Below, piece by piece: positions 1 through 64,000 of a stretch of 64,000 bases of DNA (position 1 is its first letter; every line of letters begins with the position of its first letter). A model generated the notes under the pieces. The model was not told the origin of the DNA, made no database searches, and saw only the letters and a program-made list of their open reading frames with translations. Both the position numbers and the translations under genes were made by a program. The stretch comes from Candidatus Gastranaerophilales bacterium (GTDB lineage Bacteria; Cyanobacteriota; Vampirovibrionia; Gastranaerophilales; Gastranaerophilaceae). The DNA lies in assembly GCA_944322855.1 (NCBI GenBank), contig CALUQG010000001.1:1-64000 (forward strand), in the 5' to 3' direction.

Positions 1-94
1 AGAAATGACTAAATGTCATTTCGAGGAGAGGAAGGTAGCAGCTACCACCGGCACAAAAAAACTTGACAATTAAATAATAATTTGGGTGAGTGGC
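1..94. repeat. Direct repeat, copy 1 (with tRNA 5' fragment)
   Basis: Exact 94-base copy of 107-200 (period 106). It contains a small dyad (AAATGAC-N5-GTCATTT), a second dyad (GGTAGC-A-GCTACC) and ends with the first 11 bases of the tRNA-Lys gene (84-94), after which the copies diverge at ACTCTGCCGAC. So a segment reaching from upstream DNA into the tRNA D-arm was duplicated in tandem. The core GTCATTTCGAGGAGAGGAAG resembles in form the dispersed palindromic GTCATTGCGAGG-type repeats of other bacteria (inference). Confidence 0.95.
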
Positions 95-106
95 ACTCTG
101 CCGACG

Positions 107-200
107 AGAAATGACTAAATGTCATTTCGAGGAGAGGAAGGTAGCAGCTACCACCGGCACAAAAAAACTTGACAATTAAATAATAATTTGGGTGAGTGGC
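107..200. repeat. Direct repeat, copy 2 (runs into the intact tRNA)
   Basis: Identical to 1-94. This copy supplies the 5' flank and the first 11 bases of the complete tRNA-Lys gene, so the tRNA promoter region lies inside the repeat. No base differs between the copies, which suggests a recent duplication or gene conversion. Confidence 0.95.
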
Positions 201-261
201 GCAGTGGTAGCGCAGTTGACTCTTAATCAATTGGTCGTGGGTTCGAATCCCACCTCACCCA
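190..261 (+). tRNA. tRNA-Lys (anticodon CTT)
   Basis: Full cloverleaf: acceptor GGGTGAG (190-196) pairs with CTCACCC (254-260); D stem GCGC/GCGC; anticodon stem GTTGA/TCAAT around the loop CTCTTAA, anticodon CTT at 222-224, reading AAG lysine codons; T stem GTGGG/CCCAC with loop TTCGAAT. The discriminator base is A261 and the 3' CCA is not encoded, which fits the cca-type gene at 18.7 kb. A strong terminator follows directly. Confidence 0.95.
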
Positions 262-269
262 AAACTAAT

Positions 270-298
270 AAAAAAGAGGGTTTGCACCCTCTTTTTTA
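270..298 (+). terminator. Rho-independent terminator of tRNA-Lys
   Basis: Stem GAGGGT (276-281), loop TTGC, ACCCTC (286-291), then six T; preceded by an A run, so it could act in both directions. Confidence 0.9.
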
Positions 299-451
299 GT
301 TGAATGTTGTTGTAATTGTAATAAAGTGAGTATTTTGCGTAGGGCTGATGTATAAAAAGTAATTTTTGCCGGGTTAGCAAAACAGACCTACAAAATTAAT
401 AAATTATATAATTATATTAGAAAAGGTATTCATGTATATGAGAACATTTTT

Positions 452-829
452 TTAGCAGATTTCTGCATCTCCCAGACCATATTGCTCAAGAGAATTTGTT
501 TTTGCCTGAACGCAAATAAAATGCAGCTCATTATCTCCGGTATTTTCGATAGTTCTGCTCGCACAGGGTTCTATTTTTATACAAGAACCTTCTTTTACAT
601 TGATTTTTTCATTATCGGCTGTAATAATTCCTTCACCTTTTAAAATAATATAAATTTCTTCATTCTGTTTATGTTTATGATAAAAAGGAACTTTAAAAGC
701 TTGGGGAACATTGTTTACTGAAATTTCACAACTTGTTAATCCAAGAGCATCTTTTAAAAACATTTTTCCGTTTTCGAGTTTCCCAATTTCTGCAAATGTG
801 CCTAAATTAATAATTTTGTATTTTGTCAT
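452..829 (-). CDS. Small cupin-domain protein
   Basis: A 125-residue single-domain cupin. The conserved metal-binding motif 1 is visible as PFYHKHKQNEEIYIILKGEG (His-x-His-x4-Glu), followed by the glycine turn and a second strand set (GSCIKIEPCASRTIENTGDN), where the usual second-motif histidine appears to be absent. I chose the ATG at 829, because GGAAG lies 7 bases upstream; an upstream reading to 874 lacks a ribosome site. It is transcribed divergently from an HxlR-type regulator with a 135-base shared control region, so it is probably that regulator's target. Substrate unknown: such small cupins can be sugar-binding, isomerase or sensor proteins. Confidence 0.8.
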   Translation of the reverse strand: MTKYKIINLGTFAEIGKLENGKMFLKDALGLTSCEISVNNVPQAFKVPFYHKHKQNEEIYIILKGEGIITADNEKINVKEGSCIKIEPCASRTIENTGDNELHFICVQAKTNSLEQYGLGDAEIC

Positions 830-889
830 AACAACTTCCATTTCAATTTGACTTTTTTCTTTACAAGAATACAATACTTATGTTAGTTA

Positions 890-955
890 CTTATGTAAAG
901 TAGGCACAATAAAGTTATGTAGGCACCAAAATGATACTATTGTGTAAATAAAGGA
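890..955. promoter_or_regulatory. Divergent control region with direct repeats
   Basis: The cupin-hxlR intergenic DNA holds two copies of GTAGGCAC (900-907 and 919-926), both preceded by TTATGT or TATGTAAA, offset by 19 bases (close to two helical turns). This is the expected layout for a dimeric HxlR-type regulator site. AAGGA at 951-955 is the hxlR ribosome site. Confidence 0.5.
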
Positions 956-964
956 TTGTATTAT

Positions 965-1288
965 ATGAAGAAGAAAAATGAATTACCTCTTTGTCCTGTT
1001 GAAGTTACTTTATCTTTGATTTCTGACAGGTGGAAAGTTTTAATTATACGTGATTTATTGGATGGTACAAAAAGATTTGGAGAGTTGAAGAAATCAGTAG
1101 GGAATATTTCGCAAAAAGTTTTAACATCAAATTTGCGTTCTATGGAAGAAGACGGATTGTTAATAAGAAAAATCTATGCTGAAGTGCCGCCAAGAGTTGA
1201 ATACTCATTAACAGAAACCGGATTAAGCCTTAAATCCGTCTTGTCTTCACTTGCCGCCTGGGGTACTGAATACAGAAAAAGAATATGA
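965..1288 (+). CDS. HxlR-family winged-helix regulator
   Basis: 107 residues, typical HxlR/MarR-like length. Shows the family start LCPVEVTLSLISDRWKVLI with the Cys that HxlR-family redox or aldehyde sensors use, then the winged helix (RFGELKKSVGNISQKVLTSN) and the wing PRVEYSLTETG. The ATG at 965 is chosen because AAGGA sits 9 bases upstream; the TTG at 956 would have no ribosome site. Divergent from the cupin gene. Likely senses a small electrophile or redox change and controls the cupin; the signal is unknown. Confidence 0.9.
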   Translation: MKKKNELPLCPVEVTLSLISDRWKVLIIRDLLDGTKRFGELKKSVGNISQKVLTSNLRSMEEDGLLIRKIYAEVPPRVEYSLTETGLSLKSVLSSLAAWGTEYRKRI

Positions 1289-1302
1289 ATAATCTGCTTT
1301 GA

Positions 1303-2238
1303 TTAATATAAAGCTAATTGTTTATGTTTTATCAAAAATGATTTTTGTCTGCTCAGGGTGATTTCATCATTCGGATTTAATTCTCCTAAAATTAATGGAG
1401 AGTTTATATTATGTTTTTCGTAATTCTTTTTGGCAATTTCAGAATTTTGATTTGCATAACAATATTTGCAGCCGTTCGGACAAGTATTATAATCACCTAT
1501 ATTACGACTTTCCATACACATGCAACCTTTACGATTGCCGGAATGTGTTATTTTTCGAAAAGTTATATCATTTGCATTACCTAATATTTCTGCTGTCAGG
1601 CAGCCGGATTGTAAGATATTGTATTTCTCATAATTTTCAATGGTGGCACATGTTTGCAAGAGTATATCATGCTTTTTGGCAATTAGTCCTATATTTTTCG
1701 CTATTTCATCTTTATCATTTTCTGTTAGCAAAATAATTTCAGGCATGTTAGTTTTTAATTTTTTATACATTTCAACAAAACTAAAAATGCATCTGTCAAT
1801 ATATGGAGACAATTTTTGTGCCATATAGCTAAAAGTTTCATAATGCTTGTTTTTTGTGTATATATCAGTTAAGAGAATAGGGTCATACCTCCAGGCAATT
1901 CTCCTGGTTCCTACAAGTTTAGACAATTTGATTAGAGTTTTAATGCTGTCATCAATATCCGGTACATTAGGTTCTACATCTTTTCCATAGGCTGTAATTG
2001 TATAGTAGAAATAAGTATTAAATTTATTTGTAATTTCGTGTAAATGTTCTAAAATCGGCTCATAATTTTTTGAGCAAAAGATAACACAATCTACTACATC
2101 CGGATTTAATTCATACCTTGTGACTTTATTTGGAAATAAAGGATTTCTTGAATAAACAAAGCCTTCTTGAAATCTTTTTAAAAGCCATTTGCTGTAATAT
2201 TGAACAGTATCGGTTCTTGAACCTGTATTTATGATCAT
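1303..2238 (-). CDS. DUF1848 family protein
   Basis: 311 residues. The N terminus has the family layout with R-x-D-T (residues 8-11) and a YSRNP motif. The C-terminal third carries a cysteine cluster (KGCMCMESRNIGDYNTCPNG, then CKYCYAN) resembling the iron-sulfur binding CxxxCxxC pattern of radical SAM proteins, as in other DUF1848 members. The biochemical role is not established for the family. It stands alone on the minus strand, convergent with hxlR (14 bases between stops), with no neighbour that hints at function. Confidence 0.8.
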   Translation of the reverse strand: MIINTGSRTDTVQYYSKWLLKRFQEGFVYSRNPLFPNKVTRYELNPDVVDCVIFCSKNYEPILEHLHEITNKFNTYFYYTITAYGKDVEPNVPDIDDSIKTLIKLSKLVGTRRIAWRYDPILLTDIYTKNKHYETFSYMAQKLSPYIDRCIFSFVEMYKKLKTNMPEIILLTENDKDEIAKNIGLIAKKHDILLQTCATIENYEKYNILQSGCLTAEILGNANDITFRKITHSGNRKGCMCMESRNIGDYNTCPNGCKYCYANQNSEIAKKNYEKHNINSPLILGELNPNDEITLSRQKSFLIKHKQLALY

Positions 2239-2355
2239 AGTATTATTTTATATTAAATTTGTTCAAAATATTTACATTGTCTGGAACACAAAATCATACC
2301 ATTAATTATTTAAATTTTTAAATTTTATCCCAACTTAAAAATTTGGTAAAACTAT

Positions 2356-3117
2356 TTAAATAGTTTTCGAGGTGCTTATATAAAACAAAATTGAACCTGC
2401 CACACTCAAATTTAGCGATTCCGTTGATTGGGCGATAGGGATTGTTGTCAGAGTATTTGCTATATTTACGGCATCAGAACTCAAACCGTCAGCTTCCGAG
2501 CCAAGCATTATTACGAATGGTTTTGTATAATCAATATCTTGAGGCAGTGTCGTATTTTTATGGTTTACAACCGCTGCAATAAAATTGTAGTTTGGAAAAA
2601 TTCTTTTTACTTCTTTGATTTCAGTTTTTATAACAGGTATTTTAAATAGTCCGCCAACTGCCGAACGCACAACCTTGGGATTGTAAATATCTATTGTGTC
2701 ACCGCACAGCAGCAGCACATCTATAGAAAAAGCTGCGGCAGAACGGATTAGTGTACCGAGATTGCCTGCATCTTTTATGTTTTCCAAAATTGCAATACGT
2801 TTTTTTCCTTGAATTTCTTCAAGAGTTATAGTTTTTTGTTTTGCAACAGCAATTGCTTCAGGAGCACTTTGCGTAGTTGAGATTTTTTTTAGTATTGCCT
2901 CTGTCACTACAACAATTTTGTCTTTTACAAATTCAAACTCTGTTATATTTTCTTTTAGTGCATATACAGCTTCGATTTGCACATTCTCCAGATGAGCTTC
3001 ATATATTGGTTTATATCCTTCCAGCAAAAAAAGTCCGGTTTGAATTCTGTATTTTTTTTGCTGTAGTTTTACCGCTTCTTTAATTTTTAAATTTGATATG
3101 CTTGTAATTTCTTCCAT
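2356..3117 (-). CDS. TrmH/SpoU-family RNA 2'-O-methyltransferase
   Basis: 253 residues, normal length. An N-terminal substrate-binding part is followed by the SPOUT (trefoil-knot) domain with the three family motifs: ENIKDAGNLGTLIRSAAAFS (motif 1, catalytic Arg), MLGSEADGLS (motif 2) and IPIAQSTESLNLSVAGSI (motif 3). It methylates ribose 2'-OH in rRNA or tRNA using S-adenosylmethionine; the exact target nucleotide cannot be told from sequence. Last gene of the leftward ppiC-pepP-orphan-trmH cluster; only one base separates it from the upstream orphan. Confidence 0.92.
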   Translation of the reverse strand: MEEITSISNLKIKEAVKLQQKKYRIQTGLFLLEGYKPIYEAHLENVQIEAVYALKENITEFEFVKDKIVVVTEAILKKISTTQSAPEAIAVAKQKTITLEEIQGKKRIAILENIKDAGNLGTLIRSAAAFSIDVLLLCGDTIDIYNPKVVRSAVGGLFKIPVIKTEIKEVKRIFPNYNFIAAVVNHKNTTLPQDIDYTKPFVIMLGSEADGLSSDAVNIANTLTTIPIAQSTESLNLSVAGSILFYISTSKTI

Positions 3118-3118
3118 A

Positions 3119-3517
3119 TTACTCTGTTATTGATTTATTTATAAAATTAGTAAGCTTCTGAATAAAATTTCCGTCTTCTTTTAACAAATTTTTTCCGTTT
3201 CTCAATGCCTCTGCTTGTTCAGCTGTAAAGGTATCAGTATAATGATATTTTTTTGCGGTAAGAAGACCGTTTTCCTTGTGTGCTCTAGTAAAATCTGCTA
3301 TGATTTCAGGTCTGACAATTTCTTCCGGCAATTCAAGCAATTTACCAAAAAATCTTTTGACAGGTTTATCTTTTATCTTTACTGTCAACAACTGTGTTTC
3401 TGCGTAGGGACTGGATTTTATTCCTTTCATAATCTGCCTTTGAAGGTTTTTTGTTGTTTTAGTATACGCAGATGAATTCAGTCTGTTTTTATGTCTCATT
3501 AAGGTCAGTTTTATCAT
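3119..3517 (-). CDS. Uncharacterised basic protein in pepP operon
   Basis: 132 residues, Lys/Arg-rich N-terminal half (KNLQRQIMKGIKSS) and no signal peptide or membrane segment. I do not recognise a domain. AAGGA lies 8 bases before the ATG. It is packed between pepP (15 bases upstream) and the methyltransferase (1 base downstream), so it is co-transcribed with them. Its basic character would suit RNA or ribosome binding, which is only a guess from the neighbour. Confidence 0.75.
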   Translation of the reverse strand: MIKLTLMRHKNRLNSSAYTKTTKNLQRQIMKGIKSSPYAETQLLTVKIKDKPVKRFFGKLLELPEEIVRPEIIADFTRAHKENGLLTAKKYHYTDTFTAEQAEALRNGKNLLKEDGNFIQKLTNFINKSITE

Positions 3518-3532
3518 TCTTTTATCCTTCTT

Positions 3533-5185
3533 TTATCTTTTATTGTGGTTGTTCCATTGCTTTAACCAGTCTTTTTCTTGATTGGTAAGCAGATTATAAT
3601 CTATAGCATTTTCCTGAAACGGTACATGCGAAAACGATTGAATTTTCAATTTTCCCTCTTTTTTTGTAAGATAAACGGTATTTTCAAGTCTTACACCTCC
3701 AAATCCTGCTTTGTATAAACCAGGCTCAATTGTAAACACCATATTTTCTTTCAAAACTCTTTTGCCGCTGGTGCCGCAGGATATTGTCGGTGGGTTTTCA
3801 TGAACATTTATACCCACTCCGTGACCTAATCCATGATTAAAGTTGAAATCTGAAAGTCCCGATTGTCTGTGAATTTTTCTTGCTGCAGAATCAAGTGTAT
3901 AGCCTGTTGTTCTGTTAGTAATATTATAATTATATGCGTTTAGAAACATTTTTAAGACAGTTGTATAAACTTTCTTTTGCAGGTATGAAGGTTCCCCTTT
4001 TATAAAAGTTCTTGTGATATCTGTAGAATATCCGCCTTCAAAATGCCCTCCGCAATCAAGAAGAACAAAATCACCTTCTTTTATTTTTACTTTATCCGAG
4101 GGATGAGAGTAGTGAATAACAGATGAATTTGAACCTGCAGCAAGAATTGTTTTAAAGCTTAATTGTTTGGCACCCTGTTTGAGATATTCTTTTTCTACTT
4201 CATTTGAAAGTTCAAGTTCTGTAAGATTTTTTGTGCTTTTTACAAGTTCAAAAGCTTTGTTTACTACTTTGTCTGTTCTTTCAAAATTCTTTTTGAAATG
4301 TGCAATTTCAGCCTCATTTTTTATTGCCTTCATTTCTTTTATATAATCTTTTTTTGATTCAACAGCTTTTGTTTTTATCAATTTATAATCATAAAAGTTA
4401 ATTGTTGAAGGATTAAAAAATACTGTTTTTTCTTTTTTTACGTTTTTTTCAAAATCATTTAGCGGAAAAATTCTAAAATTAGTTCCTATTTCTGTTTCAA
4501 TTTTTTCATCGGTATAGATTTGTACCTCTGACTTTTTATGTTTGGTTATAAGCATTTTGGCTTTAAAGGTTGATGAAAAAGGAGTTTTGTATTGTCTGCA
4601 GTTTGTAAGATATGCAATGTTTTCAAGGTTTGTATCGAGATATGCCTCGTCATTTTTCAGCTTGTTGAAAAGTTTTTTTGATTTGTCATCCGCACTTAAA
4701 CCGGAAATTTTTATATCAATTTGCGTTACTGTTTCCTTATTATCAGTAGACTTTAGTTTTCGTATTTTTTCTACCGGTTCAAAATCCAATGCTTTGATTT
4801 TACAATTTTTTTTAGTAAGTTTTTCTTTTAATAATTTATAAAAATTAAGAGAAACTTTTTTAGAAACAATACCGATAACACTATCCGGCTCTATCCGTTC
4901 AACCAGTTCCGACAAAAAAGTCTGCCCCAGCTGAAGCTTTACAACAGCTGTAGTTTTGTGATCAACCTCTGCATCAGCCTGTTCGTGATATCTTCCGTCT
5001 GCAAACTGCCAAACATTTTTGTTCGACAACAAAACATCACCGGTTGAACCCGAAAAACCTGTTACAAAATATCTTGCACAGTTACATAATTCATTGTACT
5101 CAACAAGAAATTCATCCGTTGTGTTAATTAGCAAATAATCGATTTTTTGCTCTGATAAAATTTCTCTTAATTTTTTTAAAATCAT
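3533..5185 (-). CDS. pepP: Xaa-Pro aminopeptidase (M24B)
   Basis: 550 residues. Two creatinase-like N-terminal domains (first has CARYFVTGFSGSTGDVLL and WQFADGRYHEQA) precede the pita-bread catalytic domain. Metal ligands are visible in GGYSTDITRTF (two Asp), HGLGHGVGINVHENP (His), FTIEPGLY (Glu) and GGVRLENTVY (Glu). The three-domain length matches eukaryote-type XPNPEP1-like aminopeptidase P rather than the shorter E. coli form. It removes an N-terminal residue preceding proline in the cytoplasm. The ATG at 5185 is preferred: it starts four bases after the ppiC stop, whereas the longer reading would overlap ppiC by 77 bases. Confidence 0.93.
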   Translation of the reverse strand: MILKKLREILSEQKIDYLLINTTDEFLVEYNELCNCARYFVTGFSGSTGDVLLSNKNVWQFADGRYHEQADAEVDHKTTAVVKLQLGQTFLSELVERIEPDSVIGIVSKKVSLNFYKLLKEKLTKKNCKIKALDFEPVEKIRKLKSTDNKETVTQIDIKISGLSADDKSKKLFNKLKNDEAYLDTNLENIAYLTNCRQYKTPFSSTFKAKMLITKHKKSEVQIYTDEKIETEIGTNFRIFPLNDFEKNVKKEKTVFFNPSTINFYDYKLIKTKAVESKKDYIKEMKAIKNEAEIAHFKKNFERTDKVVNKAFELVKSTKNLTELELSNEVEKEYLKQGAKQLSFKTILAAGSNSSVIHYSHPSDKVKIKEGDFVLLDCGGHFEGGYSTDITRTFIKGEPSYLQKKVYTTVLKMFLNAYNYNITNRTTGYTLDSAARKIHRQSGLSDFNFNHGLGHGVGINVHENPPTISCGTSGKRVLKENMVFTIEPGLYKAGFGGVRLENTVYLTKKEGKLKIQSFSHVPFQENAIDYNLLTNQEKDWLKQWNNHNKR

Positions 5186-5189
5186 ATAT

Positions 5190-5474
5190 CTAGTCTTTTT
5201 TATCCGTAAGATATAATAAATGCCAGCCGAATTGTGTCTGAATAGGCTCTGAAAGATCACCGACATTCATAGAAAAAGCAGCATCTTCAAATTCTTTTAC
5301 CATAACACCTTTACCAAAGAAACCAAGATCGCCGCCGTTTGCTCCTGACGGACAGAGCGAAACTTCCTGCGCAACATCTTCAAATTTTTTGCCGTTTAAG
5401 ATTGCTTCTCTCAATTGTTTTGCTTCTTCTTCTGTTTGTACAAGCAGATGGCTTGCTCTAACTTCTGTTGTCAT
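5190..5474 (-). CDS. ppiC: Parvulin-type peptidyl-prolyl isomerase
   Basis: 94 residues, a lone parvulin domain like E. coli PpiC (93 residues). Has RASHLLVQTEEEA, GGDLGFFGKGVMVKEFEDAA and PIQTQFGWHLLYL, the family signature. No signal peptide, so it acts in the cytoplasm. First gene of the operon; pairing a proline isomerase with a proline-specific aminopeptidase immediately downstream suggests joint handling of proline-containing peptides. Confidence 0.95.
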   Translation of the reverse strand: MTTEVRASHLLVQTEEEAKQLREAILNGKKFEDVAQEVSLCPSGANGGDLGFFGKGVMVKEFEDAAFSMNVGDLSEPIQTQFGWHLLYLTDKKD

Positions 5475-5597
5475 ATTTATTTCCCTTTTATTGTTTACAA
5501 GAAAATTATATCACATAATGCCGGTATAACCTTAGCATAATACTTGCAATTTGGTCTATAAAATATTAGTATTGGAGATATTTAATCAAGGTGTTTT

Positions 5598-6281
5598 ATG
5601 TCGTTATTCAGAAAAAGTCTAATAGCTGTCTGTGTTTTAATAATCGTAATTTTGCTGGTTACAGTGGTTTTTAGACCTGTGTTTTTAAATATATATATAA
5701 CTGTCGCAAAAAAATACACACGTGGCAGGTTTGTCTGTACACTTGATAACAAGGGAAATCATGTCGGTAAATTATACAAATTTTCCGGGAATAAGACAGA
5801 ATTGATACACAAATCCATAAGCAACAGCTGCATTTTTTCTCGTCCGAAAATCAATGCAGGATTTTTTGTTTTTGCTATAGGCGGAGGCGGTGGAGCTACT
5901 CCATATGAAGGCGGTCATTCAGGACAAATTATTTCAAAACACATACGTATAGACAAGCCTGTTATTGTAATAAAAATCGGAAAAGGTGGAAAAGGCACGT
6001 ATGTCAGAAATGGTGAATTTATTGATGCCAAAGACGGCGGCGATACAACAATTTCTGAAATAAATATTACTGCCGCCGGCGGCTCAAAATCTACAAGAAT
6101 GACTCCATTAGGAATAAATCCTCAAAAAACAGAAAATCACATTCCTGAAAAATATCATTATTTATACGATATCCCTAAATCAGCAAAATATGGTAAAGCC
6201 GGCGAGTTTGATAAAAATATTAAAAATACAAGCGCAAAAGCGCAAAGCGGACACAGCGGCGCTGTGATAATTCAGTGGTAA
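5598..6281 (+). CDS. Glycine-rich membrane-anchored protein
   Basis: 227 residues. One N-terminal membrane segment (about residues 8-30), then an extracytoplasmic part with FVCTLDNKGNHVGKL, a second Cys in SNSCIF, and the glycine run AIGGGGGATPYEGGHSGQ, ending in SGAVIIQW. The same order of motifs (Cys-x-Leu-x-Asn-x-Gly-x-His, Ser-Cys-x-Phe, poly-Gly, terminal SG-x-V-I-x-x-W) is found in the 443-residue prepilin-like protein at 27,868-29,199, so the two are homologous. Here the prepilin cleavage motif is missing and the anchor looks like an ordinary signal-anchor. Function unknown; likely surface exposed. Confidence 0.8.
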   Translation: MSLFRKSLIAVCVLIIVILLVTVVFRPVFLNIYITVAKKYTRGRFVCTLDNKGNHVGKLYKFSGNKTELIHKSISNSCIFSRPKINAGFFVFAIGGGGGATPYEGGHSGQIISKHIRIDKPVIVIKIGKGGKGTYVRNGEFIDAKDGGDTTISEINITAAGGSKSTRMTPLGINPQKTENHIPEKYHYLYDIPKSAKYGKAGEFDKNIKNTSAKAQSGHSGAVIIQW

Positions 6282-6352
6282 GACAATTCTGATATTTTAA
6301 ACCGAGCAACTCCTAATTGCTTTATATAAATATGCGCTGACTTGAAATTGTA

Positions 6353-6381
6353 TTGACATAATCAAATTGAAGTTCTATAAT
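6353..6381 (+). promoter_or_regulatory. Near-consensus promoter, apparently leaderless
   Basis: TTGACA (6353-6358), exactly 17 bases, TATAAT (6376-6381). The first ATG downstream begins at 6389, seven bases after the -10 box, where transcription would be expected to start. The ATG at 6380 lies inside the -10 box and cannot be used from this promoter. Confidence 0.8.
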
Positions 6382-6388
6382 GACTAAT

Positions 6389-7024
6389 ATGAATGAAAAT
6401 TGCGAAAAAAATAAAAAATGTGCTTTGAAAAGCTGGGGCGGAAAACGAATTAATGCAGGAAGAAAACGTACATGTATCAAAAAAGTTCCGTTTAACAGAA
6501 GAATTAATGAAAATGTTCTGAATATTTTGAGAGCATATGCACTCTCACAAAATATTACAGAAACAGAAGCGCTTGAAAGTGCAATACTGCTACAATCAAA
6601 TATATACAAAATGAAAGGAAATAAAATTATGAAAATAGCAATTCCTACAGAAAATAACAAACTGTGTTCACATTTTGGCCACTGTGAATCTTTTACTTTT
6701 GTTGATGTTAATCCTGAAACAAAAGAAATTTTAAATATTGAAACCAGAATTCCAGAAGAAGGAATTAGCTGTCAGAGTGCAAGTTGGATATCAGAACAGG
6801 GAACAAATATTGTTCTTGCCGGCGGTATGGGGGCAAGACCTCTCGGGCTATTCAGCCAAAACGGTGTACAGGTTGTATCAGGATGTCCTGAATTGCCGGT
6901 TGAAGAACTTGTAAAACAATATTTAAACTCAACTCTTACTACCGGAGAAAACAGCTGCGGCGGAGAGCACAGCCATTGCGGCGGACATCATGAGCATCAC
7001 CATTGCCACCAGCATAATGGATAG
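6389..7024 (+). CDS. Ribbon-helix-helix-like domain fused to NifX-type protein
   Basis: 211 residues. The first ~80 resemble small DNA-binding proteins of the ribbon-helix-helix kind (SWGGKRINAGRKR, then VPFNRRINENVLNILRAYAL). Residues from the internal Met (MKIAIPTENNKLCSHFGHCE) form a dinitrogenase Fe-Mo-cofactor/NifX-NifB-like domain, with GCPELPVEELVKQYL, and a His/Cys-rich tail (HCGGHHEHHHCHQHNG) able to bind metal. The internal ATG at 6629 has its own ribosome site (AAAGGA, 9 bases upstream), so a separate NifX-like protein may be made from the same frame. No nif genes are nearby; stand-alone NifX-like proteins of this family are common in anaerobes and their role is unclear. Confidence 0.75.
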   Translation: MNENCEKNKKCALKSWGGKRINAGRKRTCIKKVPFNRRINENVLNILRAYALSQNITETEALESAILLQSNIYKMKGNKIMKIAIPTENNKLCSHFGHCESFTFVDVNPETKEILNIETRIPEEGISCQSASWISEQGTNIVLAGGMGARPLGLFSQNGVQVVSGCPELPVEELVKQYLNSTLTTGENSCGGEHSHCGGHHEHHHCHQHNG

Positions 7025-7163
7025 GACTTGTAAAAAGATTGATTGCTTTTGTAACTTTTGAGTAAGGAGAAAATCCAAGCCGGAAGCTGCAGTATTCTCT
7101 CTTTACTTGTTAATATGACAAGGGGCAATTTGCTGCCGGTATGATTACAGGAATAAAGCTTAA

Positions 7164-7820
7164 TTACTTGTAATCGTTATTTCCGTCACGTATAATTCTG
7201 GCAGCACAATCTGTGCCCTCACCGCTCAGTGTACAATCACCTATTCCGTCGGCTGCGTCATTTCCGGCCGGCAAAAGTCCATCGTCACCCATTACAAAAA
7301 GAAAAATGTCATCACCGAGTTTGTCAGGTTTTCTTTGACCGTTAACATCAACTGCAAAAACAATTGTTTTTGTATGAGAGCGAGTCACATTTAGATTTTT
7401 ATTTGTAACGGTCATAGAGACTGTGGCTCCGTCAGACATTTTGAAAGTAATAGGATCATCTCCGTATCCAGCAGATGAAAAATCAGCAGCCGTACCGTTT
7501 TTTAAACTTTTTGTCGAAGCTGCCCAGCAATTTTCTCCTTCAGATGTGCAATTTTTCACGATTGCAAGATGAGGTTCTATTTTATCAAAAGCCTGCTGGG
7601 TTGTTAAAGTATTAAAGTTCCATTTTGTATAAGGATCACCGAGTGCTTTTGGTATTTCCAGAACATCCGAAAGATAAACATATGCTTTTTTCATTGCTTC
7701 AGCGTTTGCTTTTTTTGTCATACTGGCTTGAAGCTGCGGAATTGTTAGGGCGGCTATGACACCGATTACCGCTAAACAAATGAGTACCTCTACCAGAGTA
7801 AATGCTTTATTTTTTTTCAT
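7164..7820 (-). CDS. Type IV prepilin / pseudopilin
   Basis: 218 residues. Classical class III signal: short basic leader MKKNKA, then FTLVEVLICLAVIGVIAALT with Glu at mature position 5, cut by prepilin peptidase before the Phe. The globular part contains cysteine pairs (NCTSEGENC and DCTLSGEGTDC) likely to form disulfides. The ending with DGNND is typical of pilin-like proteins of this lineage. AAGGA lies 9 bases before the ATG. Monocistronic. PilT at 31-32 kb could serve the same pilus. Confidence 0.88.
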   Translation of the reverse strand: MKKNKAFTLVEVLICLAVIGVIAALTIPQLQASMTKKANAEAMKKAYVYLSDVLEIPKALGDPYTKWNFNTLTTQQAFDKIEPHLAIVKNCTSEGENCWAASTKSLKNGTAADFSSAGYGDDPITFKMSDGATVSMTVTNKNLNVTRSHTKTIVFAVDVNGQRKPDKLGDDIFLFVMGDDGLLPAGNDAADGIGDCTLSGEGTDCAARIIRDGNNDYK

Positions 7821-7939
7821 AAACTAATATCCTTGTTGTTTTTTTATATGATAACTTTTGTTTTGTTATTTTGCAATACAAACAGTTTATATTTCTTTCA
7901 TATGCTTGAAAAATTAGTGATTTTTTAGTAACATATTCA

Positions 7940-7997
7940 TTGTAATAGTGACTAAAGTCACGATATTGGTCTAATAATTGTTTAAAAGGAGAGATTA
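7940..7997 (+). promoter_or_regulatory. hyd operon promoter with palindromic operator
   Basis: A perfect dyad GTGACT-AA-AGTCAC (7948-7961) lies just upstream of a TAATAAT -10 candidate (7972-7978), over the -35 region. AAAGGAGAG is the hydC ribosome site. The dyad's TGAC/GTCA arms recall CRP/FNR-superfamily sites, so a redox or metabolic regulator is plausible. Confidence 0.55.
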
Positions 7998-8498
7998 ATG
8001 AGCCCACAGACTCAAGCCGGAATTGACTACTCAAAAGTCGATAGAATTCTGTCATCTTATGAGTACAAGAAGTCAAATTTGATTGCCATTTTGCAAAAAG
8101 TACAAGAAGAATTCAGATACCTTCCTCTGGATATAATGACATATATCGGAACAAAAATTGAAGGTCTTTCGCCAGCAACTGTATATGGTGTAGCTACATT
8201 TTATGCTCAGTTTAGTTTGCAGCCTAAAGGTAAATATGAAATAAAAGTGTGCGATGGAACAGCATGCCACGTCAGAGGCTCAATGCCTGTCTTAAACGCA
8301 ATAAAGCAGAAGCTAAACCTTGAAGAAGGTAAATTTACAACTTCTGATGGATTGTTCTCTTTAGAAACAGTCAGCTGCCTCGGGGCTTGTGGATTGGCAC
8401 CTGTTGTTGTTGTAAACGGAAAAGTATATCCGCAAATGACTGCTGATGCTATCAAAATAGTTATCGAGACAATTATGAATGAAGAAAAAGAGGGTTAG
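7998..8498 (+). CDS. hydC: NADH-dependent hydrogenase subunit, NuoE-like
   Basis: 166 residues, full length for NuoE/HydC. A helical N-terminal part leads to a thioredoxin-like [2Fe-2S] domain; the four ligands are in VCDGTACHVRGS (two Cys, the usual C-x4-5-C) and SCLGACGLAPVVVVNG (two Cys). Electron-transfer subunit of the trimeric HydABC hydrogenase in the cytoplasm. First of three contiguous genes with 3 and 39 base gaps. Confidence 0.95.
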   Translation: MSPQTQAGIDYSKVDRILSSYEYKKSNLIAILQKVQEEFRYLPLDIMTYIGTKIEGLSPATVYGVATFYAQFSLQPKGKYEIKVCDGTACHVRGSMPVLNAIKQKLNLEEGKFTTSDGLFSLETVSCLGACGLAPVVVVNGKVYPQMTADAIKIVIETIMNEEKEG

Positions 8499-8501
8499 TA
8501 A

Positions 8502-10358
8502 ATGACAGCTACATTGATTGATATAAAAAAAGAACAAGAAAAAGTTAAAGAACAAATAAAAGCACAGGGGCTCAGAGTTCTTGTATGTGCAGGAACAGGC
8601 TGTGTTGCAAACGGTTCTTTGAAGGTAATCGAAAAGTTTCAGGAACTCGGTGCAAATGTCCGTCCGATGACTCATCAGGATAAAGTTACAATTGTTCCTA
8701 CAGGATGCCATGGTTTTTGCGAACAGGGTGTTCTTGTTGTTATTCCTGATCTGGATATTACTTATGTAAGAGTAAAACCAGAAGATGTTGAAGAAATAGT
8801 AGAAAGTCATATCAAAAACGGAAAACCTGTGGAAAGATTGTTGTATGTTGATCCAAAAACACAGGAACATGTTTTTAAGAATGAAGAAATTAACTTTTAT
8901 GCAAAGCAAACAAGAACAACGCTTGCAAACTGCGGAGAAATAAATGCGGAATCATTGGATGAAGCACTTGCTACAGGTGCATATGAAGCGCTGCACAAAG
9001 TTCTTGAGCAGGGCAATCCTGATGCTGTTATAGAAGAAATTACAAAATCCGGCTTGAGAGGCAGAGGCGGCGGAGGTTTCCCGACAGGCTTGAAATGGAA
9101 ATTTACTGCTGCAAACAGAGGCGGCAAAAGCTATGTGGTTTGTAACGGTGATGAAGGCGACCCTGGTGCTTTCATGGATAGAAGTGTTATGGAAGGTGAT
9201 CCGCATAAACTTCTGGAAGGTATGGCAATAGCCGGATATGCTATCGGTGCGGACGAAGCTTATATCTATGTCAGAGCGGAATACCCTCTGGCTATCCACC
9301 GTCTTCGTGTTGCAATTGCTGAAGCAGAAAAGAGAGGTTATCTCGGTAAAAATATAATGGGTTCGGATTTTAATTTTGAAATCCATATTAAAGAAGGTGC
9401 AGGAGCATTTGTCTGTGGTGAAGAAACTGCTTTGATAGCATCTATTGAAGGCGAAAGAGGTATGCCCAGACCCAAACCGCCGTTTCCTGCAAATAAGGGG
9501 TTGTTCGGACGTCCTACATTGATTAACAACGTAGAAACCCTTGCTAATGTTTCTTCTATTATTCTAAAAGGTGCCGATTGGTTCAGTTCAATGGGTACTG
9601 AAAAATCAAAAGGTACAAAAACCTTTGCTCTAACAGGTGAAGTTAACAATACAGGTCTTATTGAAGTTCCGATGGGTACAACATTGAGAGAAATTGTTTT
9701 TGATATCGGCGGCGGTATCAGAGGCGGAAAGAAATTTAAAGCTGTACAAATCGGTGGCCCATCAGGCGGCTGTCTTACAGAAGAACATCTTGACCTGCCT
9801 ATGGACTATGACAATTTGATAGCTGCAGGTGCAATGGTTGGTTCAGGCGGTCTTGTTGTTATGAATGAGGATACCTGTATTGTTGAAGTTGCAAGATTTT
9901 TTATGAACTTTACACAAAATGAGTCTTGCGGAAAATGTGTACCATGCCGTGAAGGTACCAAAAATATGCTGAAAATTCTTGAAAGAATAGTTAAAGGCAA
10001 AGGCGAGATGAAAGATATTGATACGCTGCAAGAGCTTGCTACAGCGGTCAAAGACGGTTCTCTTTGCGGTCTCGGGAAAACAGCACCTAACCCTGTTCTT
10101 TCAACTTTAAAATATTTCAAAGATGAGTATATCGCTCACATAAAAGACAAAAAATGCCCTGCAGGTGTTTGTGAAGCAATGAAAGTCATAACTATTGACC
10201 CTGAACTTTGCAAAGGCTGTACAAAATGTGCAAGAACATGTCCTGTCGGTGCAATTGAAGGCAGCGTGAAAAATCCGCACCATATCGATCAATCAAAGTG
10301 TATCAAATGCGGTGCATGTTTCAATGCTTGTCCGTTTAAGGCAATTAAACAAAGCTAA
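8502..10358 (+). CDS. hydB: NADH-dependent hydrogenase subunit, NuoF-like
   Basis: 618 residues. In order: N-terminal thioredoxin-like [2Fe-2S] domain (VCAGTGCVANG, TGCHGFCEQG); FMN/NADH-binding NuoF domain (RGRGGGGFPTGLKW, GAGAFVCGEETALI); SLBB; the [4Fe-4S] site ESCGKCVPCREGT; and a C-terminal bacterial ferredoxin pair (CKGCTKCARTCPVGAI, CIKCGACFNACPFKAI). This domain order is that of HydB of bifurcating hydrogenases, not of complex I NuoF, which lacks both extra ends. It oxidises NADH and passes electrons between the clusters. GAGGG just before the start, overlapping the end of hydC. Confidence 0.96.
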   Translation: MTATLIDIKKEQEKVKEQIKAQGLRVLVCAGTGCVANGSLKVIEKFQELGANVRPMTHQDKVTIVPTGCHGFCEQGVLVVIPDLDITYVRVKPEDVEEIVESHIKNGKPVERLLYVDPKTQEHVFKNEEINFYAKQTRTTLANCGEINAESLDEALATGAYEALHKVLEQGNPDAVIEEITKSGLRGRGGGGFPTGLKWKFTAANRGGKSYVVCNGDEGDPGAFMDRSVMEGDPHKLLEGMAIAGYAIGADEAYIYVRAEYPLAIHRLRVAIAEAEKRGYLGKNIMGSDFNFEIHIKEGAGAFVCGEETALIASIEGERGMPRPKPPFPANKGLFGRPTLINNVETLANVSSIILKGADWFSSMGTEKSKGTKTFALTGEVNNTGLIEVPMGTTLREIVFDIGGGIRGGKKFKAVQIGGPSGGCLTEEHLDLPMDYDNLIAAGAMVGSGGLVVMNEDTCIVEVARFFMNFTQNESCGKCVPCREGTKNMLKILERIVKGKGEMKDIDTLQELATAVKDGSLCGLGKTAPNPVLSTLKYFKDEYIAHIKDKKCPAGVCEAMKVITIDPELCKGCTKCARTCPVGAIEGSVKNPHHIDQSKCIKCGACFNACPFKAIKQS

Positions 10359-10397
10359 AGTTATAAAACAGAAAAGAATAAATAAAGGAATATAAAA

Positions 10398-12182
10398 ATG
10401 AGCGATAAAAAGACACTTATTATAAACGGAAAAGAAGTTGAGTTCACAGATGAACCAAACCTTCTTGAAGTAATCAGAAAAGCAGGATTTCAGGTTCCGA
10501 CATTTTGTTACAGACCTGATTTGACTCAATACGGTGCCTGCAGAATGTGTGTAGTGGAAGTCGAATATCCAAACGGCCGTACACTTATTAATTCCTCATG
10601 TACTATGCCGCCTGAAGCAAATATCAAAGTAAAAACCAATACGGAACGTACAAGACGAATAAGAAAAACTGTTCTGGAACTGCTTCTTGCAAATCATGAC
10701 AGAGAATGTACAACATGTGATAAATCAGGCAAGTGCGAATTGCAGCAATATGCTGAAGAATACGGTATAAAAGATGTCTCAAAATATGTACAGAAAAAAG
10801 AAAGAGATTTTCTTCCGGTTGATGATTCCAACCCGTCTATTGTCAGAGACCCTAACAAATGTATTCTCTGCGGAGCTTGTGTTCGTGCATGTCAGGAATT
10901 TCAAGGTCATGCAGTTTTAGGATTTGCAAACAGGGGGTCAAAAACAGTTGTACAACCTGTTGCCGGTAAAGAACTTGCAAGTGTTGACTGCGTATATTGC
11001 GGTCAATGTCAGGCAGTTTGTCCGACAGGTGCTTTAACTATAAAAAATGAGGTAAACGATGTTTGGAATTTGATAACAAATCCTGAAAAGAAAGTTATTG
11101 CTCAAATTGCACCTTCTGTCAGAGTCGCTGTCGGTGAAGAGTTCGGACTTGAACCGGGTGAAAATACAATAAAACTGGTTAATGCTGCGCTGAAAGAAAT
11201 AGGTTTTGACCTTGTATTTGACACAAATTTCTCCGCAGATTTAACAATTATGGAAGAAGCACACGAGTTTGTTGAAAGATTGAGCAAAGGGGAAAATCTT
11301 CCGCTGTTTACATCATGCTGTCCTGCCTGGGTCAGATATCTGGAAACACAGCACCCTGATATGCTGAATCATCTTTCAAGCTGCAAATCTCCTCAAGGAA
11401 TGCTTTCACCTGTTTTGAGAGAGCTTGTGCCTCAATATTTTGAAGGCTTTACAAAAGAAAATATAAATATAGTTTCAATAATGCCATGTACTGCTAAAAA
11501 AGCTGAAGCAAAACGTGAAGAGCTTTCAAAAGACGGTAAATTCGAGACAGATATCGTTCTTACAACACAGGAGCTTGCCAGAATGATTAAATCAGCAGGT
11601 ATTGATTTTAAATCAATAGAACCATGCGACGGAGATTCTCCATTTGCCGAATATTCAGGAGCAGGAACAATATTCGGTGCATCCGGCGGTGTTGCTGAGG
11701 CTGCTGTAAGAACAGCTTATGAATTTGTTACAGGCGAACCACTTTCGGAACTTGATATCAAAGGTATGAGAGGTGTTGACAAAAATCATAGATGCAAAGA
11801 TGTTGAACTTGACATTAAAGGTACAAAAGTAAAAGTCAGAGTTGTTTCTACATTGAAAGAAGCGGAAAAATCTTTGCAGGAAATAAAAAACGGTACAGCA
11901 GATTTCCATATGCTTGAAGTAATGGCCTGCCCCGGCGGCTGTATCAACGGCGGCGGACAGCCAAGAAGCTGTGATGACACTCATATTAAAGAAAAACGTG
12001 CAGCAGGTTTGTATAAGGAAGATACTGAACTTCAATACAGACGTTCAAATGACAACCCTGACATCAAGAAACTTTATAAAGAGTATCTCGAAGCTCCCGG
12101 TTCTCATAAAGCACATGAACTTTTGCACACTGTATACAACGACAGATTTAAAGGTTCATATAAAGATGTCGTAAGACAATAA
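10398..12182 (+). CDS. hydA: [FeFe] hydrogenase catalytic subunit
   Basis: 594 residues. Plant-type [2Fe-2S] domain (Cys 37, 48, 51, 68), His-Cys3 [4Fe-4S] site (NHDRECTTCDKSGKCELQ), two [4Fe-4S] sites (CILCGACVRACQ, CVYCGQCQAVCP), then the H-cluster domain with all three signatures: TSCCPAW (L1), MPCTAKK (L2) and MACPGGCINGGGQP (L3), and the small-subunit-like tail. All catalytic residues are present. With HydB and HydC this makes a group A3-type enzyme that couples NADH and ferredoxin oxidation to H2 formation. The maturases HydEFG are not in this window. Ends at a strong terminator. Confidence 0.97.
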   Translation: MSDKKTLIINGKEVEFTDEPNLLEVIRKAGFQVPTFCYRPDLTQYGACRMCVVEVEYPNGRTLINSSCTMPPEANIKVKTNTERTRRIRKTVLELLLANHDRECTTCDKSGKCELQQYAEEYGIKDVSKYVQKKERDFLPVDDSNPSIVRDPNKCILCGACVRACQEFQGHAVLGFANRGSKTVVQPVAGKELASVDCVYCGQCQAVCPTGALTIKNEVNDVWNLITNPEKKVIAQIAPSVRVAVGEEFGLEPGENTIKLVNAALKEIGFDLVFDTNFSADLTIMEEAHEFVERLSKGENLPLFTSCCPAWVRYLETQHPDMLNHLSSCKSPQGMLSPVLRELVPQYFEGFTKENINIVSIMPCTAKKAEAKREELSKDGKFETDIVLTTQELARMIKSAGIDFKSIEPCDGDSPFAEYSGAGTIFGASGGVAEAAVRTAYEFVTGEPLSELDIKGMRGVDKNHRCKDVELDIKGTKVKVRVVSTLKEAEKSLQEIKNGTADFHMLEVMACPGGCINGGGQPRSCDDTHIKEKRAAGLYKEDTELQYRRSNDNPDIKKLYKEYLEAPGSHKAHELLHTVYNDRFKGSYKDVVRQ

Positions 12183-12199
12183 GAAATTTTTGAAAATAA

Positions 12200-12234
12200 A
12201 AATACGGGCGGAAAAATCTGCCCGTATTTTTTAT
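12200..12234. terminator. Terminator of the hyd operon
   Basis: AATACGGGC (12202-12210), 10-base loop, GCCCGTATT (12221-12229), then a T run. The A/T flanks make it usable from the convergent minus-strand gene as well. Confidence 0.9.
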
Positions 12235-12245
12235 ATCATTAAACA

Positions 12246-12503
12246 TTAACCTTTTACATCAAATGCCCCGTTTACTTTATCTTTTCTTAAAGCAGCACCG
12301 ACATTAAACATCATGAGGTTATATTTTTCTATTTCATGAGCAACGTTGCCTGTGAAAACATTTTGATTTTCATCAATAAAATTGAATAACGGTTCCCATA
12401 ATCCCGAAACAGCCCCTTGAGCGGATTCTTTTGTCTGTTTTATAGTCCTTGTCGGAACTTTTATATTCATGCCGAAAGGCTGCTTGAAAAAGTTTTCTGC
12501 CAT
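12246..12503 (-). CDS. Small uncharacterised protein
   Basis: 85 residues, soluble, mostly helical by composition, no Cys and no membrane segment. AGGGG about 11 bases before the ATG is a possible ribosome site. No domain recognised. It is convergent with hydA and shares its terminator. Similar short orphans occur at 22.2, 22.6, 22.8 and 47.2 kb in this window. Confidence 0.6.
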   Translation of the reverse strand: MAENFFKQPFGMNIKVPTRTIKQTKESAQGAVSGLWEPLFNFIDENQNVFTGNVAHEIEKYNLMMFNVGAALRKDKVNGAFDVKG

Positions 12504-12888
12504 TGCTTTTTATACCCCTGTATCTTACTAACCTTTATATCGACGGGGTTCTAACAAAACTTTAATGAATTTATCGCATTTGTAAAGAAATGTATATTCA
12601 AATTTGTGTAAACTTTTGTAAATTTGGATTTAATTTTATTTTAAACAGGCAATTTTATTTAATAGTTGGTCAAAATAAATATAAAAATATTTTATTTGTA
12701 TTGTTAAATAAAAAATCACTTTTTATAATAACCCTTTAAGAATTTTAACAATTCATGATAGCAATTTTTTTTTTGAGCTGATTTGTAATTATAGTAAGTC
12801 TTTCATATTATTGAAATGTGGAAATCACCTTTTGATATTTTATCGGATGATAAAGCTGATATAAAAAGACACTGGTCAGACTAAAATT
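12504..12888. other. Gene-free stretch upstream of the FKG pair
   Basis: 385 very AT-rich bases between divergent genes. It contains three spaced TTTGTAAA-like words around 12580-12630 and a long T run near 12765, but no RNA fold, ORF or clear -35/-10 pair that I can defend. It must carry the promoter for the gene at 12,889. Confidence 0.6.
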
Positions 12889-14598
12889 ATGATAAACAAT
12901 GTAACTTTAAACAATCAGGAAGTTTACAGAAGGAATGTAAATGATTATCGAGTTTCAGACGGCAGACAGCAGTCTGCATCCGGTGTTGCGTTTAAAGGTA
13001 TACCTCCTGAAATCATAAATGTGTCAATTATAGATTTAGCAACAGCTATTTTGCCGCGTACATGGGTAGATGCAAAAACTAATGGCTTTGCTGCTGCAGA
13101 AACATTCAGAAGAGAGTCTTCCGGTTTAATCGTGAACTGTTTAATCCCAGGATTTATTGTTTACGGTATGGCCAAGGTTCTTGAACTTTTTAATTCAAAA
13201 GATAAAGGCATGGCAAACAAATGGGCTAATGAAGATGCCATAACTACATTAAACAAGCACTTTCTTGAAGCAAAAGGCGGTTCAAGGGCATTTACAAACA
13301 AACTTCTTTCTGACATCAGTGTATTAAACGGCAGTGATTGGATACCTTTAGATCCTGCAAAACAAAAAGAGAAATTCGGAAAAGTTATTGAAGGATTTTC
13401 TCTGGAAAATGAAAGAAAAGAGTTTGCCGCAACAATGGCAAACAAACTGGCTACAAAGAAAGAAAAAGCAGCTGCTGTAAACAATCTTGAGAAAAAAGTT
13501 TTGCAGATGACAGGCGCTTCAAAACATATTCAAATAGCAGGAAAGACTTATCATGCGGATTTGCATACTCTATTGCGTGATGCAATGGATGTTGGACAAG
13601 ATTTTCTTGAACATAAACGAAATGTTATAAAAGATTACAAAGACAGTTTGAAAAAGCTTTCCGCAGAAGAGCTCAAAAAACTCACACCGGAAGCTAAGTC
13701 GCAGCAAATACTGAACGCAGTAGAAAAAGAACTTGGCAATTATTTCAAAGAATCGAAACGTTTTATCAAAAAGAAAAGTTTCATCGGTCTGGCTATTGTT
13801 ATACCTCTTGCTGCATCAATGCAGTCTATTAACAGATGGATAACAAGAAAATCCTCCGGTCAGGAAGGAGCTCCGATTTATAAAGATTTTGGAACGCAGA
13901 AAAAGAAAAAAGAGATGTCTGCTTCTGAAAAATCTACATTCTTCCTGCATAAACTGGGTGCGGCAGCATTGATGGTTGCAGTAGCTTATGCTTCTTTAAA
14001 AGACAAATCAAGCATTTCAAATATATTGAAAGGTTTGCAGTTTACGAAAAATATGCCGACAATGGATCAGTGCAGATGGATTGCGACATCTACATTTGCA
14101 AGCCGTATGCTGGCATCGGAAGACAAAAATGAACTTCATGAAGTTACCTGGAGAGATATTGCTACATTTGCAAGCTTGTATTTCTTAGGCGATTATGTTG
14201 CAAAAGGTGTAGGCTATATTATACAAAAAGCTACAAAAATTCCGCTTTTGAATTATACTAAGAGTGCCCCGAAAAAATCAAACAATGTAATTGTTGATTT
14301 TGGCAGAAAACTTTCTCACTGGGCAGGAGGAACAGAACTCAAGACATTTGCTGAAGCTGCTAAAGTTTCGCAAAAAGCAAAATACTGGAGATATTTCTGT
14401 GAAGGCAGTTCATTAGGATTTTCAATGCTTATTCTGGGCATGCTTGTTCCATGGTATGTCAGAAAACAGACAGAAAACAAGGTAAGACAGGAAATGCTTG
14501 AAAAGTACAGAAGTTTTCATACTTATCCATCACTAAATTTGACTAGCAACAAAAAAACTTTTCAGGCGTTTGGTATGATGATGGAAAAAACAAAATAA
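12889..14598 (+). CDS. FKG-motif membrane protein, paralogue 1
   Basis: 569 residues, no known domain recognised. A polar, disordered N terminus ends in GVAFKGIPPE (FKG at residues 35-37). Then comes a conserved block LPRTWVDAK...RRESSGLIVN and a hydrophobic segment, a long charged helical region (residues ~100-300), the block SMQSINRWITRKSSGQEG, another membrane segment, the block MPTMDQCRWI...SRMLASEDKNE, more hydrophobic stretches and the C-terminal motif KKTFQAF. The gene 17 bases downstream encodes a protein with every one of these blocks, so they are paralogues forming one operon. No signal peptide. Function unknown; probably an integral membrane protein with large cytoplasmic parts. 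Confidence 0.9.
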   Translation: MINNVTLNNQEVYRRNVNDYRVSDGRQQSASGVAFKGIPPEIINVSIIDLATAILPRTWVDAKTNGFAAAETFRRESSGLIVNCLIPGFIVYGMAKVLELFNSKDKGMANKWANEDAITTLNKHFLEAKGGSRAFTNKLLSDISVLNGSDWIPLDPAKQKEKFGKVIEGFSLENERKEFAATMANKLATKKEKAAAVNNLEKKVLQMTGASKHIQIAGKTYHADLHTLLRDAMDVGQDFLEHKRNVIKDYKDSLKKLSAEELKKLTPEAKSQQILNAVEKELGNYFKESKRFIKKKSFIGLAIVIPLAASMQSINRWITRKSSGQEGAPIYKDFGTQKKKKEMSASEKSTFFLHKLGAAALMVAVAYASLKDKSSISNILKGLQFTKNMPTMDQCRWIATSTFASRMLASEDKNELHEVTWRDIATFASLYFLGDYVAKGVGYIIQKATKIPLLNYTKSAPKKSNNVIVDFGRKLSHWAGGTELKTFAEAAKVSQKAKYWRYFCEGSSLGFSMLILGMLVPWYVRKQTENKVRQEMLEKYRSFHTYPSLNLTSNKKTFQAFGMMMEKTK

Positions 14599-14615
14599 AA
14601 TAAACAGGTAGAAAG

Positions 14616-16391
14616 ATGATATCCCGATTTAATATTACACAACCAAACATACAAACATCACCCCAAAAACAATTTAAAGAAAAAAATAATAATTCAAACC
14701 CGAATTTCAAAGGACTGGTTGACGGACTTGGTACGGCAGCTTTGAATTCATTAAATACAAACCCTGCAGTCGGGGCTTGTTTTGTTGATTTCTTTTCAAT
14801 GGTAATGCCAAGGACGCTGACTGATTTTTCAAGAAGCAAAGATGCCGGCATGGAAACCGGGATCAGAGAATCTTCCGGTACAATAAATCATGCTATGGCC
14901 GGTGTTGTTGGTCTTGCTGCCGGATATGCGGTTTCTTCTGCATTTAATAAATTGACAGGTACTAAAGTTCACTACTTATTCACTGATGACAAAGCTCTTG
15001 ATGTATTCGGTGATTTTATCGGGGCTCATAAAGACGGCAATTTGATAAATTCTCAAGCCTATTTTGAAGACATGTTTAAAAACATGAAGTTCTTAAATAC
15101 AACAACAGATGCATACAAAAATGCTCCTGTAGGTGAGAAAGAAGCTTTCACTGCAATGAAAGATGAGACAGCTAAAAAAGCTGCAGAACTTCTTGCAAAT
15201 GCAAAAACAAAAGCATACAAAACACCAAAAGATATAATGACAGAAATTAAAGAACTAATTGTCGGAGAAAAAGGTGCTTCTGAAGTTGTTGAACTAAAAA
15301 ATCCAAAGACCGGTAAAACAATTGTTGATTCTCTTGAAAATCATATTAATCGTGGATTTTCATTGAAACAGGCATTTGCTGACAAAGTAAAAAATGATGC
15401 AAAAAGACTCGAAAAAGGACTTGATGTTCTGACTGACGCAGAGTATATTAGCAAAATTAAAGTCCTGAAAAAACGTACTGCAGCTCTGGGTCTTGCTGTT
15501 CCTGTAATTGTAGGTATGTCAACCCAGCCGATTAACAGATATTTGACTAAAAAACGTACAGGCTCAGATGGCTTTGTCGGTGTTGAAGGCAGAGAACCTG
15601 ACAAGTCTACTGGTTTTAAGGTAGGAAAGACTGTTCTTGGTATTGCTCTTGGTTCTGCAATGATATCTACTATTCTCAAAAATCCTGCAGAACTATTCAA
15701 ACCTTCTACTTTTACAAAGGCCGTAAAAGAAATTGGTTCTGCACTGCAATATAGAGGTATTATTCCGACAATGGACCAGTTTAAATTCATTTACGGTATG
15801 ACTATTATGAGCAGATTATTTGCTGTCAGAGACAAGAATGAAATGAGAGAATCTACAATCAAAGATACTCTCGGGTTTGCAAACTGGTTGATTTTGGGCG
15901 GTTTTGTTTCAAAAATTGCTGCCAGACTCTTTAATATGGATACTTTGAATTATGATGACACTCATCTTGACAAATCTACTTTGTGGAAAAAGATTAAAAA
16001 CAGTGCCATCTTCAAAGGTACGGAAAAATCTCATGAAGAAATTATCTTCCCTGCATTAAAAGAACTCGGTATTGACATAAAAGATGAAAACGGAAAAGTT
16101 AGATCGTTCAGAAAGCTTGTTGCAGAGCTTAAAAAGCAGAAAACTAATGCAATTGCTCAAAAAGCTTTGAAACAGTTGAGAGTGAAAAACTATCAGCAAT
16201 TAATAGGTTATGTATATTCAGGACTCGTACTCGGGCTTGGTATTGCGAAACTCAATATTGCAATTACAAATCATGTTGAAGGGAAGAATAAGAAAAAACT
16301 TCCTGCAGACAAAATGAAAGTTAACAATGAATTTATTAAGCTTTCACAGCAGGATAACAAGACTTTTGGTGCTTTCCTTAATCAGATATAA
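14616..16391 (+). CDS. FKG-motif membrane protein, paralogue 2
   Basis: 591 residues, homologous end to end to the gene before it. Shared blocks: NPNFKGLVDG (FKG at 31-33), MPRTLTDFSR...IRESSGTINH, STQPINRYLTKKRTGSDG, IPTMDQFKFI...SRLFAVRDKNEMRES and C-terminal DNKTFGAF. Between blocks the sequences differ greatly, mainly in the charged middle (residues ~120-290). Several glycine-rich hydrophobic helices (HAMAGVVGLAAGYAVSSAF, AALGLAVPVIVGM, VGKTVLGIALGSAMI) suggest a multi-pass protein. AGGTAGAAAG precedes the ATG. Co-transcribed with paralogue 1; the two may form a hetero-oligomer (inference). Confidence 0.9.
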   Translation: MISRFNITQPNIQTSPQKQFKEKNNNSNPNFKGLVDGLGTAALNSLNTNPAVGACFVDFFSMVMPRTLTDFSRSKDAGMETGIRESSGTINHAMAGVVGLAAGYAVSSAFNKLTGTKVHYLFTDDKALDVFGDFIGAHKDGNLINSQAYFEDMFKNMKFLNTTTDAYKNAPVGEKEAFTAMKDETAKKAAELLANAKTKAYKTPKDIMTEIKELIVGEKGASEVVELKNPKTGKTIVDSLENHINRGFSLKQAFADKVKNDAKRLEKGLDVLTDAEYISKIKVLKKRTAALGLAVPVIVGMSTQPINRYLTKKRTGSDGFVGVEGREPDKSTGFKVGKTVLGIALGSAMISTILKNPAELFKPSTFTKAVKEIGSALQYRGIIPTMDQFKFIYGMTIMSRLFAVRDKNEMRESTIKDTLGFANWLILGGFVSKIAARLFNMDTLNYDDTHLDKSTLWKKIKNSAIFKGTEKSHEEIIFPALKELGIDIKDENGKVRSFRKLVAELKKQKTNAIAQKALKQLRVKNYQQLIGYVYSGLVLGLGIAKLNIAITNHVEGKNKKKLPADKMKVNNEFIKLSQQDNKTFGAFLNQI

Positions 16392-16487
16392 TTAAATATA
16401 ATCAATATATGTCTGAAATTTATATTCTTGCAGGGAATTTATATATTTCAAATTCTTTGCGATAACTTAATATATTGTAATCATCTT

Positions 16488-16516
16488 TTGAAAAAAAGTT
16501 ATATTTTATATATAAT
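16488..16516 (+). promoter_or_regulatory. Promoter of the acidic coiled-coil protein gene
   Basis: TTGAAA (16488-16493), 17 bases, TATAAT (16511-16516). It decides the start of the next gene: the ATG at 16521 precedes the expected transcript start, while the ATG at 16548 has GAAAAGG 7 bases upstream. Confidence 0.7.
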
Positions 16517-16547
16517 TCACATGAAAAATAAAGAAAAGGTTAGCAAA

Positions 16548-17282
16548 ATGGCAGAAAACAAACTCCCATCAGGTGTAGGTAAAAAAATTGTAGAAGCTTT
16601 GAAAAAACAGGCAGAAATTGAAATACAGCCTATTCCTGAACCGATTGAGCCGCAGGTTTCAGCTCCAAGAGAAGCACAGCCGGTTTCTTCACCTTCACAA
16701 GAATTGTATACAGGCGGAATTACTGACAATATTAGTCTTGATGACAATTTTTCTGATTTTTCAGTGCCTGAAAATAATGACGCTGATGATTTTTCCGGAT
16801 TTGGCGAAGAAACAGTAAATGAATCTTCACTCACAGATGATTTGAGTTCAGGTTTTGGAGAGAGTTTTGCTGCAGGTTTGAATTTTGAAGAAACGAGTAC
16901 ACCAATGTTTGAAGAAAAAGAAATATTTAACTCAACTCCGGCAATAAAAGGGGTTCCACCTCAGAAGTCATATGCAATGCCGGCTAATGTAGCAGTGTTA
17001 AAAAGACTTATAATGCAGCTGCCTCAAGGTGTTACAAAACAAACAGGCGCTCAGATTATAAGACAGACAATGGAAGCCCTTGGTATTTCCATGAACAGTG
17101 TATTGAAAGAAGCTCAGCAAGGCCAGGACAGCCTTACTGCTTCTGCAAAAGCCTGCATGGCTACAATCGCTGAATATCAAAGCAATATAAAAACCCTTGA
17201 AAAACAGGTTCAGGACTATAAAAAACAGGCTATTGCTTTAAATGACTTAATCAGCTTGTTTGTTATGACTGATAAACATTAA
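16548..17282 (+). CDS. Acidic protein with C-terminal helical domain
   Basis: 244 residues from the ATG supported by both promoter and ribosome site. Layout: a short basic helix (GVGKKIVEALKKQAE), a Pro/Glu/Ser/Asp-rich, probably disordered, acidic stretch (residues ~28-140), and a conserved-looking helical domain (ANVAVLKRLIMQLPQGVTKQ, TGAQIIRQTMEALGIS) ending in a coiled coil (EYQSNIKTLEKQVQDYKKQA). No Cys-pair, signal peptide or membrane helix. Follows the FKG pair by ~150 bases but has its own promoter. Function unknown; an adaptor or scaffold protein would fit the layout. Confidence 0.8.
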   Translation: MAENKLPSGVGKKIVEALKKQAEIEIQPIPEPIEPQVSAPREAQPVSSPSQELYTGGITDNISLDDNFSDFSVPENNDADDFSGFGEETVNESSLTDDLSSGFGESFAAGLNFEETSTPMFEEKEIFNSTPAIKGVPPQKSYAMPANVAVLKRLIMQLPQGVTKQTGAQIIRQTMEALGISMNSVLKEAQQGQDSLTASAKACMATIAEYQSNIKTLEKQVQDYKKQAIALNDLISLFVMTDKH

Positions 17283-17305
17283 TTAGCGACATAATATTTA
17301 ATTAT

Positions 17306-17338
17306 AAAAAAGGCTTTGTTTCTACAAAGCCTTTTTTG
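17306..17338. terminator. Bidirectional terminator
   Basis: AAAAAGGCTTTG, 6-base loop, CAAAGCCTTTTT, with A and T runs on both sides; serves the gene at 16,548 and wecB, which converge here. Confidence 0.95.
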
Positions 17339-17339
17339 T

Positions 17340-18458
17340 TTAGTCTTTTTTAAATTCTTTTTCCAGAATATCTGCAATTCTGCGGCTTGCGAGACCATCA
17401 CCGTACGGGTTTATTGCTTCGGACATTTTTTTGTATTCTTCATCATTGTCTAAAAGGTTTTGTACTTCTTTTACAATGTTGTCTTTGTCTGTACCTACAA
17501 GTTTAACAGTGCCGTATTCTACAGCTTCCGGTCTTTCTGTTGTTGATCTTAGGACGAGAACCGGTTTTCCCAAAGATGGTGCTTCTTCTTGAACACCACC
17601 CGAGTCTGTCATTATTATATGAGATTCTTTCATTAGAGTTGAAAATGGGGCATACTCCATAGGATCTATGAGATGAATGCGTTCTTTTCCTTCAAGCAGC
17701 TCTCTTACAGGCTGTTGAACGTTCGGATTAAGATGCACCGGATAAACAAATTGAATATCCTGATTTTTTTCTGTCAGTTCCAAAACTGCTTTGCAAATGT
17801 TTTTTATAGGCTCGCCGAAATTCTCTCTTCTGTGAGATGTGAGCAGTATTGTTTTTAAATCAGGATTTAGCCCGATATAACTCAAATCGGATTTGTTATT
17901 TTCAACAGTATGTAAAAGAGCATCTATTACAGTGTTACCTGTTTTGTATATGTGGGTGTCAGAAATAGCTGATTTTTTCAAGTTATCGATACTTGTCTCA
18001 GTCGGAGCAAAGTGATAGCTGCAAACAGCATCAGCAAAAACCCTGTTAATTTCTTCAGGGAAAGGGTAATACTTGTCAAAAGTTCTGAGTCCTGCTTCGA
18101 CATGTCCTGCCGGAACTTTTGCGTAAAATGCGGAAAGTGCTGCTGCCATAGATGTTGTTGTGTCACCGTGTACAAGCACAATATCAGGCTTGCTGGTTTC
18201 TATTACATCTTTCATCAGCATCAAAACTTCTGCGGTAATTGTCCACAAATCCTGATTAGGTTTCATAATATTCAAGTCAAAATCAGGTTTTATGTCGAAA
18301 AGTTTTAGAACCTGATCCAGCATTTGTCTGTGTTGTGCTGTTACACAGACAATACTTTTGAACTTGTCAGATCTTTTTTCAAATTCTTTTACAAGCGGAG
18401 CCATTTTTATAGCTTCGGGTCTGGTTCCAAATACTGTAAGTACTCTAATTTTTGACAT
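17340..18458 (-). CDS. wecB: UDP-N-acetylglucosamine 2-epimerase
   Basis: 372 residues, standard length of the non-hydrolysing enzyme. Begins RVLTVFGTRPEAIKMAPLVK; further family motifs are VHGDTTTSMAAALSAF, GHVEAGLRTFDKYYPFPEE (catalytic Asp/Glu), TSHRRENFGEP and TDSGGVQEEAPSLGKPVLVLR. Converts UDP-GlcNAc to UDP-ManNAc for surface polysaccharide or wall-linked polymers. Monocistronic, ends in a shared terminator. No other polysaccharide genes are adjacent, although kdsA and a glycosyltransferase lie further along. Confidence 0.96.
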   Translation of the reverse strand: MSKIRVLTVFGTRPEAIKMAPLVKEFEKRSDKFKSIVCVTAQHRQMLDQVLKLFDIKPDFDLNIMKPNQDLWTITAEVLMLMKDVIETSKPDIVLVHGDTTTSMAAALSAFYAKVPAGHVEAGLRTFDKYYPFPEEINRVFADAVCSYHFAPTETSIDNLKKSAISDTHIYKTGNTVIDALLHTVENNKSDLSYIGLNPDLKTILLTSHRRENFGEPIKNICKAVLELTEKNQDIQFVYPVHLNPNVQQPVRELLEGKERIHLIDPMEYAPFSTLMKESHIIMTDSGGVQEEAPSLGKPVLVLRSTTERPEAVEYGTVKLVGTDKDNIVKEVQNLLDNDEEYKKMSEAINPYGDGLASRRIADILEKEFKKD

Positions 18459-18608
18459 ATAAATCCTTATCGATGATTTCTATCCTTAAAACCGTAATCA
18501 ATTATATGCCAAACATTGTATTTTGTAATCAACGGGATTGATTATTTTTTTCAATAAAATGTTTGTTCGATATGCTATATGCGAGGCTTCTGGTATAAGT
18601 TATAGAAC

Positions 18609-18665
18609 ATGCCGGTATCATGCTGCGGCTGTAAGATATGTCATAAAAGCGGTAAATGTTGTTGA
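18609..18665 (+). CDS. Tiny Cys-rich peptide ORF (candidate)
   Basis: Encodes 18 residues, MPVSCCGCKICHKSGKCC, six of them Cys, in the 230-base gap between wecB and cca, both on the other strand. An in-frame TAG lies one codon before the ATG, so the start is fixed. TGGTATAAG (18591-18599), an extended -10 look-alike, lies nine bases upstream; no ribosome site. The Cys spacing would suit metal binding. It is too short to call with confidence, but such Cys density in AT-rich intergenic DNA is unusual. Confidence 0.3.
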   Translation: MPVSCCGCKICHKSGKCC

Positions 18666-18688
18666 TTTTAATTTTTTATAATGTTTTA

Positions 18689-20089
18689 CTATTTACAGTA
18701 AGCATTTTTTACAAAATTAACTGCATCTTCTTTTGTATTTACTTCTGATGACAGCTGTGCTTCTTTGAGTTTTTCTATGATTTTTCCGAGTTCCGGGCCC
18801 TGTTTTATATTCAAAATTTCCATTATTTCTTTTCCGTCAAGCAATTTTGGCAGAGGTGCGATTTCATTCATTTGTTCAAGATAACCGTTGAGTAGTTTTT
18901 TGAGCCCTTCTATATTCTTTTCTACCATTTCTTTTGAAACATCGGGTCCGAGAGCTGACATTCTGTCTGCATAAGCTATTGCAATCAGGTCAATTGTCTC
19001 ATCTTCCATTTTTCTGTAAAAACGCAAATATGCTTTTCCTCCAGCTTCATTTGAAACAACACTCGAGGGGTATATATGATTTTTTATAATTTTTTTTATA
19101 TACGCAATTTGCTTTTTTGAAAATTTCAAATCTTTTAGGGTCGGAGAGATTAATTCTGCTCCGACACTGTCATGCATGATGAATCTGTGTCTGCCGGTTT
19201 CTTTGTCAATCTGCCAAGTTTCAGGTTTCCCGACATCATGCAAAAAAGCACCTATTTTCAAAAATGTGAGTCTTTTTTGACCTCCTGAAAATTCTTTATC
19301 AAGATGTTTTTTTACTTTTTCATCAGATAAGTCATAAAAATTTTGGATTTGATTAACAGTTTCAATAGAATGTTCAAGCAGCCACAGATGGTGGTGTGAA
19401 TTTGGCGGAACTTTTTTTATTTCCTTTACCTGAGGAAAAATTAGTTCTAGAATTCCGTATTCATCAAGCAAATGCAGAGCAGACACAACATATTTCCCTT
19501 CGAAAAGTTTAAGAAGCTCTGTATTTATCCGCTCTTTTGCTACTGTATTCAAGCATTTTGCATTTTCTTTGATAATAATTTTTAGTTCGTCAGAAAAATC
19601 AAAACCGAATTTGCTATGGAAACGAAAAGCCCTGAGTATTCTGATTGGATCATCGAGTATGTTTTCTTTGGAGATTTCTCTAATTACACATAAATTAATG
19701 TCTGATATTGCACCTGTTATGTCAATGAGTTTTTCCTTGGCAATATCATAAGCCAGAGCGTTCATTGTAAAATCACGTCTTTTTAAATCTTCTTCAATAC
19801 ACGTTCCGACGCAATCAGCTATGTCTATATAATTTTTTTTGTCAGCAAAAACGACTCTGTATATTTTGTTTGTGCTGTCAAGCTCAACAAAGTGCCCCTG
19901 TATTTCATCAGAAAGCTTTTTGGAAAATTCTTCTGCTGTGTTCTTCGGGACTACTATATCAACATCAATGCTTTTCAAGTTAAGCATGATATCTCTCAAA
20001 AAGCCCCCGACCAGCCAGACAGGCTTGTTTTGCTTTTTTATAAATGGTTTTATTGTTTTAATTATAAAATTTTCTTCAATGTTAATCAT
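18689..20089 (-). CDS. cca: tRNA CCA- (or A-) adding nucleotidyltransferase
   Basis: 466 residues. Class II nucleotidyltransferase head: WLVGGFLRDIML (helical Gly motif), SIDVDIVVP (catalytic Asp pair), EEDLKRRDFTMNALAYD (nucleotide site) and DDPIRILRAFRF; then an HD domain (FLKIGAFLHDVGKPETW, HDSVGAELI). Repairs or adds the 3' CCA of tRNAs; the tRNA-Lys in this window lacks an encoded CCA. Cyanobacterial relatives can split CC- and A-addition between two enzymes, so the exact specificity is open. Start set at ATG 20089, 8-base overlap with rsmE, rather than the upstream TTG. Confidence 0.92.
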   Translation of the reverse strand: MINIEENFIIKTIKPFIKKQNKPVWLVGGFLRDIMLNLKSIDVDIVVPKNTAEEFSKKLSDEIQGHFVELDSTNKIYRVVFADKKNYIDIADCVGTCIEEDLKRRDFTMNALAYDIAKEKLIDITGAISDINLCVIREISKENILDDPIRILRAFRFHSKFGFDFSDELKIIIKENAKCLNTVAKERINTELLKLFEGKYVVSALHLLDEYGILELIFPQVKEIKKVPPNSHHHLWLLEHSIETVNQIQNFYDLSDEKVKKHLDKEFSGGQKRLTFLKIGAFLHDVGKPETWQIDKETGRHRFIMHDSVGAELISPTLKDLKFSKKQIAYIKKIIKNHIYPSSVVSNEAGGKAYLRFYRKMEDETIDLIAIAYADRMSALGPDVSKEMVEKNIEGLKKLLNGYLEQMNEIAPLPKLLDGKEIMEILNIKQGPELGKIIEKLKEAQLSSEVNTKEDAVNFVKNAYCK

Positions 20090-20822
20090 TTTCAAGCTCG
20101 TAAATTATGTTAGATAGAGCATTTATAACTGCTGTTTCGGCTCTGAGAATCAGTTTGCCTAAAGTGACTTTGTAAATGTCGTTTTGCTGATTGAGCATGC
20201 TCAATTCTTTAGCGCTAAATCCGCCTTCCGGGCCGATAATAACGGCTATTTTGCTGTCAGGTGCAATGTTTATTTCTCTTAAACACTTTTTGAGTGTCAG
20301 TTTATCATCTCTTTCAACGCATGCAATTTTTATATCAAAATTTTTGTCATTTATAAAGTTTTTTAAATCTGTTTTGTCAAAAACTTTAGGAAAATCCGCT
20401 CTTTCACACTGTTTTACAGCTTCATTCGCAATTTTTTGCCACTTATCAATTTTTGCGTCTACAACAGAAGATTTGATAACACAATTATCTGTAATCAAAG
20501 GATAAATGCCCTTTACACCAAGCTCTGTGGCTTTTTGAATAACAAGATTTTGTGCCTCTGTTTTGAGCACACTTTGTGCAAGATAGAGCTGAATATCCAA
20601 TGTATGATTTGATTTTTTGCTGTCTACAACTTTAGTTGTAATCGAGCATGAATCTATACTTTGTATAATTACACGATATTGAGTTCTGTTTTCATCAATA
20701 AGGATAAGCGTTTCACCAATTTTTGCTCTCAAAACTTTAGCAATATGATGAAAGTTTTCTTTGTCGGAAATCCTTATTATATCTCTATTTATGTCATTTG
20801 TTGTGATAAAAAACTGCGGCAT
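20082..20822 (-). CDS. rsmE: 16S rRNA m3U1498 methyltransferase
   Basis: 246 residues. N-terminal PUA-like domain (HHIAKVLRAKIGETLILID), then SPOUT domain with QKATELGVKGIYPLIT, EAVKQCERADFP, IIGPEGGFSAKEL and LGKLILRAETAVINAL, all RsmE signatures. Methylates N3 of U1498 in the 30S subunit. Translationally coupled with cca through overlapping ends. Its promoter region faces that of the flagellin gene and contains one arm of a 15-base inverted repeat. Confidence 0.95.
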   Translation of the reverse strand: MPQFFITTNDINRDIIRISDKENFHHIAKVLRAKIGETLILIDENRTQYRVIIQSIDSCSITTKVVDSKKSNHTLDIQLYLAQSVLKTEAQNLVIQKATELGVKGIYPLITDNCVIKSSVVDAKIDKWQKIANEAVKQCERADFPKVFDKTDLKNFINDKNFDIKIACVERDDKLTLKKCLREINIAPDSKIAVIIGPEGGFSAKELSMLNQQNDIYKVTLGKLILRAETAVINALSNIIYELEND

Positions 20823-20866
20823 AATTGATTTTTTTGGATTTTTCTACATCAAACAGATGATTTCTG

Positions 20867-20957
20867 ATACTTTAGTATAATACCAGTAAAATCTTTTAAT
20901 AACAAGCATTTTGGGGTGGTTTTAGAAAACTTTTTGATAAAAATTATACTAAAGTAT
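20867..20957. promoter_or_regulatory. Inverted 15-base repeat in rsmE-flagellin promoter region
   Basis: ATACTTTAGTATAAT (20867-20881) and its exact reverse complement (20943-20957) face each other across 61 bases. Each arm contains the dyad ATACT-NN-AGTAT. The right arm overlaps a sigma-28-like promoter, TAAA (20950-20953)-N16-TTCGATAA (20970-20977), aimed at the flagellin gene. The left arm has an equivalent TAAA followed 17 bases on by TTTGATGT towards rsmE. Confidence 0.65.
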
Positions 20958-21029
20958 TAAGGTCGTCTGTTCGATAAATGGAATGTTCACAGAGTTAGTA
21001 GTATAGGAAAGAGAGAAAGAGAGAAAAAA

Positions 21030-21962
21030 ATGGCTTTATACATTAACACTAACATTAACTCTATGATTGCACAAAGAAGTTTGACAAGTTCGACAAGCGG
21101 ATTGCAAAGTGCAATCACAAGGTTATCAACAGGTTGCAAAGTAAACCAGGCAGGAGATGACGCAGCAGGTCTTTGTGTTGCCCAAAGATTGGATACTCAG
21201 GTCAGAGGTAACAAAAGAGCGATGCTCAACGTTGAAGACGGTTTGAACATGATGTACATCGTTGAAGGTGGTATGTCAGCAGCTACAGAAGACTTACAGA
21301 GAATTCGTGAGCTGTGTATTCAGGCTGCCAACGGTATTTATTCAGAAGAACAGATGCAAACATTGATGAACGAGATGAAAGAGAGACTTGCCGACATTGA
21401 TGTAATTGCAAATACAACAGTATTTAACGGTTTGAATTTGACAAACGGTACAAATACAAAAGGTATCATACTTCAATCAGGCAGCGGTGCAGATACTGCT
21501 AACAACACAATTGACGTAACAAGTGCGTTGACTAACTTGAGAACAACAGCTCTTGGTATAAAATTGAACATTGTTAGTATGACAACAGCAACCACAGATA
21601 TCAATGACGGATATATGGCAGAAGGAACATATGATCCGGCAAATCCACCGACTGTTAACGGTGATAACTGGACAGGTGATAATATCAGAGAATATATCGA
21701 TGCGCTTGACAAAGCTATCGACCTTATTTCTCAAAACAGATCTCAATTAGGTGCTTATGAAAACAGATTGTCATCAGTTTCAACCAACCTGACAACAATG
21801 AACGAAAACTATCAGCGTTCATATTCACAGATTATGGATGCCGATATGGCGGAAGAAAGTGCAAACATGGTTAAATATCAGGTTCTGCAGCAGACATCAG
21901 CAGCGATGCTTGCTCAGGCAAACCAGATACCGTCAATTGCAGTTCAACTTCTCAACCAGTAG
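21030..21962 (+). CDS. fliC: Flagellin
   Basis: 310 residues. D0/D1 N-terminal domain (YINTNINSMIAQRSLTSST, RLSTGCKVNQAGDDAAGLC, VEDGLNMMYIVEGGMSA) and C-terminal helices (RSQLGAYENRLSSVSTNLTT, DADMAEESANMVKYQVL). A short variable middle replaces D2/D3, so the filament subunit is compact. Exported by the flagellar type III apparatus (flhA at 47.7 kb). Unusual: three cysteines at 36, 49 and 96 in the conserved core, where flagellins normally have none. GAAAGAGAGAAAGAGAG precedes the start. Sigma-28-like promoter upstream. Confidence 0.97.
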   Translation: MALYINTNINSMIAQRSLTSSTSGLQSAITRLSTGCKVNQAGDDAAGLCVAQRLDTQVRGNKRAMLNVEDGLNMMYIVEGGMSAATEDLQRIRELCIQAANGIYSEEQMQTLMNEMKERLADIDVIANTTVFNGLNLTNGTNTKGIILQSGSGADTANNTIDVTSALTNLRTTALGIKLNIVSMTTATTDINDGYMAEGTYDPANPPTVNGDNWTGDNIREYIDALDKAIDLISQNRSQLGAYENRLSSVSTNLTTMNENYQRSYSQIMDADMAEESANMVKYQVLQQTSAAMLAQANQIPSIAVQLLNQ

Positions 21963-22049
21963 TGATTTGTTGGCAGTTTAACAAAAGCACACTCAGTTTA
22001 GTTATATTCCTATATTTGAAGGTTACGTATAAAAGACACAATGTCTCTC

Positions 22050-22097
22050 TAGCGGCGATTGCTCGTGCATTCGCCGCCTCTCTGCTACTGTTTTTTA
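22050..22097 (+). terminator. Hairpin after flagellin, possible terminator
   Basis: GCGGCGA (22052-22058), 12-base loop, TCGCCGC (22071-22077), one of few GC-rich stems in the window. The T run (22091-22096) begins 13 bases after the stem, so it is not a canonical intrinsic terminator; it could also protect the flagellin mRNA 3' end. Confidence 0.45.
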
Positions 22098-22199
22098 TTA
22101 CTTATTTTGTTCTGATGTATACTCCTTTTTGGCAATGAAAAATTTTTTCTTACATCTGATAATTGTTTTGGATAACAATTTAAAGGGAGAACAGTTATT

Positions 22200-22481
22200 A
22201 TGAATGTGGATATACTGGATAGAATTTATAAGGCCTCTGATATGTCTGGCGGTGTTAAAGATATAGTAGTTTTTACACAAAGCTTCAAAGCCTCAGGTAC
22301 ACTAATAAAAGACCATAGAGACAATCTGAAAAATATTTTGACCCTTAAAGATGCGACAATCTGCCATCATTTTGACGAATGCAGTTGTAACATAGAAAGT
22401 CCGAAATATGAATGGCTTAATATAAATGAAGAAAAAATTATAGCCTTCAGCATATTGGGATATTTGACCTGCCAAAATTAA
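22200..22481 (+). CDS. Small uncharacterised protein downstream of flagellin
   Basis: 93 residues with four Cys/His-rich positions (ICHHFDECSC) in the centre. AAAGGGAGAA lies upstream at good distance. No membrane segment or signal peptide. Not recognisable as FliS, FliT or another flagellar chaperone. Probably expressed on its own. Confidence 0.65.
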   Translation: MNVDILDRIYKASDMSGGVKDIVVFTQSFKASGTLIKDHRDNLKNILTLKDATICHHFDECSCNIESPKYEWLNINEEKIIAFSILGYLTCQN

Positions 22482-22569
22482 ATAAACTTTTGTAAACTTT
22501 GTTAAAAAACTGGCAATTTTTTTTAAGGACATGTTTTTATTTAGATATAGAGTTTAATAAAGGACAGCC

Positions 22570-22815
22570 ATGACATTTGAAATTTCTAAAGTTAATATGA
22601 ATGCTTATAAAGCACCGGTTCAGCAGATTGGTGCAGTGGGTGCAAGGGGTGCTGAAGAAACAAAAGGCCCCGGACTTTTTGGAACACAAAAAACTGGTGT
22701 TATTGGCGGCTATGAACCAAACTATGCACAATATGATATTGCTTCCCCCAAGTATGAAAACGGAATGAATGTTCCGGGCGGAAAAGCAGGTCTTGCTCTT
22801 GATTTTATGTGTTAA
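22570..22815 (+). CDS. Small Gly/Ala-rich uncharacterised protein
   Basis: 81 residues: a start like a soluble peptide (MTFEISKVNMNAYKAPVQQ), then Gly-rich segments (GVIGGYEPNYAQYDIAS) and NVPGGKAGLALDFMC with a C-terminal Cys. AAAGGA lies 7 bases before the ATG. No known domain. Its stop abuts the stop of the convergent gene at 22,816. Confidence 0.65.
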   Translation: MTFEISKVNMNAYKAPVQQIGAVGARGAEETKGPGLFGTQKTGVIGGYEPNYAQYDIASPKYENGMNVPGGKAGLALDFMC

Positions 22816-23085
22816 TTAAATACCATGCTTTTTGGTTTTGAATTTGTTTATTAATTCGGAAGCTTTTTGTAAAATGCTTTCGTTTTTTGCATTCCATTCT
22901 TCTTCCGGTATAAAAACATCGTTTTCGTCACTGGATTGAAAAACGTCTATTTCTTCTTTTTTTTCTTTTTCGTCTTTTTTCTTGCGTTGGAAATACCCGA
23001 GGTTGCCTCCGCCGCCGTTGTTGCGCATGCTTTGTGCTTCTTGGATACCGTGCATAGGACTCGGACCATTGATTCCAAATGACAT
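22816..23085 (-). CDS. Small charged uncharacterised protein
   Basis: 89 residues. A Gly/Asn-rich start (RNNGGGGNLGYF), a strongly basic then acidic centre (RKKKDEKEKKEEID) and a helical C terminus (NESILQKASELINKFKTKK). Probably partly disordered. Weak ribosome site. No domain recognised; divergent from the Cys-rich SLH protein gene. Confidence 0.6.
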   Translation of the reverse strand: MSFGINGPSPMHGIQEAQSMRNNGGGGNLGYFQRKKKDEKEKKEEIDVFQSSDENDVFIPEEEWNAKNESILQKASELINKFKTKKHGI

Positions 23086-23393
23086 GTTTTACTCAATTCT
23101 TTTTAATTAGTGACACAGAAAAGATATTACACTTATATTAATATTATATACTATTTTTGTAACAATTGGAACCCCTAAAATATCGGAAGCAGGGTGTTCA
23201 GGTTAAATTTTGAATATAAAACAAAATAACAAATATTATTAACCGGAAAATTTTAATAGCCTGTTAAGGTAACCTTTTTTGGCAATGTTTTTTTAGAGAA
23301 TTCACAGTAATAATGCAACATAAGATGTAAATTCTCACAAATTGGGTTTAAATAAAAAATCCGATTTCAGTTTGTTTAATTAAGGAGGGAAAG
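23086..23393. other. Long control region of the SLH protein gene
   Basis: 308 bases between divergent genes. Holds an 11-base palindrome AAGGTAACCTT followed by T6 near 23265-23278, and a possible leader hairpin, GAGAATT (23296-23302) with AATTCTC (23330-23336). AAGGAGGG is a very strong ribosome site just before the SLH gene. A long structured leader is usual for abundant surface-layer proteins (family knowledge). Confidence 0.5.
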
Positions 23394-25514
23394 ATGACAA
23401 TTAACAAACTTACACTTGCCGCAGCCTTAACAATAGGATTGATGGCAGGTACAATGAACTCGGGGATTGCAAGTAATGTAGATATTTCAAATTTAGATAT
23501 GTCAAAACTTGCTGCTTGCCCGTTGCCCGGTTGTCAGGCAGACGTAACGCCTTCAACAGCAGTTTGCCCTTGTACACCGGCGCCAAAAGAAGACTGCGGA
23601 TGCAATACGGGATGTGCTGCACCTTGTGACAGCTGCAACACATGCGCGCCTGTTGATCCTTGCAATCCTTGTGAAGCTGCTGCTCCGCCATGCGACTGCC
23701 AGCCTGTAATCAAATCAGTTTGTGCTTCTCCGTGTGATGGAAAATCAGTTTCAAAACAGCATTACGCTTATCCGGCCAATGTTTATTCTGACAGCCAGAT
23801 GGTTGGCTCTGAAGCTAACAATGTTATTATCGGAGAGAGTGCAAACTGCGGATGCGCATTGTGTCCGACACCGGGTGTAATGGTATCTGATTTGCCGACA
23901 TGCGGATGCGGCTGCGGTGAAGGTATTACAACAGGTGCTGCGGCCAATATGCCTGTGCTAAATCCGTCTAATGTAAATCTTGATGAAATTATTACAGGCG
24001 GAGCTGCTCCTGTACAGGCAACAGGTTGTCCTGTAGAAATGCAGACTTCATCAGGCATGGAGGTTATACAGCGTACAATAGTTCCGTATAATCCGCCTAT
24101 CACGGGAGGAGCTTCTCCTATCACAAGTGCATCTTCATTTGATGATGTACCGGCAGGCTTTTGGGCCGGATGTGATATAAACTTGCTTGCCGAAAACAAA
24201 GTCGTTGCCGGTTATCCAGACAGAACTTTCAAACCGAACCTGCCTGTTACCCGTGCTGAGATTGCTTCAATGGCTGTTAACGGCTTTAACCTCAGAGGAT
24301 GCGGCTGTCCTGAAAAAACATTCAAGGATGTTCCTGCCGACCACTGGGCAAATCAGGCTATCAATACTGCTGTTTCAAACGGCATAATGGACGGCTATCC
24401 GAATGATATGTTCAAACCAAACAAACCTGTCAGCAGAGCCGAAGCTATGGTTGCGCTTGCAAAGGGTATTCCTTGTGAAATGGATGATTGCAAAGCTGAT
24501 CAAATTCTCAGCAAATACTGTGACGGCAACAAGGTTCCTGCTTGGGCAAAAATTCCTGTAGCAAAAGCTATTGAAACAGGCGCGCTCAAAGATATTCCTA
24601 ATTCAAATGAAATCCAGGCATGCAAAGATGCAAGCCGTGCCGATGTAGCGTCAATGCTTGAAGCAGTGAGATGTGCAATGGGTTATTCTAAAAAAGACGT
24701 TGCATATACTGCTCCTGACTGCGGATGCACAGGCGGTGCAGCTTTCATGGCAAAAGATGAAGTTATTACAATTCCGACATTGTGCTTAAAATTCGAAGAT
24801 GAAATCAGCGCAAAACATGCCAATATCGGAGACAGATTTGCTGCCAAAACAACAGAATCTGTATGTATAAACGGACAAACATTCCCTGCCGGTTCAAAAG
24901 TCTACGGAAAAGTTACCGAAGTTGACAGACCTTCAGGAAACTGCAAAGGCGGCCTAAAACTTTCATTTGAAAGAATTCAATGCCATGATTGCAAAGCTGA
25001 TTTGCCGCAGCAGGTTTTGACTGCACAGGTTAAATCTGACAAAAAACCGAATTTCTTTGCCAAGGTGATAGAAGCTCCATTCTCCTGGGCGGGCAGTATT
25101 GTTGGTACTGTAGGAAGAACCGTTGGCGGTGCTGTTATAGCTGTAGGTAATGCGGTAGAACATGTATCTGACGGTGTAGGTTTGACACTGGGTGAAACTC
25201 TCCAAGGTCAGCTGCCTGCAGCAGGAAGAAGCCTTATGGATGCATCAAAAGCACTTGTTAAAGCACCTATTGATCTGACAAGAACTGCTTTATCAGGAAC
25301 TATCGGTCTTCTTCAAACTACAGGTGATGAAGTTGCATATCTTGTAGACCCGAAAGGCAACAGAGTAACTTCAGTTAACCCGAGAGAAAATATCACGGTT
25401 GCTTTTGGATGCAACAATTCCTGCACAGGATGTGCTGCACCGGTTCAACCGACGCCAAGCTGTGACTGCAATCCTTGCGATTGTAATCCCTGCGACTGCG
25501 GATGTGATAAGTAA
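23394..25514 (+). CDS. Cys-rich SLH-domain surface protein
   Basis: 706 residues. Signal peptide (about 1-27). Residues ~40-115 are extremely Cys-rich (ACPLPGC, VCPC, DCGCNTGC, CDSCNTCAP). Two clear S-layer-homology repeats follow at ~250-365 (FDDVPAGFWA...GYPDRTFKPNLPVTRAEIA; FKDVPADHWA...GYPNDMFKPNKPVSRAEAM) and a degenerate third. A beta domain (KFEDEISAKHANIGDRFAAK, FPAGSKVYGKV) and a Gly/Ala amphipathic region come next, and the tail is Cys-rich again (CDCNPCDCNPCDCGC). I count about 48 Cys. SLH repeats bind peptidoglycan-linked polymers, so it probably ties wall and outer membrane and is cross-linked by disulfides or metal. Confidence 0.9.
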   Translation: MTINKLTLAAALTIGLMAGTMNSGIASNVDISNLDMSKLAACPLPGCQADVTPSTAVCPCTPAPKEDCGCNTGCAAPCDSCNTCAPVDPCNPCEAAAPPCDCQPVIKSVCASPCDGKSVSKQHYAYPANVYSDSQMVGSEANNVIIGESANCGCALCPTPGVMVSDLPTCGCGCGEGITTGAAANMPVLNPSNVNLDEIITGGAAPVQATGCPVEMQTSSGMEVIQRTIVPYNPPITGGASPITSASSFDDVPAGFWAGCDINLLAENKVVAGYPDRTFKPNLPVTRAEIASMAVNGFNLRGCGCPEKTFKDVPADHWANQAINTAVSNGIMDGYPNDMFKPNKPVSRAEAMVALAKGIPCEMDDCKADQILSKYCDGNKVPAWAKIPVAKAIETGALKDIPNSNEIQACKDASRADVASMLEAVRCAMGYSKKDVAYTAPDCGCTGGAAFMAKDEVITIPTLCLKFEDEISAKHANIGDRFAAKTTESVCINGQTFPAGSKVYGKVTEVDRPSGNCKGGLKLSFERIQCHDCKADLPQQVLTAQVKSDKKPNFFAKVIEAPFSWAGSIVGTVGRTVGGAVIAVGNAVEHVSDGVGLTLGETLQGQLPAAGRSLMDASKALVKAPIDLTRTALSGTIGLLQTTGDEVAYLVDPKGNRVTSVNPRENITVAFGCNNSCTGCAAPVQPTPSCDCNPCDCNPCDCGCDK

Positions 25515-25538
25515 AACCACACAATCTGCTTAATTAAC

Positions 25539-25581
25539 AAAAGGGCACGTGCTTTGAATATTTCAGAGCCGTGTTCTTTTA
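25539..25581. terminator. Terminator between SLH gene and comM
   Basis: AAAAGGGCACG (25539-25549) pairs with CGTGTTCTTTT (25570-25580) through two G-U pairs; it overlaps the comM stop codon and can serve both convergent genes. Confidence 0.75.
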
Positions 25582-27132
25582 TATATCATTGTTTTCTACA
25601 AAATTTCTATATTGAAGAGCCTGTGCTATATGTGAACTTTCTATATTTTCACATGAATCTAAGTCTGCAATTGTTCTGGCAAGTTTCAAAAGTCTGTCGT
25701 AAGACCGTCCTGACAGGCTGAATTTTGAGATAGCATTTCTTAAAAGGTTTTCACTCTTTTCATCGAGTTTGCAGAAAATCTTTATGTACTCTGCAGTGAG
25801 TTGTGAATTTGTTAAAATAGGATAATCTTTGTATCTTTCAATCTGAATTTTTCTTGCTTTTATTACCCTTTCTCTAATTTGAGCAGAGGATTCTGATTTT
25901 GTATTTGTATTCAAAAGCTCTTCTGTTGAAAGACGGGGAACTTCAATTTGAATATCAATTCTGTCTAATAAAGGGCCGGAAAGCCTTGAGCGATAGCGTT
26001 GTATTTGAAAATCATTACATGTGCATTGTTTTTTGCTGTCGCCGAGATAACCGCAAGGACATGGATTCATTGCACCTAGAAGCATAAAATCAGCAGGGTA
26101 TCTTACTCTGCTTTGTGCTCTTGAAATTACTACTTCACCGTCTTCAAGAGGCTGACGCAAAACTTCCAGCACCTGTCTGGGAAATTCCACCATTTCATCA
26201 AGAAACAAAACACCCCGGTGAGCCAGTGTTATTTCTCCCGGTTTCGGATTGGAACCGCCTCCTATAATACCTATGGATGAAGCTGTGTGATGAACAGTTC
26301 TGAAAGGTCTTTTGTTTATAAGAGGACTGTCAGGCTGAAGCATTCCGGCTACGCTGTATATTTTGGTAAGCTCTATAGCTTCTTCTAATTCCAGCGGCGG
26401 TAATATTGATGCAAAACTTTTTGCAAGAAGAGTTTTGCCAGACCCCGGAGGCCCCATCATTAAAATATTGTGTCCGCCTGCTGCTGCGATTTCAAGCGCT
26501 TTTTTGGCTTTAATCTGTCCTTTTATGTCTTTAAAATCGAATTCGTATTTTGTTGTTGTGTATTCGTTTAGATAATCTTCAATATCAACTTCGCAGGTCT
26601 CGAGTTCTTTTCTTTCTTCTTTTTCTGTTGAAAAATGGCATACTACATCTCTAAGTGTTTCTGCAGACAGAACTTTTATGCCTGGAATAAGTGCTGCTTC
26701 TTTTGCATTTTCCTTCGGTACAACGACCTGTTCAACATTTAAGTCTTTTAACCCTGATACAATCGGCAAAATACCGTTTACAGCACGTAATGAACCGTCC
26801 AGTGACAGCTCACCTAAAAATGCTGTGTTTTTCATTTCTTCTTCGTTAACAACACCGTCTCTTGCAAGAATACCTATTGCAATCGGTAGGTCATAGTTTG
26901 TTCCGACTTTTTTTATGTCTGCAGGTGCAAGATTTACAACTACTTTTTGATTAGGGAAGCTGTATCCTGAATTTTTTATTGCGGAACGGACACGTTCTTT
27001 TGCCTCAGATACTGCCACATCAGGCAGACCGACTATGACTACAGCCGGAATAGACTGCACTAGATCTACTTCTACAAGAATTTTGTAGGATTCTATACCG
27101 ATAACAGTTGCCGTAGTAATTTGAGATACCAT
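25579..27132 (-). CDS. comM: YifB/ComM-family AAA+ ATPase
   Basis: 517 residues, family length. N-terminal Lon-protease-like ChlI domain (IPAVVIVGLPDVAVSEAKERV, NLAPADIKKVGTNYDLPIA), Mg-chelatase-like AAA+ core with Walker A GPPGSGKTLLAKSF, the sensor/zinc-like segment GAMNPCPCGYLGDSKKQC, RLSGPLLDRIDIQIEVP and a C-terminal domain (LSGRSYDRLLKLARTIADL). ComM relatives are hexameric helicases promoting branch migration during natural transformation. Together with pilT and prepilins this hints at competence, though no ComEC is seen here. Confidence 0.95.
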   Translation of the reverse strand: MVSQITTATVIGIESYKILVEVDLVQSIPAVVIVGLPDVAVSEAKERVRSAIKNSGYSFPNQKVVVNLAPADIKKVGTNYDLPIAIGILARDGVVNEEEMKNTAFLGELSLDGSLRAVNGILPIVSGLKDLNVEQVVVPKENAKEAALIPGIKVLSAETLRDVVCHFSTEKEERKELETCEVDIEDYLNEYTTTKYEFDFKDIKGQIKAKKALEIAAAGGHNILMMGPPGSGKTLLAKSFASILPPLELEEAIELTKIYSVAGMLQPDSPLINKRPFRTVHHTASSIGIIGGGSNPKPGEITLAHRGVLFLDEMVEFPRQVLEVLRQPLEDGEVVISRAQSRVRYPADFMLLGAMNPCPCGYLGDSKKQCTCNDFQIQRYRSRLSGPLLDRIDIQIEVPRLSTEELLNTNTKSESSAQIRERVIKARKIQIERYKDYPILTNSQLTAEYIKIFCKLDEKSENLLRNAISKFSLSGRSYDRLLKLARTIADLDSCENIESSHIAQALQYRNFVENNDI

Positions 27133-27220
27133 AACAAATCTATTCTATCATAAATGAAAATCTGGCAAAAAGTTCTGTTAAAATCATTAAAAATTTTATA
27201 AAAGAATATGAAATTCCGGC

Positions 27221-27249
27221 TTGACATGTTATAGACAAACGTCCATAAT
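27221..27249 (+). promoter_or_regulatory. lexA promoter with SOS-type operator
   Basis: TTGACA (27221-27226), 17 bases, CATAAT (27244-27249). The operator TATAGACA-AA-CGTCCATA (27230-27247) fills the spacer and matches the perfect dyad at the umuC promoter with two changes. The ATG at 27259 lies ten bases beyond the -10 box, so the transcript has almost no leader. Confidence 0.75.
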
Positions 27250-27258
27250 ATAATTATT

Positions 27259-27867
27259 ATGAACGAAAATTCTGTACAAAAACTCAGTACAAAGCAAAAA
27301 AGCTTTTTTGAAGGTTTAAAAAAAGCCTACGGAAAAGAACCTTTGCCCAGTTTTGAAATAATTGCAAAAGAATTCGGATTTAAACATAAAAACTCTGTCT
27401 GGCAATATTTTAAAAAACTTAAAGAGTTTGAACTGATAAAAGAAAAAAACGGAAAGTTTTTTATAAATCCTGAATGTTTTGGTGCAATTCTTTTTACTTC
27501 TGCTGTTCGTGCAGGATTTGCAACAGTTGCTGAGGATTCTATTGAGAAGAGGGTTTCTCTCGATGAAAATTTTGATTTAAATAATCCATCTGTATTTATG
27601 TTTACTGTTTCCGGTGATTCGATGGTCAATGCCGGTATTTTTGACGGAGACAAAGTTATTGTTAAAAAGACTTCTCAAGCAAAAGACGGGGATATTGTGC
27701 TTGCTTATGTAGATAATGGTTATACTTTGAAAACTTTCCGCAAAAAAAATACTGAAAATGGTGTCAAAATATGGCTTCAGCCCGAAAATCCCGAATATCC
27801 GATTATCGAGCCGAAGGAAATTTTGACTATATTTGGTGTTGCGACAGGTATAGCCCGTCAGCTGTAA
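27259..27867 (+). CDS. lexA: LexA SOS repressor
   Basis: 202 residues. Winged-helix N terminus (LSTKQKSFFEGLKKAYG, FGFKHKNSVWQYFKKLKE), Ala-Gly self-cleavage site in SAVRAGFATVAED (about 85-86), catalytic Ser in VSGDSMVNAGIFDGD (about 121) and Lys in GYTLKTFRKK (about 158): a complete S24 self-cleaving repressor. Represses DNA damage genes until RecA filament triggers cleavage; its own promoter carries a related operator, consistent with autoregulation. Its stop directly abuts that of the convergent glycine-rich gene. Confidence 0.93.
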   Translation: MNENSVQKLSTKQKSFFEGLKKAYGKEPLPSFEIIAKEFGFKHKNSVWQYFKKLKEFELIKEKNGKFFINPECFGAILFTSAVRAGFATVAEDSIEKRVSLDENFDLNNPSVFMFTVSGDSMVNAGIFDGDKVIVKKTSQAKDGDIVLAYVDNGYTLKTFRKKNTENGVKIWLQPENPEYPIIEPKEILTIFGVATGIARQL

Positions 27868-29199
27868 CTACCAGCTGACAATAACGAGGCCTGATCTTCC
27901 GTCTGCACCCTGTCCGAAAGAACCGCCTGTGTTTGACCATGTGGCGCCGCCGCCGGCACCGCCTGAACCTGCGCCGTCAATACCGTTATATGAGTAACCG
28001 CCTGCTGCAGTGGCATTAACACTACTGTTGTTTTCGGTGAGTCCTCCAAAACTTCTTTGAATATCATTCACATTGGTAATAGAAGGTGTTGTAGCATTTT
28101 CACCTTTTGAAGCTGTAGCACTTCCTGTAGTGAAATCAGCTTCTCCTGCATTACCTCCAAGAGCAGTGACAATATTTCCAAAAGATGTTGTACCACCTTG
28201 AGTACCGTTAGCTCCGTTAGATCTTCCGCCGGTACCTCCTCGTCCGATAGTGACTCTTACAACATTAAGCTTCGGAAAAGTTTTTACAACAGAAGCACCT
28301 GGAGAACCTGCACCTCCGCCAGATGTATTCTTTCTGATAATACCGACAGCACCGCCTGAACCTGCTTTACAAGAAGTCCCTGATTCGTTTCCGACAGCAC
28401 CGCCTCTGCCGTAGGATTTGTAACTTGGTATATAAAGAGCAAGCTGTGAATTAGTGTTTAATATATTGTATTTAGATAAAACTCCTGTCTGAATGTAAGG
28501 CTGACCGTTTGGTTGTCCGCCTTGTCCTGATGACCAGCCTTTCCAGTCGCAATCACTTGCGTCCGTATCTCTGGAGTCGCCTACTTCACCGCCTGTTGCC
28601 TGAACAGTGTATCCTGCGCAGATAAAACTTGTTGTTTTTCCGTCAACCCTACTGCGAGGTTTTCCATCGTGTCCGCAGTTGCCTTCGCCGCCCGCTCCTA
28701 TTTGGATAGTGCAGGTTTTGTCAGTTCGAAGAGCTACATCTTGAATATTCCATCCGCCTGTACCACCTGTTCTTGCCTGTGAACCGCAACGAATTTGACC
28801 GCCGCCGCCTCCGCCGCCGATTACAGCTACAGTGTAATCACCATTTTTGTCAGGTCTATATGTTGTTGTGGAATAAAAAGTTTTTGTAGTCGGTCTTGTT
28901 CCTGCAGCACCGCCGCCGCCGCCGCCGACAACTTTAACTGAAAAGTTTTGTGCACGTCCGGGAGGTGCAAATGTACAGGAAGAACCGGTAGAAGTTGTGG
29001 TTTTCCCATTAGCTGTCATTCTTGTAACATGCTGTCCTGCGTTGTTAAGATAACACATCCATTCACCATGGACACCTTGAGAAGTATCTCTTTTCTTTTT
29101 TGTAATTACAGGTACTGCAGCCATAGTTATAAGTGATACAACAAGCAGTGCCATAAGAGCTTCTGCTATTGAAAATCCGAACTTTCTTTTTTTGTGCAT
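27868..29199 (-). CDS. Glycine-rich prepilin-like surface protein
   Basis: 443 residues from the ATG at 29199 (AAGGA 10 bases upstream; the longer reading to 29265 has none). Prepilin-type start: MHKKRKFG, then FSIAEALMALLVVSLITMAA with Glu at +5. The mature protein begins WMCYLNNAGQHVTRM and SSCTFAPPGRAQNF, then has long glycine runs (VVGGGGGGAAG, IGGGGGGGQ, GRGGTGGRSNGANGTQGG) with ten or so Cys, and ends SGLVIVSW. Glycine stretches like these can pack as polyglycine-II helix bundles, as in ALK-type glycine-rich domains and phage tip proteins (family knowledge). A likely pilus-associated adhesin or minor pilin. Related to the proteins at 5,598 and the fragment at 29,346. Confidence 0.85.
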   Translation of the reverse strand: MHKKRKFGFSIAEALMALLVVSLITMAAVPVITKKKRDTSQGVHGEWMCYLNNAGQHVTRMTANGKTTTSTGSSCTFAPPGRAQNFSVKVVGGGGGGAAGTRPTTKTFYSTTTYRPDKNGDYTVAVIGGGGGGGQIRCGSQARTGGTGGWNIQDVALRTDKTCTIQIGAGGEGNCGHDGKPRSRVDGKTTSFICAGYTVQATGGEVGDSRDTDASDCDWKGWSSGQGGQPNGQPYIQTGVLSKYNILNTNSQLALYIPSYKSYGRGGAVGNESGTSCKAGSGGAVGIIRKNTSGGGAGSPGASVVKTFPKLNVVRVTIGRGGTGGRSNGANGTQGGTTSFGNIVTALGGNAGEADFTTGSATASKGENATTPSITNVNDIQRSFGGLTENNSSVNATAAGGYSYNGIDGAGSGGAGGGATWSNTGGSFGQGADGRSGLVIVSW

Positions 29200-29345
29200 A
29201 ATTAATTCTATCCTTATATTGCTTATTTTCTTCATTATACTATATTTTTGTTTGTAATTCAGCATCGTTAAGAAAATTTTGAATATACTTTACTCTATAT
29301 TAAGAATTATTTGCCATCTGTAACGAGATCTAATCTTCTTTTAGC

Positions 29346-29462
29346 TCAGTAACCGTAAGAACTGCTGCCAACTACTTTGACTGAAAAGTTTTGTGCATGG
29401 CCGGGAGGAGCAAATGTACAGGAATAACCGGCAGAGATTGTAATTTTTCTATTGGCTGCCAT
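29346..29462 (-). pseudogene. Fragment of a glycine-rich family gene
   Basis: A 38-residue ORF reading ...GYSCTFAPPGHAQNFSVKVVG then SSSYGY and stop. Over about 30 codons it matches residues of the neighbouring 443-residue protein (GSSCTFAPPGRAQNFSVKVV, then G runs) in both DNA and protein, but the prepilin start and everything after the first glycine are gone. Most simply a remnant of a tandem duplication; a functional short peptide is less likely. Confidence 0.7.
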
Positions 29463-29468
29463 TTTATC

Positions 29469-29499
29469 TTGACATATTATAGACATTTGTCTATAATAT
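29469..29499 (+). promoter_or_regulatory. umuC SOS promoter with perfect 26-base palindrome
   Basis: TTGACA (29469-29474), 17 bases, TATAAT (29492-29497). Over it lies a perfect palindrome, 29474-29499: arms ATATTATAGACA and TGTCTATAATAT around TT. The core TATAGACA-N2-TGTCTATA recurs, with two changes, at lexA. A repressor bound here would cover spacer and -10 box. Confidence 0.85.
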
Positions 29500-29503
29500 T
29501 CAT

Positions 29504-29618
29504 GTTAATAAAAAACAATATCCTTCCTAATAAATTACAAACAAAAGCGAAGAGATACCTTTTCAGGATTAGGTTAAAATTTGCAGATCTCAACATGTCC
29601 TCTTCGCTTTATTTTTTT
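29504..29618 (+). ncRNA. Structured leader or small RNA before umuC
   Basis: About 115 bases from the expected transcript start end in an intrinsic-terminator-like fold: AAAGCGAAGAG (29544-29554) pairs perfectly with CTCTTCGCTTT (29600-29610) and is followed by A and seven T. The 45-base loop holds a further ACCT/AGGT pairing. It lies between the SOS promoter and umuC, so it is either an SOS-induced small RNA with read-through into umuC or an attenuator. No known RNA family recognised. Confidence 0.4.
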
Positions 29619-29660
29619 CCTCAATAGTTTTATATTTTTATGTAAAAAGGTTAAAATGAT

Positions 29661-30872
29661 ATGGCAGAAATTGCGCTTGTTGATTGTAATAATTTTTTTG
29701 TATCCTGTGAACAGCTTATGAATCCATCTTTACTGAATAAGGCTGTATGCGTTCTGAGCAACAATGACGGCTGTATTATTGCCCGTTCAAAAGAAGCAAA
29801 AAAAATGGGTATTCCTATGGGTTATCCGTTATTCAAAGCAAGAAAAGAGTTTAAAAATGTTATTTATATCTCCAGAAATTTCGGGTTATATCATGAAATT
29901 TCAAATCGTATTATGCAAAAACTGTTGAATTATACTCCTGATGTTGAGCAGTATTCAATAGACGAAGCTTTTTTAGATTTAACAGGTTTGAAGAAGCTTT
30001 ACAGATGTTCTTATGAAGAAATAATTGAAAGAATAAAAAAAGAAATCGAAACAGAAATCGGAGTCCCTGTATCTATTGGTCTTGCACCATCCAAAACACT
30101 TGCAAAACTGGCCTGTGAAACAGCTAAAAAGAATGAATATTTGAATGGTTTGTGCAGGATAAAATGCAGAGAAATTGATGATATTTTAAAAAGAACCTAC
30201 ATAGAAGATATTTGGGGAGTTGGAAGAAATACTGCAGCTTTGTTTCACAAATACGGTATATACAAGTGCAGTGAGGTGGTGAAACAAAATGATTTCTGGC
30301 TTAAAAAAATCTGGGGCAAACGAGGTATCGAACTTAAAATGGAATTGACAGGAACAAGTGTATACCCCGTTTCCGCTGAAATTGGACAGCCAAAATCCAT
30401 TCAAAAAACGAGTGCATTTTCACATTTTACAGATGATAAAAATTACATAAAAGATTCATTGCATTACCATGTTCATCAGGTATGTGCAAAGCTCAGAAAA
30501 TTGGGACTTCAAACGGAGATTATTTTTGTAATGTTAAGAACAAAAGATTTCCGTGTATTTACAGAAAAGATGGTTTTGCCGGAGGCTTCGGACAGTGAGT
30601 TTTTAATAAACCAGTATGCTGATAAACTTTTTGAAAAAATCTATAATCCAGAAATAATCTATCGTGCATCAGGGATATTCGCCGAGAAATTGAGTGAAAA
30701 ATCTACTTCTCAATTGTTTTTATTTGAGGAAGAGAAAACGGGAAAAGCTAAAAAACTCTCTGAGTTATGGGATAATTTTGAAAAAAAATACGGCAGAGGA
30801 AAATTCAGCATAGGAACGATGAAAGATCCTCAAGAAGAAAACAAACTGCATGGGCAAAATTATTTTTCCTGA
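29661..30872 (+). CDS. umuC: Y-family DNA polymerase, UmuC type
   Basis: 403 residues, UmuC-length (shorter than eukaryotic types). Palm residues in ALVDCNNFFVSCEQ (first acidic metal ligand) and YSIDEAFLDLT (catalytic Asp-Glu), nucleotide-binding NNDGCIIARSKEAKKMGIPM, a helix-hairpin-helix region (IWGVGRNTAALFHKYG) and a C-terminal little-finger domain. Error-prone lesion bypass polymerase, induced by SOS. No umuD sits beside it; LexA is the only S24 protein in the window. AAAAAGG 10 bases before the ATG. Ends at a strong terminator. Confidence 0.94.
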   Translation: MAEIALVDCNNFFVSCEQLMNPSLLNKAVCVLSNNDGCIIARSKEAKKMGIPMGYPLFKARKEFKNVIYISRNFGLYHEISNRIMQKLLNYTPDVEQYSIDEAFLDLTGLKKLYRCSYEEIIERIKKEIETEIGVPVSIGLAPSKTLAKLACETAKKNEYLNGLCRIKCREIDDILKRTYIEDIWGVGRNTAALFHKYGIYKCSEVVKQNDFWLKKIWGKRGIELKMELTGTSVYPVSAEIGQPKSIQKTSAFSHFTDDKNYIKDSLHYHVHQVCAKLRKLGLQTEIIFVMLRTKDFRVFTEKMVLPEASDSEFLINQYADKLFEKIYNPEIIYRASGIFAEKLSEKSTSQLFLFEEEKTGKAKKLSELWDNFEKKYGRGKFSIGTMKDPQEENKLHGQNYFS

Positions 30873-30895
30873 TTTTTTGTGATGAATGAAAAAAC

Positions 30896-30925
30896 TAAAA
30901 AGCAGCTTTGACAAGCTGCTTTTTG
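30896..30925. terminator. Bidirectional terminator, umuC/pilT
   Basis: AAAAAGCAGCTT, loop TGAC, AAGCTGCTTTTT. Confidence 0.95.
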
Positions 30926-30946
30926 TTATCTGTGATTTTTTATTTA

Positions 30947-32017
30947 TTATGCCAGATTGATAAGTCTTCTCAGTTCATCCGGACGGCTTGATTTTGCAAG
31001 TGCATCCTCTGCAGAGACAAGGTTTTGTCTGTAAAGGTTAGCCAGTGCAGTTTCAAGAGTTTGCATACCTTGAGCGGCACCTGTTTGAATTGCTGAATAC
31101 ATTTGAGAAGTTTTACCTTCACGAATGAGGTTTGCAATCGCACCGTTAACAACCATAATTTCCTGAGCCATTACACGGCCTTTCTTTTCACCGTTTTCAT
31201 TGAGTTTTGGCAAAAGAGTTTGTGAAAATACCGCACAAAGGGAGTTAGAAAGCATGATACGAATTTGCTGCTGCTGACCTTGCGGAAATACGTCTATGAT
31301 ACGGTCAATTGTCTGGCTGGCAGAAGATGTGTGAAGTGTTCCCATAACAAGGTGGCCTGTTTCAGCTGCTGTAATAGCAAGTGAGATAGTTTCGAGGTCA
31401 CGCAACTCACCTACCAGAATGATATCAGGGTCTTCACGAAGTGCTGATTTCAATGCATTCGCAAACGAACGTGTATCTTGCCCAAGTTCTCTTTGGTGTA
31501 CAACACTTTTCTTTGATTTGTGAACAAATTCGACAGGGTCTTCAATTGTCAAAATATGTTCATTTCTGTTGTCGTTGATGTAATCAATCATTGAAGCAAG
31601 GGTTGTTGATTTACCTGAACCTGTAGGGCCGGTAACAAGTATCAATCCTCTTGGTTTTTCGGTAATTTTTCTGACAATTGCCGGTAGTCCAAGAGATTCG
31701 AAAGAAGGAACTTCTGTATTGATTGTTCTGAATGCGGCTGCATAAGTTCCGTTGTTTTTATAAACGTTTACACGAAATCTGCCCAGTCCGTGGATACCGT
31801 AAGAAAGGTCAAGTTCCCAGTCTTGTTCAAGTTTTCTTCTCTGTTCATTATTCAAAATCGGGAAAACGAGTGTTTCGACATTTTCTGCTGTAAGAGCTTC
31901 GTGGTTTGTTCTTACAAGCTTACCGTCTATACGGAATACCGGCGGCAAATTGGCTGAAATATGAATATCACTTGCGCCTTTTCCGACAGCGGCTTCCAAT
32001 AATTCTTCTATTAACAT
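30947..32017 (-). CDS. pilT: Type IV pilus retraction ATPase
   Basis: 356 residues. N-terminal PAS-like domain with GASDIHISANLPP, Walker A GPTGSGKSTTLAS, Asp box TIEDPVEF, Walker B ILVGELRDLETISLAI, His box GTLHTSSASQTIDRI, and the PilT-specific C-terminal AIANLIREGKTSQM. Hexameric motor that pulls pili back, giving twitching motility and DNA uptake. TAGGAG before the ATG. Monocistronic here; pilB, pilC and pilQ are not in the window. Confidence 0.95.
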   Translation of the reverse strand: MLIEELLEAAVGKGASDIHISANLPPVFRIDGKLVRTNHEALTAENVETLVFPILNNEQRRKLEQDWELDLSYGIHGLGRFRVNVYKNNGTYAAAFRTINTEVPSFESLGLPAIVRKITEKPRGLILVTGPTGSGKSTTLASMIDYINDNRNEHILTIEDPVEFVHKSKKSVVHQRELGQDTRSFANALKSALREDPDIILVGELRDLETISLAITAAETGHLVMGTLHTSSASQTIDRIIDVFPQGQQQQIRIMLSNSLCAVFSQTLLPKLNENGEKKGRVMAQEIMVVNGAIANLIREGKTSQMYSAIQTGAAQGMQTLETALANLYRQNLVSAEDALAKSSRPDELRRLINLA

Positions 32018-32134
32018 TTTTTGCTCCTACTAAATTCTTTTATATAAATAATTTGATGATATAATTAATACTGTCCATTAAAATTTTACAATTATGAAAC
32101 ATTAATGTCAAAAAAAATAAAACGGAGAGAGGAT

Positions 32135-32962
32135 ATGCAAAAAATTAAACCCGTAAAACTAAGAGACTTTGAAATCGGAGGGAAAAATCTTTCCATTCTT
32201 GCAGGCCCCTGTGCAATCGAAAGCAAAGATATTCTCTTTACTGTTGCTGATGCTTTAAAGACGCTCTGTCAGGAGCTTGGAATAAATTATATTTTCAAAT
32301 CATCATTTGATAAAGCAAACAGGAGTTCTATCCATTCTTTTCGTGGGCCCGGATTGGAAAAAGGGCTGGATTTGTTGTCTCAGGTAAAAAAAGAATTTGA
32401 TATTCCGATTGTAACTGATATACATCTGCCGGAGCAGGCTGCTGCCGTTGCTGAAGTTGTTGATATAATTCAAATCCCTGCTTTTTTATGCAGGCAGACT
32501 GATCTTCTTGTTGCTGCTGCAAAAACCGGTAAAATTGTCAACATAAAGAAAGGACAATTCCTTGCGCCTGCTCAGATGAAACCGCTTGCAAACAAGGTTA
32601 TGGAAGCCGGAAACGACAAAATACTTTTTACTGATAGAGGTACTAGTTTTGGATATAACAATCTTGTGGTTGACATGAGAGGCATACCTATAATGCAGGA
32701 AACAGGTGTACCTGTTGTATTTGATGCCACTCACAGTGTTCAGCTTCCGGGCGGAGCCGGTGATTGTTCTTCAGGTGAAAGAAAATTCGTTTCAACTCTT
32801 GCAAAGGCTGCAATTGCTGCAGGTGCTGATGCATTATTTTTTGAAGTTCATCCTGATCCGGACAAAGCTCTTTGTGACGGGCCCAATATGCTGTCTATTG
32901 ATATGGCAAAAGATGTTTTCAAAATCTGCAATGATATTTTTAAACTGGTAAGAAACATTTAA
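32135..32962 (+). CDS. kdsA: 3-deoxy-8-phosphooctulonate synthase
   Basis: 275 residues from the ATG with GGAGAGAGG just upstream; the earlier in-frame ATG at 32105 has no ribosome site. Signatures: [74 protein letters not shown] and [18 protein letters not shown]. Condenses phosphoenolpyruvate and arabinose 5-phosphate to Kdo-8-P, a precursor of LPS inner core, so the cell has a Gram-negative-type envelope. Confidence 0.95.
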
Positions 32963-32977
32963 TCTGTTAAATAAAAC

Positions 32978-33007
32978 AAAAAGCCTGACAAATTGTCAGG
33001 CTTTTTG
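32978..33007. terminator. Bidirectional terminator, kdsA/surE
   Basis: AAAAAGCCTGACA, loop AAT, TGTCAGGCTTTTT, between convergent genes. Confidence 0.95.
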
Positions 33008-33013
33008 TAACAG

Positions 33014-33814
33014 TTATTTATTTTCAAACCAGTTGCAGGATTGTTCCGAGCAAAAGGCTTTTTCCAAATCCTTCATAATACTCTGGTGTGTCATTTCAAA
33101 AGTGATAGGGGTAATTGAGACTTTATTCATTCGTACGGCATTGATATCTGTACCGTCATTTTCATCGTATTCAATAAGCTCTCCTGCGAGCCAGTAGTAT
33201 ACTTTTCCTCTAGGGTCAATACGTTTGTCATATTTGCTTGTGAACATTCTTGTTCCGAGCTTTGTAATTGCAATACCGGCAATGTCATCTTCTTCAAGTG
33301 AAGGGAAATTGATATTCAATATTGATTTTTGAGGGAAATTGATATCTTTTATTTTGTTGACAAATTTTGCCATAAAGTTTGCCGCAAAAGCAAAGTTTTC
33401 TATTTCATAATGCAAACCGGCAAGCGATGTTGCTATTGCAGGGAAGCCCAGCATTGCACCTTCAAGTGCGCAGCTTACTGTTCCGGAATATAATATATCC
33501 GCTCCGAGGTTTGGCCCGTGGTTTATTCCGGAAATAACGAGATCAGGCATTTCATGTGGTTCAAGTATTGCGCTCAATCCTATTTTTACGCAGTCGCCGG
33601 GTGTTCCTGTTGTGACCCAGTTTCTTTTTGCTCCGAATTTCGGTTCAAGTTCTTCAACTCTCAACGGAGTGTGAAGAGTCAAAGAATGCCCTGCTGCACT
33701 TCTTTCTCTGTCAGGTGCAATTACATAAACATCATGCTCACAGCTTAATGCTTCTGTCAGTGCTCTGATACCGTTTGCCATAAGCCCGTCATCGTTTGAA
33801 AGTAGAATATTCAT
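33014..33814 (-). CDS. surE: 5'/3'-nucleotidase SurE
   Basis: 266 residues. Metal site MNILLSNDDG at the N terminus, SAAGHSLTLHTPLRV, TTGTPGDCVKIGL and the family hallmark SGINHGPNLGADILYSGTVS. Dephosphorylates nucleoside monophosphates and short polyphosphates. Follows pyrG on the same strand with about 80 bases between, possibly in one transcript, both acting on nucleotides. Confidence 0.95.
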   Translation of the reverse strand: MNILLSNDDGLMANGIRALTEALSCEHDVYVIAPDRERSAAGHSLTLHTPLRVEELEPKFGAKRNWVTTGTPGDCVKIGLSAILEPHEMPDLVISGINHGPNLGADILYSGTVSCALEGAMLGFPAIATSLAGLHYEIENFAFAANFMAKFVNKIKDINFPQKSILNINFPSLEEDDIAGIAITKLGTRMFTSKYDKRIDPRGKVYYWLAGELIEYDENDGTDINAVRMNKVSITPITFEMTHQSIMKDLEKAFCSEQSCNWFENK

Positions 33815-33898
33815 TAAACACTCCTATTATTCTGTTTGTGTCTTCCTACATGTTTAATACCCATTTTGCAGAATTTTAAACATATTTGAGCGGTATTT

Positions 33899-35515
33899 TT
33901 ATTTTTTATTTATGTTTTTATTTATAGCATTTATCAAACCGGTGAACAAGGGGTGCGGATGTTCCGGTCTGGATTTGAATTCAGGATGGAACTGGCAGGC
34001 AACAAACCAATCATTTTTTGGATATTCAACAATTTCACAAAGCTGTCCGTCAGGAGATACACCTGAGAAAACAAGTCCTGCTTTTTCTATTTGTTCACGA
34101 TATTCATTGTTGACTTCGTATCTGTGTCTGTGTCTTTCTGAAATTGTTTTTAATTTTCCATATGCATCATAGGCTTTTGTACCTTTTTTCAATACACAAT
34201 CATATTTTCCAAGACGCATTGTTCCGCCCATCTCTTCGATATTTTTTTGTTCGAGCATAATATCTATGACGGGATACAAAGTGGCCTCGTTAAATTCCAT
34301 TGAATTTGCATCTTTTAAGCCGACTACATTCCTTGCATATTCTATTACAGAGCACTGCATGCCAAGACACAAGCCTAAAAACGGAAGGTTGTTTTCTCTT
34401 GCGTATCTGATTGCATTCAGCTTGCCTTCTATACCTCTGACCCCAAAACCTCCCGGAACAACAAGACCGTCTACATCTGACAGTATTTCTTTGGTTTTTT
34501 TCATGTCAGTGCATTCTTCTGAATTTATCCATTTTATATCAATTTTTGCGTGATGAGCATATCCTGCATGTTTAAGCGCTTCCACAACCGAAATATATGC
34601 ATCTGACAAACCTGTATATTTTCCTGCAATTGCGATTTTGAAGGTTTTTGTAGGATTCTTAATTACATCCACAAGCTTTTTCCAGCTGTCGAGATTTGGT
34701 TTTCTGTCGAGGAGCTGCAATCTTTGCAAAACAACATGTGCCATATTTTGGGCTTCAAGTGCAAGGGGCACTTCATATATTGATTTTAGATCTTTGCATT
34801 CTATGACCGCATCTACGGGAACTGAACAAAACAGTGCAAGTTTTTCTCTTTCTTTTTTCGGAAGAGGTTTCGACGTTCTGCATACAAGAACTTCAGGCTG
34901 CAAACCGTAGCTTCTCAAAACAGAAACGCTGTGCTGCGAAGGTTTTGTTTTAAGTTCTCCCGAAGTAGGAAGATAAGGAATCAAAGTTACATGGATATTT
35001 ATTCCGTTTCCAAAGCCGATTTCTGTTTTGAACTGTCTTATTGCTTCAATAAATGGCAGACTCTCAATGTCCCCTATTGTTCCGCCTACTTCTATAATCA
35101 GAAAATCCGGTTTGAACTGTGATGCTGCTTTTTTTATTCTGGATTTTATTTCATTTGTAATATGCGGAATTGTTTGTACTGTTGCTCCTAAGTATTCGCC
35201 TCTTCTCTCTTTTTTAATTACGGTCTGATATATTGAGCCTGATGTAACATTATTTACTTTCCCGAGAGAAGTATCCGTAAATCTTTCATAATGCCCGAGG
35301 TCAAGGTCTGTCTCTGCACCGTCATCGGTAACAAAGACTTCTCCATGCTGAAAAGGACTCATTGTTCCGGGGTCAACGTTTATATAAGGGTCAAATTTTT
35401 GAATGACAACAGAAAAACCTCTGGATTTTAGCAGTTTCCCTAGAGATGCGGCTACTATGCCTTTTCCCAGTGATGATACAACACCGCCTGTTACAAATAT
35501 AAATTTTGTTGCCAT
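33899..35515 (-). CDS. pyrG: CTP synthase
   Basis: 538 residues, full length. Amidoligase domain begins [40 protein letters not shown] and [11 protein letters not shown] follow. The C-terminal glutamine amidotransferase has the oxyanion/nucleophile motif [19 protein letters not shown] and the triad end [13 protein letters not shown]. Makes CTP from UTP, ATP and glutamine in the cytoplasm. It lies after the gatC terminator. Confidence 0.97.
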
Positions 35516-35556
35516 TTAATAATACCCCTATTCATAATTATAATTACTTTTTAAGT

Positions 35557-35592
35557 TAAAAAGCTTAGAGGGGTTTCCTCTAAGCTTTTAGA
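35557..35592. terminator. Terminator between gatC and pyrG
   Basis: AAAAGCTTAGAGG (35559-35571), five-base loop, CCTCTAAGCTTTT (35577-35589), 13 perfect pairs; followed by T run in the gatC reading direction. Confidence 0.92.
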
Positions 35593-35595
35593 GTT

Positions 35596-35877
35596 TTAAT
35601 TTATTTTCGGAACCCTGAAAAATCCATCTTCGACAGACGGAGCATTTGCCATTAGTTCTTCTTTTGTGTGTTCTGTAACAACTACATCTTCTCTCATTAC
35701 ATTAACAATCGGAACAGCGTGGCTCATAGGTTCAACATTTGTAGTATCAACTTTGTTCATCTGTTCAACATAGGTCAATATGTCACCCAGTTGTTTTGAA
35801 AATTTTTCTTTCTCTTCTTCACTCAATTCCAGTCTGGCAAGTTTTGCTACGTGTTCAACATCTTTTATTGTAATCAT
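35596..35877 (-). CDS. gatC: Asp/Glu-tRNA amidotransferase subunit C
   Basis: 93 residues, normal length. Typical GatC sequence: ITIKDVEHVAKLARLELSEE, LGDILTYVEQMNKVDTTNVE, PMSHAVPIVNVMREDVV and C-terminal GFFRVPKI. Wraps GatA and GatB in the complex that amidates mischarged Asp-tRNA-Asn or Glu-tRNA-Gln. gatA and gatB are not next to it. Confidence 0.95.
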   Translation of the reverse strand: MITIKDVEHVAKLARLELSEEEKEKFSKQLGDILTYVEQMNKVDTTNVEPMSHAVPIVNVMREDVVVTEHTKEELMANAPSVEDGFFRVPKIN

Positions 35878-35957
35878 TTGTCACTCCGAATATAAATATA
35901 TTTATTATATTTGTATCATGTTTATACTTTTTTTGCACGAATTGTTTTAAATTTTTT

Positions 35958-35985
35958 ACAGACAGATATTTGTTTATCTGTCTGT
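35958..35985. repeat. Perfect 11-base inverted repeat upstream of gatC
   Basis: ACAGACAGATA (35958-35968), six-base loop, TATCTGTCTGT (35975-35985). It lies between the GH13 stop and gatC, without a T run in the leftward direction, so it is not a standard terminator. It may be an operator for gatC or an mRNA end structure. Confidence 0.7.
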
Positions 35986-36014
35986 ATAATTATTATTTTG
36001 TTTTTATAATAAAA

Positions 36015-38066
36015 CTACAATTTCAGCCACATCGCATCATAAGGCTGGAGTCTGACAGTCAGTTTTTTGTTTTGTACACGTGCTCTGACCATTTTGTCTG
36101 TCAGAAGATCCTTGAGAAAAATATCTTTTGATTTTTTGCCAAAGTCGTCATTGGTAAACACAACAGTTGCCCTTATTCTGTCATTTGAAAGGTTATTGAT
36201 AACAACAATACGGTCATTTTGGTATTCTCTTACATAAGCAAATACTTCGGGTGCTTCTGTTTTTATTTCTGTAAATGTTCCTCTTGTTATTACTGGATAT
36301 TGTTTTCTGACACGAATCAATTTTTTGACACGTGCATACACTCTATGATTGTATGAATCAGAATTTTTCATTGCATCATAGAAAACTTTTTGTTTTATAG
36401 GCCCTCTGTTTATGTCTCTGCTGTCAAAGTAGCTGAGCATTTTTGTTTTATTTTTTTTGTCGGATTTTTGTTTTTGTTCTCTTATTTTTGCACTCTGTTT
36501 TGCGTTGGCATAGTTGTTTGTCATGCCTATTTCATCGCCGTAGTAGATAATCGGAACCCCGGGTAATGAAAGCAAAATTGAAAAAGCCATGCCTATTCTG
36601 TCAGGATCTCTGTCAAGAAAACTTGCTAGACGTCCCGATACTCCGTAGCCTTTTCTAAAGGCTGCACCTTTCGGAGCAAGTCCGTCAAATAGGAGCTCTC
36701 TTGTTTTTTCGTTTACCATTTCAAGTGTAAGTTCATCATGAACTCTCAAAAACATTGCCCACGCTGCAGAGTTTGGGATTTTTGGAGTATTTTTGTAAGC
36801 TTTCCAGAAATATGTATTGTCTGCTGTAACCAGTGATGCCCAGATTGCAGGCATGTAGGGGAAGTGATAGCATATTTGAACCTCATCAGTTCTTTCAATT
36901 TCTTTAAGTGTATCTTTTATTATATGCTGGACTTTTCTATCAGTACCAAAATACGGGAGTATGTTCTTTGGCTGCTGGCATGCTTCTGCCTGAATAACCG
37001 AACGGGGTGCAACTGTCTGCAAAAATGCACTGATTAGCTGGATTATATAATGAGTTTTTGGCTGATTTTCGGCACTTGTGCCCGGTTCTTTGCTCAGATA
37101 AGGAATGGCATCCATTCTGAATATATCAACACCCATATTAGCCCAGAAGGCAACCGTATCAAGCATGTAATAAAGAACCTGCGGATTTTCCCAGTTCAAA
37201 TCAAGCTGAAACGGATAGAATGTATGATAGATATAATAATCTTTACCGTTTATTGTTACTTTTCTGTAATGGTTATCGGTAATTTCGGGAAAAATCAATC
37301 TTCTTTTTGACAGTGTTCCGTCTTTTTCTTTGTACTCGACCATGTAGCCGAGTTTTTCATCTTTATACTGTCTGTATTCAGGCATATCTTCTCTTACAAC
37401 AAAATATTTTAGTTTGTTTGTATCACCCTTCAATGCCTGCTGAAACCATTCGTGCTGGTCTGAGAAGTGATTTAGAATAAGGTCAGCTTTAATTTTAAAT
37501 CCTTTTTGTTTGGCTGCAGCCATAAATTCTTCAAATTCAGGCAAACCTCCAAGATCTGAACGTACGTTACGAGGATTTCTTACATCAAAACCTGAATCGT
37601 TCATCGGAGAATCAGCAAACGGCAAAATATAAATAGTAGTAACTCCAAGGTCTTTCAGGTAATCAAGCATGCCGATTAATGTTTTAAAAGTCGCCGGTTT
37701 TCCTGTTTCGTCCACACCGAATTGATCGGGATAGAACATGTAAATGACTTCATCTTTATACCAGTCAGAATCACGTTTTATGTCATCTTCATAAAGGTCT
37801 TTGCCTCTTTGAAATCTGGCTTTCTTTATTATTTTTTCAACTTCGGAATAAATTGAATCAACCTGTTCTTTACCGTAAATGTGAGCAATTGATGTTTTCA
37901 TTGTTGTTTCAAGTTCTTTGGGAACAAGATTGTCATAGGTCAATCCGACATTTTTGATATTTTCTTTAGTGTTTGTCTGGTTTGTTGTTGCAGCAATAAC
38001 ATTCAAGCCTGAAAATTCAACAACAGCTGCAGTAATCAGAAACAGGGAAACGATACGTTTATACAT
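36015..38066 (-). CDS. Exported GH13 protein, trehalose-synthase-like
   Basis: 683 residues with a signal peptide (about 1-26, ending VIAA). GH13 barrel: start WYKDEVIYMFYPDQFG, region I IKADLILNHFSDQHEWFQ, region II GVDIFRMDAIPYL (nucleophile Asp), region III VIQAEAC (acid Glu), region IV FLRVHDELTLEMVNE (His-Asp). Region IV and the order resemble trehalose synthase (which has FLRNHDELTLEMV), with Val for Asn, but a secretion signal is unusual for that cytoplasmic enzyme. All three catalytic acids are kept. Could be an alpha-glucan hydrolase, transglycosylase or maltose-trehalose isomerase in the periplasm. Monocistronic. Confidence 0.88.
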   Translation of the reverse strand: MYKRIVSLFLITAAVVEFSGLNVIAATTNQTNTKENIKNVGLTYDNLVPKELETTMKTSIAHIYGKEQVDSIYSEVEKIIKKARFQRGKDLYEDDIKRDSDWYKDEVIYMFYPDQFGVDETGKPATFKTLIGMLDYLKDLGVTTIYILPFADSPMNDSGFDVRNPRNVRSDLGGLPEFEEFMAAAKQKGFKIKADLILNHFSDQHEWFQQALKGDTNKLKYFVVREDMPEYRQYKDEKLGYMVEYKEKDGTLSKRRLIFPEITDNHYRKVTINGKDYYIYHTFYPFQLDLNWENPQVLYYMLDTVAFWANMGVDIFRMDAIPYLSKEPGTSAENQPKTHYIIQLISAFLQTVAPRSVIQAEACQQPKNILPYFGTDRKVQHIIKDTLKEIERTDEVQICYHFPYMPAIWASLVTADNTYFWKAYKNTPKIPNSAAWAMFLRVHDELTLEMVNEKTRELLFDGLAPKGAAFRKGYGVSGRLASFLDRDPDRIGMAFSILLSLPGVPIIYYGDEIGMTNNYANAKQSAKIREQKQKSDKKNKTKMLSYFDSRDINRGPIKQKVFYDAMKNSDSYNHRVYARVKKLIRVRKQYPVITRGTFTEIKTEAPEVFAYVREYQNDRIVVINNLSNDRIRATVVFTNDDFGKKSKDIFLKDLLTDKMVRARVQNKKLTVRLQPYDAMWLKL

Positions 38067-38204
38067 ATTTATTAATCTTTCGTTGTTCGAGTAAACTAAA
38101 AATAATTATCATGGCTGAATATTCTCAAGTCAAGGAATTTTAAGTATTATAAACCTGTTGTTTATGCTATTTTATCCATATGTATTAGTGCAGGTGTTTA
38201 GAGA

Positions 38205-39512
38205 ATGGATATAATATTAAACCCGATTATAATTTCAGTTGTTTTGCTTTGTGTTCTTTGTGTTTTGAGAATAAACGTTTTGCTTGCAATAATTATATCT
38301 GCTATTGCGGCAGGTTTTGCAGGAGGAATGGATATTGAAAAAATTATGCACACTTTTATTTCAGGCATGGGCGGAAATTCAGAAACAGCTTTGAGTTATA
38401 TTCTGCTCGGCGCATTCGCAGCAGCAATGACCCATACGGGTCTTGCTCCAATTCTCGCTAAAAAAATTGCGAATGTAGTTTGCGGCAAAAAATTTGTATT
38501 ACTTTTTATAATTACGCTTCTGGCAATCGCTTCACAGAATTTGATACCTGTACACATTGCTTTCATTCCGATACTAATACCGCCTTTATTGAGTGTTATG
38601 AACATGTTGAAACTTGACAGACGTGCGGTAGCATGTGCTCTTGCATTTGGTTTGAAAATGCCGTACATTGCTATACCTGCCGGTTTTGGGCTTATTTTTC
38701 AAGGCCTGATTGCAGAAAATATGAATCAAAACGGTATGCATACAACAGTCGGTGAAATCTGGAAAGCAAACTGGTTTTTGGCGCTGGCAATGCTCACTGG
38801 GCTTTTAATTTCCATTTTTATTACATACCGCAGTCCTCGTGAATATGAAAAAATAGAAATATCTGACGGAACAAGTTTTGTTGAAGATTTGAAATTAAAT
38901 AAAAATCATTACCTGACGTTATTTGCAGCTTTTGCAACACTCGGTGTGCAGTTATGGACAAACTCGCTGCCTTTAGGTGCACTTGTCGGTTTGACTGTAA
39001 TATTTGGAACCGGAGCGATAGACCACAGGAAAATGGACAAACTCATGAATGAAGGTATAGGACTTATGGGCTATGTTGCATTTGTAATGCTTGTAGCTGC
39101 CGGATATGCATTTGTCCTCAAAGAAACTGGCAGTGTTGATGCTCTTGTTCACAGTGCTGCTTCATTTATGGAAGGAAGCAAGCTTCTTGCGGCAACGATA
39201 ATGCTTGCTATAGGGCTTTTTATTACAATGGGTATCGGGACGTCTTTCGGTACTATACCTATACTGGCTGTGTTGTTTGTTCCTATTTGTGCAAAGATGG
39301 GTTTTAGTATTCCGGCTACAATAGTTCTTCTTTCAGCTGCTGCCGCTCTTGGTGATGCAGGGTCTCCGGCATCAGATACAACACTCGGGCCCACTGCAGG
39401 TTTGAATGCGGACGGACAGCATAATCATATTACAGATACCTGTATACCGACATTTTTACACTACAATATACCGCTGATTATTTTTGCGGTAATTGCAGTG
39501 TTTATATTCTAA
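38205..39512 (+). CDS. Na+/H+ antiporter family protein
   Basis: 435 residues, about ten to twelve membrane helices. Features of the Na+/H+ antiporter (NhaC/ion transporter) superfamily: GMGGNSETALSYILLGAFAA, NLIPVHIAFIPILIPPL, the broken-helix segment MGIGTSFGTIPILAVLFVPI and LGDAGSPASDTTLGPTAGLN, with acidic and Ser/Thr residues inside the membrane. Transported ion uncertain; some relatives carry organic or amino acids. Single gene facing an FxG-motif orphan. Confidence 0.85.
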   Translation: MDIILNPIIISVVLLCVLCVLRINVLLAIIISAIAAGFAGGMDIEKIMHTFISGMGGNSETALSYILLGAFAAAMTHTGLAPILAKKIANVVCGKKFVLLFIITLLAIASQNLIPVHIAFIPILIPPLLSVMNMLKLDRRAVACALAFGLKMPYIAIPAGFGLIFQGLIAENMNQNGMHTTVGEIWKANWFLALAMLTGLLISIFITYRSPREYEKIEISDGTSFVEDLKLNKNHYLTLFAAFATLGVQLWTNSLPLGALVGLTVIFGTGAIDHRKMDKLMNEGIGLMGYVAFVMLVAAGYAFVLKETGSVDALVHSAASFMEGSKLLAATIMLAIGLFITMGIGTSFGTIPILAVLFVPICAKMGFSIPATIVLLSAAAALGDAGSPASDTTLGPTAGLNADGQHNHITDTCIPTFLHYNIPLIIFAVIAVFIF

Positions 39513-39523
39513 ATGATGCAGAT

Positions 39524-40315
39524 TTACCAGTTGTAGGGTACAACAGCTCTCGGACTTGCCGGTCTTGGCAGACCTTCTTCGTCATAATAGCGTGCAAATT
39601 TTTGTTCTTCTTTTTCGCCATCACTGTATTCAAAGTATTTTTCAGTGTGGCTTGCTTTGGCTTGAAGCATATTATTGAACAGAATGTAAGTTTCTTCTAC
39701 AGCTCTTTCACCGTTTCTGTCATCGATAAATTGATATTTAACAACATAATCGTTTTCATTTTTTCTGGAAGGGCGAATTTCCATTCTTTCAATTGCATCC
39801 TCTGGCGATGATTTGATTATTTCGGCTGCGGCTGAAATCAGGTCATGAGTCTTTCTGTCATATTTTACATCATAATGTACACCTTCTCTGTCATATGAGA
39901 TAAGACTCATTTTTTCATTTGATGTTGCTGTAAAATTTGAAACTTTTGATTTTTCGCTTTTCTTTCTTTTTATTGCGTTTACAAAATCCATTTCGTTTCC
40001 GTAGAATTCAATATTTTTGTCTTTTGTTGTCCAGGCGAATTTGCTCATTGCTAATTTTTCATTATTGTTTTCTTTTGCATGAGTTTCAAAGAAATTTGTG
40101 ATATAAGAAGCATTTTCATCTTCGTATGTTTTGTTCAGTAAACCAAAACTGTTGCATATATTTTCTTCATCATCAACGTAATTTCCGCTGAAAGAAACTG
40201 TGTCAGGCGGCAGAGGTTTCGTTTCTATTGGCTTAGAAGCTGGAGGAGTCTGCGGATTTTGATTTGTGGTGTAAACTTTTCCGAAAAAAGATGGGGATAA
40301 ACTTAAAATCTTCAT
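39524..40315 (-). CDS. FxG-motif orphan protein
   Basis: 263 residues. Polar Pro-rich N terminus (PQTPPASKPIETKPLPP) then DTVSFSGNYVDDEE, where FSG (42-44) sits at nearly the same position as FKG in the 12.9-16.4 kb paralogues. The rest is charged, mixed alpha/beta, without membrane segments or Cys beyond one, ending PRAVVPYNW. No known domain. Convergent with the antiporter gene (11 bases apart). Confidence 0.75.
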   Translation of the reverse strand: MKILSLSPSFFGKVYTTNQNPQTPPASKPIETKPLPPDTVSFSGNYVDDEENICNSFGLLNKTYEDENASYITNFFETHAKENNNEKLAMSKFAWTTKDKNIEFYGNEMDFVNAIKRKKSEKSKVSNFTATSNEKMSLISYDREGVHYDVKYDRKTHDLISAAAEIIKSSPEDAIERMEIRPSRKNENDYVVKYQFIDDRNGERAVEETYILFNNMLQAKASHTEKYFEYSDGEKEEQKFARYYDEEGLPRPASPRAVVPYNW

Positions 40316-40445
40316 AAATTTTTCTTTCTATTTAATGCAGTATACTATGCATGTATTGTATACTTTCCAAAAAATATTACAAGCATAACAGATAAAAATT
40401 TAAAAAATATTACAAATTTTTGTCAAAATGAGATATTTTATGTAT

Positions 40446-41189
40446 TTAGTTGCAAATTCTTTTTAAAATTTTTGAGAGTAAAATATCTTGAGATAAAAAA
40501 TCTTTTATATTCATTGATTTGAAATAATTATCTGTCAGGCTGTTTCGAAGAGCAGTGATACCATTTGATTTTTCAAAAAATTCTTCTGTACTGTAATTAT
40601 TGCTGAAATAATACATTTGATATAGGTATTCCATGCTTACTCCAAAAATCTTTCTTTCTATTTGATATCCTTGTTCTTCGCTGTCGAGAAAAAGGATTTC
40701 ATCCGGTGGGCAATTTAGAATGGAATTGTTTATCAAATTATTTCTTTCAAATGAAAACAGTTTGTCTTTAGTGTTTGAAAACTGGTTAAGGATATTTTGA
40801 AGAATTTTCGAGTTTTTGTTTGCCATCATATAACCCCGGCAAATTTTCTTGTTTCCTTCTGAAAAAACTACAAGGTCTGTTTGCTCAAGCAGTACTTCAA
40901 AAAAATCAGTCTTTTGTGTAAGCAATGTGTCTGCATCCAAAAATACTCCGCCGTTGTTGTATAAAGTGTATAGGGCAATAACGTCAACAAAATTTGAAAA
41001 ATAATTTTTGTTTATTTTAAAAAATTGTTTAATCAGATTACAGGGTAGAAAGTCAGAAAGGTTGTCGTGATTTATAATATTTATTTTGTAGTTTCCTTGT
41101 TTATTGACTTTCCATGTATCGATACACAGTTTTAGATAAGGTGGAGAAAATTCTTCATCAAAAAATGTAAAAATATTTTTTTGAGACAT
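40446..41189 (-). CDS. GT32-like glycosyltransferase
   Basis: 247 residues. Starts KNIFTFFDEEFSPPYLKLCI; contains the sugar-nucleotide DxD signature in YNNGGVFLDADTLL (about residue 99), preceded by SNFVDVIALYTLYN, the pattern of the capsular polysaccharide/GT32 (Och1, TcdA/B-like) group. Probably moves a hexose or hexosamine onto a surface polysaccharide. No neighbouring sugar genes, and the acceptor is unknown. Lower GC than average for the window is apparent, so lateral acquisition is possible. Confidence 0.82.
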   Translation of the reverse strand: MSQKNIFTFFDEEFSPPYLKLCIDTWKVNKQGNYKINIINHDNLSDFLPCNLIKQFFKINKNYFSNFVDVIALYTLYNNGGVFLDADTLLTQKTDFFEVLLEQTDLVVFSEGNKKICRGYMMANKNSKILQNILNQFSNTKDKLFSFERNNLINNSILNCPPDEILFLDSEEQGYQIERKIFGVSMEYLYQMYYFSNNYSTEEFFEKSNGITALRNSLTDNYFKSMNIKDFLSQDILLSKILKRICN

Positions 41190-41356
41190 TTGAGATTACT
41201 CTTGTTTTGTTTGGAATTGTAGACCTTATTTTGCAGTTATAAATCTTACCTTTGAGGAGAAGACAAAAAGTAGTGTTATACGCTGTCTTTTTTAACATGA
41301 TATGTCGTAAAACACCTAAGTCAATAACTTTATTGAAGTTTATTAGTCATTTTAAA

Positions 41357-41388
41357 ACCTTAAATTGCACATTTAAGGTCTATATACT
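41357..41388 (+). promoter_or_regulatory. Dyad operator and -10 box before the XRE regulator
   Basis: ACCTTAAA (41357-41364), seven bases, TTTAAGGT (41372-41379), immediately followed by TATACT (41383-41388) and the strong ribosome site AAGGAGG. Position suits autorepression by the encoded HTH protein. Confidence 0.6.
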
Positions 41389-41404
41389 AAAAGGAGGTAA
41401 AGCT

Positions 41405-42070
41405 ATGACGAATTTTAAATCAGGCGTTGGAAGCAACATTAAACTAATAAGAAAACTTAAAAATATAACTCAGGAAGAACTTGCAGAAATTATAGGTATC
41501 CACCCGAGACAATTGTCAAAGATAGAAACCGGTGATCATTTTCCTTCATGTAAAACTCTTGAGAAACTTTGCGCTGCACTTGATATATCTCCAAAAGAGT
41601 TATTTGATTTTGAATTTTTAATAGAAGATAACGAAGGTGCTCTAACAGGTACGGATGATACTATTGCACTAAAAGTTGATTTGAAAAAAGATAGAAAAAA
41701 TGACAATATTGTTCAGCTTCGTCCGAATTTGCAAAAAGAAAAACTTCCGCAAAACAGTTCTGACGAGAGTATGGCTAAAACGGCTAAGCTTATTAATAAA
41801 CCTGTATTTGTTGAATATTTTGAAAAGAATAAAACATCAAAAATTGTGGTCTTTTATCCCGACGGAAGAGAAAAGGTCATTAAATCCAGTATTGATGTCG
41901 AAGCAAAGCAAAATATGATTTATATGATGAAAGAGTTTAAGAAAATTTCCAAAGATACAAATGCAGTGGATTTTGTAAAATGTGCACTATCTTCTCTTCA
42001 CAGCGATGATGATTTGCGTAAGCTTGCAAGTATTGTGTACGGAATGAAACTTGCCAGAGGTATTGAATAA
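41405..42070 (+). CDS. XRE-family transcriptional regulator
   Basis: 221 residues from the ATG behind AAGGAGGTAA; the reading back to 41252 runs through the operator and is not coding. N-terminal HTH_3 domain at ~5-65 (IGSN-type start VGSNIKLIRKLKNITQEELA, IIGIHPRQLSKIETGDHFPS). The C-terminal half (from about 100) is basic with NKPVFVEYFEKNKTSKIVVF and a helical end, no known ligand domain. Possibly autoregulated through the dyad upstream. No phage genes nearby, so not a prophage repressor on present evidence. Confidence 0.87.
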   Translation: MTNFKSGVGSNIKLIRKLKNITQEELAEIIGIHPRQLSKIETGDHFPSCKTLEKLCAALDISPKELFDFEFLIEDNEGALTGTDDTIALKVDLKKDRKNDNIVQLRPNLQKEKLPQNSSDESMAKTAKLINKPVFVEYFEKNKTSKIVVFYPDGREKVIKSSIDVEAKQNMIYMMKEFKKISKDTNAVDFVKCALSSLHSDDDLRKLASIVYGMKLARGIE

Positions 42071-42090
42071 AAGTTCTTAAATAAAAAACT

Positions 42091-42125
42091 AAAAAACGCA
42101 TTAGAGATTTCTAATGCGTTTTTGT
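42091..42125. terminator. Bidirectional terminator, XRE gene/glucokinase
   Basis: AAAAACGCATTAGA, loop GATT, TCTAATGCGTTTTT, between convergent genes. Confidence 0.95.
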
Positions 42126-42146
42126 AATAATAAAATATTAAATTAT

Positions 42147-43106
42147 TTAGTTATCAATCAAAAGACTTGCACCAATCAAGCCTGCAGTATTACCGAGCTG
42201 GGCCGGAACAACTTCCACCGCTTCACCCTGAATAGGCATTGCACGATGTTTGAGAGTGGCTTTTAATGGTTCAAACAGGATGTCACCGGCTTCAGCAACT
42301 CCGCCGCCTATAACAATTCTTTCAGGATTTAGCAGATTAACAACGCTAGATAATCCAATGCCGAGATATTCGCCCATTCTTTCAAAAATCTTTTTGGCAA
42401 CGACATCGCCTTCCTGTGCTGCCTGACAAACTATTGCAGGAGTAATTGCAGAGGTTGAACCTGCAATTTCTCTGAATTTTGCACTTTTTCCGCCTTTTAC
42501 ATATTCCTTTGCCATTGCAACGATAGACGGGCCGGAGACATAAGCTTCAAAACAGCCTGTATCACCGCATCCACAGAGCAATCCGTTGTGCATTTCCATC
42601 TTTATGTGACCAATTTCTCCTGCCGCATTGCTTGCACCTCTAACCAGCTTTCCGTTGATGACGATACCTGAGCCGATGCCTGTACCTACAGTGATGCATA
42701 TAAGGTTTTTACATCCAGCACCTGCACCGTAATTTAGTTCAGCCAGCGCCATGCAGCGTACATCGTTGTCTACTTTGACAGGAACATTAAATTCTTTTTG
42801 CATAATCTCAGCAATAGGAACATCTATCCAACCGGGAATATTCGGTAGAATGCGGACAACTCCTTTATCACAGTCAATTTGACCGGGAAATCCAAAACCT
42901 ATACCTTCAATGTCACCGGTTGTGATTTTTGCTTCTGCCATTAAATCTTTTATACACTGTGTGATATTCCCTATTGTGTATTCATATCCCATTTCTGCAC
43001 GTGTTGGTACTGTTTTGGGGTGTTTAATTTCACCTTTTTTATCGACAAGTGCAATTTTTACGTTGGTTCCGCCTATATCAACACCGATTCTGTATTTTTC
43101 AAACAT
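42147..43106 (-). CDS. glcK: ROK-family glucokinase
   Basis: 319 residues. ATP-binding RIGVDIGGTNVKIALVD, IGFGFPGQIDCDKG, sugar site VDNDVRCMALAELNYGAG (catalytic Asp), TVGTGIGSGIVINGK, GEIGHIKM and zinc-type GLLCGCGDTGCFEAYVSG, with GGGVAEAGD near the end. No HTH domain, so an enzyme not a ROK repressor. Phosphorylates glucose (or another hexose) at the start of glycolysis. Confidence 0.92.
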   Translation of the reverse strand: MFEKYRIGVDIGGTNVKIALVDKKGEIKHPKTVPTRAEMGYEYTIGNITQCIKDLMAEAKITTGDIEGIGFGFPGQIDCDKGVVRILPNIPGWIDVPIAEIMQKEFNVPVKVDNDVRCMALAELNYGAGAGCKNLICITVGTGIGSGIVINGKLVRGASNAAGEIGHIKMEMHNGLLCGCGDTGCFEAYVSGPSIVAMAKEYVKGGKSAKFREIAGSTSAITPAIVCQAAQEGDVVAKKIFERMGEYLGIGLSSVVNLLNPERIVIGGGVAEAGDILFEPLKATLKHRAMPIQGEAVEVVPAQLGNTAGLIGASLLIDN

Positions 43107-43476
43107 TTTCTTAATCCCCGTCTAGTTCTTTTATATCCAAACCTATGCATTTCAGTTCTGCCCGGTTGTATAAACTATAATATCACGAGCAAAAAAAATC
43201 ATATAGATGTTCATTTTATTTAGTACAAAACACCTAATTCAAACAGATGATTTTTTATAAATAAATTTATAAAAAAATCATCCCAAAACCCTTCAGGGAT
43301 AAGTACTTTTAAAGAACTATGAATAATTGTAATTATTACACTAAATAGCCTGACCGGGTAATTGTGAGCACAGGTATCTGTCATAGAATGAGTACATCGA
43401 CTACAAACATAGAAGTTTCCGGAAACTTTACCTTACATTATCCTTATTTACAATTTAAAAATTTAGGAGCGCAGTT
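43107..43476. other. Divergent gene-free region with long hairpin
   Basis: 370 bases between glcK and an orphan gene. It contains AAAACACCTAATTCAA (43227-43242), 15/16 identical to 41309-41324 upstream of the XRE gene, and a long AT-rich hairpin (43246-43282). No ORF or known RNA seen. TAGGAG precedes the gene at 43,477. Confidence 0.65.
43246..43282. repeat. Long AT-rich inverted repeat
   Basis: GATGATTTTTTATAAA (43246-43261), TAAA, then its reverse complement with one extra A (43266-43282). Too AT-rich and misplaced for a terminator of glcK, which starts 140 bases away on the other strand; possibly an operator or extruding hairpin. Confidence 0.7.
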
Positions 43477-43770
43477 ATGTCAGAAGAAACTGTTACAATC
43501 AAAGTGTCAGATTTTATGAACTTTCCACCGACATTTGGAACTACTTTTGAGGAGATTTACTATTCATCAGCAAAGAGGAACTGTTTATATGATCTTATAG
43601 ACAAAATTAAAAATTTTAAGCAGGGATTTAAAATGCCAAAATATATGTTTTTAAAAGAAACATTGAACAGAATAAATTCTTTGTGTAGACCTGAAGAAGT
43701 ATTTGTTTTAAGCGGTAATCCTCATAATAAACATGTTTGTGATATTGCAAAAAATTTGTTTATGAAATGA
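43477..43770 (+). CDS. Small uncharacterised protein
   Basis: 97 residues, soluble, two-part: an N-terminal segment with MNFPPTFGTTFEEIYYSSA and a basic helical C-terminal part (KQGFKMPKYMFLKETLNRIN) with three Cys. TAGGAG precedes the ATG and a terminator follows, so it is a monocistronic gene. No domain recognised. Confidence 0.7.
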   Translation: MSEETVTIKVSDFMNFPPTFGTTFEEIYYSSAKRNCLYDLIDKIKNFKQGFKMPKYMFLKETLNRINSLCRPEEVFVLSGNPHNKHVCDIAKNLFMK

Positions 43771-43771
43771 T

Positions 43772-43806
43772 AAAAAGCCTGAGAGATTTCTCTCAGACTT
43801 TTTATT
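43772..43806. terminator. Terminator between converging orphan genes
   Basis: CTGAGAGA with TCTCTCAG inside AAAAAG/CTTTTT, one C-A mismatch, then T run. Confidence 0.88.
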
Positions 43807-43818
43807 TTTTATTTGTAT

Positions 43819-44634
43819 TTAGTATAAATTTGTATTTTTAGTTACAAAATCGACAATATCAAAATCTTTGATTTTATCACCGAGCATTTTTAAAACATCT
43901 GGTAAAACTTTAAGGTTTTCCTGGATTTTTTCTTTCGGAGTATTAGAAGTCAAAAATTTGTTAACATCAATACAAAACTGTTCAGGACGTTTTTCTGTAA
44001 AGGAAACAACATCTTTGAAAAGTGAAGTAATTTTGTCAGGTTTTGTCTGTGGGTTAATCATTACTTTCAGCCAGTTTAGCATATTTTCTTGTTTGCTGTA
44101 GTCCATAAGGTAACCGCCGCCAAGAGTTTCTTTTGCAATATCAGGTATAACTTTGGCTGTTTCTTGCATTTGTTTTGCGAGTCCTTTGTCTTTCATAATT
44201 CCGCCGGTCATAGAAGATAACATATATTTTGCGGTTATTGAATCTGTGTTATTAATAATTGCATCAGCGAGTTCCATTGCTTCCGGATTGGTTTTTGATG
44301 CTTCTATCATATCTTCTACAACAGCTTGTCTGTAGCTTACACCTTTGCTGTTTAGTTTAGACATATTAATATTTGTAGGAAGCATTTCACTATGAGTTGA
44401 CAATTCCAGAGTGTCAGCGATTGTACCCATATGTTTCGGGTTAAGTTTTTTTATCTCAGATGCAAACTGTTTTATTTCAGGTATTTTTTCAGCATAATAA
44501 TCAATTGTCTGCGTAATTTCTTCGCTTGTTCTGGTGTCAGGTTTTCTCGATATTGCTCCCATTTCTGAAAAGCCGCCGTTAAACAAACGATTTACAGGCT
44601 TTTTGACTTCTGCCAGTTTTCCCAATAGAGACAT
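43819..44634 (-). CDS. Helical uncharacterised protein
   Basis: 271 residues, almost wholly alpha-helical by composition, with repeated helix pairs of about 40 residues (EEITQTIDYYAEKIPEIKQF, RQAVVEDMIEASKTNPEAME, GLAKQMQETAKVIPDIAKET, PKEKIQENLKVLPDVLKMLG). The pattern recalls a HEAT/TPR-like solenoid but I cannot assign a family. No signal peptide or membrane helix. Single gene, divergent from dedA. No FKG motif. Confidence 0.78.
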   Translation of the reverse strand: MSLLGKLAEVKKPVNRLFNGGFSEMGAISRKPDTRTSEEITQTIDYYAEKIPEIKQFASEIKKLNPKHMGTIADTLELSTHSEMLPTNINMSKLNSKGVSYRQAVVEDMIEASKTNPEAMELADAIINNTDSITAKYMLSSMTGGIMKDKGLAKQMQETAKVIPDIAKETLGGGYLMDYSKQENMLNWLKVMINPQTKPDKITSLFKDVVSFTEKRPEQFCIDVNKFLTSNTPKEKIQENLKVLPDVLKMLGDKIKDFDIVDFVTKNTNLY

Positions 44635-44760
44635 TATTTATTCCTTTCCAATATGTATCGTTACCTGCATAAAACACATAAAAAATAAAAATTGCTAAAT
44701 TCCGATAAATTTTTGTTAGAATTATTAATGATATAATATATTTTTTGAAAGAGGAAGTTT

Positions 44761-45378
44761 ATGCTTGATGCAATACTGGGACATTTAATCAATTTTATTG
44801 AGCATGTAATAACAGCAATGGGGCCTTTGGGTATAAGTCTGTTGATGGCGATTGAATCATGTAATATTCCGTTGCCGAGTGAAGCGATTTTACCGTTTGC
44901 AGGGTATCTTGTCTCAAAAGGAGTTTTTAATTTTCATGTAGCGGCATGGGCAGGAGCTTTCGGTTGTGTAATAGGTTCTATACCGTCGTATTATTTAGGG
45001 TATTTTGGCGGCAGAACATTTGTTGAAAAATACGGAAAGTGGTTTCTTGTAAGTAAAAAGGATCTTGAAGACGCTGACAAATGGGTTGAAAAATACGGGG
45101 ACTGGGCATTTTTTATCTGCAGAATGCTGCCGGTTATAAGAACTTTTATTTCTCTTCCGGCAGGAATACTAAAAGCAAAAAAAAGATTTTTCTTTACTTT
45201 TACTTTTTTAGGCTCTTTAATATGGAGTTATTTTCTTGTATATGTCGGTGTAAAAATGGGTCAAAATATGGAAGCTTTTAAACACATCTGGCACAAGTTT
45301 GATATAGCTATTGTTGTTTTGTGTGTGGTTCTTGGTGCTGCATATTTGTACAAACATTTTAAACATCTTAAAGATTAA
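44761..45378 (+). CDS. DedA-family (VTT) membrane protein
   Basis: 205 residues, several membrane helices. DedA hallmarks: AIESCNIPLPSEAILPFAGY (with the essential acidic residue), GSIPSYYLGYFGGRTFVEKYG and the re-entrant CRMLPVIRTFISLPAGI with conserved Arg. DedA proteins recycle lipid carriers such as undecaprenyl phosphate and help keep the proton motive force. GAGGAAG before the ATG. Its stop overlaps that of the convergent esterase by 3-4 bases. Confidence 0.95.
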   Translation: MLDAILGHLINFIEHVITAMGPLGISLLMAIESCNIPLPSEAILPFAGYLVSKGVFNFHVAAWAGAFGCVIGSIPSYYLGYFGGRTFVEKYGKWFLVSKKDLEDADKWVEKYGDWAFFICRMLPVIRTFISLPAGILKAKKRFFFTFTFLGSLIWSYFLVYVGVKMGQNMEAFKHIWHKFDIAIVVLCVVLGAAYLYKHFKHLKD

Positions 45379-46346
45379 TCGTTATATGAATTTATTATTG
45401 CATCACATGCAATTTGCAGCGCACCTGCCGCCTGTGGTGTGTTCGATAGTGCATTGAGCATCAAAAAGTCATGTATAGTTCCGTTTATTCGAATATTCAA
45501 TACATCTACACCGGCCATATCCAGTTTCCGGGCAAAAGCTTCTCCTTCGTCTCTTAAAACATCATTTTCCGCTGTTATAATCAAAGCCGGAGGTAAATTT
45601 TGAAGGTCTTCTGGTTCTGCTTTTAGTGGTGAGATATAAGCGTCATCTCGCATCTTTTTCTCCGGTGCATAGCTGTCCCAAAACCATTCCATTGCTTTTT
45701 TTGTCAACCATGGCCCGTCTTTAAAATCTTCATAAGATTTTGTATCCATATCAGCATTTGTTACAGGATAAAAAAGACATTGAAAGACAATCTTCGGGCC
45801 TTTCAAATTTTTGGATTTCAATGCTGTGACAGCGGCCATGTTGCCGCCTACGCTGTCTCCTGCGAGTACTATTTTGTCTTTATTTATATTAAATTCTTCA
45901 GGATTATTCCATATGTAATCAAGAACCGCATAAATCTGATTTATTGCCGTAGGATATTGTGCTTCCGGTGAAAGGGTGTATTCAGGGAAAATTACAACAG
46001 AATTTGTTTTTACAGCCAGTTTTTTGATTAAGGTACTGTGCGTTTTTTGGTTTCCAAGAACCCAGCCTCCGCCATGGATATAAACTATAACGGGCAGTTT
46101 TTCTTTATTATTTTCCGGTCTTACGATACAAACGGGAATGCTGTCCGCTGTTTCAGTAAAAATTACGGTTTCTTGCATATCTGCATTTGCATCAGCAGTT
46201 GAATTTTCTTGCAATGTGTTCAAAAATTTGCGTGCATCCTGCGGTGTCATTTCATACAGAGGTTTTGCACTATTTTTTTCCAATGACATTACAAATTCTT
46301 CTGTTTTGTATCCGAGGTTTGGCAATTTTGAATTTGGCAAAGACAT
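45375..46346 (-). CDS. Alpha/beta hydrolase, HSL-type esterase
   Basis: 323 residues. Oxyanion motif YIHGGGWVLGNQ, nucleophile elbow LAGDSVGGNMAAV, acid Asp near ITAENDVLRDEGEAFA and His in GTIHDFLMLNA: the hormone-sensitive-lipase (family IV) arrangement. Cytoplasmic, no signal peptide. Hydrolyses short-chain esters; physiological substrate unknown. Monocistronic. Confidence 0.93.
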   Translation of the reverse strand: MSLPNSKLPNLGYKTEEFVMSLEKNSAKPLYEMTPQDARKFLNTLQENSTADANADMQETVIFTETADSIPVCIVRPENNKEKLPVIVYIHGGGWVLGNQKTHSTLIKKLAVKTNSVVIFPEYTLSPEAQYPTAINQIYAVLDYIWNNPEEFNINKDKIVLAGDSVGGNMAAVTALKSKNLKGPKIVFQCLFYPVTNADMDTKSYEDFKDGPWLTKKAMEWFWDSYAPEKKMRDDAYISPLKAEPEDLQNLPPALIITAENDVLRDEGEAFARKLDMAGVDVLNIRINGTIHDFLMLNALSNTPQAAGALQIACDAIINSYND

Positions 46347-46498
46347 GTTATATTTCCCTTTATAATCTGCAACTTTTTCAAGTTATCAATTTATTATCAA
46401 AATTTCATCGCAAAGAAGTCTAAACTTTGTATTATAATAAAAACTGCAGAGTTTGAGAGATTATTTGAATATAAAAATGACAATTGGACAAAGACGCA

Positions 46499-47197
46499 AT
46501 GAGCAATTTCAAGTTTTTAAACAGAGTTAATGAAAATCTTTTTATAATAGCTAACGAAGCTGAAAAACTTTTCAAGGACGGTTATTTTGAACAATGTATT
46601 GCACAGACAAGAAGGCTGGCGGAAAATCTCTGCCGGGAGGTTATGGGAGAAAGAGCGCAATCCACGGATACGTTTGATGATATGCTTGCGACATTGAAAG
46701 ATACTCCGGCTCAGAATGATTTTGAAAAAGAATTTATAGATGATTTATATTTTTTGAAAAAAGCCGGAAATGAAGCCGTGCATTCTCTTACAGTAAAACA
46801 AGACGGAAATCTTGCGCTTGACTGTCTTCAAAGGGCATTTGAAGCATCAATAAATTATGCTGTATTTAAAAAAGGTGCGGATTCAAATCTTCTTGACAAA
46901 ATGTTTGATGAAAAACTTCTTGCCACAGGACGAAAAGGCAGAAAAAATTCGATAAAAGAAGAGTACGAAAGACTGGAGCAGGAAGAGAATGACAAAAAAC
47001 GCTCTTCTGTAAAAAAGTCATCTTCAAAAAACAAAAGGAACAAAAAACAAAAAGACTTTGATGACTCTGATGAAGATTATGAAAATAATAAATCTTTTTC
47101 AGGTGAAAATGAAAAGCCGCTCTGGAGAGAAATTCTCGAAACTATTGCAGCAGGGCTTATTATAGCTGTTGTTTATTTTCTTATTTTCAACAAATAG
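46499..47197 (+). CDS. DUF4145-like protein with C-terminal membrane anchor
   Basis: 232 residues from the ATG; the upstream TTG at 46484 is possible. N-terminal ~120 residues match the DUF4145/HEPN-like domain also found at the start of some restriction enzymes (YFEQCIAQTRRLAENLCREV, FLKKAGNEAVHSL). Then a highly basic and acidic low-complexity linker (KKSSSKNKRNKKQKDFDD) and one membrane helix at the very end (ILETIAAGLIIAVVYFLIF), so it is tail-anchored. The HEPN catalytic Arg appears as Lys, so nuclease activity is doubtful. Confidence 0.78.
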   Translation: MSNFKFLNRVNENLFIIANEAEKLFKDGYFEQCIAQTRRLAENLCREVMGERAQSTDTFDDMLATLKDTPAQNDFEKEFIDDLYFLKKAGNEAVHSLTVKQDGNLALDCLQRAFEASINYAVFKKGADSNLLDKMFDEKLLATGRKGRKNSIKEEYERLEQEENDKKRSSVKKSSSKNKRNKKQKDFDDSDEDYENNKSFSGENEKPLWREILETIAAGLIIAVVYFLIFNK

Positions 47198-47494
47198 TTA
47201 TACGGTATAATTCAGTGCTCTTTTATTTGCATCAAGCTCGTCTTGCTGGATTTGTGTTCTTTTCTCAGGCGGAATGTTTTCAAGCTTTTTAATTCTTTTT
47301 TCAGTATATTTTTGTTTTAATTTTTCAAACAAATTATCAAGAAAAGATATACCGAATACCGGATCTTTATCAGCACGAAAACCCTCATTCACTTCTGAGA
47401 CTTTTACACTGGCAACAGGAGGAACATTGCTTTGGGTTTTCCAGTTCTGTTCATGTACGGGCATTGTTGATAATAAGCTTGCGTATACCGGCAT
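47198..47494 (-). CDS. Small uncharacterised protein
   Basis: 98 residues. Polar N-terminal half, helical and charged C-terminal half (FLDNLFEKLKQKYTEKRIKK, PPEKRTQIQQDELDANK). AAGGGA lies 6-8 bases before the ATG. Its stop directly follows the stop of the convergent gene. No domain recognised. Divergent from flhA. Confidence 0.65.
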   Translation of the reverse strand: MPVYASLLSTMPVHEQNWKTQSNVPPVASVKVSEVNEGFRADKDPVFGISFLDNLFEKLKQKYTEKRIKKLENIPPEKRTQIQQDELDANKRALNYTV

Positions 47495-47703
47495 TTTGGT
47501 TTCCCTTCACACTTGAAACTTATGTTTTATTATAAAACACGTAAAGCAATTTTTTTGCTATTTAATCCTGAAAATTTAAGTTTGGTAAAGAATTCGATAA
47601 AAAATATAATATAAGCTATTATCTTAATTGGGAAAGAGTAACTATACAAAAACATAACCGGAAAATTCAGGAAATATTGTTTTTGTAGAAAAATATAAAA
47701 AAT

Positions 47704-49806
47704 ATGAATCTTGGTGCATTAAGCAGCTTACTAAAAAATAACGATATAATAATGGCAATCGGTATTGTCATAATTGTCGCAATGATGATTATACCGTTGC
47801 CTCCGATGCTTCTTGACATCCTTTTGACATTGAATATTTCTCTTTCCGTAATCATTCTTCTTGTGTGTTTGTTTATAAAAGAGCCTCTGGAGTATAGCTC
47901 TTTCCCGATTATACTTCTTGTAGCTACGATTTTTCGTCTGGGCTTAAACGTAAGTTCTACAAGATTAATATTGCTGCATGGGGCTGCTGGTGAGGTTATA
48001 AATTCTTTCGGGCAATTTGTTGTCGGGGGGAATTATATAGTAGGTTTTATCATATTTATCCTGCTTGTAGTAATTAACTTTATGGTAATCACAGGCGGTG
48101 CAACGAGAGTTGCAGAAGTTTCAGCAAGGTTCACTTTGGATTCAATGCCTGGAAAACAGCTTTCTATTGATGCGGATTTAAATTCAGGATTAATTAATGA
48201 GGAGCAGGCAAAGGCAAGAAGAAGAAAATTGGAAAGAGAAGCTGATTTCTACGGTACTATGGACGGTGCTTCAAAGTTTGTAAAAGGTGACGCAACGGCC
48301 GGTATTATTATTACTGTTGTAAATATTTTTGCCGGAATTGTCATAGGCCTTTGGCAGTTAAAAATGGATATTATGACAGCCCTGAGCACATTCACGATTT
48401 TGACTGTCGGTGATGGCCTTGTTTCACAGCTTCCGGCATTGCTGATATCTTTCTCAACCGGTTTGATTGTTTCCCGTGCAAGCGGTCAGGATGATTCTTT
48501 GAGTGATGACATTAAAAAAGAAATGTTTTCAAATCCGATTGTTCTTGCCATTGTATCTGTGTTGTTGTTTCTTCTCGGTATGATACCCGGTATGCCGACT
48601 GTGCCGTTTATTGCTGTATCACTAGGTATAGGCTGGCTTGCTTTTAGTAAAAACAAGGCTCAAGAAACTAAAAAAGCAGAAGAAATAAAAGCTCAAGAAG
48701 AAGCGCAAAAGCAGGAAGGCAGTCTTGCAAAAGTCGGAAAAACAAAGAAAAAAGCTACAAGAGAAAGTGTTATGGAACTTTTGAATGTAGAAACAATAGA
48801 AATGGAAATAGGTTACAGACTTGTGCCGCTGCTTGATGTTGAGCAAGGTGGTGATTTGCTTGAAAGAATAGCACAAATAAGACGTCAGACCGCTCTTGAT
48901 TTGGGTATTGTTTTGCCGTCAATAAGAGTCAGAGACAATTTGCAGCTGCCTCCAAACAACTATCAAATAAAACTCAAGGGTGTACCTATTGAATCAGGTG
49001 AAGTTTATCCCGACAGAAATCTTGCTATGAATTCCGGAGGTTCTGACAATGACCTGAGTATTAACGGTATCAGCGCAATAGAACCGGCTTTTGGACTACC
49101 TGCAATATGGGTGGATGACAAGGATAAAGAAATTGCAGAAACATACGGTTACACTGTTGTCAGCCCTTCTGCCGTTATTTCCACTCACTTAACGGAAGTT
49201 ATCAAAAAGAACGCTGCAGAAATAGTTTCGAGAGCTGATATTCAGCAGCTTATTGACAACCTGAAAAAAGAAGTTTCTGAAGAATATGTATCTGATTTGA
49301 TGAAAGATATTACAGTTGCTGAAGTTCAGCAGATTATTTATAATCTTTTGAAAGAAAGAGTTTCTGTACGTGACTTAAAAACTATTCTTGAAGTCTTGAG
49401 TCTTCAATCTCGTGTCAGCAAAAATGCTGATTACCTTACAGAACAGGTCAGACAGGCACTTTCTCGCAGTATTTGCAAACAAAACCTTGCTGATACAGGA
49501 GAACTTCTCGCTGTTACTCTTGCTCCGGAGGTGGAAAATACAATTGCTCAGGGTGTAAGCCCTGATGGTACAAGCTTGACTCTTGATCCTGAGTTTACAA
49601 GAAAGCTTATGGATAATCTTAATTATGAGCTGGAAAAAGCAATTACTTCATCAGGAAATCAGCCTGTTCTTTTATGCTCTTCTCCTATAAGACTTCCTTT
49701 CAGAAGACTCATCGAAAGAACGTATCCACAAATTGCCGTTATGTCGTATAATGAAATCAGCAACAATGTAAAAGCAAAGTCTATCGGAGTTGTGAAAGTT
49801 GTTTAA
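47704..49806 (+). CDS. flhA: Flagellar export gate protein FlhA
   Basis: 700 residues. N-terminal eight-helix membrane domain with the FHIPEP-family signature (RLGLNVSSTRLIL, GATRVAEVSARFTLDSMPGK, SIDADLNSGLINEEQAKARR) and a cytoplasmic four-subdomain C terminus that docks chaperone-substrate complexes (AIWVDDKDKEIAETYGYTVV, LVSR-like helices, QPVLLCSSPIRLPFRRLIER). Forms the nonameric ring of the flagellar type III exporter. Proton-driven export of flagellin at 21 kb depends on it. Heads a contiguous five-gene + strand cluster; no strong ribosome site seen. Confidence 0.97.
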   Translation: MNLGALSSLLKNNDIIMAIGIVIIVAMMIIPLPPMLLDILLTLNISLSVIILLVCLFIKEPLEYSSFPIILLVATIFRLGLNVSSTRLILLHGAAGEVINSFGQFVVGGNYIVGFIIFILLVVINFMVITGGATRVAEVSARFTLDSMPGKQLSIDADLNSGLINEEQAKARRRKLEREADFYGTMDGASKFVKGDATAGIIITVVNIFAGIVIGLWQLKMDIMTALSTFTILTVGDGLVSQLPALLISFSTGLIVSRASGQDDSLSDDIKKEMFSNPIVLAIVSVLLFLLGMIPGMPTVPFIAVSLGIGWLAFSKNKAQETKKAEEIKAQEEAQKQEGSLAKVGKTKKKATRESVMELLNVETIEMEIGYRLVPLLDVEQGGDLLERIAQIRRQTALDLGIVLPSIRVRDNLQLPPNNYQIKLKGVPIESGEVYPDRNLAMNSGGSDNDLSINGISAIEPAFGLPAIWVDDKDKEIAETYGYTVVSPSAVISTHLTEVIKKNAAEIVSRADIQQLIDNLKKEVSEEYVSDLMKDITVAEVQQIIYNLLKERVSVRDLKTILEVLSLQSRVSKNADYLTEQVRQALSRSICKQNLADTGELLAVTLAPEVENTIAQGVSPDGTSLTLDPEFTRKLMDNLNYELEKAITSSGNQPVLLCSSPIRLPFRRLIERTYPQIAVMSYNEISNNVKAKSIGVVKVV

Positions 49807-49840
49807 AAATATGTAAGTTTATTATGAAAGAAATATATTT

Positions 49841-50455
49841 ATGAAAAAACTATTGAAAAAAAATCAGAAAATATACATTATTCCCGAAGATATAAAAGGC
49901 GCATTTTCTACCAAAATTATTAAATCGGCAAAAAATATTTTGGAAATACAAATAACTGCAGATGACATTGCTTTTTACAATCCCGATGACAACATAGAGG
50001 CTTTTTCTGTTGTAAACGAGGGAGTTCTTTATTTTAAACCTAGAGTTGCTGAAGTTGATAAGAAAGAAAATGTTCTCAAAATAGAATTTGATGAAAAAAA
50101 TTGCAATTTGCTTCAAAGAAGAGAATACACAAGAATTGATATCGAAAAAGAATTTACCTTGAAAGATGGTGAAACGGAATATGTTTGCACGATGATGGAT
50201 TTAAGTGCCGGCGGATTAAAAATATTGACAAATGCACCTTTGACAACCGAAAAAGATTACGAAATAGAATTTTCTCTTGAAAGCAATATTCCGATACAGT
50301 GCTTTTTTAAGCCTATCAGAGTTGCAGAGGTCAAAGGTAAGAATAAACCTGCAAAAAATATTGTATCCGGACGATTTATTGCACTCAAAAATATTGATAA
50401 AATAGCTATTGTACAATTCTGTTTTAAAAAACAGATGGAAAATAAAAATAAATAA
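49841..50455 (+). CDS. PilZ-domain c-di-GMP receptor
   Basis: 204 residues with a YcgR-like N-terminal domain and a PilZ domain from about residue 90: RREYTRIDIEKEF (RxxxR) and MMDLSAGGLKILT (DxSxxG), the two c-di-GMP-binding motifs. Placed 35 bases after flhA, so it is likely a flagellar brake that slows or stops the motor when c-di-GMP is high. Confidence 0.9.
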   Translation: MKKLLKKNQKIYIIPEDIKGAFSTKIIKSAKNILEIQITADDIAFYNPDDNIEAFSVVNEGVLYFKPRVAEVDKKENVLKIEFDEKNCNLLQRREYTRIDIEKEFTLKDGETEYVCTMMDLSAGGLKILTNAPLTTEKDYEIEFSLESNIPIQCFFKPIRVAEVKGKNKPAKNIVSGRFIALKNIDKIAIVQFCFKKQMENKNK

Positions 50456-50457
50456 TT

Positions 50458-50700
50458 ATGGCGGAAAAAGGTATTACATATGCAGTAAAATTCAGCGGAA
50501 TGTCAGCAAGTTTGACAGTGTTTTTGTGCTGTGCAATTATCTTTGTCCGGACAAGAGGAGAGATTGATTTTAATACACTTCTTTATTCTCTTTATATAGT
50601 TGTTCCTGCAGGTGTTATTGTGGGTTTTTTAGGATATTATACCGGCAAGATTTTTGACGGAACAAAAAGGAAAAAAAAGCTTAACAAATTTATAAAATAA
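50458..50700 (+). CDS. Small two-helix membrane protein
   Basis: 80 residues, two membrane helices (SLTVFLCCAIIFV and VVPAGVIVGFLGYYTGKIF) joined by a short loop, with a basic end KRKKKLNKF in the cytoplasm. Starts 3 bases after the PilZ gene, so translationally coupled. No family recognised; perhaps a partner of the PilZ protein or the kinase. Confidence 0.75.
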   Translation: MAEKGITYAVKFSGMSASLTVFLCCAIIFVRTRGEIDFNTLLYSLYIVVPAGVIVGFLGYYTGKIFDGTKRKKKLNKFIK

Positions 50701-50723
50701 AATTGGAATGTTCGGGTAAAAAT

Positions 50724-52334
50724 ATGAAAAATTCAATGAAAAAATTCAGAACAAAATTAAGTACACAATTTGCAGCATTTACTACAATGCTCATTGCTAT
50801 AACAGTTTTTTGTGTTGCCTGGTATTCTATTGCGACAGTGAACAATCTTGCTAAACAAATAACAGCGCAGGCAAAAGATTTGAATGATTCAATCTCTATT
50901 ATGATATTTCAAACACTGGGTGAAGAAGTTCATAAAGGGGACTATCCAAAGCTGAAAGATACCGCACAGAAAATGGTAAACAGTAATATTGTTGCGATGG
51001 TTACAATTTCAGATTCTGCAACAAAAAAAATAATTTTTAAAACAGAACCAAGTGTTAAGTTGAGTGAAGTTTTTAAACAGAACAAAATATCAGACAAATC
51101 AATAAATAAGAAAAAAAAGGAAGAGCCTCTTGAAAATAATGTTTATAAATTATCGGTTATAAAAGACGCTAAATTGATAGAACTAGGTTTTTATAATGAA
51201 CCGATTACAAAAATATACCTGGATATGCTTAGAGATAATATTCTGGCGATGGTATTTATTTTCATTTTTGTCGGATTTTTCTTATCAAACTTGATATCAG
51301 GTATTTTAATTAAACCTATCAATATTCTCATAAAGAGTTTGGGAGACTTTGCAAAAGGGAATTTTTCTCATCGTCTTGAGGAAACCAATTATCTTGAAAT
51401 AAACAGGCTTATACGTTCGTACAATGAAATGGCGGAATCACTGGAAAAACTCTATCAATCATTGGAACAACAGGTAAAAGACAGAACAAAAGAGTTGGAA
51501 GCCGCATATTCAGAACTCAAAAGCACTCAGGCAATGATGGTGCATTCAGAAAAAATGAAATCGCTTGGTGAACTTGTTGCAGGTATTACTCATGAAATCA
51601 ACAATCCTGTAAATTTCATATACGGAAACCTGATTCATTTGAAAAATTATACAGCCGATATGATGTCTGTTATAGATGCATATACAGAGTGTGATACCGA
51701 TTTAACAGAAGAGCACAGACAAAAAATCAAAGAGCTCAAGGAAGAAATAGATCTCGACTTTTTGAAAGACGATTTGCCGGAATTAATCAGAAGCTGCCAG
51801 GAAGGAACTGAAAGAACCAAAAATATAATTCTTGATTTGAAAAACTTCTCGAGACTTGAAGAAGCTGTTATCAACAATGTTGATTTGCCAAAAGAAATTG
51901 ATACGACTCTCAATATTTTACATAACAAATTCAAAAACAAAATTACCGTTCATAAAGAATATCAAGAGAATATGCCTCATGTGGAAGCATACGGCGGACA
52001 GCTTAATCAGGTGTTTATGAATATACTGGATAATGCCGCATTTGCTATCCAGGATAAAGGCGACGTATGGATAAGATTAAAATCAGACGGAAACAATGCT
52101 ATAATAGAATTTGAAGATAACGGCTGCGGTATGGATGAAGAAACCCGTAAAAAAGTCTTTGATCCTTTCTTTACAACAAAAGAAGTCGGTCAGGGAACTG
52201 GCTTGGGTATGGCAATAAGCTATAAAGTTATCAAAAATCACAAAGGCAGAATAGACCTTATTTCAGAAAAAGGCAAAGGCAGCAAGTTTACGATTATATT
52301 ACCCTTAAGAATGGATATGAAGAATAATGGATAA
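50724..52334 (+). CDS. Membrane sensor histidine kinase
   Basis: 536 residues. N-terminal membrane helix (about 20-45), an extracytoplasmic sensor, a second helix (ILAMVFIFIFVGFFLSNLIS), HAMP (KPINILIKSLGDFAKGNFSH), a coiled coil, then a HisKA domain with LGELVAGITHEINNPVNF (phospho-His about 289) and HATPase_c (NQVFMNILDNAAFA N box, ADNGCGMDEE-type G1, GTGLGMAIS G2). The ATG at 50724 is preferred to the TTG at 50703. Overlaps the HD-GYP regulator by 8 bases, so the two are a cognate pair. Confidence 0.93.
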   Translation: MKNSMKKFRTKLSTQFAAFTTMLIAITVFCVAWYSIATVNNLAKQITAQAKDLNDSISIMIFQTLGEEVHKGDYPKLKDTAQKMVNSNIVAMVTISDSATKKIIFKTEPSVKLSEVFKQNKISDKSINKKKKEEPLENNVYKLSVIKDAKLIELGFYNEPITKIYLDMLRDNILAMVFIFIFVGFFLSNLISGILIKPINILIKSLGDFAKGNFSHRLEETNYLEINRLIRSYNEMAESLEKLYQSLEQQVKDRTKELEAAYSELKSTQAMMVHSEKMKSLGELVAGITHEINNPVNFIYGNLIHLKNYTADMMSVIDAYTECDTDLTEEHRQKIKELKEEIDLDFLKDDLPELIRSCQEGTERTKNIILDLKNFSRLEEAVINNVDLPKEIDTTLNILHNKFKNKITVHKEYQENMPHVEAYGGQLNQVFMNILDNAAFAIQDKGDVWIRLKSDGNNAIIEFEDNGCGMDEETRKKVFDPFFTTKEVGQGTGLGMAISYKVIKNHKGRIDLISEKGKGSKFTIILPLRMDMKNNG

Positions 52335-53328
52335 ATATAATATTTTATTAGTTGATGATGAAGCAGACAACCTCGCACTTTTATACAGAACACTGAGAGG
52401 TTCATATAATCTGGAAAAAACAACATCTCCTCTTCAAGCTCTGGAAATGCTGAAAGAAAAGGATTTTGAGCTTGTTATTTCCGATCACAAAATGCCTGAA
52501 ATGGATGGTGTTGAATTTCTCAAAAGAGTTCAGCTGATGAAACCTCAGGTTATGCGTATTTTGCTTACGGCATATTCTGATGCAAATATCTTGATTGACG
52601 CAATTAATTATGCAAAAATTTATCGTTACGTAAAAAAACCGTTCAATCCCGAAGAACTTCAGCTTATTGTTTCTTCCGCTCTTGAATATTATCAGCTTAA
52701 ATATGATAACGACAAACTTATCAATGATTTAAAAGAATTATTTTCAGGAACTATTAAAGCTATTATGGAAGCACTGGATGCAAAAGACTCTTACACGTCT
52801 GGCAGAAGCAGAAGAATAACATATTATTCAATCCTGATAGCCAAACAGCTCGGTTTGTCGACAATTGATATCGGAAAAGTTGAGCTTGCTGGTATGCTTC
52901 ATGATATTGGAATGATAGGTGTCTCTGATGAAATTTTGTACAAGGTTGATTCTCTGACGCAGGAAGAATATGACGAAATAAAAAAACATATTACGTACAG
53001 CGTAAAAATTCTTGAGGATATAAAACAACTGAAAGATGTTGTTGAAATAATCAAATATCACCATGAAAAATATGACGGCACCGGTTATCCTTTTGGCATA
53101 AAAGGAGAAGATATTCCGATAGGTTCAAGAATTATTGCTATTGCGGATGCTTTTGACAGTATTATTTCTAACAGAATATACAGAAACCAGACAAGCCATG
53201 AGCAGGCTCTGGAAGAAATAAAAAAAGGTGCCGGTACTCAGTTTGATCCGGTTGTGGTAAAGGCATTCGAAGATTGTTTTGTTTCAATAGGCTCGGTTAT
53301 TAATGAAGAAAATGTTGGGCAGGATTAA
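52327..53328 (+). CDS. Response regulator with HD-GYP domain
   Basis: 333 residues. REC domain (LLVDDEADN, phospho-acceptor Asp 53 in VISDHKMPEMDG, Lys in YVKKPFN) then HD-GYP with AGMLHDIGMIG, IIKYHHEKYDGTGYPFGIKG and RIIAIADAFDSII. RpfG-like: degrades c-di-GMP to GMP or pGpG when phosphorylated. Beside a PilZ receptor and flhA it closes a c-di-GMP control loop for swimming. Confidence 0.95.
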   Translation: MDKYNILLVDDEADNLALLYRTLRGSYNLEKTTSPLQALEMLKEKDFELVISDHKMPEMDGVEFLKRVQLMKPQVMRILLTAYSDANILIDAINYAKIYRYVKKPFNPEELQLIVSSALEYYQLKYDNDKLINDLKELFSGTIKAIMEALDAKDSYTSGRSRRITYYSILIAKQLGLSTIDIGKVELAGMLHDIGMIGVSDEILYKVDSLTQEEYDEIKKHITYSVKILEDIKQLKDVVEIIKYHHEKYDGTGYPFGIKGEDIPIGSRIIAIADAFDSIISNRIYRNQTSHEQALEEIKKGAGTQFDPVVVKAFEDCFVSIGSVINEENVGQD

Positions 53329-53407
53329 TCTGTATTAGACGGCTATTACTCTTTTTGACAATGTTTTTCAGCAAGCTTCCTTATATTATAAAAATTAAGG
53401 AGATGAC

Positions 53408-53599
53408 ATGCAGGAAAATTTGTTAAATAAAAAAAAAGAAAATAACTTAAAAAATGCAGAAAAATATGCGGTAAAGTATTTCACAGACCTGCAAAAACAT
53501 TTTAACCTTACGGATTTGCAACTTCTAAAACTTATAAAAAACTGCGGAAATAGAATAAAAAAAGATAAAATTAAAAAAAAGTGGTGGCAATTTTTTTAA
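53408..53599 (+). CDS. Small basic uncharacterised protein
   Basis: 63 residues, strongly basic, helical (NLKNAEKYAVKYFTDLQKHF), ending KKWWQFF, which could touch the membrane surface. AAGGAG is at correct distance from the ATG. Lies between the two response regulator genes, 80 bases after the HD-GYP gene. No family recognised. Confidence 0.6.
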   Translation: MQENLLNKKKENNLKNAEKYAVKYFTDLQKHFNLTDLQLLKLIKNCGNRIKKDKIKKKWWQFF

Positions 53600-53652
53600 A
53601 ATGACTTTATTATGATAATATTGTATTGTAAAAGTATGATAAGATAGAAATT

Positions 53653-54267
53653 ATGAGTGAAGAACCTAAAAAACGAACAATTGAAGTTGATGAGGAATTT
53701 TTAGAACAGTTATACGGTCTGGTTGGAAAGATTCCTCCGGGTGAAAAAAATATAAATGTTGATTTGCTGAAGGATTTGATTCTTGATATCAAAAGAAAAA
53801 TTGACAGAGCAAAAACAGAAGCCATCGAAGAACTTCATTCACCGAAAAAGAATTCTGAAAACAGTGCAATAACTGATGAATATTCTGATGAAGAAAATCC
53901 AAAAAGCGTTTTAATTGTTGACGACCTCGGTGTTATTACATATCAACTGAGCGTTTTGTTCAGAAATCTGGGTTATGATGTAACAATCGCAAAAGAAATT
54001 TATGATGCAATTACAAAGTATAAAAAATGTCATTTCAAGCTGGTTATTATGGATTTGTTTATCCCTACCGACAGAGAAGGTTTTATTCTTTTGGATGAGC
54101 TTGTGAAACTGTCGAAAATCAGTGATTCAAATACAATTATCGGTGTAATGACTGCTTCTTCCAAAAAAGAGCACAGACAGCTTTGTATGAAAAAAGGTGC
54201 TGATTTTTATATTGAAAAAATTGAAGACTGGCAGTCAGAACTTATTGAATACTGTGAAAAGAACTAA
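53653..54267 (+). CDS. Response regulator, REC domain only
   Basis: 204 residues: a ~85-residue N-terminal extension with a predicted helix (DEEFLEQLYGLVGKIPPGEK) and acidic linker, then a REC domain (SVLIVDDLGVITYQL, IMDLFIPTDREG with phospho-Asp near 133, GVMTASSKK, ending KKGADFYIEK). No output domain, so it acts by protein contact, CheY-like, or the extension is the effector. Near but not in the kinase operon; own ribosome region. Confidence 0.85.
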   Translation: MSEEPKKRTIEVDEEFLEQLYGLVGKIPPGEKNINVDLLKDLILDIKRKIDRAKTEAIEELHSPKKNSENSAITDEYSDEENPKSVLIVDDLGVITYQLSVLFRNLGYDVTIAKEIYDAITKYKKCHFKLVIMDLFIPTDREGFILLDELVKLSKISDSNTIIGVMTASSKKEHRQLCMKKGADFYIEKIEDWQSELIEYCEKN

Positions 54268-54268
54268 T

Positions 54269-54302
54269 AAAAAATCCGGATTAAATAAATCCGGATTTTT
54301 TA
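54269..54302. terminator. Bidirectional terminator, REC gene/ctp
   Basis: AAAAATCCGGATT, five-base loop, AATCCGGATTTTT, between convergent genes. Confidence 0.95.
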
Positions 54303-54311
54303 TTAGCTTCA

Positions 54312-55541
54312 TTAATTTGAAGCGACAGATTGATTTTTTATCATTTGAACAAGGAGTTCATTTGCTTTTTTGAGTTGTACATCATCTTTCGCTTTAATAT
54401 TTTCTTCAGTCAACTCTACGGTAACATCCGGTGCTATACCTTTTTTGTTTATATCAGTCCCGTTCGGGGTAAGGTATTTTTGGATAGTGATATTAGCCCC
54501 TGAGCCGCCGAGCAGTTTGTTAACTTCTTGAACCAGCCCTTTACCGAATGTATTTTCGCCAACAAGCAAAGCTCGTTTGTTGTCTTTCATTGCACCTGAG
54601 AAAATCTCACTGGCAGAAGCTGAACCCTTGTTAATCAATATAACAATCGGTTTGTCTGTAACATATTTTTTTGTGGCTCTTGTGGTTTCTTTGTAACCGT
54701 CTCTGTCAACTGTGCTGACAATAATTCCTCCGTCAAGGAACATATCCGATATCAAAATAGCATTGCTCAAAAGTCCACCCGGATTGGAACGAAGGTCAAT
54801 TATGTATCCTTTTTTATCTTTGTACATATTGAGCGCATTTTCAAACTCTGTTGTTGCGTTTTTGCTGATAAAAGAGCTGAGTCTGATATATCCAACACTG
54901 TCATCAAGTTTTGCTTTTTCAGGAATTTTTGTTGATACTGATTTTATCTCTATTTCTGCACGCTGAATTTTGTAGAGCTTGTTCTCCTGATTTTTTCTTT
55001 TAATCAAAAGAGTTACATAGGTGCCTTCTTCGCCCCTTATTCTGTCTGCAGCCTGATCGATTGTGATACCTTTTGTCGATTTGCCGTCTATTTCAAGAAT
55101 TTCGTCTTCTGCAAGAAGTCCGGCTTTTTCTCCGGGTGTATCTTCAATCGGAGCAATAATCAATAATTTCCCTTCTCTCAAGCCAATTTGAACACCGATA
55201 CCTTTCAATGAACCTTTGATGGAGCTTGTTTCTTCAGCAAATTCTTTTGGATCAAGAAATTTTGTATAAGGGTCATTTAAGCTGGCGAGCATGGTCTGGA
55301 TTGCTACATAAGCGTCTTCATCAGTTTGTATAACTTTGTCGTATTTGCATTTCCATCTTTTCCAGTCTTGATGGTTGTTTGTGTGGTCTACATATTTGGA
55401 ATTGATGAGTTTCCACACCTGATCATAAAGCTGCTGCGGTGATGCAGCGAAAACTCCGCCTGATGTTGTTATAGAACTTGTTATAAAAATTGCTATTAAA
55501 GTAAAAGCAATTAATCCGTATTTTTTCAAATTATGTTTCAA
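54312..55541 (-). CDS. ctp: S41-family C-terminal processing protease
   Basis: 409 residues. N-terminal signal sequence or anchor (to about 33), a tail-recognition helix bundle, PDZ domain (SLKGIGVQIGLREGKLLII, GLLAEDEILEIDGKSTKGI) and the catalytic Ser-Lys core (GYIDLR-type RSNPGGLL, NKGSASASEIFSGAM with nucleophile Ser, LLVGENTFGKGLVQ with Lys). Trims or removes periplasmic proteins from their C termini. Monocistronic. Confidence 0.95.
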   Translation of the reverse strand: MKHNLKKYGLIAFTLIAIFITSSITTSGGVFAASPQQLYDQVWKLINSKYVDHTNNHQDWKRWKCKYDKVIQTDEDAYVAIQTMLASLNDPYTKFLDPKEFAEETSSIKGSLKGIGVQIGLREGKLLIIAPIEDTPGEKAGLLAEDEILEIDGKSTKGITIDQAADRIRGEEGTYVTLLIKRKNQENKLYKIQRAEIEIKSVSTKIPEKAKLDDSVGYIRLSSFISKNATTEFENALNMYKDKKGYIIDLRSNPGGLLSNAILISDMFLDGGIIVSTVDRDGYKETTRATKKYVTDKPIVILINKGSASASEIFSGAMKDNKRALLVGENTFGKGLVQEVNKLLGGSGANITIQKYLTPNGTDINKKGIAPDVTVELTEENIKAKDDVQLKKANELLVQMIKNQSVASN

Positions 55542-55701
55542 AATAACTCTACCTCATTTTCTGTTTTTATTTAAGTATATAATATCACAAAGCTCCGGTT
55601 TATTTATATACAAAAGCGTCCTGCTCTCCATGCTATTATACTAAGACAATATTTTTTAAATTAAGTTTCAAAATTTTTGATTATATTTATTTTTGTTAAT
55701 T

Positions 55702-56826
55702 TTAAGACAGCAGCGCCGGATTTTTTTCATCTTCAATTACGGCCGGTTCAGGTATTTGCTTTGCGTTTTTTGCTCCGAGTTCTGTCAATCTTTCGCACTG
55801 GCGGATTACATTGTCTCTTCCTGTTAATTTTGTCATTGCTTTGGAAAGGTTTGTCTGTACACTGTTTAAGTCCTTAACCATGTCTGCGAATTTGTCTATC
55901 ATTTTTCCTGCCAGGCCTGCTATTTCCTGTGCATTTTTATTCTGGCGATTTACCATATTAAAGCTGTTTATGATTTTTAATGCTGCCAGAAGCGTTGACG
56001 GAGAAACAGGCATGATTTTATTTTTCCAGGCAAGTTCCCAGAGTTCTCCGTTATCGGCAAATAACATTGCATAACAGCTTTCAACAGGTATAAACATTAG
56101 TACATATTCAGGGGAAATAAAATCTTCGATATCAAAATATTCTCTTTTAGAAAGTCCTGAAATATGTGTTTTTACTGAGTCTTTAAACTGCTTGAGTGCA
56201 TCCTGAGCCTCTTGTTCTGATTGTGAATTTATGTATGCGTCATAAGAAGCTAATGATGTTTTTGCATCGATAAAAATAGCTTTGTTGTCCGGTAAAAATA
56301 TAGTGGCATCCGGTTTTTTTGTTCCAAAACCTGTTTGAGTGTCGTATTCTTCACCTTTTCTGAGCCCTGAAAGCTCAAGTACCTTTTCAAGTATCAATTC
56401 ACCCCATTTTCCCTGTTTCATGTTATCGCCTTTTAGTGCGGAAGCGAGTGTGTTTGTATCGTTTGATATTTTTGCTCCGGTTTCAATAACCTCTTTTATA
56501 TGCATATCGAGTTTCGCACCCTGCTCAATATTGTAGGTGGACTGTTTTTTCAGCTCTTCAAATTTTTCTTTAAAAGGTTCAAGAATTTCTGTTATTCTTT
56601 CTTTTGACATATTTGAAAAATCCTGTGTCGTTTCTTTAAAGATTTTGTTTGAAAGGTTCTCAAATTGCAGTTTCATTTTTTCATAAATATCCGAATATGC
56701 TTCAGAGTATGCTTTTTGAGTATTTTCTTCTTCTTTTTTGTTGAACGATTTCATAACAAAAAATGTCACAGCACAACCTATTGCTGCTCCGATTAAAAAC
56801 ATGAATAGCGATATAATTATTTCCAT
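55702..56826 (-). CDS. rmuC: RmuC-family protein
   Basis: 374 residues from the ATG preceded by AGGGGAG (6 bases). N-terminal membrane helix (IIISLFMFLIGAAIGCAVTF), coiled coil, then the RmuC nuclease-like domain: KQGKWGELILEKVLELSGL, PDATIFLPDNKAIFIDAKTS, PVESCYAMLFADNGELWELA and SPSTLLAALKIINSFN. RmuC limits inversions between short inverted repeats and may restrict foreign DNA. Single gene. Confidence 0.93.
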   Translation of the reverse strand: MEIIISLFMFLIGAAIGCAVTFFVMKSFNKKEEENTQKAYSEAYSDIYEKMKLQFENLSNKIFKETTQDFSNMSKERITEILEPFKEKFEELKKQSTYNIEQGAKLDMHIKEVIETGAKISNDTNTLASALKGDNMKQGKWGELILEKVLELSGLRKGEEYDTQTGFGTKKPDATIFLPDNKAIFIDAKTSLASYDAYINSQSEQEAQDALKQFKDSVKTHISGLSKREYFDIEDFISPEYVLMFIPVESCYAMLFADNGELWELAWKNKIMPVSPSTLLAALKIINSFNMVNRQNKNAQEIAGLAGKMIDKFADMVKDLNSVQTNLSKAMTKLTGRDNVIRQCERLTELGAKNAKQIPEPAVIEDEKNPALLS

Positions 56827-56951
56827 AAATACTCCCCTGATAGTCAATACTGTTTATAAAATGATACCACAATTTTGTTAAGCTGTTGTAATTTACAGGA
56901 AAAGAAATATAATATTTAATATATCCTTCAGGGGATTTTCGGAGGTGTATT

Positions 56952-57275
56952 TTGAATAATAAAAGATGGTATGACAAGCATAAGGAAACAAAGATGGCTC
57001 TGGGCCTTCTTCGTGCTTTGCATCCGACAATTCAAAGAAAACTTTCAGACGATATAATAAATGTTGCAAGTGCGATAAAAACTGTCCATAGAGAAAATGA
57101 AACAGCACCGTTGAGTATCGGATTAGAAAGAGTCCTCGGCCTTTATCAGACAAACAAAGGCAGACGCTGGTATGACAAAAATCCGGATCTTTCTGTTGCC
57201 ATAAAAACTATTTCTACATTACCGGAAGCGGATTACCTTAACATCATGGAAGGTATCTGTATGTCATTAAAATAG
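56952..57275 (+). CDS. Small protein with doubled RWYDK motif, TTG start
   Basis: 107 residues. No ATG is available, but GGAGGT ends 5 bases before TTG at 56952, so the TTG start is convincing. The sequence is an internal duplication: RWYDK at residues 5-9 and 72-76, each followed by a helix with spaced Leu/Ile (KMALGLLRALHPTIQRKLSD; LSVAIKTISTLPEADYLNIM). Soluble. Not recognised. Ten bases upstream of tcdA and probably co-transcribed. Confidence 0.75.
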   Translation: MNNKRWYDKHKETKMALGLLRALHPTIQRKLSDDIINVASAIKTVHRENETAPLSIGLERVLGLYQTNKGRRWYDKNPDLSVAIKTISTLPEADYLNIMEGICMSLK

Positions 57276-57285
57276 GTTTGATAAA

Positions 57286-58026
57286 GTGACTGATTTTAGC
57301 CGTAATGAATTGATATGGGGAAAAGAGAGCCAGAAAAAGCTCAAAGATAAACATGTAACGGTTTTCGGGCTTGGCGGTGTAGGCGGTTTTGCTCTGGAAG
57401 CTCTTGCCCGTGCCGGTGTCGGAAATTTTACGATAATAGACTTTGATACTGTCTCAGAGTCGAATATAAACAGGCAGATAATTGCTCTCAATTCAACAGT
57501 GGGCAAGAAAAAAACAGAGCTTTTCCAAAAAAGACTTCTTGATATTAATCCTGATATAAACGTTACTGCTATAGATGATTTTTATAGCGAAAATATTAAA
57601 GATGTATGTTTTGCCGGAAAAACTGATTTTGTAATAGATGCGATTGATACAATGCGTTCAAAAATAGATTTGCTTGCGTACTGTTATGAAAACAATATTC
57701 CGGTTATAACATCAATGGGAGCCGGCAACAGATTTGACCCGACAAAACTTTATATTGCAGATATAAAGGACATAGAAAATAAAAAATGTACATTCACAAA
57801 AAATGTTTTGTATCAGTTGAAAAAACGTGGTATTGAACAGGGAATAACCGCTGTCTGCAGCAAAGAAGCGCCAAATGTCAGAGAAAAAATCCAAAATACG
57901 GAAAATATTACAGCAAAAAACGGTGAAAAATTTGAATTTACAAAAATAACTCCGGGCTCAACCCCCTTCGTACCTGCAGTGGCAGGATATTATCTCGGGT
58001 GGTATGTAATAAAAAATTTAATCTGA
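57286..58026 (+). CDS. tcdA: tRNA threonylcarbamoyladenosine dehydratase
   Basis: 246 residues with GTG start. E1-like fold: VTVFGLGGVGGFALEALARA (nucleotide binding), DFDTVSESNINRQIIAL, KKTELFQKRLLDINPDINVT, DAIDTMRSKIDLL and SMGAGNRFDPTKLYIADI, as in TcdA/CsdL. Uses ATP to cyclise t6A37 in ANN-reading tRNAs. Catalytic Cys of ubiquitin-type E1s is not needed. Runs with the small gene before it. Confidence 0.93.
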   Translation: MTDFSRNELIWGKESQKKLKDKHVTVFGLGGVGGFALEALARAGVGNFTIIDFDTVSESNINRQIIALNSTVGKKKTELFQKRLLDINPDINVTAIDDFYSENIKDVCFAGKTDFVIDAIDTMRSKIDLLAYCYENNIPVITSMGAGNRFDPTKLYIADIKDIENKKCTFTKNVLYQLKKRGIEQGITAVCSKEAPNVREKIQNTENITAKNGEKFEFTKITPGSTPFVPAVAGYYLGWYVIKNLI

Positions 58027-58342
58027 TATTATAAGCGATTGTCTTAAAATACTGATATAACAAATAGTTTTTCTTATTGGAAAATTCTTTTAATTCTCAA
58101 TGTCTGTTGTCTTTTTGTATATGTAATAATTAATCTGTACTTTTGGCTCAAAAGCTTTGAGGGATTTCAGAGAATAAAGTATTGCATCTTATCTTTTACA
58201 TTGGCTCACTATCTTGTATTTTACATACAGTTTCTGTTAACTATATGAAAAACTGTTATTTCCTGTTTTAATCTTTATGCGTGATGTATTTTAGCTAAAC
58301 TTTATAATATAATAATTCTGGTTTAGCTAAACGGTTACAAAA
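58027..58342. other. Control region of the zinc-ribbon ATPase gene
   Basis: 316 bases, no ORF. The last 60 bases hold two palindromes flanking a TATAAT box (listed next). The remainder, about 58030-58280, is AT-rich with a short CTCAAA-N3-TTTGAG dyad at ~58148; I see nothing else. Confidence 0.65.
58290..58332 (+). promoter_or_regulatory. Paired palindromic operators around -10 box
   Basis: TTTAGCTAAA at 58290-58299 and again within GTTTAGCTAAAC at 58321-58332. Centres are 32 bases apart, three helical turns, with TATAAT (58303-58308) between. The downstream site lies in the short untranslated leader. Fits a looping or dual-occupancy repressor. Confidence 0.65.
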
Positions 58343-61300
58343 ATGCGTTGCCTCAAATGTAAAAAAGAAATAGCTGATGATATCTTAAGATGCAGCTATT
58401 GCAATACCAAAGTGAGAACAGTCTGTCCTGTTTGCGGCACCAAAAATCCGATTACTGCAGAATACTGTGAAGGGTGCGGCTTGCAGCTGCTAAAATACTG
58501 TCCTCAGTGCGGCTGCGTAAATTTGCCTAATGCGATAAAATGCAGAAAATGTTCAAATGCCTTTGAGCCTGATGATTCAACTATTTCAATCTCTGATTTA
58601 CAGGAGGCATTTGGGCTTGTAAATCCTGAAAATGACATTTCTAAAACACCGGTTTCTGATAATCATAAAAAAGAAACTGTTGATGAATACAGCCAAAAAT
58701 CAGATGAAAATATAAGTGTAGAGGAAAATACTTCTAAAATTAACTTGCTTGAAACAGATGAAACACCAATTGAGCTTGATAAAATATCTGAATTTAATGC
58801 CGAAGTTGATATGGAACCGGTTGAACCTATTGAACCTCTTGAATTTGGTGAGATAGATGAATTTAAGGTAGAAGAGTTAGAAGATACACAGCTTGCTGAT
58901 ATAGAAGAAAACAAAAATATTGATGAAACTGAAATTAAAGTTTCAAAAAATTCTGATGCTATTGAAGAAAACACACTTCCTAAGGAAGATGAACTCGACG
59001 AAAAAACAATAACAACATTACTGGATTTGTCAGATACAGAAAATAATTTGATGCAAAATGAGATGAAAGAACAAGATGTTGTACGGGATGATAGTACTAA
59101 TAATCATAAGACACAAGAAGAAAAACAGCCTGAAATAGAACAAAAAACTGATGCTTCAAAAAACGTATCTGTAGAGGTTGAGAAATCCGATAAAGAACAA
59201 AATCCTCAAAAAATTCAAAAAGAAAATATAGCTGAACCTGAAGATACTTCGAAAAAAGAAAAAACTGTGTCTGCAGCAGAAAAGCAAAGCGATGCCGGAG
59301 ATATTTCACTTCAGGCATATGACCAGATGAAATGTAAAAATCTTGTGGTTAATTCCATTCGCAGACCGGATAAACTGATTATAGGTTTGAGTGCACCGGA
59401 AGGAAGCGGAAAATCCACTGTTCTCAAGTATCTTTTCGGAGATTTAATGCATGAGAATTATGCATGGCTGTGGGGAGAATGTTCTGCAAATTCTCAAATC
59501 AGCCCGTTTGGCATTTTTCAAGAAATGGTATTGACATTTTTTAATATGCCGAATTTTTCAAATATGTCTCAAGATTTTTTTAAGCAGGCAAAAACAATGC
59601 TTTCTCAAACATTTCCTGCCTTTTCTCAAGAAGAAATATTCAACCTGTTCAATTTCCTTTATCCAAGCCTAACAGCAAATTTTGAAGAAATTCTTGTCAA
59701 TAAAGATACAACATTTGCTCTTCTGGAAAAACTTATTATAGAAATATCCAAAAAAGCAAAACTGATAATAGTTATCGATGATTTTGACATGATAGACGGT
59801 GCTTCATATGAATTTTTATCAAAATTTGTTGATAAGGGATATCTCAGTGAAAGTATAAAACTAATAATTACATATAAAGACAACCGTATTACTCAAGGGT
59901 ATTTTTATTCCGAAACTATTGCACAAAACCAGTATGAAGACATAAGACTTGCCAAGCTCACAAAAACAGATGCTGACAATCTTGTGAAAATGTTTTTTAA
60001 CGGTACAAACCCGTTGCCGCAAGAACTGTTTGACAGGATTTATGAATATTCCGGTGGAAACAGCGCTTATATAGAACAGGTTCTTGTTTTATTAAACGAG
60101 TACAATGCTTTTGTTCAGGATGGAAACAAACTGACTTACAAACAAACACAATTTGAAGAAAAATTACCGTCAAACATATATGAAATTTTGACTTTCAGAT
60201 TGAATTATCTGGAAGAAAAACAGCCCATGGCCTTCCGTACATTGTGTACAGCTGCCATTATGGGTAACAAGTTTAATATAAGACTTCTTGAAATAATCAT
60301 GAAGCTTTCTGCAGAAGAATTTCAGAATATTATTCAGCTTTTAACTGTATCAGCTTATGTTGCTCAATTTAATCCAAATATATTTGAATTTAAAAATACA
60401 ATTTTGTGGAAATTTATATATGAAAGAGCAAAACAAAACAAGGCCTTCACTTTGTGGAATGAAAAGATTTTTGACATAATAAATTCCTTTAACCTATCAA
60501 GCAATGCATTGAAAGCACTTGTAGCTCAAAATCTCAATCAAAAACTTCTCGCATTGAATATATGGACTGAAAATATCAAACTCTGTGCTTATCTTGGTGA
60601 TGAACATTTATGGGCACTGTCACAAAAACAGTGTTTAAAAATTGCACAGGAAATTGATACAGATAATAATGAAATTATCATAAATAATATTCAAGAAAGA
60701 CTGGGAAAACTTTTGTATAAATCAAAACCGTCCGAGGCTATTCCGTTTCTTTCAAATGCAATAAGCAATGCAATAAAAATTGATAACAGACCAAAAATCA
60801 TAGAGCTTTCCGGATATTTGTCAAAAAGTTGTTCTCTAACAGGCAATTACTACGGGGTGATAGAGGCTGTTGATACAATCTTGAAATACATGGAAACACC
60901 GTTTAACAAACTTGAGACGGCTCTTGTTAAATATAAAAAATTAAAAGCAATGTTTTGTATAGGAAATGCTGAGGAAATATTTAACCTTGCTTCAAATGAA
61001 ATTATACCGGTTGTAGAGCAGGCCTTGTCCGGGGTTATATCTAACAATGACATATCAATGAATGTTATTTATGAAACCTGGCTTGAATGTAATTTGACTG
61101 TCGCAATGTCATTGATATCTCAGGGAAGCAAAAAGGCTTTTGACATACTTTCTGTTATAGATGAGATTGTTGCCAAAAATAATGTAGACAACAAAAATTA
61201 TCTCCAGAGAGTAAAACTTGCAAAAGCTCTTGCATTTTGCATTCAGGGAAATATCAAAAAATCGGAAGATATCCTTGTGGAATTCACACAGGAAACTTCA

Positions 61301-62026
61301 AAAGAAATTGTTGCACCTGAAATTATTTCGATGTGGAATTTTATAAATATTTTAAACAAACTCTACAAGCGTGACTGGCAGAATATAAAAGAAGATATGT
61401 ACTCTGTAGTTACATTTGCCAACAATTACAATGATGTACTTGTAAAAAATCTTTTGAAAGTATTTCTGGGTAAAATACTTCAAGAAGAAGGAAATCTTGC
61501 AAAAGCTCTGGATATCTTCAATGAACAGGTTACGATATTTGCAAGAGAAAAAATCGCAATAGGAGCACTATTGTGCTGGTATTACATTGCAAAACTTACA
61601 TTAATCACGGAAGGTACCGACAAATCTCTTGAAATAACTCAAAAAGCCCTCGATGTCGCAAAAAATCCAAAGATTTCGAACTACTATTTTATGGTGCTGT
61701 ACAAGAAACTGCTTGCTGAAATTTATTTGATAAAAGGCGATACAGAAGCTTCAAAAATGTACATAGAAAAAGCTCTTATGATTGTAAAACAGTATGATAT
61801 GAAACTGCTGAAAATATCGCTTTACCAGCTTTATGCAAAATATCTGGAAGAAATGGCAAAGAAAAAGCCTCAAAATCAGGCAACTTTTGCACAAAATGCT
61901 ATTACCACATACAAAAAAGCATTCGCTCTAATTGCAGACCTTGGCACACCGCTGATTGAAGAAGATATAAAAAAAGATTTCACTTCTTTCAAAACTTATT
62001 GCCAGTTGAATAACATAAAAGTTTAA
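58343..62026 (+). CDS. Zinc-ribbon / STAND-like ATPase / TPR giant protein
   Basis: 1227 residues. Three successive zinc ribbons at the N terminus (Cys 3/6/17/20, 28/31/42/45, 53/56/67/70), then ~260 acidic, probably disordered residues, then an AAA_16/STAND-type NTPase: Walker A GLSAPEGSGKSTVL (about 350) and Walker B AKLIIVIDDFDMIDG (about 472). The C-terminal ~550 residues are helical repeats of TPR kind (KALDIFNEQVTIFAREK, ASKMYIEKALMIVKQYDMK). This is the scaffold of signal-transducing ATPases that oligomerise on ligand, like MalT or cyclase-linked AAA_16 proteins, but there is no C-terminal effector domain. No ribosome site seen. Intact, no frameshift. Confidence 0.85.
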   Translation: MRCLKCKKEIADDILRCSYCNTKVRTVCPVCGTKNPITAEYCEGCGLQLLKYCPQCGCVNLPNAIKCRKCSNAFEPDDSTISISDLQEAFGLVNPENDISKTPVSDNHKKETVDEYSQKSDENISVEENTSKINLLETDETPIELDKISEFNAEVDMEPVEPIEPLEFGEIDEFKVEELEDTQLADIEENKNIDETEIKVSKNSDAIEENTLPKEDELDEKTITTLLDLSDTENNLMQNEMKEQDVVRDDSTNNHKTQEEKQPEIEQKTDASKNVSVEVEKSDKEQNPQKIQKENIAEPEDTSKKEKTVSAAEKQSDAGDISLQAYDQMKCKNLVVNSIRRPDKLIIGLSAPEGSGKSTVLKYLFGDLMHENYAWLWGECSANSQISPFGIFQEMVLTFFNMPNFSNMSQDFFKQAKTMLSQTFPAFSQEEIFNLFNFLYPSLTANFEEILVNKDTTFALLEKLIIEISKKAKLIIVIDDFDMIDGASYEFLSKFVDKGYLSESIKLIITYKDNRITQGYFYSETIAQNQYEDIRLAKLTKTDADNLVKMFFNGTNPLPQELFDRIYEYSGGNSAYIEQVLVLLNEYNAFVQDGNKLTYKQTQFEEKLPSNIYEILTFRLNYLEEKQPMAFRTLCTAAIMGNKFNIRLLEIIMKLSAEEFQNIIQLLTVSAYVAQFNPNIFEFKNTILWKFIYERAKQNKAFTLWNEKIFDIINSFNLSSNALKALVAQNLNQKLLALNIWTENIKLCAYLGDEHLWALSQKQCLKIAQEIDTDNNEIIINNIQERLGKLLYKSKPSEAIPFLSNAISNAIKIDNRPKIIELSGYLSKSCSLTGNYYGVIEAVDTILKYMETPFNKLETALVKYKKLKAMFCIGNAEEIFNLASNEIIPVVEQALSGVISNNDISMNVIYETWLECNLTVAMSLISQGSKKAFDILSVIDEIVAKNNVDNKNYLQRVKLAKALAFCIQGNIKKSEDILVEFTQETSKEIVAPEIISMWNFINILNKLYKRDWQNIKEDMYSVVTFANNYNDVLVKNLLKVFLGKILQEEGNLAKALDIFNEQVTIFAREKIAIGALLCWYYIAKLTLITEGTDKSLEITQKALDVAKNPKISNYYFMVLYKKLLAEIYLIKGDTEASKMYIEKALMIVKQYDMKLLKISLYQLYAKYLEEMAKKKPQNQATFAQNAITTYKKAFALIADLGTPLIEEDIKKDFTSFKTYCQLNNIKV

Positions 62027-62676
62027 GACTGCTCTATATTTGCATTTGCATCAAAATAAAATTCAATAGGATCCTCTCTGTCAAAATAAACAGGAAGTGT
62101 GGGTGGTATTTCTTCCTTGCTATTTGTGTAATTTGCTCCAATACAAAATATTTTTTCGCCTGTCAGAGGATTTATTGCGCAGACCTTTACGTAATTAACA
62201 TTATTAATAGTTTTTATACTCTCTACATTAGCATTCACCTGTATACCTGTTGTTTTGAGCTTTTCTATACGTCTTTTGGAAAAAAGATAATAGAAAACAA
62301 GACTGAATAAAGCACTGAAACCGACCAAAAAGGTAATGACCGGTATATCAAAATCAGCAATATTTTTTATAAAATGTCCGGTAAAATCAACTAAATCATC
62401 AAAAAGAATTGACAGCAAAAGAGCAATACAAAAGCTTATGAAAAGATAATTGTTTTGAACAGTTCTATACAAAAGCGGCTTCCATTCAACGGGTGCTTTT
62501 TCATAATCAAGTTTTTTGTCAATAATTTTGGCAAGCGGCATGATAAAATACATAATCAGCCAGATAAAAACCGTTTCGAGCCCGAGGATATAGTTGCCTG
62601 TACGAAAAGCATTTCCTATTGCAAAAAAAGCCAGTCCGAAAGTCAATACTATACACAAAAGATTTTTGTCTGACAT
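62023..62676 (-). CDS. Membrane protein with C-terminal beta domain
   Basis: 217 residues. Four hydrophobic helices (LLCIVLTFGLAFFAIGNAF; LGLETVFIWLIMYFIMPL; LFISFCIALLLSILF; VITFLVGFSALFSLVFYYLF) and a C-terminal domain (GIQVNANVESIKTINNVNYV, PPTLPVYFDREDPIEFYF) resembling DUF3592-type modules. Its stop overlaps that of the giant ATPase by 4 bases on the other strand. Function unknown. Confidence 0.75.
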   Translation of the reverse strand: MSDKNLLCIVLTFGLAFFAIGNAFRTGNYILGLETVFIWLIMYFIMPLAKIIDKKLDYEKAPVEWKPLLYRTVQNNYLFISFCIALLLSILFDDLVDFTGHFIKNIADFDIPVITFLVGFSALFSLVFYYLFSKRRIEKLKTTGIQVNANVESIKTINNVNYVKVCAINPLTGEKIFCIGANYTNSKEEIPPTLPVYFDREDPIEFYFDANANIEQS

Positions 62677-62692
62677 AAGTTTATTCCTGTTT

Positions 62693-62968
62693 TTAATTTA
62701 AAGCTTTTATTTCTTTATTATTATATGCCATCAAACAAGTTGCAAGCTGGTCAGGACAGCTTGTATTTTTATCACCGCAGCGAATGCCTTTGAGCTTTGA
62801 GATTACATCTTCAATTCTCATACCTTTTATTAAACTTTTAATTCCCTGCAGATTGCCGTTGCAGCCTCCTAAAAATTCAGCATCTTTTATTATGCCGTCT
62901 TCTATTTTCAATTGCATAATCCTGCAGCATACTCCTGTTGTTTGATATTGAATTATTTCTTCTGTCAT
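62693..62968 (-). CDS. TSCPD-domain protein
   Basis: 91 residues, the stand-alone form of the TSCPD domain. Conserved cysteines in GVCCRIMQLKIED, FLGGCNGNLQGI, IRCGDKNTSCPDQLATCL. Related to the C-terminal domain of vitamin B12-dependent ribonucleotide reductases; the stand-alone role is unknown. 16 bases upstream of the membrane protein gene, so may be co-transcribed. Confidence 0.9.
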   Translation of the reverse strand: MTEEIIQYQTTGVCCRIMQLKIEDGIIKDAEFLGGCNGNLQGIKSLIKGMRIEDVISKLKGIRCGDKNTSCPDQLATCLMAYNNKEIKALN

Positions 62969-63050
62969 TTTTTTCTCCGGTTTTAACGATACAACAAATT
63001 TTATTAAAATATTATTTTTAATTTCAGATTTTTTCCAATCCCTGTCCGGT

Positions 63051-63824
63051 CTAGTCCAGTCTTTCTATTATATTTTTAATCTTTTCTTTTTCTTCCTGCG
63101 GTATATCAAATTTTAAATAGTCATTGTAGTATTCTTTTGCGTCTTCTTTACTGCCGCGTGCAAGAAACAGCATACCGAGTCTTTTATACCCGAGAGGGAA
63201 TTTGTCGTTGACAGCAATACTTTTCAAAAGGTTTGAAATTGCTTTGTCTATTTCGTCATTGGCTTCATAAGCAAGCGCTGTCTGGTAATATATCAGTTCA
63301 TTGTCTTCTATGTATTTCAAAACTTCTTCAAAATTGGCAATTGCGCTGTTGTAATCGCCAAGTTCAAAGTATACCATGCCGAGATCCCAGTTTGCATCGT
63401 AATTTTTGGGCGCCAGTTCAAGAACGGAATCCAGAGCATCAATTGCGTCATCATATCTTTTATCTTCAATATAAATTCTTCCGAGATAATGTCTTAATGC
63501 TGCATTGTCAGGAATAAGAGCGATGCCTCCTTGAAGCAGATCAATTGCATCCCAGAGACGATTTTCTTTGTAATAAATATCTGCTATATTTATATATGTT
63601 TCAGCGAGTTTGTCATCAAGAAAAAGGGCTTTTTTATAATACTCTTCAGCTTTTTCATTCTGCCCTTCATGCGCATAGCAAAGACCTATGTTGTTATATA
63701 AATGGGGATTTTTGCTGTCAGTTTCCAAAAGCTGTTTGAAAACTTCTGCAGCTTTTTCAAAATCTCTAAGTTTGAACAAGTCCATTGCGTATTTCAGCTG
63801 ATTATTATATTCCTTTTCGTCCAT
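63051..63824 (-). CDS. TPR-repeat protein
   Basis: 257 residues made of about six tandem tetratricopeptide repeats: KAAEVFKQLLETDSKNPHLY, KAEEYYKKALFLDDKLAETY, DAIDLLQGGIALIPDNAALR, DAIDALDSVLELAPKNYDAN, SAIANFEEVLKYIEDNELIY. No signal peptide, so a cytoplasmic scaffold. Partner unknown. Confidence 0.9.
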   Translation of the reverse strand: MDEKEYNNQLKYAMDLFKLRDFEKAAEVFKQLLETDSKNPHLYNNIGLCYAHEGQNEKAEEYYKKALFLDDKLAETYINIADIYYKENRLWDAIDLLQGGIALIPDNAALRHYLGRIYIEDKRYDDAIDALDSVLELAPKNYDANWDLGMVYFELGDYNSAIANFEEVLKYIEDNELIYYQTALAYEANDEIDKAISNLLKSIAVNDKFPLGYKRLGMLFLARGSKEDAKEYYNDYLKFDIPQEEKEKIKNIIERLD

Positions 63825-63874
63825 ATTTGCCTCTGCTTGCTATTTTTAGACAATTATAAACCAAATAAATTGAT

Positions 63875-64000
63875 TTATAAAATATGAATTTCGCCCTGTC
63901 TTAGAACCTTTATATCGTCATTAAGCGCCAGAGCAACCGTTGAAGCGTGTCCTTCGCAGATATGTCCGTAATCTTCAAAAACATATTCTACATTTTTTCC
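63875..64000 (-). CDS. C-terminal end of a gene cut by the window
   Basis: 42 codons open to the window edge, ending ICEGHASTVALALNDDIKVL then RQGEIHIL and TAA. No family recognised from so short a tail. It precedes the TPR gene on the same strand by about 50 bases. Confidence 0.6.
   Translation of the reverse strand, partial: GKNVEYVFEDYGHICEGHASTVALALNDDIKVLRQGEIHIL

Follow-up and report, generated by a model that had tools for sequence, protein, structure and literature searches.

The A/B gene pair and its sequence motifs

The window, a stretch of 64,000 nucleotides, derives from the genome of a gut bacterium assigned to Candidatus Gastranaerophilales, a non-photosynthetic relative of cyanobacteria. 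It contains two adjoining, co-directional genes, designated A and B, separated by a gap of 17 bp. The original prediction described two neighboring proteins of about 580 residues with common sequence blocks, and every one of the named blocks (FKG, PRT-x-x-D...RESSG, INR-x-x-T-[RK]-K-x-[ST]-G, PTMDQ...SR...DKNE, and K-T-F-x-A-F) is indeed present in both open reading frames:

12889..14598, + strand: gene A, 569 residues, likely a membrane protein with two modules, A clade (open reading frame, translation, homologues, tree)
12991..12999, + strand: A, FKG motif at the end of the N-terminal tail, residues 35-37 (F invariant, G in 76% of 37 sequences)
13054..13125, + strand: A, module-1 motif alpha, PRTxxD...ETxRRESSG, residues 56-79 (37-sequence alignment)
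13828..13860, + strand: A, module-1 motif beta, INRWITRKSSG, residues 314-324 (37-sequence alignment)
14056..14142, + strand: A, module-2 motif alpha', PTMDQ...SR...DKNELHE, with the block up to DKNE at residues 390-415 (alignment; profile-profile match to module-1 alpha)
14422..14472, + strand: A, module-2 motif beta', conserved LG...P helix ending at T528 (alignment; colinear second profile-profile match)
14554..14571, + strand: A, C-terminal KTFQAF, residues 556-561 (translation)
14616..16391, + strand: gene B, 591 residues, likely a membrane protein with two modules, B clade (open reading frame, translation, homologues, tree, AlphaFold)
14706..14714, + strand: B, FKG motif, residues 31-33 (translation)
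14808..14879, + strand: B, module-1 motif alpha, PRTLTD...ETGIRESSG, residues 65-88 (37-sequence alignment)
15531..15563, + strand: B, module-1 motif beta, INRYLTKKRTG, residues 306-316 (37-sequence alignment)
15765..15851, + strand: B, module-2 motif alpha', PTMDQ...SR...RDKNEMRE, with the block up to DKNE at residues 384-409 (alignment; profile-profile match)
16218..16268, + strand: B, module-2 motif beta', SGLVLGLGIAKLNIAIT (alignment; profile-profile match)
16359..16376, + strand: B, C-terminal KTFGAF, residues 582-587 (translation)

A whole-genome search with A matched B at E 1.2e-16, demonstrating homology beyond chance. In a non-redundant alignment of 37 sequences, the conserved columns comprise the blocks above and an LG...P/N...T helix near the C-terminus, with the residues F, D, P, E, R, E, N, R, D, G, K, and L being invariant. 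Comparison of B with its 82%-identical orthologue gave pN 0.12 and pS 0.73, and of A with its 77%-identical orthologue pN 0.16 and pS 0.68; by these values, we judge both genes to be under purifying selection. Upstream of A, several genomes of the genus conserve at this place a small open reading frame of 85 residues (12246-12503, - strand), which has no family match.

Neither protein could be assigned to a known family, in agreement with the earlier statement that none could be named. With the curated cut-off as the criterion for Pfam and NCBIfam membership and a significant E-value for PHROGs and PADLOC, the best Pfam match reached 17.2 bits against a cut-off of 23.2 (Sld7_C), the best NCBIfam match 16.9 against 135, and the best PHROGs match an insignificant E of 0.015, while PADLOC returned nothing for A or B. 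The PDB sequences gave no match with single proteins or with a 30-member profile, a Pfam scan of 30 family members identified no consistent family, and a search of the literature library found no paper on proteins of this type. We call the family new because it is absent from the libraries searched; "categorically new" is to be read here as a protein family without relatives in these libraries, the novelty of its mechanism being a separate matter.

A viral origin was rejected, as no fold match in the viral library reached E <= 0.001 with the weak models available, and a viral-contig scan made only with the neighboring hydrogenase found nothing. We also discarded a flagellar link, because FlhA occurs in 21 of 21 tested genomes with or without A/B. 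The genome itself encodes two full-length FlhA/FHIPEP proteins, one in the window (47704-49806) and one on contig C4 (96.7-98.7 kb), and many of the tested relatives share this state; the second FlhA possibly belongs to another export apparatus, in addition to that of the flagellum.

Internal duplication and shuffled modules

That A and B each originated by internal duplication, with two homologous modules per chain, is well supported by profile comparisons. Made without the permuted members, in which the modules are swapped, the comparison of module-1 and module-2 profiles gave a score of 39.5 (P 8e-5) over two colinear stretches, and none of eight reversed or block-shuffled control profiles scored above 28.8. 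The matched stretches pair RN..E..RE..SG with RDKNE.RE..RD, and QPINRYLTKK with IPKLNIAITK. When only the core sequences were used, the halves compared at a probability of 15% versus 23% for the reversed control, and the match became significant only after the split genes described below had been added. The swapped proteins bridge the two modules, as the two unit profiles match them at identical residues; the best such matches, to L061, reached 5e-8 and 1e-6, compared with 1e-5 for reversed decoys.

Each module opens with a short tail that ends in F-x-G. A hydrophobic segment leads into the conserved charged motif R(x)n-R-[ND]-x-x-E-x-x-[RK]-[RE]-E; another hydrophobic helix comes next, then a soluble insert whose length varies, and finally a hydrophobic helix that closes with P/Q-x-x-N-x-x-x-T. 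In the families f9 and f15, the modules are encoded as separate neighboring genes, typically overlapping by 4 bp and translationally coupled. The genome under study holds such a split module pair (L088, contig C1, 174.7-176.9 kb), a protein with its halves in swapped order (L089, contig C18, 33.7-35.5 kb), and two more divergent members of the superfamily (L090, C5, 82.2-83.6 kb; L149, C6, 7.8-9.0 kb). The fixed islands in A and B had been proposed to mark an interface or active site. Their conservation holds in the alignment of 37 sequences, but they do not simply mark an interface between two partners; they form the signature of the module, which is present twice in each protein.

The split modules carry FKG-like tails too, and unrelated proteins perhaps do as well. 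We observed tails ending in [PVI]-[STN]-F-[KGS]-[GA] on apparently unrelated proteins at 39524-40315 (- strand) in the window and at L113:14122-15510, L126:6891-7229, and L127:4026-5573. A first sample of open reading frames contained 14 such tails versus 4.7 expected, and a second 7 versus 3.9 expected, a marginal result, as 42 of 500 shuffles were equally high. The tail is possibly an N-terminal tag used throughout the lineage.

Distribution, age, and genomic context

Relatives of B were found in 55 of 59 near genomes. Among named records, proteins 49-81% identical to B come mostly from metagenome assemblies of Candidatus Gastranaerophilales. The profile search extended the family to 204 of the 289 genomes of the class Vampirovibrionia, confirming the expectation that the blocks are kept in other genomes; the weaker matches, with E-values of about 1e-13 to 1e-24, correspond to f9 and f15, which lie outside the order. 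Beyond the class, 386 genomes sampled across the phylum yielded zero matches. A and B probably represent an undescribed membrane superfamily restricted to Vampirovibrionia. Within the class, A/B have been lost in some genera, mainly g39, which retain only remote relatives.

The midpoint-rooted tree separates A and B into two clades with a split support of 97/95, each clade including members from the families f1, f6, and f7. Because these families occur on both sides of the split, the duplication is old, with both copies usually kept and mostly together; on this phylogeny, the pair arose by an ancient tandem duplication, and its split predates the divergence of f1, f6, and f7. Among 36 f1 genomes, 34 contained a match, of which 30 carried an adjoining co-directional pair, and the same A-B order and adjacency were seen in f6. 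The four f1 exceptions are G025 and G032, where B has no A beside it, G029, where one copy is broken over two reading frames, and G033, where the copies are unlinked.

The genes surrounding the pair, which were named by inspection and without a family search in the other genera, differ from genus to genus: a hydrogenase and an epimerase are located next to it here, and rsmE-cca and other conserved clusters elsewhere. Such variable neighbors suggest no pathway. Many genomes of the genus have the gene at 16521-17282 (+ strand) behind B, and initially it appeared to be missing exactly where A/B are missing (G012 and G038). It was rejected as a partner, as it is present in all 18 tested genomes without A/B and resides on other contigs in several genomes with A/B. 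Its product occurs across the order, is strongly conserved over the last 100 residues, and matches no family.

More informative is the context of a swapped-module relative in genus g39, most of whose genomes lack A/B. In 13 of 13 inspected genomes, its gene lies in a four-gene operon, behind two genes for PlsC-like acyltransferases and ahead of one for an HD hydrolase (L153:4775-8371, L154:6101-9771, L155:3750-7260, and L128-L139), and an OmpH-like gene is located divergently to it. In the genus of the window, the orthologue of this relative has a TPR neighbor instead. In one case, an additional HD domain is fused to the C-terminus of the swapped-module relative (L107:7785-9755, genome G247, contig C14; Pfam E 8.8e-19), and by eye this domain lacks the GYP motif. 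The Pfam scan detected no HD domain in A or B, the fusion being found only in L107. This context, which is that of remote relatives and not of A/B themselves, points to a putative role of the superfamily either with membrane lipids or in nucleotide signaling, and such a role may extend to A and B.

Two enzyme types are relevant for comparison. HD and HD-GYP phosphohydrolases (HD, PF01966; HD_5, PF13487) are fused to or adjoin a permuted relative, whereas A and B have neither such a domain nor such a neighbor. The PlsC-type 1-acylglycerol-3-phosphate acyltransferases (PF01553) precede the module gene of g39 in two copies and are not homologous to A or B.

Likely membrane character and possible roles of the pair

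The original description as membrane proteins is likely correct, although marginally so. Each protein contains five to six moderately hydrophobic segments, which on a hydropathy scale calibrated with proteins of the window lie above nearly all segments of soluble proteins and below those of FlhA and of the antiporter. This character is maintained in 37 diverged sequences, with the first and fifth segments being weak. The number of membrane passes may range from five to seven, given the weak first segment of each module and a fourth segment that is not seen in the split genes. A cytoplasmic C-terminus is favored by the higher density of positive charge on the side that holds the motif loops and this terminus, and it agrees with the one relative whose C-terminus carries an HD domain. 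The AlphaFold models, calculated from alignments of 11 (B) and 10 (A) sequences, are helical with a better-ordered insert at about residues 120-290 of B (pLDDT 64 and pTM 0.61 for B; pLDDT 51 for A). Fold searches of the PDB with these weak models gave nothing significant or interpretable, with a best Foldseek E of 1.2 and a best VIA Z of 4.7.

The marginal hydrophobicity, particularly of the first and fifth segments, could also be explained if A and B were soluble or peripheral helical scaffold proteins. We regard this as improbable, because four to five segments per protein exceed a level that soluble proteins of the window reach at most once, and because their character persists over the 37 diverged sequences. 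If A and B are integral to the membrane, they might instead be remote members of a known superfamily of transporters with duplicated halves, beyond the reach of profile searches. Homologous halves, charges near hydrophobic helices, and 3+1+3-type arrangements are common among transporters, and A and B show two homologous halves, which in the superfamily occur fused, split, or permuted, with charged residues beside or within hydrophobic helices and a possible 3+1+3 arrangement of segments. SWEET and PQ-loop carriers, considered for their architecture only and from general knowledge, likewise contain two homologous helical modules per chain and have single-module genes among their relatives. However, A and B share no sequence match with them, bear other motifs, are about twice the size, and hold a soluble insert of 150 residues between the helices of each module; no solved carrier of this type appeared among the sequence and fold matches listed, the confidence of the models being low. 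For small carriers, an insert of this length and so weak a first hydrophobic segment are unusual. With no match in sequence, and none in fold for models of such low confidence, we consider a transporter origin rather unlikely.

How A and B relate to each other is less clear-cut. The old duplication with its usual linkage suggests a joint function, and the heteromeric complex suggested originally is plausible. The two partners are not always retained together, however: G025 and G032 have B with no adjoining A, the two genes are unlinked in G033 and G046, and single relatives occur elsewhere, for example in G040. The lone, unlinked, and single genes would be expected if A and B were independent paralogues, each a monomer or homo-oligomer, with their adjacency reflecting tandem duplication and shared transcription rather than a two-component complex. 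This has a considerable chance of being right, somewhat short of even, whereas the preservation of order and adjacency over f1 and f6 despite the old split favors a partnership. A different function would follow if A and B were the membrane-bound input or scaffold of a signaling system, their modules sensing or anchoring and a separate cytoplasmic enzyme, such as an HD hydrolase, providing the output. Such an arrangement could account for the fixed charged motifs beside variable soluble inserts, and for the HD domain that is fused to a permuted relative and encoded next to it in every inspected g39 genome; yet no HD or other output domain lies near A/B, and the two acyltransferases of the g39 operon fit lipid handling equally well. 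We think a signaling role doubtful.

The account that we favor, at slightly under even confidence, is that A and B are inner-membrane units of duplicated modules acting together on a constituent of the envelope. Both proteins would likely reside in the inner membrane with five to seven membrane segments and a cytoplasmic C-terminus, and the two modules of each chain would pack as a pseudo-symmetric unit. Co-expressed A and B would usually assemble into a four-module complex, which may handle or organize a membrane constituent, most plausibly a lipid or another envelope component. In its boldest form, which we hold only as a long shot, one duplicated module has been fused, split, and swapped within a class-confined superfamily to give at least six proteins in each small genome, and the A/B heteromer is the core of an envelope-lipid machine that is specific to the lineage and resembles none described.

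The occurrence of the module in fused, split, and swapped arrangements represents a natural experiment on the evolution of duplicated membrane proteins. Members of the Gastranaerophilales are common in the gut, few of them have been cultured, and little is known of the biology of their cell envelope. A family that most of their genomes encode, in several divergent copies per 2-Mb genome and without catalogued relatives, is a candidate for a distinguishing feature of the class.
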